DNA of 25,699 nucleotides from a virus. Positions within the stretch are counted from its first letter, which is position 1; each line of letters begins with the position of its first letter. Positions 1-25,699 of the stretch are shown here, in pieces. Under the pieces are notes generated by a model. It saw only the letters and a program-made list of their open reading frames with translations. It did not search any database and had not been told where the DNA came from. Where the stretch lies: the IMG/VR virus record IMGVR_UViG_3300042879_000179, positions 1 through 25,699 of that record. The stretch is one strand, 5' to 3'. Made by a program: the position numbers and the translations under genes.

Positions 1-596
1 GCGGCAAACGCTGGCGCGTCGTTAGCTGTAGTGCCAGCGCCAAAGTCCTTGACAGATACAAGGTCACGCAGCTTGGCCTGCACAGTCTGCGCAACTGCAC
101 TGCCGCCGGCTTGGGAAAAGTTAAGTTTACTCGAATCAATCGCTGCACTGCTGCTGATGTCAGCATTAACAATCGTACCGTCCACGATGTTTGCAGACGC
201 CACAGTGACACCAGATGGCAATGCACCGGTGGCGAGCTTGGACAGGCCAATCGCTGCACTGCTGCTGATGTCAGCATTAACAATCGTACCGTCCACGATG
301 TTTGCAGACGCCACGGTGACACCAGATGGCAATGCACCGGTGGCGAGCTTGGACAGGCCAATCGCTGCACTGCTGCTGATGTCAGCATTAACAATCGTAC
401 CGTCTACGATGTTTGCGCTTGCAACGGTGACGCCCGCCGGTAGTGCGCCTGGCGCCAGTTTGCTTAGCGGGATATTCTCAAGCGTTGTGCCGCTGGGACC
501 CTGGATGCCGGGCACGACAACCGCCAGTGCTACGGATTGCTGGCCATCATCGACTAGGGAGATCTTGATCTGAGAAGCGTCATTTAGCGTAGTCAT
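1..596 (-). CDS. Tailspike/tail fibre with tandem repeats and start of a pectate-lyase-type beta-helix (partial)
   Basis: The 3' part is cut off by the left edge; 198 codons are visible and the frame is fully open. The start ATG overlaps the TGA of the upstream gene (TGATG). A short N-terminal region with a collagen-like GIQGPSG patch is followed by three copies of a 37-residue repeat containing NIVDGTIVNADI and LSKLATGAL, then by VSVKDFGAGTTANDAPAF near residues 180-197. That last motif is the usual entry into a phage pectate-lyase-3 type right-handed beta-helix (VKDFGAxGDGxTDDTxAI). Proteins of this layout are trimeric spikes whose beta-helix binds or cleaves surface polysaccharide. Its place as the last visible tail gene fits a receptor-binding role. 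Enzymatic activity is inference, because the catalytic part lies outside the window. Confidence 0.8.
   Translation of the reverse strand, partial: MTTLNDASQIKISLVDDGQQSVALAVVVPGIQGPSGTTLENIPLSKLAPGALPAGVTVASANIVDGTIVNADISSSAAIGLSKLATGALPSGVTVASANIVDGTIVNADISSSAAIGLSKLATGALPSGVTVASANIVDGTIVNADISSSAAIDSSKLNFSQAGGSAVAQTVQAKLRDLVSVKDFGAGTTANDAPAFA
139..471 (-). repeat. Tandem 111-bp direct repeat, three copies, inside the tailspike gene
   Basis: Copies lie at 139-249, 250-360 and 361-471, each 111 bp (37 codons), so the frame is kept. The first two differ at one position that I can see (an A/G at the equivalent of base 205). The third matches over its first half and then diverges. Near identity at the DNA level, not just in protein, points to a recent in-frame duplication that lengthens the spike stalk. 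Confidence 0.93.
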
Positions 597-1228
597 CAGC
601 TGTTCCTCGAATAGGTTTTCGCCACTGTTGCCACACCTTGCAGCCAGTAGTAACGCTCCCCGGCGCCGCTGGTCAGCGAGGCATCCCACCCGTAGCGGCC
701 CACCTCCAACCCGGCGGCGGTTGAAGGTGTCATGGCGATGCTCACCAGTCCGTCAGCAGCGGTTTCCAGCGCACAAGTGAAGGTGGCCTTTTGTAAATCA
801 TCGATCAGCCCCTTCACATCCGCGTCAGCGGCATAGCCGGTCAGATCGATCGGCTGGGCAATCACCATTGTGCCAAGCGCGGTGCTCGCCACCGTGATAG
901 GGCTGCCGCCATTGGTGGCGGAAACGGTAAATGCGCTACTGGTCAACCCGGTGGCCGAGACGAAATACACCTTGTTAAGCTCCAGCCCGCAGGGCACGTC
1001 CGGGGGCTCAGGCGTGGTCGTTGCCGGCAGTGTGGCCTCTGCGTTGCCCGGTGGCACGATTACCACCTTGTTGCCAGCGATCAGGCCGTGGCACGGCACG
1101 GTGAAGAACGGATTGCCGGTGGTCACGGTGAACGCCGTGATTGCCTGCTGTTTCTGCAGCGCTCGGAACACAGCCCGAAACGTCGAGTTCTGCAGGATCG
1201 TGATGTCCAGCTTGGCGGGGTAGATCAC
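596..1228 (-). CDS. BppU-like baseplate/fibre domain protein with an inserted module
   Basis: This 210-residue protein starts at GTG 1228, which overlaps the preceding TGA (GTGA). Residues 1-29 and about 123-205 together resemble the Ig-like N-terminal domain of phage BppU-type proteins: an LTGY strand, then charged strands, then GRYGWDASLTS and a final VATVAKTYSR strand. Residues 30-122 interrupt this fold with a module common in phage proteins (HGLxxGxxV, a proline-rich loop, xxxVYFVSAT, AFTVSATNGGSPI). Such small beta proteins usually connect fibres to the tail or sit next to spikes. It lies between the S74 fibre and the spike, so a link to host adsorption is likely; the exact role is unknown. 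Confidence 0.6.
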   Translation of the reverse strand: MIYPAKLDITILQNSTFRAVFRALQKQQAITAFTVTTGNPFFTVPCHGLIAGNKVVIVPPGNAEATLPATTTPEPPDVPCGLELNKVYFVSATGLTSSAFTVSATNGGSPITVASTALGTMVIAQPIDLTGYAADADVKGLIDDLQKATFTCALETAADGLVSIAMTPSTAAGLEVGRYGWDASLTSGAGERYYWLQGVATVAKTYSRNS

Positions 1229-1401
1229 TGGCCCTCAACCTCTGCAGCCACCACCTCAGGCGCAGCCGGCTCAGGCCTGATAACCTCAACCGCTGATAGG
1301 AACGCATCCAGCTGGCCAGCAGCAAGCTGCTTCAGGATGGCGTTGCCGCTGGCGTGGGCCACGCCGTAGGCGGTGATTAGCTGGGTTAGCTGGTCTTTCA
1401 T
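1225..1401 (-). CDS. Small protein between fibre and BppU-like gene (58 residues)
   Basis: I do not recognise this family. The start at ATG 1401 is chosen because AGGAG lies 5 bases upstream. An in-frame ATG at 1422, overlapping the fibre stop (TGATG), would add 7 residues but has no ribosome binding site. The N-terminal two thirds (KDQLTQLITAYGVAHASG, ILKQLAAGQLDAFLSAVEVI) look alpha-helical and soluble, and the tail is rich in Pro, Glu, Ala and Val. The stop overlaps the GTG of the next gene by 4 bases. Small genes next to fibres often encode assembly chaperones or tail-tip parts, but nothing in the sequence decides this. Confidence 0.65.
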   Translation of the reverse strand: MKDQLTQLITAYGVAHASGNAILKQLAAGQLDAFLSAVEVIRPEPAAPEVVAAEVEGQ

Positions 1402-1421
1402 CGGGGCTCCTGTCCTATCCA

Positions 1422-3869
1422 TCAGGATAGAGACTGCAGCGCTGCTTCCAGCGCGGCAATCCTGGCCTCATGGTCGTTCGCCACATTGATCAGGTGCACG
1501 CCAAAGCGGTCGTAGCTCACGCCTTCCGCCTCCCCGCCGAGGCCCCACATCACCATCTCCGGCGCATATTCTGCCACCTCTTCAGCGATCAGGCCCCACA
1601 CCCTGATGGTCGGATCGTCGCTGGTATTCTTTGGGTTGGGCAGGTAGCTCACCGGCCTAGTAGCCGACAGGATCCGGCGGCTTTCGGCCAGTGGTGCTGT
1701 CTGAATGTGAATCTTATATTTTTGCGATGATGTGACCCGTTGCACCTGATCATTCGTGGTGTTCAGGAACACGTTGGCGCTCACGCCTGTGGTGGTATTG
1801 GTGCGGATGCCGGAACTGAACACCGTGCCGTTAGCGGTGAAGGTGCCATCGCTCACCAGTGCGTTGGAGAACGTCTTGGCCCCGCCGATGGTTTGCGCGC
1901 CGATGGTGTAAACGCCGTTGGTGACGGTCGCGGCATTGCCGCTGATATTGTTGGACCACGCCAGCCCCGTAGCCGTACTATTGTCTGCCACCAGCACCTG
2001 CCCGCTGGCACCGACCGTCAGCTTGGCGAGAGTCGTGGCGCCGCTGGCAACCAGTAGATCGCCCTTGGTGTAGCTGGCTAGGTTGGTGCCGCCCCTAGCC
2101 ACCGCCAGGGTGCCGCTGGACAGGTTGCTGGCGTTACGGCATTCGTTGCTCACCTCCTCGATCGCCAGCTGCACGTTGGTGGCAGCGACCTGCCCCGCAG
2201 GGACAAAATCCACACCGCTGGCGGTCAGTGTGGTATAGCCCGCCGATGTATCCACCTCGACCCATGCCGTGCCGGTGGAAAGCAGCAGGTCCGGGGGCGC
2301 CAGCGCAACAGTAGGCGCCGGGCTGGTGCCGGTGCCGCTTTTGCTCACCACCAGGTAGTAGCCCGAGTTGGCTGCTGCAGCGGTAGGCAATGCGTTGCCG
2401 ACCACTAGGCCCAGCGTTGCGCCCTCGGCGGTGGTGCTGGCCACCTTATTGTTGGAGGCGTCATAGGTGCCGGCAAACTTGACCGCGCCGGTGCTGAGCC
2501 CGATCGGCTGCCAGACGTTGCCATCCCACATGAAGAAGGCTTTATCCAATGGGTTGAAATACAGCTGGCTGATGTAATCAGCAACTGGAATCGCCTCGCT
2601 TAGTTTCCCTACGCTGTAATCCGCCAGCTTGACGCCGGTTACGGCATCATTCGCCAGACGATCGGTCGGGAACTCGCCGGCTGTGATCTTGCTGGCGTTC
2701 AGGTCGGGAACACCAGATTCAGGGATGGTCGGTGCTTGGTGTTCCTGCCACTCGCTGCCGGTCCATGTCCACTCCACGCCCGTGGCAGCGTTGAACCACT
2801 GCTGACCCACAAACGCCCCATCGCCCGATGGCGATCCGTTGCTCACTACCGCAGAGGATTGATCCGCCAGCTTGGCGGCGGTGATTGCGCCGTCCTTCAC
2901 CGCGCCGGTGGGGATGCTCAGTGCGGCGTACTTCAGTTCGGTGATCGCCCCATCGGCAATCGTTGCGGCGAACGTCCCAGTGCCAGTGCCGGTTACGTCC
3001 CCAGTGAGGGTGATGGTCTGATCGCCGGTGTTAGTGCCCGAGCTGGTGCCTGCGAACGTCGATCCGTCCGTCCAGGTGCCGGATGCTGTCGCCAGCGTTC
3101 CCAGGCCTAGTGCGCTGCGCTGCGCTGCAGCATCCACGCCAGCGATCAGGGCGCGGCCAGCAGCAGTCAGCGGCACTTCCTGAACCGGCCCCGCACCGGC
3201 AGAGCTGCGGCCCAGCAGTCGATCGGTGGCAGAGACGTTCTGAATGCGGTCGTAAGTCACCGCGCCGGCGCCCAGCTTGGCCGTGATGACAGCACCCGTG
3301 CCGATCTTGTCGGCCAGCACCGCCCCATCGGCCAGCTTGCCGCTGGTCACGTTCAGATCCGCCAGCGCGGCGGTATTCACCGATCCGGCGGCATAGGCGG
3401 CCGAACCGAGCGGCGACACCTTCGCGGTAGTCACAGCACCGTCAGCCAGCTTGCCGGCGGTCACCTGCAGATCACCGATGCCGGCGGTGGGCATCACCAC
3501 CTGCTGGAACGCTGCCCCATCCCACACCTGCAGATTGCCGGTGCCGCTGTGCAGCCACCCACGGCCGCGGTGGTTCCCCGTGCTGGGGGCTGTGACCGCA
3601 ACGGCTGTTGCCGCATCGGCGGCCATCTTGGCGGCGGTGAGCACGCCATCGCCAATCGCCGCAGCACCCAGCTTAGTAACGCTGGTCTGATCCAGCTTTT
3701 CCAGGTCAATCTCCCCGGCGTCCACCAGGTCGATGCCTGCGGCAACCAAATCCTTCAGCGTGATTTTCTTCGTCTCGCTGGCAGAGATGTCGGCGATGGG
3801 CACCACATCATTAGCCGCCGCACCCGCCTTTGACAGGGCCGTGAGCTGGGTTATCCGCTGATCAGCCAA
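1422..3869 (-). CDS. Long tail fibre with C-terminal S74 intramolecular chaperone
   Basis: This 815-residue fibre begins at TTG 3869, supported by GGTGAGG about 7 bases upstream. The N-terminus (residues 1-45, RITQLTAL...VVPIADIS...TLKDL) is a fibre-attachment domain seen in many phages. Residues 100-340 carry repeated GA(V/I)TxAKLxxGAV stalk motifs. Two W-rich modules (about 360-380 and 445-460) precede a segment near 465-540 (KFAGTYDASNNK...NALPTAAAANSGYYLVV...GTAWVEVD) that I associate with cyanophage fibres. From about residue 711 there is a Peptidase_S74 domain: VTSSQKYK holds the Ser/Lys pair typical of autocleavage, followed by WGLIAEEVAEYAPEMV, VSYDRFGVHLINV and a C-terminal coiled coil. 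S74 domains direct trimer folding and then cut themselves off. It is a likely receptor-binding fibre. Confidence 0.88.
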   Translation of the reverse strand: MADQRITQLTALSKAGAAANDVVPIADISASETKKITLKDLVAAGIDLVDAGEIDLEKLDQTSVTKLGAAAIGDGVLTAAKMAADAATAVAVTAPSTGNHRGRGWLHSGTGNLQVWDGAAFQQVVMPTAGIGDLQVTAGKLADGAVTTAKVSPLGSAAYAAGSVNTAALADLNVTSGKLADGAVLADKIGTGAVITAKLGAGAVTYDRIQNVSATDRLLGRSSAGAGPVQEVPLTAAGRALIAGVDAAAQRSALGLGTLATASGTWTDGSTFAGTSSGTNTGDQTITLTGDVTGTGTGTFAATIADGAITELKYAALSIPTGAVKDGAITAAKLADQSSAVVSNGSPSGDGAFVGQQWFNAATGVEWTWTGSEWQEHQAPTIPESGVPDLNASKITAGEFPTDRLANDAVTGVKLADYSVGKLSEAIPVADYISQLYFNPLDKAFFMWDGNVWQPIGLSTGAVKFAGTYDASNNKVASTTAEGATLGLVVGNALPTAAAANSGYYLVVSKSGTGTSPAPTVALAPPDLLLSTGTAWVEVDTSAGYTTLTASGVDFVPAGQVAATNVQLAIEEVSNECRNASNLSSGTLAVARGGTNLASYTKGDLLVASGATTLAKLTVGASGQVLVADNSTATGLAWSNNISGNAATVTNGVYTIGAQTIGGAKTFSNALVSDGTFTANGTVFSSGIRTNTTTGVSANVFLNTTNDQVQRVTSSQKYKIHIQTAPLAESRRILSATRPVSYLPNPKNTSDDPTIRVWGLIAEEVAEYAPEMVMWGLGGEAEGVSYDRFGVHLINVANDHEARIAALEAALQSLS

Positions 3870-3899
3870 GGGTGCGCCTCACCGCGACCGTCCACAGGC

Positions 3900-3911
3900 T
3901 CAGGCTACGGA
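3900..3911 (-). repeat. Junction motif copy (TCCGTAGCCTGA)
   Basis: An exact 12-base copy in the gap between the 294-residue tail protein (stop 3917) and the long fibre (TTG start 3869). It starts a few bases after the upstream stop and reads in the direction of transcription. Flanking CCGTCC and GGACGG (3911-3916 and 3890-3895) could form a 6-bp stem around it. There is no U tract, so it is not an intrinsic terminator. Confidence 0.7.
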
Positions 3912-3916
3912 CGGGC

Positions 3917-4801
3917 TCAGTCGTCCACCTCCTGCAGCAGGTAGTCCAGCGACTGCTCCAGCTCGATGCGGTCGTCATCCTCTTTCAGGATATAGTTAGC
4001 CGGCTTGCCATACACCAGCTGGATTTCATCGGTGGTGACAAAATCAATGGCGCAGCGCACGATGTCGCCAGCTCGCACCTGCACACCGGAGCGATTTACC
4101 ACTGCGGTCAGGTTGTAGAAGACCGTATCAACCGTAGGATCAATGTCCTTGTCGGTCAGATACAGGGCTAGATCAAACTCGCTGCCAATCTCCACCCGCT
4201 GGATCAGCTGCAGTAGCAGCAGAGACGGCTCGGTAAGCCCGATCGTGAGATAGTTGAACTCGCACTCGATCCGCCCAGCGCCGCTGATCAGGCCGGCGGA
4301 TAGCTGCTGGCGAAACCGATCATTGAGGCTTGTGGCGTCAATTGTCTGCCGGTCGGTGTTGAACTCGTAGCCCTCCACCGATCCCAATAGGTTGAACTGC
4401 ACATCACGCACGCGCACGCTGATCTGCAGCGGGTCGCCGGTGAATGCTGCCAGCGGGATCTCATTGGCGCGGACGTTGTTGACCGCATCGGTGAAGGTCG
4501 GGAAGAATCGCAGGCCACCCACGGCGTTGACATGCACGTAGGCCGTGAAGCTCTCCTGGGGCGGGTCGGTGCTCTCCAGGCCCCACACGGACGGCGGGAA
4601 GAATACCAGCCCACGGGCGTCCGTGGTGCTGATGTCCACCCGATCGCCGATCAGGATGTTGTTGATCGCCCCATCAAACGACAACCGGTTTAGCGACGTG
4701 TTCACATCGTCGGGGATGATCTGATCTGACACCCGGCCGATGAATGCTTTGGTGCCACGCCTCAGCTTGACGTTGCCCTTTGTGCCGAGGTAGTGCGTCA
4801 T
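3917..4801 (-). CDS. Tail protein with a tail-tube-like domain
   Basis: This 294-residue protein starts at an ATG overlapping the upstream TGA (TGATG). It has no signal peptide or membrane segment and looks all-beta. The centre (EGYEFNTDRQTIDATSLNDRF, then a QQLSAGLISGAGRIECEF stretch) resembles the signature of tail-tube proteins, in which a 'xxIDxTxxxDxFRxxxxGLxxxGxI' pattern precedes the tube strands. The N-terminal half (RGTKAFIGRVSDQI, LSFDGAINNILIGDRVDIST) is not recognised, and the C-terminus is acidic (KEDDDRIELEQSLDYLLQEVDD). It is the second such protein in tandem after the J-like hub. It may form a ring or adaptor at the tail tip that holds the fibre encoded next; that role is inference. 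Confidence 0.55.
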   Translation of the reverse strand: MTHYLGTKGNVKLRRGTKAFIGRVSDQIIPDDVNTSLNRLSFDGAINNILIGDRVDISTTDARGLVFFPPSVWGLESTDPPQESFTAYVHVNAVGGLRFFPTFTDAVNNVRANEIPLAAFTGDPLQISVRVRDVQFNLLGSVEGYEFNTDRQTIDATSLNDRFRQQLSAGLISGAGRIECEFNYLTIGLTEPSLLLLQLIQRVEIGSEFDLALYLTDKDIDPTVDTVFYNLTAVVNRSGVQVRAGDIVRCAIDFVTTDEIQLVYGKPANYILKEDDDRIELEQSLDYLLQEVDD

Positions 4802-5241
4802 CAGTTGGCCTGGTTGATGGCCTCGTCAAAGTCTCCGTCCATCGTGAACTGAATCGGCACCACCACCAGCTCACCCACCGCCGAGCCGATCACAGCGCTG
4901 GTGATGTAGGCGTACATCTTGATGTCGTCAACGCCGCCGGTGTCTACGTCCAGCTCCAGAAAGACCCGATCCTGTTCGGTGATAGCGCCCCGCTTGTGGA
5001 TCTTGGCCAGTAGCGCGGTGAACTGCGTTTTCTGCGCCGACTCGCCCGGCTCCAGCCGGTAGTACATCAGGGTGGCGCTGCCCGTTGCGCCCTTTAGCGA
5101 TGGGATGAACGACCGCGCATCAGCGCCTAGGTCAGTGGTGGGCAGCAGGTCAACGCTGCTCTCCACAGACCAGCTCTGCACCTTCGCAACGGGCTTGCCG
5201 TTGAAGATCAGCCCCCCGGTTCGGCCTGTGTAGTAACCCAT
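4801..5241 (-). CDS. Small tail-tube-like structural protein
   Basis: This 146-residue protein has ATG 5241 preceded by GGAGG about 10 bases upstream. The sequence runs TGGLIFNGKPVAKVQSWSVE, then TTDLGADARSFIPSLKGATGSATLMYYRL, then RVFLELDVDTGG...IQFTMDGD. The pattern 'x-V-xxWSVE...TTxLGxxARxFxPxLKGATGSATLxYY' is that of phage tail-tube-fold proteins. The real tube protein of this phage is the larger gene at 13887, so this second tube-like protein directly after the hub probably builds a terminal ring or connects fibres. Fold assignment is fairly good; the function is inferred from position. Confidence 0.6.
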   Translation of the reverse strand: MGYYTGRTGGLIFNGKPVAKVQSWSVESSVDLLPTTDLGADARSFIPSLKGATGSATLMYYRLEPGESAQKTQFTALLAKIHKRGAITEQDRVFLELDVDTGGVDDIKMYAYITSAVIGSAVGELVVVPIQFTMDGDFDEAINQAN

Positions 5242-5262
5242 CAGCTGGCGCCCTCCTGCATC

Positions 5263-5274
5263 TCAGGCTACTCA
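5263..5274 (-). repeat. Junction motif copy (core TAGCCTGA)
   Basis: The core is exact at 5263-5270; over 12 bases it matches the consensus at 10. It lies one base after the TGA of the J-like gene and 21 bases before the ATG of the tail-tube-like gene, in the direction of transcription. Confidence 0.6.
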
Positions 5275-8202
5275 CCGCACACTGAACAGCGCATCGCTGA
5301 AGTCCGCCACCCGACTCAGCAGGTTGCCGTCCACCGTCTCGCAAGGGTGCTCCAGCGCCTTAACCGTCACCTCCCCTTCCTCGCTCATCGTCACCTCCGT
5401 CACCCGGAACACCCGCTTGCGATCAGTGACGGCGCCCAGCACGAACATGGAGCCCGCGTCATCGCTCAGGGCGTTGGCTTTGCCGTCCGCCACCGTCACG
5501 CTGGCCAGCGAGCGGACGTTGCCGCCGCTGCGATACACCAGCGCGGCATAGGTGCCATCGCGCAGCCGATCGCTCAGCGGGGCATTGAGCACGCCGCCAG
5601 GCATCACCACGCCGGCTGTCATCCGGTCCCAGGTGTTCAGGCCCACGTCCACGTAGATGTAGGCGCCAGGGCTCACCGGTGTGTCGGTGGGGAAGGTCTG
5701 GAACTCAATGCCTCGCCGCACCCATCGCCGCTGATTGCACAGCAGCTTGCCGTAGAGGATCGCCTGCTTGCGCTGGGTAACGAACTGCGAGAGGTCGAAC
5801 GTCTGGCGGATCGCTGCATCCTCAACGGCATCCACCAACCGCACATCGACGCTGGAGTTGCGCGGGAACACGTCGTCCTCCTCTGTTTCCCGGTAGATCA
5901 CCGTGGCGATCAGGTCCTGAACGCTGGCGCCGTAGTCGAGGAACTCTTCGCGGTAGGTGCCCTCCAGGATGTTGCCAGTGGTGAACAGCGCCGAGATGTT
6001 CACGCGGCGATTGGCGCGGCCGCTGCTGTTCACCGGCACTGCCGGCACTAACGTCTCCTTTCCGCCGATCTTGCCGAACTCCAGCAGCGAGTAGGGCGCC
6101 ACCTCGGCCCAGAACTGCCGCCAAGATCCGACCTCAGCGATCAGCGGATCCATGAACAGTTGGCACCCGAGGCCGCTGTTCTGACAGAACCGCTTGCTTA
6201 GGGCCAGGCTTTGCCAGTCCACGCCGGATGGCTTGGCGTACCGGCCGATGCCGTTTTCTTTGTCCAGCACCGTGTCAGCGAAGATGTCCGGCGCCCAGCT
6301 GGTGCTGCCAGCGCTCTTGCTGTAGGTGCCGTCATCATTCACCACCCAGGAATCCTTACCCTCGGTGACGAACGCCGAGATGCTGCGCAGATCCTGCACG
6401 CCGCGGCCGGAAAATACCCCGAATGCCATGGTGCTCATCCGGGCATACTTGCCCTCGGTTGATCTCAGCTGCTGCTCTGTAACGGCCGTGATCTGGAACT
6501 CTGGGCCCGCCTCGAAACTGAACTGAATGTCGGTGTCGCTGCGGACGCTGAACAGATCCCACTCATTGGTGAGCACCGGCCCGCGATCCTTCAGCACTGA
6601 GCTGATGTCCTTTAGGTTGCCCACCCATCGAAACCGATTGCCGCCGTGCTTAAAGCTCTCGCCTTTGCCGCTGTTCTCAATCAAGGCGATTTGTTTCTGC
6701 CCGTTCTGCGCCCGCTCGGCCGCTAGGTCGCTGATCGGCTGAAACTCAAACTCCCACTTCTGATTGCCGCTGCCGGCGCGAAAGTCAAGGCTGATGAAAT
6801 TATCGAGATCAGCGGACCTGCGGCAGGCGATAATCAGCGGCAGCAGATCCTGAGTAGACCTACTGAGCGGCCGATACAGCAGCCGAAAGAACGCCAGCCG
6901 GGACTTGATGCCGTTGTCACTTGCCTTGTATCCCTCGGGCTCACTGTCGCCGTATTTTTTCTGCCTTCCCTGAATGCGGCGAAACAGCTTGACCCGCATC
7001 GAGAACGACACTATTTCGCAGGCTGTCACCGTCTGATACGCGGCACTGTCGGCCTTGCACAAGGCCTTGGTGTAGAAGTCATCATCCTTTGCGCCGTTTT
7101 CCGGCGCCTTGCTGTCGCCGTAGGGCGTTGACGGGGTGCGGCCTGCAGCGATGCAGCGGAACGTGGCCCGCACCTCGTTGTCGTCAAGGTTGGTGTTGTC
7201 GGTGATGCTGAGCAGGGCGAATCGGGCAGTGCCCAGCTGGTAGGTGCTGCCGCGGTCCAGGCTGCTCACCAGCTGGTAGCGCTGCTCCTGGGCGGCCTCT
7301 TCGGCGATGTTGGTTTTTTTGTTCTGGGTCTTGGCGAACACCAGCGTGATCTGTGTGCCGACCGTGTAGCGACCACTGCCGCCAGCGCCCCATCCGTTGG
7401 TGGTCAGGGTGATGCCATTGTTGGCGGTCACGATGTCGCCTTTGCTGTTGCGCTCCTGTAGCTGGACGTTGATCGGGATCGGATTGAACACCCCGCAGCT
7501 GGTCAAGCTGCTGGGGCTGAATGCCTGGCTGTAGCCGCTGCGGCGAGTTGCGCCATCGATGATCCGGCACACGTCATCGCCCGGCGCGGCGCCCTCGCGG
7601 GAGGGGTCGCTGTCATCACCGATCTGCCGCTGATTGAATCTGGCGTTGCCGCTCTGGTTGAAATAGAGCCAGGTCTTGGATGCGGCGAACTCCCGCAGCG
7701 GCAGCTGGCCGAATGCCACCCGGTCCCAATCAATCTTGCGGATACTGGCAGCACCGGCCACCAGCAGCAGCTGCATAAATTGCGAACTGCCATAGCTGCG
7801 GACGCTGGACCACACCAGCGACGTGGCCACACGCACGCCGCCGCGTGGATTCTGCGCGGTGTTGGTGTAGACCAAGTTGATCGGCTCGCCGTACTGGGCC
7901 AGCTCCTGGGAGCTGTTGAACCCGAACCGTGGGGCGAAGCGCTGCTCACGGGTCTGCCGCGGGCTACGACCGGCGCTAGGCACCGATGGCCGCAGCAGCA
8001 GGGCGCTGGCCACCTGGAACAGGATGCCCACCACCGTGAGCGCAAGGGCGACGGCGCCGGGGCCCGCTTGGATCTCCGCCTGTTGATCCTCAATGCTGCG
8101 GCTGTAGTCCTTCTGTTGCGCCGCGATGAAGTCTAGGTAGTCCTCCTGACTCACGCCCAGCTGCTCAATCAGCTGGTGCTCATAGGGCAGCAGTCGTCTC
8201 AT
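5272..8202 (-). CDS. Tail tip hub protein, lambda J-like
   Basis: This 976-residue protein starts at ATG 8202, sharing ATGA with the end of the K-like gene. The frame is open further upstream to 8511, but that part overlaps the K-like gene in another frame. The N-terminus is helical (LLPYEHQLIEQLGVSQEDYLDF), with a hydrophobic segment at residues 48-70, then the J-family region with SSQELAQYGEPINLVYTN. The C-terminus (FRVTEVTMSEEGEVTVKALEH...LFSVR) matches the end of the conserved hub of J proteins. Lambda J is 1132 residues and continues into fibronectin-type and receptor-binding parts; here these are absent, so host recognition must reside in the downstream genes. It closes the tube tip and opens it on DNA release. 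Confidence 0.85.
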   Translation of the reverse strand: MRRLLPYEHQLIEQLGVSQEDYLDFIAAQQKDYSRSIEDQQAEIQAGPGAVALALTVVGILFQVASALLLRPSVPSAGRSPRQTREQRFAPRFGFNSSQELAQYGEPINLVYTNTAQNPRGGVRVATSLVWSSVRSYGSSQFMQLLLVAGAASIRKIDWDRVAFGQLPLREFAASKTWLYFNQSGNARFNQRQIGDDSDPSREGAAPGDDVCRIIDGATRRSGYSQAFSPSSLTSCGVFNPIPINVQLQERNSKGDIVTANNGITLTTNGWGAGGSGRYTVGTQITLVFAKTQNKKTNIAEEAAQEQRYQLVSSLDRGSTYQLGTARFALLSITDNTNLDDNEVRATFRCIAAGRTPSTPYGDSKAPENGAKDDDFYTKALCKADSAAYQTVTACEIVSFSMRVKLFRRIQGRQKKYGDSEPEGYKASDNGIKSRLAFFRLLYRPLSRSTQDLLPLIIACRRSADLDNFISLDFRAGSGNQKWEFEFQPISDLAAERAQNGQKQIALIENSGKGESFKHGGNRFRWVGNLKDISSVLKDRGPVLTNEWDLFSVRSDTDIQFSFEAGPEFQITAVTEQQLRSTEGKYARMSTMAFGVFSGRGVQDLRSISAFVTEGKDSWVVNDDGTYSKSAGSTSWAPDIFADTVLDKENGIGRYAKPSGVDWQSLALSKRFCQNSGLGCQLFMDPLIAEVGSWRQFWAEVAPYSLLEFGKIGGKETLVPAVPVNSSGRANRRVNISALFTTGNILEGTYREEFLDYGASVQDLIATVIYRETEEDDVFPRNSSVDVRLVDAVEDAAIRQTFDLSQFVTQRKQAILYGKLLCNQRRWVRRGIEFQTFPTDTPVSPGAYIYVDVGLNTWDRMTAGVVMPGGVLNAPLSDRLRDGTYAALVYRSGGNVRSLASVTVADGKANALSDDAGSMFVLGAVTDRKRVFRVTEVTMSEEGEVTVKALEHPCETVDGNLLSRVADFSDALFSVR

Positions 8203-8570
8203 CGCAGCCGGTAGCACTGGCCGGCGCCCTGCGGCAGCGGCGTCATCACCACAGTCTGTCCAGGGGCAATGAACATCACCCCGCCATCCACTGCCACACC
8301 CAGCGCCGCTGCAGCACCGCCCAGCAAGATCGGGTCGCCCGGTAGGGCCACGGCCACAGGATCGGCCAGAGAGGCCAGCAGCCGCCGCAGGTGAAGCAGC
8401 CCGAACGTCTCGGCTGTGTGCTCCCGGTAGACCCACTCGAACTGCGCCGCGTGATCCGGCAGGCACAGCTGCCGCCGCACTGCGCAGACCAGCTGAAAGC
8501 AGTCCGTGCATCCGCTGCCATCACCAGGCCGGCAGCCCCACCGATACGCCAAGCCGATCAGATCATTCAT
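8199..8570 (-). CDS. NlpC/P60-like tail tip protein, lambda K-like, lacking the catalytic His
   Basis: This 123-residue protein starts at ATG 8570 in an ATGA overlap with the L-like gene and ends in an ATGA overlap with the J-like gene. The N-terminus LIGLAYRWGCRPGDGSGCTDCFQLV matches the NlpC/P60 start (GxxYxWGG...xDCSGLV), with Cys24 at the catalytic position. The family's later active-site His, normally in an HVGIY-like strand, is missing: the equivalent segment reads GVAVDGGVMFIAPGQTVV and the whole C-terminal half lacks a suitable His. The protein may have kept the fold for tip assembly while losing peptidoglycan hydrolase activity. The order M-L-K-J supports the assignment. Confidence 0.65.
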   Translation of the reverse strand: MNDLIGLAYRWGCRPGDGSGCTDCFQLVCAVRRQLCLPDHAAQFEWVYREHTAETFGLLHLRRLLASLADPVAVALPGDPILLGGAAAALGVAVDGGVMFIAPGQTVVMTPLPQGAGQCYRLR

Positions 8571-9031
8571 CTGAGGTAGAGCTCCGCATTGAGCGGCAGG
8601 ATGCCCACGTTCTGGCTGGTCAGTGTGCGGGCCGGGAAGTTGCTGCCGACTGAATCCATCGCTGATCTAAACCGCAGCTCCACCGTGTCATCGTTGAACC
8701 CGGAACCTGAGCCCACATAATAATCCTCGTACTGGTTGGCGATTGCGCCCGTGGCATTAAGCCAGAGGGTGGTTAGGGTCAACTCGCTCAGCCGGTTGCC
8801 GTCGCCTTCCTCCACCAGCCGCAGCACCACCTCTAGGTTGGGGAACAGCACCTGCACGGTTTCATTGTCGCCGCCCAGGCTGGCCATCGCGCCGCTCACT
8901 TGGAACGGAGCGAAGTCATACTTGGCGCCTAGGTAGGTGTACTCCTGGGCGACAAAATAGTTCTGATAGCGGTGCCGGGTGCCGCTGCTGGTGCGCAGAT
9001 TGAACAGCTGAGCGATGCGAATCGTGCTCAT
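8567..9031 (-). CDS. Tail tip protein, lambda L-like
   Basis: This 154-residue protein starts at ATG 9031 (ATGA overlap with the upstream gene). The middle reads YTYLGAKYDFAPFQVSG and VLFPNLEVVLRLVEEGDGNRLSELTLTTLWL, which fits the tail-tip L family pattern of a substrate-facing 'Y-lG-xY-xFxPfxxxG' followed by 'pxlxvxn...lr...egdgnxLxgaxVtlr'. Lambda gpL carries a C-terminal iron-sulphur domain with four Cys; this protein is shorter and contains no Cys at all, so that domain is absent. Assignment rests on these motifs and on its place between M-like and K-like genes. Confidence 0.6.
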   Translation of the reverse strand: MSTIRIAQLFNLRTSSGTRHRYQNYFVAQEYTYLGAKYDFAPFQVSGAMASLGGDNETVQVLFPNLEVVLRLVEEGDGNRLSELTLTTLWLNATGAIANQYEDYYVGSGSGFNDDTVELRFRSAMDSVGSNFPARTLTSQNVGILPLNAELYLR

Positions 9032-9444
9032 ACGTTCAGTTCCGCCACCAGCTCCACGGTGATGCTGCTGATCTCATTGCCGGCCCATTGAATCGACGGC
9101 GGGCCGGCATACTCCCACAGGCAGCCGTCAGGGGAGCGCAGCATTGAGCGCAAGCCGGGGCGCTGCGGGCTGCTGCTTTGGCCGGTAGTGGTGACGCCCG
9201 CGAACGTCTCAGGCGGCAGCTCGAAGCGATCGTCTTCATCGATGTTTTCGTAGTGCCGCACCACCTGCAGGATGTCCCGATCGCGGCGGTTAGCAAAGGT
9301 GAGGCGCAGCTGATAGCCGAACTTTTTGTTTCCGTACCGGCGCTTCACCGTCGTGCCCGCCATGGTGCGGAACACCTTTGTTGGGTAGGTGCCGAGCGTC
9401 ATCTGCCGCTCGTTCGGTTTCAGATCGGGGAAGGTCGCGGCCAT
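9028..9444 (-). CDS. Minor tail protein, lambda M-like
   Basis: This 138-residue protein starts at ATG 9444 overlapping the tape measure stop (TGATG). The sequence has FPDLKPNERQMTLGTYPTKVFRT, then KKFGYQLRLTFANRRDRDILQVVRHYENI, and ends in WEYAGPPSIQWAGNEISSITVELVAELNV. The plan of a conserved strand pair, a central domain that contacts neighbours, and a final V-L-xxEL strand resembles phage minor tail M-type proteins. These join the tube end to the tip complex. No catalytic motif or membrane segment is seen. Family similarity is weak by eye; position directly after the tape measure gives most of the support. Confidence 0.55.
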   Translation of the reverse strand: MAATFPDLKPNERQMTLGTYPTKVFRTMAGTTVKRRYGNKKFGYQLRLTFANRRDRDILQVVRHYENIDEDDRFELPPETFAGVTTTGQSSSPQRPGLRSMLRSPDGCLWEYAGPPSIQWAGNEISSITVELVAELNV

Positions 9445-12400
9445 CAGCGGATGCCCACCTTGCTACGAGTTGCTGGGCTCTGCTGCAGTCTGTCCAGCGT
9501 CATGCTCATGCCTCGCTTGGCGCCATCATTGGTGGCACGCTTGCGGGTCTCGGCCATTGCCGCTTCGAGCTGGTCACGGGAGACGTACTCCACCCCGTTG
9601 ATCGTGGTGGTCTCGAAGCTCATGCTCAGCACCGGCGAGGCGTTGCTGCCGGCAGGTGATGCACCCATCAGCTCGCGCATCCGATCGCCACGGTTGCCGT
9701 CCGGAGCCTGCAGCGCCACGGGGATCCGGCGGCCATCAGGCAGCGGCACATAGGCCTCATTCATCGAGCCTTCGCCGAATAGGGCCACCTGGGGGGTGCT
9801 GGCGACGCCACCGCGAGAGTAGGCCTTCAGCGGCAGCGGGCCGGATGGGGACATGATGCCGCCGTTGGCGAAGCCGGTAGTGGGGAAGCTGAGGGCGGGG
9901 CTGATGCCACCAGCGCCGAACGGGCCGACAGAGGAACCAGAGAACCCGCCAACTGCAGGTGCACCGATCCCAGCAAACATCCGGGCAATGCCGATGGCGA
10001 TGTACTGGGCGATCATCTTCTTTGCCGTGTCAATCAGCGCACTGGCGATGCCCTGCAGGAAGTCGGCGAACACTTCTTTGGCGGACTTGGTGCCGGCGAT
10101 CATCTCCGCCATGCCGTTGGTTGCCAGGGTGGCCGCAGCATCAGCCGCCTGGCCGATGGCGGGGTACCTTTGCAGAATCTCATCAAGCTGCGCCTTCTGC
10201 TGCTCCAGCACGTTGAACACCGTCGGCTCGGATGCTTGGCGGGCGAGGTCTTGCATCATGCGCTGGCGCTCCACCAGAATCTCGTTCAGATCCTGTTCTG
10301 CCCTGAGCCGAGCCAGTGCCAGCTGTTGCTCCTTTTCGCGCTCCAGTCCTTCGCGGATGGCGGCGGTTTCAGCCACGCCGCCGAGCCGGGCGATCTCTTC
10401 TTCAATCGCCTTCAGGCTCTTCAGTTTCTCTAGGTGCTGCTGAGTGATGTTGTCAATCTCAATTTCAAACTCCAGTTGGCGCTTTGCCTCATCGGTTGTA
10501 GCCCTTAGCAAATCCTCTTCGTTATTAAGTTGAACGGCAGTTTTGGCCCGCTCTTCGTTAAACTGTTCGAGCTGTTTTTGTGCGGCGGCTTGCTGTTCCT
10601 GGAGTTGCTGGGCGGCTTGTGCCTGATCCTGCAGCTGCGACGCGAAATCACCCAGCCCCGCGCCGGGTCCGGTGCCTTCAATCTCGGTGAACACCCTGCG
10701 AGCGTTGGCCTTGCGCTCACCCAGCGCCTTAATGCCGCTGCGCTCGTAGTCCCGATCAAACACCACCGCTGCCTCTTCCGGGGACGTGGCACGCCGCAGC
10801 GACGCCAGTGCCCGTGACTCTGGGCCCAGCAGCTCAGACACCATAAACCGCAGTTGGGTCTGCAGGTTGCCAGCCGCAGCAGCGCCGCCAGCAAAGCGCA
10901 CCAGATCGGTTTGCCGGCTGCCGGTCCATTGCGCCAGCCCGTAGCCGCCCACTCCGCGAGGCAGCCCGACGGCGCCGCCCTCGTTGATTCGGGGATTAAG
11001 ACCCGACTCTCGGATTAGGTTGCCAACCACGCCAGCGGCTTGCGCCGGGGTCAGGCTGAGCGCCTGCTGGATGGACTTGGCGATTTGAGCGCCCATGGAT
11101 TCGGTCGCCCCCTCGGTGGCGCGGGCCGCTGCGCTGCTACTTGAACCCCCTCCCCCACCACTGCCAGTCCCACCCCCTCCAGCCGGGGCAGGCACAACCG
11201 GCAGCGGCACAGCCCCAGGAGGCGGCGCGGCCGTAGGCGCAGCAGGTGCCACAGGCCGACCCGTCGCCGTGTCATAGGTGATACCGCCCACGGTGTAGGT
11301 GTTCGGCACACCAGCCGCCTGCAGCCGTTGCTGACCCGTCTGCATCGCGCTTACAGCAGCATCCCCCACGTTGATGCCCATCGTGGTGAGCATCGCCGTG
11401 AACGGATTGGAGTAGTTGATCATGTTGGAGATGGTCTGCTGCCATCTCGACTGCACAAAATCAAACGCCGCAGAGAACACGTTGCCGATTGTGGTGGAAA
11501 CGCTCTGCATGGCGCCCGCCAGCCACTGGCCGTCAACGCCGATGGCGCGCAGGGCCTCGCCAGCGCGGGCACGAATCCAGCCGAACATCGTTGCGGAGCT
11601 GTTGGCGATGTTCTGCACGCCCTTAGCCAGGAATTGGCCCATCGCCGTGGCCGCATCGGTGATGCGTTTAAACGACGCCTGAGCATCGGCAGCGATTGAT
11701 CCCCAGAAGATCCTGAACCGTTCCGGGTAGGTGTTGACGAACTCCCGGAACGGTTCAATGAACTTGTAGGCCGCCACGGTGGCCGCAATGATGCCGGCCG
11801 CAGCCAGCACCCAGGGGTTAGCCAGCACCGCCAGGTTCAGGCCTACTTGCGCCTTGGTGGCGACGCCTGCTGACACGGCGTAGGCCTCCATGGCCTTCGT
11901 TGCAGCGGTGATCCCTCCGATGGCGCTCATCGCCGTGGTCAGGCCGAGAACGGCAACACCGGCAACGGCCGCAGCGGCTCCAACCTGTTTGACCGGCTCG
12001 GGCAGTTTGCCGGTCTGCTCCAGCAGCCCGGTCGCCGCCTTAGTGAGCGCGATGGTGGTTGGCAGCAGCGATTGCCCGAACTGAATCTGCAGCTCCTGCC
12101 CCGCAATCTGCAGGTTGCGGAACTGTTGCGCCGGGCCCTTCATCGCCTCGGCCAGCTTGAGGGCGCCGTCGCGTTCAATCCGCCCTAAGGCTGTCAACAC
12201 GATGTCGCCGGTGATCTTGCCTTCCTTAGCCAGCTCGCGGATCTGGCCGATCGGCACACCCATCACCTGAGCGATGCTCTGCACCACTGCCGGGGTCTGC
12301 TCAAAGACGCTGTTCAGCTCTTCGCCGCGCAGGACGCCAGTGCCCAGCGCCTGGCTCAGCTGCAGGAACGCCGCGCTTGCCTCAGTTGAGGTGGTGCCGC

Positions 12401-13049
12401 TCAGCTTGGCCGCCGTGTTGAATCCGTTGTAGACGGTGCTGACTTCCTCCAGCGTCAGCCCGATTGGCCGCAGCCTGGCGTAGATCTGCGCGAACTCTTG
12501 GTTGGCCTGCGTCTGCGCAGTGCCGAACTTCCCAGCGGCTGCAGTGGCGGCGGCCTGCACCCTGCTGTAATCGTCGAGCCCCTGCGACAGCGACCTCAAC
12601 CGCCGCTCTGATTCCTCACTCGCCACCACGGCGCCCAGCGATCCGCCAATGGCCCTGCCAGCGCCGATGGTAGCCAGGCTGCTGGCGAGGCCTGCCGCCA
12701 ACCTGCGGCCCATCGAATCACCAGCTGCGGTGGCCGTGGTGTCGAGGCCCCGCAGCTTCCCTTCGAGTTTCTGGATCTCGGCGCCGTACCGCTGAAACTC
12801 CCGGCTGCCGATCTTGGCCTGCTCCTGCAGCCCACGGAATGCGCCGATGCTGCTGCGGATGCCGGCGATCGTGTTGTCGTTGGCGCGGGCGAACTGAAAC
12901 GTGGCCGCCCGCAAGGTGCTGATCTCGCGTGCCGTGGTCTGGCTGTTCTTGCCCAGATCCTGCAGCGACTTCTTCACCCGGTCGATATTCCCGCCGCCCT
13001 TCACCTCGGCTGAGAGCCGGATGGCGGTATCCAGGCTCATCCGGGCCAT
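9444..13049 (-). CDS. Tape measure protein with embedded tail lysozyme domain
   Basis: This 1201-residue protein sets tail length. The N-terminus is coiled-coil (about residues 20-100). The tape-measure N-terminal domain follows (about 125-330, with [15 protein letters not shown] and [20 protein letters not shown]), then strongly hydrophobic helices around 360-430. After a Pro/Gly/Ser-rich linker (about 590-645), residues about 655-770 form a phage tail lysozyme domain: [37 protein letters not shown] and [20 protein letters not shown], with Glu near 680 as candidate catalytic acid. Coiled coil follows (about 790-930). The C-terminus ([12 protein letters not shown]...[28 protein letters not shown]) matches lambda H-type proteins. 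ATG 13049 follows the G-T stop by 31 bases, with only a weak ribosome binding site. Confidence 0.93.
11146..11177 (-). other. Possible G-quadruplex in the tape measure coding strand
   Basis: The coding strand carries G tracts of 5, 3, 5 and 5 (positions 11173-11177, 11169-11171, 11152-11156 and 11146-11150) separated by 1, 12 and 1 bases. They encode the Gly/Ser linker just before the lysozyme domain. Codon choice for Gly is biased to GGG/GGT here. The 12-base loop makes the fold uncertain. Confidence 0.3.
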
Positions 13050-13075
13050 GCTCTATTCGGCTGCCATTCCTGAGA

Positions 13076-13087
13076 TCAGCCTACGGA
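13076..13087 (-). repeat. Junction motif variant (TCCGTAGGCTGA)
   Basis: Eleven of 12 bases match the consensus. The TAG inside the motif is the stop codon of the G-T product (13081-13083). It lies 26 bases upstream of the tape measure ATG and reads with transcription. Confidence 0.5.
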
Positions 13088-13880
13088 TCAGCCCGCATCA
13101 CCCCCAAGAACTCCCTCTCCACCAGCCGCAAATCCTCCAGCAGCCACAGCCGGTCAGAGCGCTTCACGCCCTCATCCTTGGCCCACAGGAAGAACACCTG
13201 ATAGTCCAGCCCCACAGGGCCATTCATCCCCATCCGCCACTGGGTCTGGAGCTTCATGAACCACCCGATCGCCTCGACGTTCTCCGCCAGCAGGCCGAAC
13301 GTCTCCGGCCGCTGCTCTACCTCAGGCACCGCCAGGCCGAACACCGCTGCAGCATCAGCCGCATCCTTGCCATCGTCGGCTGGGTCACCCTTCGCGGCAG
13401 CGGCGAGAAACCGCGCCGCGTCGATCAGTTTTTTGCGCGGAACCCTCCGGCCTTCGCGGCAGCCTTCTCAGACGGCTGACCCAGGCTTTCTAGCCAGGCC
13501 TTGAAGATCGCAGCACTGGCGCCCTGCACCCGGTAGAGATGGGCCTTGGTGGCGTCGCTGAACTCGATCGGCTCGCCATCCTCGCCCACCACCTCATCAC
13601 CCCAGCCGCAGAGCACCTCATCAGCCAGGTCCTGATAGGTGCAGGGCAGCGGGTCGCACAGCGAGGCCTCTTCATCCTTGGCGTAACCCTGCAGCGCCTC
13701 GATGCGCTTGCGCATCGCCACCAACATTTGATTGTGCTGATCCTGCAGCGCCTGCGCGTCCTGCTCATCTAGCACGCTGAAATGAGCGGTGAACTTGTAG
13801 GGTTTCTTGACTCCACCTTTGGCCGGCAGGTCAACACTCACCGGCCATTCGATGTGGTCGGGCTGAAACAGGTGGAACAT
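13081..13880 (-). CDS. Tail assembly chaperone G-T fusion made by -1 frameshift
   Basis: The predicted 266-residue product reads gene G to its last sense codon (13428), slips back one base on A AAA AAC, and continues to TAG 13081-13083. The T part starts LIDAARFLAAAAKGDPADD and contains ETFGLLAENVEAIGWFMKLQ, TQWRMGMNGPVGLDYQ and LLEDLRLVEREFLGVM, the DUF1799 pattern found in the T part of such chaperones. In lambda, gpG and gpG-T together bind the tape measure and recruit tube subunits; a fixed ratio of the two is needed. The T frame has a GTG at 13344 but no ribosome binding site there, so independent start is unlikely. Position right before the tape measure is canonical. Confidence 0.87.
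13393..13434 (-). promoter_or_regulatory. -1 programmed ribosomal frameshift signal (slippery site, spacer, stem-loop)
   Basis: The slippery heptamer A AAA AAC is in the zero frame of gene G at 13434-13428 and is followed at once by the G stop TGA (13427-13425). A 7-base spacer (13421-13427) separates it from a predicted stem: arm CGCGGCGCGG (13411-13420), loop TTTCTCG (13404-13410), and arm CCGC-T-GCCGCG (13393-13403) with one bulged T, giving 10 base pairs, almost all GC. Slip site, spacer length and stem all fit known -1 frameshift elements. The -1 frame enters the T reading frame directly. Confidence 0.9.
13425..13880 (-). CDS. Tail assembly chaperone, lambda G-like
   Basis: This 151-residue protein starts at ATG 13880, 6 bases after the tail tube stop. 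It begins with a small beta domain (FHLFQPDHIEWPVSVDLP, KKPYKFTAHFSVLDEQDAQAL) typical of tail assembly chaperones and continues into helical segments (QHNQMLVAMRKRIEALQGY, KAHLYRVQGASAAIFKAWLESL). It ends FRAKN-stop on the slippery site. The unshifted form is the abundant chaperone that coats the tape measure during tail assembly and is not kept in the virion, by analogy with lambda. Gene order V-G-GT-H supports this strongly. Confidence 0.87.
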   Translation of the reverse strand: MFHLFQPDHIEWPVSVDLPAKGGVKKPYKFTAHFSVLDEQDAQALQDQHNQMLVAMRKRIEALQGYAKDEEASLCDPLPCTYQDLADEVLCGWGDEVVGEDGEPIEFSDATKAHLYRVQGASAAIFKAWLESLGQPSEKAAAKAGGFRAKN

Positions 13881-13886
13881 GGCGAA

Positions 13887-15071
13887 TCAGAAAAAGATCA
13901 GGCGGGTTTCGTCGTTCTGCGTCTTGGGCAGCGCAGTAAACGGGATCTGCAGCATGTCGATTCCATCGGAATCGCTGAACGACAGATCGCCGCTAATCGC
14001 AGCCTTCGGGCAGAAGAAGATGGAGCTTTCCGTTGCTGCCGTACCCTGTTGCACCACGAACGGGCCATCGCTGGCGCCGCTGTTGTCAGCAGCAGCAGTG
14101 AAGTAGTTTTTGGTCGCAACCGGCGGATTTTCAATCGTCAGCGTTCCATTGGGGTTCGGGCGATCGGTGATACGGGCGCGAGGCTCGCAGTTGATCAGCG
14201 AACGGAACGAGGTAGTGAGACCCCAGTCGAAGGTGAAGCCCTCGGTGCAGGGCCCGTAGCCCTGGAACCGCAGCGCCTTGGTGTGGCGCGGGGTGACGGG
14301 CACCGGCTCGGCCTGGTTGCCGTAGGTGAAGGCCTCGGCGCTCTTTGCGGTCGGGGTGACGTACTTGCCGATGCCGGTGATCGTGAAGGTGCCGTAGCTG
14401 TTCAGCGGTGAGTTGAGCGCTGGGGAGCCGCGGAAGCCTTCGATGCGGTGCACGTTCTGATCCTTCACCGCCACCAGCGTGCAGCTAGAGCCGTTGCCAA
14501 AGGTGCTGATCGGCTGGTAGAGCGACAGCGCGGGAATCTTGTAGTTCACTGTGCCACCGGTGAACGATGCCGTGGACGCCACCACCGTCACCTCTCGGGT
14601 AGTGCCGTTGTGGGCCACGATCACGCCCTTGTCACCGGCATTGGCGCCGCTGGTGATCTCAATCGGGAAACCCACGTAGGCGTCAGTCGCTGGGTTGCTG
14701 CCGCCCAGGTTCGCCAGGGTGATAGTGTTGGCGCCGCCTGCAGTGGCCGTGCCGGAGATCTCAGCCGATGCGGCCAGATTCATGCCGGCCGCCAGCAGCA
14801 GCGGAGAGAACCGGGGTGCGGTGGCAGCAACACCGGAGCCGCCCCACTCGAATGTCACCGTGACGGCGACGTGCTCATTGGTGAGCGGCTGACGGTCAGC
14901 GCCGAGGAACCCCTTGATCAAGTCCCGTTCGACTCGGGTGCCGGTGTACGGGTTCACTTCCAGCGAGGTGATCTTCACTGCATCGGTGGCGCCGATCGCG
15001 CTGGCCAGGGTGCCGTAAGCGGTTTCCGTCTTGGCCAGCAAGAACGAATTACGGATCAGGAGAGCAGTCAT
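13887..15071 (-). CDS. Major tail tube protein, lambda V-like, with inserted module
   Basis: This 394-residue protein starts at ATG 15071, overlapping the stop of the 46-residue gene (TGATG). Residues 1-105 (LLIRNSFLLAKTETAYGT, VERDLIKGFLGADRQPLTNEHVAVTVTFEWGGSG, PRFSPLLLAAGM) and about 180-394 form the tube fold (YGTFTITGIGKYVTP, EPVPVTPRHTKALRF). Residues about 106-179 are an insertion of a small beta module common in phage proteins (AGGANTITLANL, AYVGFPIEITSGANAGDKGVIVAHNGTTREVTV). In lambda V an extra Ig-like domain decorates the tube surface; this insertion may play a similar surface role. Hexamers of this protein form the tail tube. Confidence 0.85.
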   Translation of the reverse strand: MTALLIRNSFLLAKTETAYGTLASAIGATDAVKITSLEVNPYTGTRVERDLIKGFLGADRQPLTNEHVAVTVTFEWGGSGVAATAPRFSPLLLAAGMNLAASAEISGTATAGGANTITLANLGGSNPATDAYVGFPIEITSGANAGDKGVIVAHNGTTREVTVVASTASFTGGTVNYKIPALSLYQPISTFGNGSSCTLVAVKDQNVHRIEGFRGSPALNSPLNSYGTFTITGIGKYVTPTAKSAEAFTYGNQAEPVPVTPRHTKALRFQGYGPCTEGFTFDWGLTTSFRSLINCEPRARITDRPNPNGTLTIENPPVATKNYFTAAADNSGASDGPFVVQQGTAATESSIFFCPKAAISGDLSFSDSDGIDMLQIPFTALPKTQNDETRLIFF

Positions 15072-15211
15072 CAGTCCTTGGCCTTGCTGGGTTGGGCGGG
15101 CTTGGCGGGCTCAGTCTTGGGCGGCTGGTAGTCAGCAGCAGACACCATCTCGCCGCTGGGGAGCATCACGTACTCACCAGACTCGCCGTGGTGCTCGAAT
15201 TGTTCCGCCAT
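15071..15211 (-). CDS. Small hydrophilic protein between tail terminator and tail tube (46 residues)
   Basis: It starts at ATG 15211 and ends at TGA 15073-15071, overlapping the tail tube ATG by one base (TGATG), which argues that it is translated and coupled to the tube gene. The N-terminus reads MAEQFEHHGESGEYVMLPSG, then EMVSAADYQ, then a Pro/Lys/Ala-rich tail (PPKTEPAKPAQPSKAKD). It has no membrane segment or Cys and the family is not recognised. No clear ribosome binding site precedes it; the junction motif lies 24 bases upstream. It may be a minor tail or assembly protein. Confidence 0.7.
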   Translation of the reverse strand: MAEQFEHHGESGEYVMLPSGEMVSAADYQPPKTEPAKPAQPSKAKD

Positions 15212-15235
15212 GGATGGGGGCTGAGCGTCCTGGCC

Positions 15236-15247
15236 TCAGGCTACGGA
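15236..15247 (-). repeat. Junction motif copy (TCCGTAGCCTGA)
   Basis: An exact copy in the gap between the tail terminator stop (15255) and the 46-residue gene (15211). The motif sits within GGCCTC-CGTAGCCT-GAGGCC, a perfect 6-bp stem with 8-base loop. The 18 plus-strand bases from 15235 match those from 24617, inside the terminase gene, at 17 positions. Confidence 0.7.
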
Positions 15248-15254
15248 GGCCGGC

Positions 15255-15704
15255 TCAGGGCAGCTGATCGATTGCGTCGTCTCGGGTGCGATACCGGATC
15301 AGGAACCGATACTGCATCCACCCAGCAGAGGCGTCAGCCTGCTCATACTCAGGCCGGAAGCCATCGGGCTGCACGTCATGGGCTAGGCCGCCCATCGTGC
15401 GGTCGGCCATCATCCGGGCGTGCACGTCAACGCCGATCGGGTCCGCTAGCTGGTCGGGCACGTCGCCGCGCACATAGATTTCAACCAGTACCGGCAGCGC
15501 CTGATCCAGGCGCCCCAGGCCGGCGCCGATGGTGCGTGGTGCGTTGACCGGGTTGTCTTCGCCGGGGCTGATCGTGATCGCTGGCGCCTCGGACTTGGAG
15601 TAGGCCTGCGCACGGCTGCGGTAGATCCGCTGGCCCACCTGCACCGTGCCGGGAAGGGTGACGCTACGGATGCGTTCGAGGATCTGTTCGCGGATACTTG
15701 CCAT
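15255..15704 (-). CDS. Tail terminator (tail completion) protein, lambda U-like
   Basis: This 149-residue protein starts at ATG 15704. It opens with a helix (SIREQILERIRSVTLPGT), then VGQRIYRSRAQAYSKSEAPAITISPGED, a strand LPVLVEIYVRGDVPDQLADPIGVDVHARMMAD, and ends WMQYRFLIRYRTRDDAIDQLP. This helix-strand plan, with 'RVYRSR...aiaV...' and 'xVeVxVRGd...aD', is that of phage tail terminators, which cap the finished tube and provide the joint to the head. Its place before the tail tube gene equals lambda U. No ribosome binding site is obvious; the junction motif ends 4 bases before the ATG. Confidence 0.8.
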   Translation of the reverse strand: MASIREQILERIRSVTLPGTVQVGQRIYRSRAQAYSKSEAPAITISPGEDNPVNAPRTIGAGLGRLDQALPVLVEIYVRGDVPDQLADPIGVDVHARMMADRTMGGLAHDVQPDGFRPEYEQADASAGWMQYRFLIRYRTRDDAIDQLP

Positions 15705-15708
15705 GGGC

Positions 15709-15720
15709 TCAGGCTAAAAA
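15709..15720 (-). repeat. Junction motif copy (core TAGCCTGA)
   Basis: The 8-base core is exact at 15709-15716; the upstream four bases differ (TTTT). Its TAG is the stop codon of the 48-residue membrane protein. It lies 4 bases before the tail terminator ATG. Confidence 0.6.
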
Positions 15721-15860
15721 GGCTGCACCAGATCGAACACCACCCAAGCGCAGACGACCGCGACGCCCAGCGCCACTGGTAGGGGCACGGCACTCAGCAG
15801 CCAGCCCAGCAGGCCGGCCACCAGTGCAACGGCCGCGGTGAAGCGGATTAGATAGGGCAT
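15714..15860 (-). CDS. Tiny membrane protein, two hydrophobic segments (48 residues)
   Basis: It starts at ATG 15860, overlapping the stop of the preceding tiny gene (TGATG), and ends at TAG 15716-15714. Residues 8-23 (TAAVALVAGLLGWLLS) and about 29-43 (VALGVAVVCAWVVFD) are hydrophobic, separated by a short AVPLP turn, suggesting a hairpin across the membrane; the N-terminus has one Arg (PYLIRF). The family is not recognised. A holin-type role or superinfection exclusion are possible for such proteins, but no lysis enzyme is seen next to it. Overlaps on both sides of the pair support that it is real. Confidence 0.68.
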   Translation of the reverse strand: MPYLIRFTAAVALVAGLLGWLLSAVPLPVALGVAVVCAWVVFDLVQPF

Positions 15861-15964
15861 CACTCGACCCATCCAATTCGCAGCAGCGCCACCAGCAGCA
15901 CCGCAACGGCAACGCTAACTGGGGCCATCATCACGGCGATCATTGCGACATCAGTCCAGGTCAT
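15860..15964 (-). CDS. Tiny membrane protein, one transmembrane segment (34 residues)
   Basis: It starts at ATG 15964 in an ATGA overlap with the end of the lectin-like gene and ends at TGA sharing one base with the next ATG (TGATG). Residues 6-28 (VAMIAVMMAPVSVAVAVLLVALL) form one hydrophobic helix with a Pro in the middle, flanked by WTD at the N-terminus and RIGWVE at the C-terminus. Translational coupling on both sides and the strongly hydrophobic composition make a chance frame unlikely. The function is unknown; together with its neighbour it looks like a two-component membrane unit. Confidence 0.65.
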   Translation of the reverse strand: MTWTDVAMIAVMMAPVSVAVAVLLVALLRIGWVE

Positions 15965-16731
15965 GGGATAACAGCTCCGAATGCGTTGATTAGGGTGGTC
16001 ACGCGGGCGTCAAGTAGGGCGAGGTCCAGGGCCTCGCCTATGCTGTAGAAGGCGAGGCGGGCGTTGGTGCGAGCTTGAGCAGCAGCCGTCCCAAAAACTC
16101 CTATATTTTCATTTAGGGGGGTTTGAGAAGTTATAGTATCTGCAAAGTTTGCGCCATTAACCCGTGCGGCAGTCGCGGTGATTGTAGTCCTTACCCCCCC
16201 GACAAAGCCAACGCCGTTTCCATTGTTAGAGGCAACGGCGTTGGAGTTGATTCGCTGCGAAATGCCTGTCGCAAGAAATGAAATCAATGCAGACCTTCCT
16301 GGACTATTTGACGTGGCAACAAGAAGGGAGTCGGCAGTAGCGACTGAAGTTTGAAAAACAGCCAAGTGCTTACTATTCTGCGGATCAGCATTATTATCCC
16401 TATTGCTATTCAAATACTTCGTACTCCCATTCCCCACAAGCCCCGTCTTGCGGTTGTAATCCCCCGCCACAAAATTGAAATTCGTCGGCGCAGGCCCCAC
16501 CAGCGGCACCAACGCACCAGCCAGTGTGCGGGCACCGGCCATGATGCAGGAGGCTTTGACCGCTGGCCAGATGCCATCAGCTTTGCAGCCAATCACAAAC
16601 GCATTGATCGCATCGCGCACTGCGGTTTCCAGTGCCTGGCCATCGGCGGTCTCGACGGCGGTGATGTAGGCCAATGCGTCCGGGTCGAGTGCAACTTCAA
16701 ACCTCCCCGTTCCAACCCAGATAATCGCCAT
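15961..16731 (-). CDS. Putative lectin-like/adhesin structural protein with AT-rich core
   Basis: This 256-residue protein starts at ATG 16731 (TGATG overlap). The N-terminus (AYITAVETADGQALETAVRDAINAFVIGCKADGIWPAVKASCIMAGARTLAGALVPLVG) is a helical adaptor that I recall from several phage fibre-type proteins. It is followed by PTNFNFVAGDYNRKTGLVGNGSTKYLNSNRDNN, then a beta-rich part with many Ser, Asn and Thr residues, typical of a concanavalin-type sandwich, and a final helix (ARLAFYSIGEALDLALLDARVTTLINAF). The middle third (about 16085-16440) is markedly AT-richer, about 45-50% G+C, than both ends and the neighbours, suggesting replacement by recombination. A sugar-binding or surface-adhesion role is inference. 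Confidence 0.6.
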   Translation of the reverse strand: MAIIWVGTGRFEVALDPDALAYITAVETADGQALETAVRDAINAFVIGCKADGIWPAVKASCIMAGARTLAGALVPLVGPAPTNFNFVAGDYNRKTGLVGNGSTKYLNSNRDNNADPQNSKHLAVFQTSVATADSLLVATSNSPGRSALISFLATGISQRINSNAVASNNGNGVGFVGGVRTTITATAARVNGANFADTITSQTPLNENIGVFGTAAAQARTNARLAFYSIGEALDLALLDARVTTLINAFGAVIP

Positions 16732-17396
16732 CAGCTCACCCTCTCCCAGATCAGCGATTCCCGTTCAGGGGTCGCGGGATCATCCGGCAGGAACTGCCCG
16801 CCCTCGCCACGGGATTGCGTCACCACCCACAGATCGCCGGCAGCGTCCACCCACTCCTGACCCACGCTTGCGGCAGCAGGCCGCAGTGAGCCGCCCAGTG
16901 CCGCCACGAATCCATCGGGCAGGTGGAGGGCAATCGCCAGTGCGCGCACCTCCTGCAGCAGCTCGGCGGACACCAGCCCCAGCCGGCGTAGGCCCAGCCA
17001 GGCTGCCCGAAAATCGTCCACGTCACCGCCACCGGCAGCAGCCAGCAGGGTGGCAGGCAGGCTGAGCGCTGCAGCCGGGGCTGTGCTCACCCCGCCGCCC
17101 AGCAACGCATTGATCGCGGGGTGGCTCAACAGAGTGCGCTTAAACGTGCGCCAGTCAGCAATCGGCGCCGGCTCCGGGGTGTCCACCACGCTCCAGCCCC
17201 AGCGCCATTCGCCAGCTTCCAGGTCCACCGTGCGGGTCTGGTTGATCTGCTGGCCGGCGCCGGGCTCAGGGGGAGCCTCGCGCACTACGCGGAGCACTGC
17301 GTAGCGGGGGTCGAGCTGCTCGACCGGTTGATCATCCGCTCTGGGGTAATCCCGAATCTGAGCGGTCTGGGTGTCGAACAAGACGAGGTTTCGCAT
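16731..17396 (-). CDS. Unknown protein in the accessory cassette
   Basis: This 221-residue protein starts at ATG 17396, two bases after the TGA of the fibre-like gene. The N-terminus (MRNLVLFDTQTAQIRDYPRADD...LDPRYAVLRVVREAPP) is followed by VDLEAGEWRWGWSVVDTPEP, like the short domains next to phage fibres that help assembly. Then come helices (DWRTFKRTLLSHPAINALL, DDFRAAWLGLRRLGLVSAELLQEVRALAIALHLPDGFVAAL), and a C-terminal beta patch (VGQEWVDAAGDLWVVTQSRG...SLIWERV). The DWxxFxxxLLxxPA helix recurs in cyanophage hypothetical proteins I know of, without assigned function. It may help fold or attach its fibre-like neighbours. There is no membrane segment. Confidence 0.55.
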   Translation of the reverse strand: MRNLVLFDTQTAQIRDYPRADDQPVEQLDPRYAVLRVVREAPPEPGAGQQINQTRTVDLEAGEWRWGWSVVDTPEPAPIADWRTFKRTLLSHPAINALLGGGVSTAPAAALSLPATLLAAAGGGDVDDFRAAWLGLRRLGLVSAELLQEVRALAIALHLPDGFVAALGGSLRPAAASVGQEWVDAAGDLWVVTQSRGEGGQFLPDDPATPERESLIWERVS

Positions 17397-17398
17397 GA

Positions 17399-18517
17399 TC
17401 AGACCCTCCGCACGAATAGCGAAACCTTCAGGCCCGCACCGGCCACCGTTGAACCGATCTGGTCAATATCGATGCTGATCTCGGCGTCATCCGCCAGGCT
17501 GGAATCCGTGATCGTTGCGGCGCTGGCCGCGGTGGTGCTACTGAACTCGGTGGCGTCGATGCTGAGTTTCGTGCCCAGCACGCTGGCGCCTGCCTCGTTC
17601 ACGTCCACGATCAGCGTGCTGCCGGTCGGCGCTGTGTTCACATTGGCCCGCACCGCCAGCAGCGTGGCAGCAAACGGCATCCTGAATCGAATCCTGTTGG
17701 TGCCGGTGGTGAGGGCGGTGGACTCATCGCCTACCGGGATCACGATCACGTCATCCGGCAAGTTTTGATTTTTCCACAGCCCATCTGATGCCAGCCGGAG
17801 CACCTGCCCGGTGGTGGCGCCACTCAGCAGCACATCATGCAGCTCGGCCAGCTCAAGGCCGTTGTCCACCTTGACGTAGAGGATCCCTGCGGCGCCGGCT
17901 GCCTGCTTCACGCAGTAGCCGCACACCACACCATGCGCCGGCTGGGTTGGGCGGGTGGTTGTCAGCTGACCGGCAGTTTCGCTCAGCCAAACGATCTGGC
18001 CCTCGGTGAGCGTTGCGGTGCTGATCCCATCCAGCAGGCCCACCGCCACGACATAGCCGAAGTCGTTGATTGCAATCGCTTGCTGTGCCAGGCCGAGCGT
18101 CTGTGACGCCGTCGCCTCTGTGCTCGCGTCAGCCAGCGCCACTGTGAGAGTGGTGCCGCTGCTGCCGGTCTGATAGACCGCCGCGCCTTTCGGGATCAAA
18201 ACACCGGAGTTATTGCGCACGTACTTGCGCACCAGCGTGGCTGAATCGACCGTGATGCTGTCGAGCTTGGTCTTGTCCGCCGAGCTCTGCAGTCCTGCCG
18301 CGCTGATGGTCGCCTCGGGCAGTACCACATCGGCGCCCGTGGAGCTCGCCAGCGTCCGGGTGGCGGCGGTGTAGCTCAGGTCTGTGCCGGGGGCCAGATT
18401 CGCGATCGCCTGGGTGCTGGCGTCCACCGTGGCGCCGTTCTGATCCATCGGCACCCGCTCGGTTCCATCGAGCGGGGTCGTGGCGTTCGGCAGGCCTGTG
18501 ATCGTGGTTTCAGCCAT
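17399..18517 (-). CDS. Fibre-like structural protein between head and tail genes
   Basis: This 372-residue protein starts at ATG 18517, two bases after the FII-like stop. The N-terminus (TTITGLPNATTPLDGTERVPMDQNG...STQAIANLA) is the same kind of fibre-attachment domain as in the 815-residue fibre. The middle (residues about 95-240: LVRKYVRNNSGVLIPKGAAVYQTG, ALADASTEATASQTLGLAQQAI, AINDFGYVVAVGLLDGI) is a beta module common in phage structural proteins. The C-terminus (RIRFRMPFAATLLAVRANVNTAPTGSTLIVDVNEAGASVL...EISIDIDQIGSTVAGAGLKVSLFV) is a sandwich domain widespread in virion proteins. A fibre gene here, beside head-joining genes, is unusual and may encode a head or neck fibre. Confidence 0.7.
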   Translation of the reverse strand: MAETTITGLPNATTPLDGTERVPMDQNGATVDASTQAIANLAPGTDLSYTAATRTLASSTGADVVLPEATISAAGLQSSADKTKLDSITVDSATLVRKYVRNNSGVLIPKGAAVYQTGSSGTTLTVALADASTEATASQTLGLAQQAIAINDFGYVVAVGLLDGISTATLTEGQIVWLSETAGQLTTTRPTQPAHGVVCGYCVKQAAGAAGILYVKVDNGLELAELHDVLLSGATTGQVLRLASDGLWKNQNLPDDVIVIPVGDESTALTTGTNRIRFRMPFAATLLAVRANVNTAPTGSTLIVDVNEAGASVLGTKLSIDATEFSSTTAASAATITDSSLADDAEISIDIDQIGSTVAGAGLKVSLFVRRV

Positions 18518-18519
18518 GC

Positions 18520-18879
18520 CTACAGAATGCGGAGTTGCTTGTTATTCAGAGTCGTGATCCGCAGGCCGCTCAGCGTGGTGAGGTACGTGACAGCTGCCTC
18601 CACCATCTCCAGCACCATCACGCAGAACCGGCCATCAGCTAGCCGTAGCGGCTCATGCTGCAGCCTGTAGGTCTGCCCTTCGTGCTGCACCTGGTCGCCA
18701 TACTGCAAACCGCCGAACTGATCAGTCCTGGCAGTCAGCGCATAGTCCACCGTCACCACGTTGTCATTCATAATGATCTGGCTGGCGCGGTCCATAAACC
18801 CCAAACCAACAACGGCCCCAGCAGTGACGCTGGAGCCGAAGTCAGCCAGCAGGAAATCATCGGGGATTTCCTGGATCAT
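18520..18879 (-). CDS. Head-tail joining protein, lambda FII-like
   Basis: This 119-residue protein starts at ATG 18879, two bases after the preceding TGA. The sequence DDFLLADFGSSVTAGAVVGLGFMDRAS...VDYALTARTDQFGGLQYGDQVQHEGQTYRLQHEPLRLADGRFCVMVLEM matches the plan of the phage attachment protein FII: an 'FxxDFG' opening, a 'xArT...l..GD.v..dG..Y.v...ep..dG...l.L' core, and a final strand. FII-type proteins bind the head connector and give the tail its docking site. The last 25 residues (VEAAVTYLTTLSGLRITTLNNKQLRIL) extend beyond the usual end and are unexplained. Confidence 0.7.
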   Translation of the reverse strand: MIQEIPDDFLLADFGSSVTAGAVVGLGFMDRASQIIMNDNVVTVDYALTARTDQFGGLQYGDQVQHEGQTYRLQHEPLRLADGRFCVMVLEMVEAAVTYLTTLSGLRITTLNNKQLRIL

Positions 18880-18881
18880 GG

Positions 18882-19262
18882 TCAGACCGCGTAACGGGCG
18901 CCGCCGACTGCCACACAGCTCACGGCAGCCGAGTAGGAGGATGCCAGGCCGGAGAAGTTGATGCGCAGGAAGGGGCGCAGTTCCTCGCGGGCAACCGCCA
19001 CTTTCTGGGTGCTGGCAGTAGCGGTCAGCTGAGCGAACGCGCCGTTGGGCACGTCTTCATAAGTGCCGCCGACGGTCAGCGAGTGCTGCAGCTTGGCGTT
19101 GATGGTTCCCGTCGAACTGGTGCCGGCGCTCAGGATGAACAGGGCGTCACCATCGATGCCCGACAGATCGACGCCGGTGGTGTCGCTGTTGGAGCTGAGG
19201 GTCGCGGGAGTGCGGATGTTGAAGGTCTGGAGTTGCTCCAGGTTTCTGAGTTCAATGGCCAT
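18882..19262 (-). CDS. Predicted virion structural protein, possible head decoration
   Basis: This 126-residue protein starts at ATG 19262 with GGAGG 8 bases upstream, overlapping the end of the small gene before it. The sequence DALFILSAGTSSTGTINAKLQHSLTVGGTYEDVPNGAFAQL...EELRPFLRINFSG...AVSCVAVGGARYAV is an all-beta pattern found in many phage proteins encoded just after the capsid gene ('aKLqhS.dGtty.Dv..aaf...RpflRv...g...svvavGg.ry'). The strong ribosome binding site fits high expression. A decoration protein or head-completion part is likely from position; I cannot name the family. Confidence 0.6.
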   Translation of the reverse strand: MAIELRNLEQLQTFNIRTPATLSSNSDTTGVDLSGIDGDALFILSAGTSSTGTINAKLQHSLTVGGTYEDVPNGAFAQLTATASTQKVAVAREELRPFLRINFSGLASSYSAAVSCVAVGGARYAV

Positions 19263-19265
19263 TGA

Positions 19266-19487
19266 TCAATCCTCCGGGGTGGGGGTGGGGTCAGGGGTGG
19301 AAGTCTTTGCAGAGCGCCGCAGCTTGGGTGGACAGGCCGGGGCGGGCTCAAGTTCGGGCTCTGGCGCAATCGACGCCATGCCCAGCGCCAGCAGCTCGTT
19401 AGCTGGGCCTTGAGGAAGGTCAGCCACCTCACCCATAGCGAGGTGGCGACCGTCTGCTCTGCAGTTCGAGAGAATCTGCAGCCTCAT
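19266..19487 (-). CDS. Small protein after the capsid gene
   Basis: This 73-residue protein starts at ATG 19487, two bases after the capsid stop. The first half (MRLQILSNCRADGRHLAMGE and then VADLPQGPANELLALGMASI) is like the short 'k.l.n.r.dG..y..Ge..elp...A..Ll..G.a' proteins often found beside phage head genes. The second half is Pro/Glu-rich, then basic, then Pro/Thr-rich (PPKLRRSAKTSTPDPTPTPED), probably disordered. It stands where lambda has FI. The function is unknown; a role in head completion or DNA packaging is guesswork from position. Confidence 0.6.
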   Translation of the reverse strand: MRLQILSNCRADGRHLAMGEVADLPQGPANELLALGMASIAPEPELEPAPACPPKLRRSAKTSTPDPTPTPED

Positions 19488-19489
19488 AA

Positions 19490-21490
19490 TCAGGTGCCCA
19501 GAGCGAACGACTGCGGACGGCGAACCGCCACGTCGAAGTCCTGATGCACGGTCAGGATCACCTGGCCGCTGGCGCTCTGGGTGTAGGGGTCAACCACCAC
19601 ATCCAGGCCGCTCCACATGCCCACCACGCAATCGGCAAAGTTGCCGAACAGAACATCGTTCAGCTGCATCTGGTTGGACACGGTGAACTGGTAGCCGTTC
19701 ACAGTGCCGGCATCGGTTATGATGTAGTCAGAGCCAGCCGAGGATGCCCTCAGGGTCTGCTTCAGGGCGCCGCGCACCACGCTGTTGCCGATGTAGCGCA
19801 TCGAGCCGGCGTCGAGGTTGTCGATCGCCAGTTCGGTTTCCAAGTCCACGTAGTCGGCCCAGTCGCCGCAGTTGTGGGTGGTGGAGCCGTCGCCGCCGAG
19901 GCTCACAGGGAATGCCTTGGCGGTGCCGCCGCCCAAGGTCACGCTGCCGATGCCGGTGGTGTTGATGATGCCCAGCGGCTGACCGTTGGAGCCGGTGCCA
20001 TAACCGATGGTGTAATCCATGCCCAAAGCGACAGACTCGGCCATGTCGATCCGTACCAGGTTCTCCACGTCAGGGGAGCTCTGGATCATCATCCGGCGGC
20101 TGATCGGCACGCGAACGCCGATGGTCCGGGGGATCATGTTCACCAGGCCGAAGGTGAGCTTGCTGTTGGCAACCCCAGCATTCTCGCCGACAAAGTAATA
20201 CTGGCTGGAGCTGAGCTTCTTGGGAATCTCAACGTTGCCCTCCAGGCCGGAGAGCATGGTGAGGCCGCTGTTCAGGAAGGCGCTGCGGTTGCGGATCAGG
20301 TCAATGAACTGCGCATCGAGCCGATCGGTGCCGACCAGTGCGCCGCCATCGCCGAAGGTGCCGACCACCTGGCCGGGGGTCTCAGCAGCGCGGCTGGAGC
20401 CCAGCACTTCCCAGGGGATCAGCACGCCGTTGGCAGAGCGGCTGTGCTTGGCCTGGGCGGCACGGGCCACCTCCAGCTCAAAGCCGGCGGCCTCAGCGGT
20501 ACGGGGGTTGGGGTCGGCCAAGTAGGCGGCGACGCGCAGGAAGCTGTAGCGCTTCACCTCACGCTTGCTCAGGCCCAGCTCAGCGCCGCCGGCATCGTGC
20601 ACGCGGCCCTCGAAGGACACCTTGCGCATGCCGATCTGTTCCATCACCACCGCACGGGCGGCATCGATGGAAGCTTCGTCATTGATGAGTTTCTCGACCA
20701 GCTCCGGGAGTTGGAACTGGTCACACATGCCGCGGATGGCTGCGACGCGTTCACGCTCGGCCTGCCGGGCGTTCTGCGCCACCTCCTCCACGTTGATCGT
20801 TTCAGTGGTCATTGGGATTGGATCGGATGATTCAGTCCGCTCGGCGGTCTGTGCTGTCAGGCTATGGAGGGCCTTGCTAACGGCAGACTTGACCAACTCG
20901 GGGTCAATCGTCACGGTCGGCTCTGCCGGCGCGGGGGGCTCCGGGGTGGGCTCAGCAGCAGGCTCAGGCTCAGCCGCCGGCTCATCCATGGCGCGGCCCA
21001 GGCCTACGGTCTGGTCGGCGGGGACGGAAACGCTGGAGACCTCCAGGGCCTTCCATCTAGTCACGTAAAAGTCGCCGCTGCGCTCTTCGATGTCGTCAAT
21101 GCTGTAGGCGAACGAGACGTTTTTCGTAATGCCGGCTTCAATATCGACGCGGCGGCGGTGCTCTTCTGTTCCGCGTTCCGTAGTGTTTGGGCTCCACCGC
21201 ACCGTGGAGTACAGACGGCGATCGTCACCCAGCCAGGCCTTTTCAACAACGCCCAAGACCTTGTTGGGGTCATGCCCCCAGAGCCATGGCGCGCCGTCGT
21301 TCAATCGCGACAGGTCCATGGCGCCTTGCTCATGCACCAGGATCTCGCGGCCGAAGAATCGCTCTACGGGCGCCTCGCTAGAAAACGAGAATGTGAGCGT
21401 TTCGTCGGTTTTCTCTTCCAGCTGCATGCCGCCGGGCAGCTCTCGCCGCTGGGGGCCGCGCAGCTTCGTGAGATCTAGGGTGGAATCCAA
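19490..21490 (-). CDS. Fused prohead protease and major capsid protein (HK97-type)
   Basis: This 666-residue polyprotein joins two functions usually encoded separately. Residues 20-165 are an HK97 gp4-type prohead protease: DGAPWLWGHD gives His73, ITKNVSFAYSI gives Ser126, and WKALEVSSVSVPAD the third-strand acid near Glu150. A Pro/Glu/Ala linker (169-195) leads to a helical, scaffold-like delta region (about 190-285, AERERVAAIRGMCDQFQLPELVEKLINDEASIDAARAVV). The HK97-fold shell follows to the end. The start is TTG 21490 with no clear ribosome binding site; an in-frame TAG lies 24 bases further upstream. ATG 21427 (Met22) is a possible alternative start. Met227 could start a separate capsid chain, but no ribosome binding site precedes it. 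Confidence 0.9.
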   Translation of the reverse strand: MDSTLDLTKLRGPQRRELPGGMQLEEKTDETLTFSFSSEAPVERFFGREILVHEQGAMDLSRLNDGAPWLWGHDPNKVLGVVEKAWLGDDRRLYSTVRWSPNTTERGTEEHRRRVDIEAGITKNVSFAYSIDDIEERSGDFYVTRWKALEVSSVSVPADQTVGLGRAMDEPAAEPEPAAEPTPEPPAPAEPTVTIDPELVKSAVSKALHSLTAQTAERTESSDPIPMTTETINVEEVAQNARQAERERVAAIRGMCDQFQLPELVEKLINDEASIDAARAVVMEQIGMRKVSFEGRVHDAGGAELGLSKREVKRYSFLRVAAYLADPNPRTAEAAGFELEVARAAQAKHSRSANGVLIPWEVLGSSRAAETPGQVVGTFGDGGALVGTDRLDAQFIDLIRNRSAFLNSGLTMLSGLEGNVEIPKKLSSSQYYFVGENAGVANSKLTFGLVNMIPRTIGVRVPISRRMMIQSSPDVENLVRIDMAESVALGMDYTIGYGTGSNGQPLGIINTTGIGSVTLGGGTAKAFPVSLGGDGSTTHNCGDWADYVDLETELAIDNLDAGSMRYIGNSVVRGALKQTLRASSAGSDYIITDAGTVNGYQFTVSNQMQLNDVLFGNFADCVVGMWSGLDVVVDPYTQSASGQVILTVHQDFDVAVRRPQSFALGT
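20857..20868 (-). repeat. Junction motif copy inside the capsid gene (TCCATAGCCTGA)
   Basis: A full 12-base match to TCCRTAGCCTGA, here within coding sequence about 45 bases upstream of Met227 of the protease-capsid fusion. That is the boundary where unfused phages would have the gap between protease and capsid genes. Confidence 0.5.
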
Positions 21491-21509
21491 GGCCAGACAG
21501 TCGCTGGCG

Positions 21510-21521
21510 TCAGGCTATGGA
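21510..21521 (-). repeat. Junction motif copy (TCCATAGCCTGA)
   Basis: In the gap between the HNH gene stop (21526-21528) and the protease-capsid TTG (21490). It is followed by GCCAG-CGACTGT-CTGGC, a possible 5-bp hairpin one base before the TTG. Confidence 0.65.
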
Positions 21522-21525
21522 CTAC

Positions 21526-22401
21526 CTACGCCGCCAGCGCCAACGGAAGTTGACCCACCACGGCGGCAGGGCAATGGCGTTTAATCTTCCGCCAGCGTTG
21601 ATCCGTGAACCACGGTTGGCGGCGGTACCAAGCCTCAACCGGCGAGGCTTTCTTGCTGGTGTTGCACGTGGAGCAGGCCGGGATGATGTTGCTCGCCTCA
21701 TCGAGTCCGCCCTTGGTCAGGGCCAGCACGTGCTCAACGGTCAGCCGTTCGTACCTGCGGTTGCGTTCATGCCCGGCATCCACTCCGCAGAATGCACAGC
21801 GGTTGCTCCACAGCGCGAAGCGGGCGTCGATTTGCTGCTGCGTGACAGGATGCAGTGCCCGTCTCCTTGCTGCGCGCTTCCACGCAGAACGGCGGCGGCT
21901 GGCTTGACGTTCTTTATCAAGGTTGACTTTGCGCCACTGGCGGCAGTATTCACGATGCTTTTCTGGGTTTACCTCTCGATACCGGCGGCAACATTCACGC
22001 ATCCTGTCGCGATTGGCTTCGTAGTAACGACGGCATCTTTCGCGGTTTTCAGTGGGGTTTTCCAGCCGTTTTTGACGCTTATATTGCCGACACTTCTCGG
22101 CGTTTCTAGCGTAGTATAACCGATCTTGCTTGCGCCGATATTCAATGTTTAATCGATAGTAGCGACGGGCGAATTGGCGACAAGCGTCCGCATTTTGCGC
22201 ATAATAGGCACGTTGAGCAACACGCTTTTTCTCGGCAACCGTCGGCAACAGGTGGGTCCTGACTCGGGTGTGAGTCCATCCGACTATCCTGCCGATCTCC
22301 CGAATGCCAACGCCACACGCGGCGGCCACTTCTGCCGTGATTTGGTCTTGAACAGTGAACGGCTTGGCCTTTTGCCGCCCAGTCTGCGATACTGATGCCA
22401 T
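21526..22401 (-). CDS. HNH endonuclease with N-terminal basic repeats (probable homing-type mobile gene)
   Basis: This 291-residue protein starts at ATG 22399-22401. An N-terminal helix-turn-helix-like part (TAEVAAACGVGIREIGRIVGWTHTRVRTHL) is followed by about seven basic 15-16-residue repeats (RYYEANRDRMRECCR, RYREVNPEKHREYCR and others, residues about 60-175), typical of DNA-binding arms. The C-terminal HNH domain (202-251) has CAFC, TVEHVLAL (His224), SNIIPACSTCN (Asn238, Cys243, Cys246, Asn247). It cuts DNA and often drives its own spread between phages. The gene interrupts the usual portal-protease order, and its repeat region (about 21900-22250) is clearly AT-richer than its neighbours, supporting recent arrival. 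A role in terminase cutting, as for some HNH proteins beside terminases, is less likely here. Confidence 0.85.
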   Translation of the reverse strand: MASVSQTGRQKAKPFTVQDQITAEVAAACGVGIREIGRIVGWTHTRVRTHLLPTVAEKKRVAQRAYYAQNADACRQFARRYYRLNIEYRRKQDRLYYARNAEKCRQYKRQKRLENPTENRERCRRYYEANRDRMRECCRRYREVNPEKHREYCRQWRKVNLDKERQASRRRSAWKRAARRRALHPVTQQQIDARFALWSNRCAFCGVDAGHERNRRYERLTVEHVLALTKGGLDEASNIIPACSTCNTSKKASPVEAWYRRQPWFTDQRWRKIKRHCPAAVVGQLPLALAA

Positions 22402-22459
22402 CGGCCTGTGTCCTCAGGTTGGTCAAGCCTCGGGCTGGTGACACAGCGCCGGGGCACAC

Positions 22460-24004
22460 CTATTCTACATCATCTGCGGCGTCTTCGTCTTCGTCGTCAT
22501 CCTCTTCCGGCTCAGGCGGCTCCACCACGGGCTCAGGCGGTTGCTCGACGGTGGGCATCAGGCCCAGTGATTCTTTCAGCTCGTTCTCCATGGCGATTTG
22601 CGCCATCACCTGCTCAAACTGCTCGCCGCTGTATTCAGTTATCAGCTCGCTGTGAGATTTCAGTAGCATCGCCTTGGCTTTTTCCATGGCGGAAACATCC
22701 TTAACTGGGTCCACCCAGTCCCATGATCTAGCCTGCCAGCGTGGAGCGTTATACCTTTCTGGGCGAGTCCAATAATCGGAGAATGCAGGCGACGGCAATT
22801 CACCCGCCAGCATCGCAGCGCGTAGCCACTCTTCAAATACGCGCTGGTGGAACACCTCAATGATCGCGCTCTGCACCACCCGCCAGTGGTCGCGATCCTC
22901 CAGCACGCTGGTGCGCATGCTGCTGTAGTTGGTGTCCGAAAAATCCTTGCTGATCGTGGCGTAGCTGCATCCGAACCCAGCCGCAAACCGCCGGGTGAGA
23001 TTCTTGACCACAGCTTGGTATTGGCCATCATCCGGCCCGAAGTTCGGCGGCACCGGTTCCTGGCCAGGGTCGAGGATGTTCCAGCTACCGGGCTCAGTGT
23101 TGAACAGTTGCTGGCCGTTTTTGACCTCATCACCCTGCAGCTCACCGTCTGGGGTGCGGATCCATCCCAGCGATGCTGCCTGGACGCGCTTCCTGGTCAG
23201 ATGCGCCTTTTCGTATTCCGACAGGCCATGCACCGTCGTGATCACCGACGCCAACCACGGCACGCCCCGGTTCTGCCCGATCCGCTCCGGCATGAACACA
23301 TGGATCATGTCCGCCGCCGGCACTAGGACGTGCTTCCGCTCCACCCCGCGGCGGTTCAGGCCGAGCTCCACATCACCAGGGTGGCGGGTCAGGATGGCGT
23401 ACCGGGTGGGCCTGCCCCATTGGTTGATCTCGACGCCTAGCCGCCATTCGTGGCCAGCGCGATCTGATACCCCGCTCTTGTCCTCATCGAGCTGGTGCGC
23501 CTCGATCAGCTCCAGCGCCAGCGGGGTGCGGCCTTGCCCCATCGGCTGCCGCACAATCCTGATCAGGCACTCGCCCGACTCCGGCAGGCTGCCGGCCACC
23601 ATCATCTCGAAGCCGTGGAAACTCAGCCGGCCCGCCACGTCGCAGGTATCCGGCCGGCACCAGCGGCGCCATGCTTCCTCCATCAGCCGATTCCGGCGCA
23701 CGTCCTTTTCCGTGCCGTTAGGGCGCATCACCTGCCCCTGCATCTGGATCCCGCGAGGGCCGACCACGTTGATCTGAGTGGTCCGCTTGGCCTGGCGGGC
23801 ATAGGGGTTGTCCCTGACCAGCTGATGGCAGCGGTCGCGCAGCACCGCCAGGCTGACGCGCAGCTCGGCGTCTGCGGAGGTGGTCGGTGCCACCAGGTCA
23901 TGGAGCAGCCGGTTACGCCGGGCGCCCTCGAACATCCGCTGGCCCTGCTGCCGGCCGTGGCGAGTGGTCAGGATCTGCCGCTGCAGCCAGGATCGAACAC
24001 CCAT
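22460..24004 (-). CDS. Portal protein, lambda B-like
   Basis: This 514-residue protein starts at ATG 24004, sharing one base with the preceding TAA (TAATG). Lambda-type portal features are clear: LRDRCHQLVRDNPYARQAKRTT followed by VVGPRGIQMQ, SGECLIRI, IHVFMPERIGQNRGVPWLASVI followed by EYEKAHLTRKRVQAA, then FAAGFGCSYATISKDFSDTNYSSMR, and WDWVDPVKDVSAM near the end. The last 25 residues are strongly acidic (EEDDDEDEDAADDVE). Twelve copies form the ring through which DNA enters and to which terminase and tail attach. The length matches lambda B (533). In lambda a protease gene follows directly; here the HNH gene intervenes. Confidence 0.95.
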   Translation of the reverse strand: MGVRSWLQRQILTTRHGRQQGQRMFEGARRNRLLHDLVAPTTSADAELRVSLAVLRDRCHQLVRDNPYARQAKRTTQINVVGPRGIQMQGQVMRPNGTEKDVRRNRLMEEAWRRWCRPDTCDVAGRLSFHGFEMMVAGSLPESGECLIRIVRQPMGQGRTPLALELIEAHQLDEDKSGVSDRAGHEWRLGVEINQWGRPTRYAILTRHPGDVELGLNRRGVERKHVLVPAADMIHVFMPERIGQNRGVPWLASVITTVHGLSEYEKAHLTRKRVQAASLGWIRTPDGELQGDEVKNGQQLFNTEPGSWNILDPGQEPVPPNFGPDDGQYQAVVKNLTRRFAAGFGCSYATISKDFSDTNYSSMRTSVLEDRDHWRVVQSAIIEVFHQRVFEEWLRAAMLAGELPSPAFSDYWTRPERYNAPRWQARSWDWVDPVKDVSAMEKAKAMLLKSHSELITEYSGEQFEQVMAQIAMENELKESLGLMPTVEQPPEPVVEPPEPEEDDDEDEDAADDVE

Positions 24005-24570
24005 TAGCTCACCCCCTGAAACCGCACATAGAGCCGGCGCGGATCGCCGAGGCCCTGCGCGATCATCTCGGCGCGCTTCTCACGGGCGACCTCGGCCTTG
24101 AGGCGGTCGCGCCACATGATTAGATCGGGCAGGTCCACCCGGCGGACTTTCCTGCCGCCGGAGCCGAGGCTGCCGATCTGATACTCAACCGCACCCGTGG
24201 TCAGGGCGCGGATCGCTTCTTCAACGGCCTCTAGATCCTTTTGCGCTTGGCTGCGATCATCAAATGCCCCAGGGGCGCCGGTGAACGCCAGGCTTTTGCG
24301 GACGGTCAGGCTGCCGCGGCCAGTAGTGAGCGGTGCGCCGCTGACCGTGGAGACGATCTGCAGCTCCCAGCTGCCGGCTGCCATGGTGGCCGTAGTGGCG
24401 GCGCTCAGCTCCACCTTCCAGCCGTCGTCAGTGTCGGTGGCCACTGCCTCGATACCGGCGCCAGCTACTGCAGCGCGAAACCACACGCGAACGGCAGTGG
24501 CGTCAGGGTGGACGCGCAGCTCGACCCAGCTGGTTAGATCGCCTTGGTAGAGCTCCAGCGGTTGGGTCAT
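24004..24570 (-). CDS. Head completion protein: Ig-like domain fused to a gpW-like domain
   Basis: This 188-residue protein starts at ATG 24570, sharing ATGA with the terminase stop; the frame is open 30 codons further upstream but that part overlaps terminase. Residues 1-95 (LELYQGDLTSWVELRVHPDATAVRVWFRAAV, AGSWELQIVSTV, TTGRGSLTVRKSLAF) form a BppU-like Ig-type beta domain. Residues about 105-175 (KDLEAVEEAIRALTTGAVEYQIGS, KVRRVDLPDLIMWRDRLKAEVAREKRAEM) have the gpW plan: helix, 'tG.v.sy.i.grsv.r.sl.eL...rd.l...v.re'. gpW is only 68 residues in lambda and plugs the portal so that FII can bind. The position between terminase and portal is exactly that of W. The added domain is unusual. Confidence 0.72.
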   Translation of the reverse strand: MTQPLELYQGDLTSWVELRVHPDATAVRVWFRAAVAGAGIEAVATDTDDGWKVELSAATTATMAAGSWELQIVSTVSGAPLTTGRGSLTVRKSLAFTGAPGAFDDRSQAQKDLEAVEEAIRALTTGAVEYQIGSLGSGGRKVRRVDLPDLIMWRDRLKAEVAREKRAEMIAQGLGDPRRLYVRFQGVS

Positions 24571-25699
24571 TTGAGCACCGTGAAACTCCGGGCCTTTCGT
24601 GGCGCGGCCTGCTGGTCTAAGGCTACGGAGGCCGCCAGCTGTGCCGCCAGCTGGTCCCACATGGTTTGACGGTTGTAGCGGCGCTTGAGCAGCTCCAGCA
24701 TCGCTAGGCAGTACACCTTCAGGTCAAGCGGCTCGTTGCGGGCGCCGGATGGCTTAACCCATTCCAAGACTTGAAACCCTTTCACGTAGCGCGGCTGCAG
24801 CCGCTCACAGGTGAGGCCCTGCAGGTAGTCTTCCGTGGTGGCGTCGTCGAAGTTGATGTAGCCGTCGCCGGGCTCTTCAATCTTGAGGCGGCTGTAGATG
24901 GTCCGCTTGATTGCGTGCGTGCCGATCATGTAGAGCGTGACGCCACCCTTCACGGTCTTGCCCCTAAAGGTCACGTCCTGCTTTGAGCCTTTGCCGAGCG
25001 GCGGCGCGTTCTTTTGGCTGCTGCCCTTGATGGCCACCACACCTTCCTTGGCGTACCGGCGGCAGTAGTCATACCCCTCGCTGGTGTAGTGGCCGCCGGT
25101 GTCAACCGCGCAGTGGATCGCCTTCAGCTTGCCGCCGTTTGCGTGCGGCCATTCAATCTCGCGGATCGTCGTCACTTGATCCCAGACGTGATCCTGCCCC
25201 GGGTCGCCCTCGATCTTCTGGTGCCAGATCCGCCAGGCCTGCTCAGGCTTGCCGCGGCCGTAGCCCCACACCGACACCTCCAGCCAGGTGTCCTGCACGT
25301 CCACGGCCATCAGCACCGCAAGTACGCCATCCGGGCAAGTGCCGTGGCCGTAGCCGCCGACGCGGGCCATCAAGCCATCGGCGCTCACCTTCGCCAGGCT
25401 CTCATCCTCCCAGGCCTCAGCGGCCCGCTTGTTCACCCAGCCCTTGAGCAGCAGCGGGTCCGCCTTGGCGCGCAGGAACTCATCGCGGATCTTCTCCCAG
25501 CTCAGCCAGCCATACGGCGCATACCAGCCCGGCAGGTGAAAGCCCGCCGTCTCGCCGTCGCCCTTGGCCGTAGGTGTCCAGATCCCGCCGGCCAGCATGG
25601 CGGTCTTGTGGTGCTGCGCCACCCGTTCATTGCATAGCGGGCATTGGCACCACACCTCGCCGTCGCGCTTATCCCATACCATGTGCGGCCACTCAATCA
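24567..25699 (-). CDS. Terminase large subunit, lambda GpA-type (partial, C-terminal part)
   Basis: The frame is open to the right edge, so the N-terminus with the ATPase Walker motifs lies outside. Visible are a Cys cluster (WCQCPLCNERV), then GGIWTP, FHLPGWYAP, and the nuclease domain: LAVLMAVDVQDTWLEVSVWGYG supplies the first acidic residues, IHCAVDTGGHYTSEGYDYCR the second, and MIGTHAIKRTIYSRL, INFDDATTEDYLQGLT and GARNEPLDLKVYCLAMLELL complete the GpA pattern. It cuts concatemeric DNA and drives it into the prohead, docking on the portal. The end TGA overlaps the W-like start. A GpA-type enzyme suggests cos-type packaging with defined ends, by analogy with lambda. Confidence 0.93.
   Translation of the reverse strand, partial: IEWPHMVWDKRDGEVWCQCPLCNERVAQHHKTAMLAGGIWTPTAKGDGETAGFHLPGWYAPYGWLSWEKIRDEFLRAKADPLLLKGWVNKRAAEAWEDESLAKVSADGLMARVGGYGHGTCPDGVLAVLMAVDVQDTWLEVSVWGYGRGKPEQAWRIWHQKIEGDPGQDHVWDQVTTIREIEWPHANGGKLKAIHCAVDTGGHYTSEGYDYCRRYAKEGVVAIKGSSQKNAPPLGKGSKQDVTFRGKTVKGGVTLYMIGTHAIKRTIYSRLKIEEPGDGYINFDDATTEDYLQGLTCERLQPRYVKGFQVLEWVKPSGARNEPLDLKVYCLAMLELLKRRYNRQTMWDQLAAQLAASVALDQQAAPRKARSFTVLK
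24618..24629 (-). repeat. Junction motif variant inside terminase (TCCGTAGCCTTA)
   Basis: Eleven of 12 bases match the consensus; the flanks also match the copy at 15236. It encodes part of ASVALDQQ in the last 20 codons of the terminase gene. One changed base turns the TGA of the motif into TTA, which keeps the terminase frame open. Confidence 0.4.

Follow-up and report, generated by a model that had tools for sequence, protein, structure and literature searches.

Programmed -1 ribosomal frameshifting of the type known from lambda G/G-T most probably (at about 94%, judged from the sequence) joins the tail assembly chaperone G to the DUF1799 frame T in the virus analyzed here (IMG/VR virus record IMGVR_UViG_3300042879_000179, positions 1 to 25,699; this whole stretch of 25,699 nucleotides is referred to as the window). 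The proposed signal lies on the minus strand and comprises an internal Shine-Dalgarno-like GGAGG (13444..13448), the slippery heptamer A AAA AAC (13428..13434), the TGA stop of G directly after it (13425..13427) and a stem-loop (13393..13420). The presence of these elements, their frame and their conservation were observed directly, and comparison of related loci demonstrated, at the level of the sequence, selection on the heptamer, the stem, the Shine-Dalgarno-like site and the stop position.

The window contains a siphovirus head-to-tail module on the minus strand, with genes for terminase, portal, a protease-capsid fusion and tail terminator, followed by the tail genes. G and T are encoded in two overlapping frames between a 394-aa ORF (15071..13887) and the tape measure gene. 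The 394-aa ORF is located where the major tail protein gene is expected, and no family match was found for it. The tape measure protein, which carries a tail lysozyme domain (9444..13049, minus strand; TMP_3, E 9e-32; Phage_lysozyme2, E 3e-29), is encoded directly downstream of T and is the presumed client of G and G-T. The genes for the portal and the protease-capsid fusion are separated by an HNH endonuclease gene (22401..21529), and the fusion is a single 666-aa ORF (21490..19493, listed start TTG) that combines an S78 prohead protease with the major capsid protein.

G (13425..13880, minus strand) is a protein of 151 aa, assigned as a putative tail assembly chaperone by its ORF, a match to PHROG 569 and its predicted fold; it would be the product of non-shifting ribosomes. 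The T frame (13081..13428, minus strand; 115 aa) overlaps G just upstream of the tape measure gene in the -1 frame relative to G, a relation found in 266 of the 269 loci examined. Its first codon is CTG at 13428..13426, the -1 frame reads KK-LIDAARF..., and the stop is found at 13083..13081. T matches DUF1799 (PF08809) with 50.8 bits, above the curated cut-off of 26 (E 2e-13), and PHROG 680 (E 3e-19), in line with the DUF1799-like reading frame named in the initial annotation. The 151-residue G and 266-residue G-T given there were recomputed with the same result, the predicted fusion being exactly 266 aa long. The structure prediction for T (pLDDT 56) was too poor for use. At one related locus (L126:1386-2312), the T frame runs without a stop into a sequence resembling the window ORF 16731..15961, which reflects either a chimeric assembly or a rearranged module.

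The reading frame of G ends with GCA AAA AAC TGA, and AAAAAAC at 13434..13428 is thus read as A AAA AAC relative to the ORF 13880..13425; coordinates, frame and adjoining TGA were as initially annotated. The motif AAAAAAC occurs twice in the window compared to 0.67 expected occurrences, so that the heptamer alone is not significant there; its in-frame location at the gene junction is, as the relatives decide. The queries used to gather related loci were T, G, a T alignment and the DUF1799 HMM on its own, and 94 distinct junctions were retained after dropping junctions more than 90% alike. A heptamer of the form XXXAAAC was present in the slip frame of the overlap in 91 of these 94, as AAAAAAC in 74 and as GGGAAAC in 17, while slip-frame heptamers were found at only 3 of 9,245 codon positions elsewhere in G and at none of 8,704 in T. 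The patterns of the first scan included KKLIDAAR, which possibly favoured AAAAAA, and the count was repeated with loci obtained by the DUF1799-core HMM only. In this set, which is blind to the junction, the heptamer was found in 28 of the 29 distinct junctions listed.

Among 39 distinct close relatives, AAAAAAC was present in 38 and G GGA AAC in one. Thus, no close relative with both frames retained was seen to have lost the heptamer, a loss that the initial annotation had named as evidence against a frameshift. The lysine codon at the slip site was AAA in 38 of 38 close relatives, whereas AAG accounts for 86% of lysine codons elsewhere. The exchange of the heptamer changes the amino acids (AKN to RGN) and preserves the slip; two slippery heptamers exchanged for each other with both frames kept indicate selection for slipping, as against selection on the protein sequence. 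As far as sequence comparison can tell, this exchange is the strongest evidence for frameshift reading.

A few loci deviate from this pattern. At one of them (L057, near 1667) the slip site has only five A's, so that G and T would no longer be linked; this is likely a sequencing (homopolymer) error, since the near relative L056 has six. A prophage DUF1799 locus (L276) is an exception: in place of an XXXYYYZ motif it has only the degenerate A AAG AAC, its T frame is broken, and it is possibly a decayed prophage. In the Webervirus phages (L248, L249 and L286), the chaperone junction is without the heptamer and has A AAA G and then TT TAA, which seems to be another slip site within the same protein family.

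The start that gene callers would choose for T is a GTG at 13342..13344 (minus strand), and T might be a separate gene beginning there or at a nearby start, with the heptamer being incidental. Similar starts are given in the records of S-CBS1, S-CBS3, Snitter, KarlBarth and other phages, the Pfam core of DUF1799 starts downstream of this GTG, and the position is occupied by GTG or ATG in 33 of 39 relatives. This reading is nevertheless highly improbable: the GTG has no Shine-Dalgarno sequence (-1.7 kcal/mol), GTA, ATA or GTC, none of them a normal start codon, stands in its place in 5 of the 39 relatives, the T frame (LIDAARF..) is open and conserved from the heptamer on, 28 codons ahead of the GTG, and 91 of 94 junctions retain the slip-frame heptamer. 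By sequence conservation there is no conserved independent start of T, and the GTG is probably unused, which agrees with the earlier view that the T frame has no start signal of its own. A separate T product with its own N-terminus, the other counter-evidence named in the initial annotation, thus finds no support as far as the sequence can tell. Slippage of RNA polymerase on the run of six A's, by which mRNA with an altered run would encode the fusion in one frame, would make use of the homopolymer at the junction. Bacterial polymerase slippage has been reported on runs of roughly nine A or T (PMC5009743); furthermore, GGGAAAC, which has no long run, is used with the same frame relation in 17 of the 91 lineages with a heptamer, and the stem and the Shine-Dalgarno-like site are stimulators of translational slippage. 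Polymerase slippage is therefore regarded as extremely improbable.

Programmed ribosomal frameshifting at the heptamer, the preferred reading, has a variant that concerns the stop codon of G. The zero-frame stop adjoins the heptamer in 74 of the 91 lineages and is found at a distance of 0 or 1 codon in 83, compared to 45.9 expected by synonymous resampling of the first T codons (maximum of 57 among 400 simulations); judged by this comparison, stop placement next to the heptamer is a product of selection. Some close relatives read CTG ATC, which yields TGA, and others CTC ATA G or CTC GTA G, in which TAG comes one codon later; ATA is rare elsewhere (9 of 228 isoleucine codons). Such a selected stop would either end G cleanly or take part in slippage, between which the sequence cannot decide. 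In the variant, the slip would mainly be delayed by one step: the stop would already occupy the A site, and the tRNAs would move from the E and P sites; the peptide would be identical, release factors would compete with slippage, and the speed of termination would set the G:G-T ratio. Apart from the selection on the stop at or next to the slip site, the variant has a parallel in the HIV-1 slip site, where a stop placed as the following codon was decoded ahead of slippage and, in bacteria, the shift disappeared when RF2 was raised (PMC4373837). The same stop lowered the frameshift yield rather than promoting it (PMC4373837). Moreover, TGA, TAG and TAA are all used over the 91 lineages (54, 19 and 18, respectively), so no single release factor is tuned, and a nearby stop may only spare G a C-terminal tail. 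A slip at this later step is accordingly considered unlikely. Since the stop is placed by selection beside the slip site in lineages whose hosts differ widely, it can further be speculated that in DUF1799-type tail modules the stop is a working part of the signal, with slippage and release of the peptide in competition as long as the stop occupies the A site. This proposal is rather doubtful; if true, release-factor activity would set the chaperone ratio, and thereby tail assembly, in these modules.

The stem-loop downstream of the stop (13393..13420, minus strand) starts 7 nt after the heptamer; its 11 bp are interrupted by a single bulged U in the 3' arm and enclose a loop of 5 nt (-21.3 kcal/mol for a 43-nt fold). 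The 10-bp stem with a 7-base loop described earlier is the same stem at the same coordinates, but that description omits the closing U-G pair, counted among the 11 bp here, and the bulge. The 7-base spacer between heptamer and stem, which includes the TGA, was confirmed, leaving 4 nt from stop to stem. Compared to dinucleotide shuffles, the signal of the window stem itself is modest (z -1.78; 11 of 200 shuffles as good), so that support for the stem comes from the relatives. With synonymous codon shuffles that used each locus's own codon usage, mean z values of -1.79 were obtained for the window's family, -1.87 for distant viral relatives and -1.20 for prophages, in contrast to -0.19, -0.03 and -0.62, respectively, for a control region 180 nt downstream. 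On this comparison, synonymous codon choice does not account for the full stability of the GC-rich stem. The stem starts at the identical position in 29 of 31 close relatives folded, with its upper part in two different forms, and GCG GCG is found in its 5' arm in 39 of 39 distinct close relatives. No significant support from covariation was obtained within the window's family, where most pairs are invariant, and an Rfam search gave no relevant match.

A third element, absent from the initial annotation, is the GGAGG located 9 nt before the heptamer (13444..13448, minus strand), a putative internal Shine-Dalgarno-like stimulator. Sites 6-17 nt upstream are in the range taken as stimulators in E. 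coli (PMC4066793). The glycine codon forming the GGAGG is GGA in 39 of 39 distinct close relatives, a kind of count that overstates the number of separate events because the relatives are not independent, while GGA makes up 6% of their glycine codons. Anti-Shine-Dalgarno pairing was stronger than in synonymous shuffles for the window's family (z -1.33; control +0.34) and for the distant viral set (z -1.02; control near zero), while no excess over synonymous shuffles was found in the distant prophages (z -0.31). The Shine-Dalgarno-like site as a family-wide feature is therefore ruled out; it is limited to the window's family and a part of the distant viral set, and its absence from many distant relatives means that it cannot be essential to the family.

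From these elements we infer slippage itself, its rate, the fusion protein and the roles of both proteins. Most ribosomes would read G through to the TGA and release the 151-aa chaperone. A minority would stall while tRNA-Lys is on AAA and tRNA-Asn on AAC, constrained on the upstream side by the pairing of GGAGG with 16S rRNA and on the downstream side by the GC-rich stem; the two tRNAs would then slip back by one base onto AAA AAA, and CTG ATC GAC... would be read next. The product of the slip would be the 266-aa G-T with the junction ...FRAKN-LIDAAR.... In E. coli, A AAA AAC causes less shifting than A AAA AAG (PMC5009743), a point against the frameshift reading that nevertheless fits a small share of fusion protein. 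The analogy with lambda suggests that G, and G-T through its G part, would bind the tape measure protein, while the T (DUF1799) part would recruit the major tail (tube) subunit, and the finished tail would retain neither G nor G-T.

A -1 frameshift in a tail-assembly gene, by which one gene gives two proteins, is well known in lambda and related phages. The lambda tail assembly chaperones gpG and gpGT were reportedly the subject of work by Xu, Hendrix and Duda in 2004. In lambda the slip site is G GGA AAG, located a few codons upstream of the G stop, and we know of no clear stimulator of it. The window shares with lambda the short chaperone and its -1 extension just before the tape measure gene as well as a XXXYYYZ heptamer, and in lambda G is made in approximately 30-fold excess (PMC5009743). 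Unlike in lambda, the heptamer of the window is A AAA AAC and abuts the stop, a stem and a Shine-Dalgarno-like site are present, and T belongs to DUF1799. For gp18/gp19 of Burkholderia phage KL1, a frameshift to a 264-aa fusion was predicted, with GGGAAAC directly before the TGA of the short protein and a possible downstream stem-loop (PMC3483164). As in the window, the heptamer of KL1 thus abuts the stop, while it is the other of the two heptamers and no Shine-Dalgarno-like element was reported (PMC3483164). A heptamer abutting the stop was also predicted for gp12/gp13 of Acinetobacter phage Loki; in contrast to the window, no stimulators were described (PMC5313236). The dnaX gene of E. coli resembles the window in its internal Shine-Dalgarno sequence, A AAA AAN heptamer and hairpin (PMC5600365, PMC5009743). 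It uses AAG, and about half of the ribosomes shift to a shorter product, whereas AAC is used and the shifted product is longer in the window (PMC5600365, PMC5009743). Among the dnaX-type features, the window has GGAGG 9 nt upstream, as in 39 of 39 close relatives, and the stem 7 nt downstream.

In phage records the DUF1799 frame is rarely joined to the chaperone. It is called as a separate gene in 10 of 11 records inspected (S-CBS1, S-CBS3, S-LBS1, Snitter, pAEv1818, RS1, KarlBarth, PMM-G3, PS-1 and KL), which bears out the earlier remark that annotation pipelines usually miss the frameshift. XXXAAAC abuts the G stop in eight of the 11, and A AAA G is found in the three Webervirus records. Only Klebsiella phage Shelby (MK931445) has, like the predicted product of the window, a DUF1799-type T annotated as a joined chaperone frameshift product; unlike in the window, the slip there seems to take place on A AAA G with TT TAA after it, and there is no heptamer. 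The separate DUF1799 genes in databases are probably truncated mis-annotations without the first residues and the chaperone half.

Hence earlier publications (KL1, PMC3483164; Loki, PMC5313236) already cover the mechanism, the position of the genes, the heptamer and the abutting stop, and DUF1799 as a frameshift half is already annotated in Shelby. As far as the literature examined shows, the slip site in most sampled DUF1799 loci, the exchange of two heptamers, the selected stop placement and the occurrence of all three dnaX-type elements in the window's family are new. The compact stop-adjacent arrangement pointed out in the initial annotation was borne out, while its publication for KL1 and Loki and the selection on the stop had been missed. 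Most DUF1799 loci sampled are downstream halves of predicted frameshift products, and the cassette is compact and conserved in three parts, so that the roles of internal Shine-Dalgarno, hairpin and adjacent stop are separable by experiment. Knowledge of tail building is unchanged by the frameshift finding.

The assignment of G was additionally examined by sequence and structure comparison. G matches PHROG 569, named 'tail length tape measure protein', with E 1.7e-8; this is probably a positional name. The predicted fold of G (pLDDT 81) resembles, as a model, the predicted 'tape measure chaperone' proteins of Serratia phage Scapp and Enterobacter phage Ec_L1 (Foldseek probability 0.99-1.00). 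A comparison with the HK97 tail assembly chaperone 2ob9 gave a weak similarity (VIA-align, Z 2.5), with unrelated rows at equal or higher Z. No significant match to a solved chaperone structure was found with the G fold by Foldseek against the PDB, and PDB sequence searches with G and with T gave no useful match. Two very different types of G (beginning with MFHLFQPD... and MFVLDQSD...) share the junction GGFRAKN and T (window 13880..13425; L006, L048, L053, L058, L065, L066 and L068), which suggests, from these sequences, recombination just upstream of the slip site.
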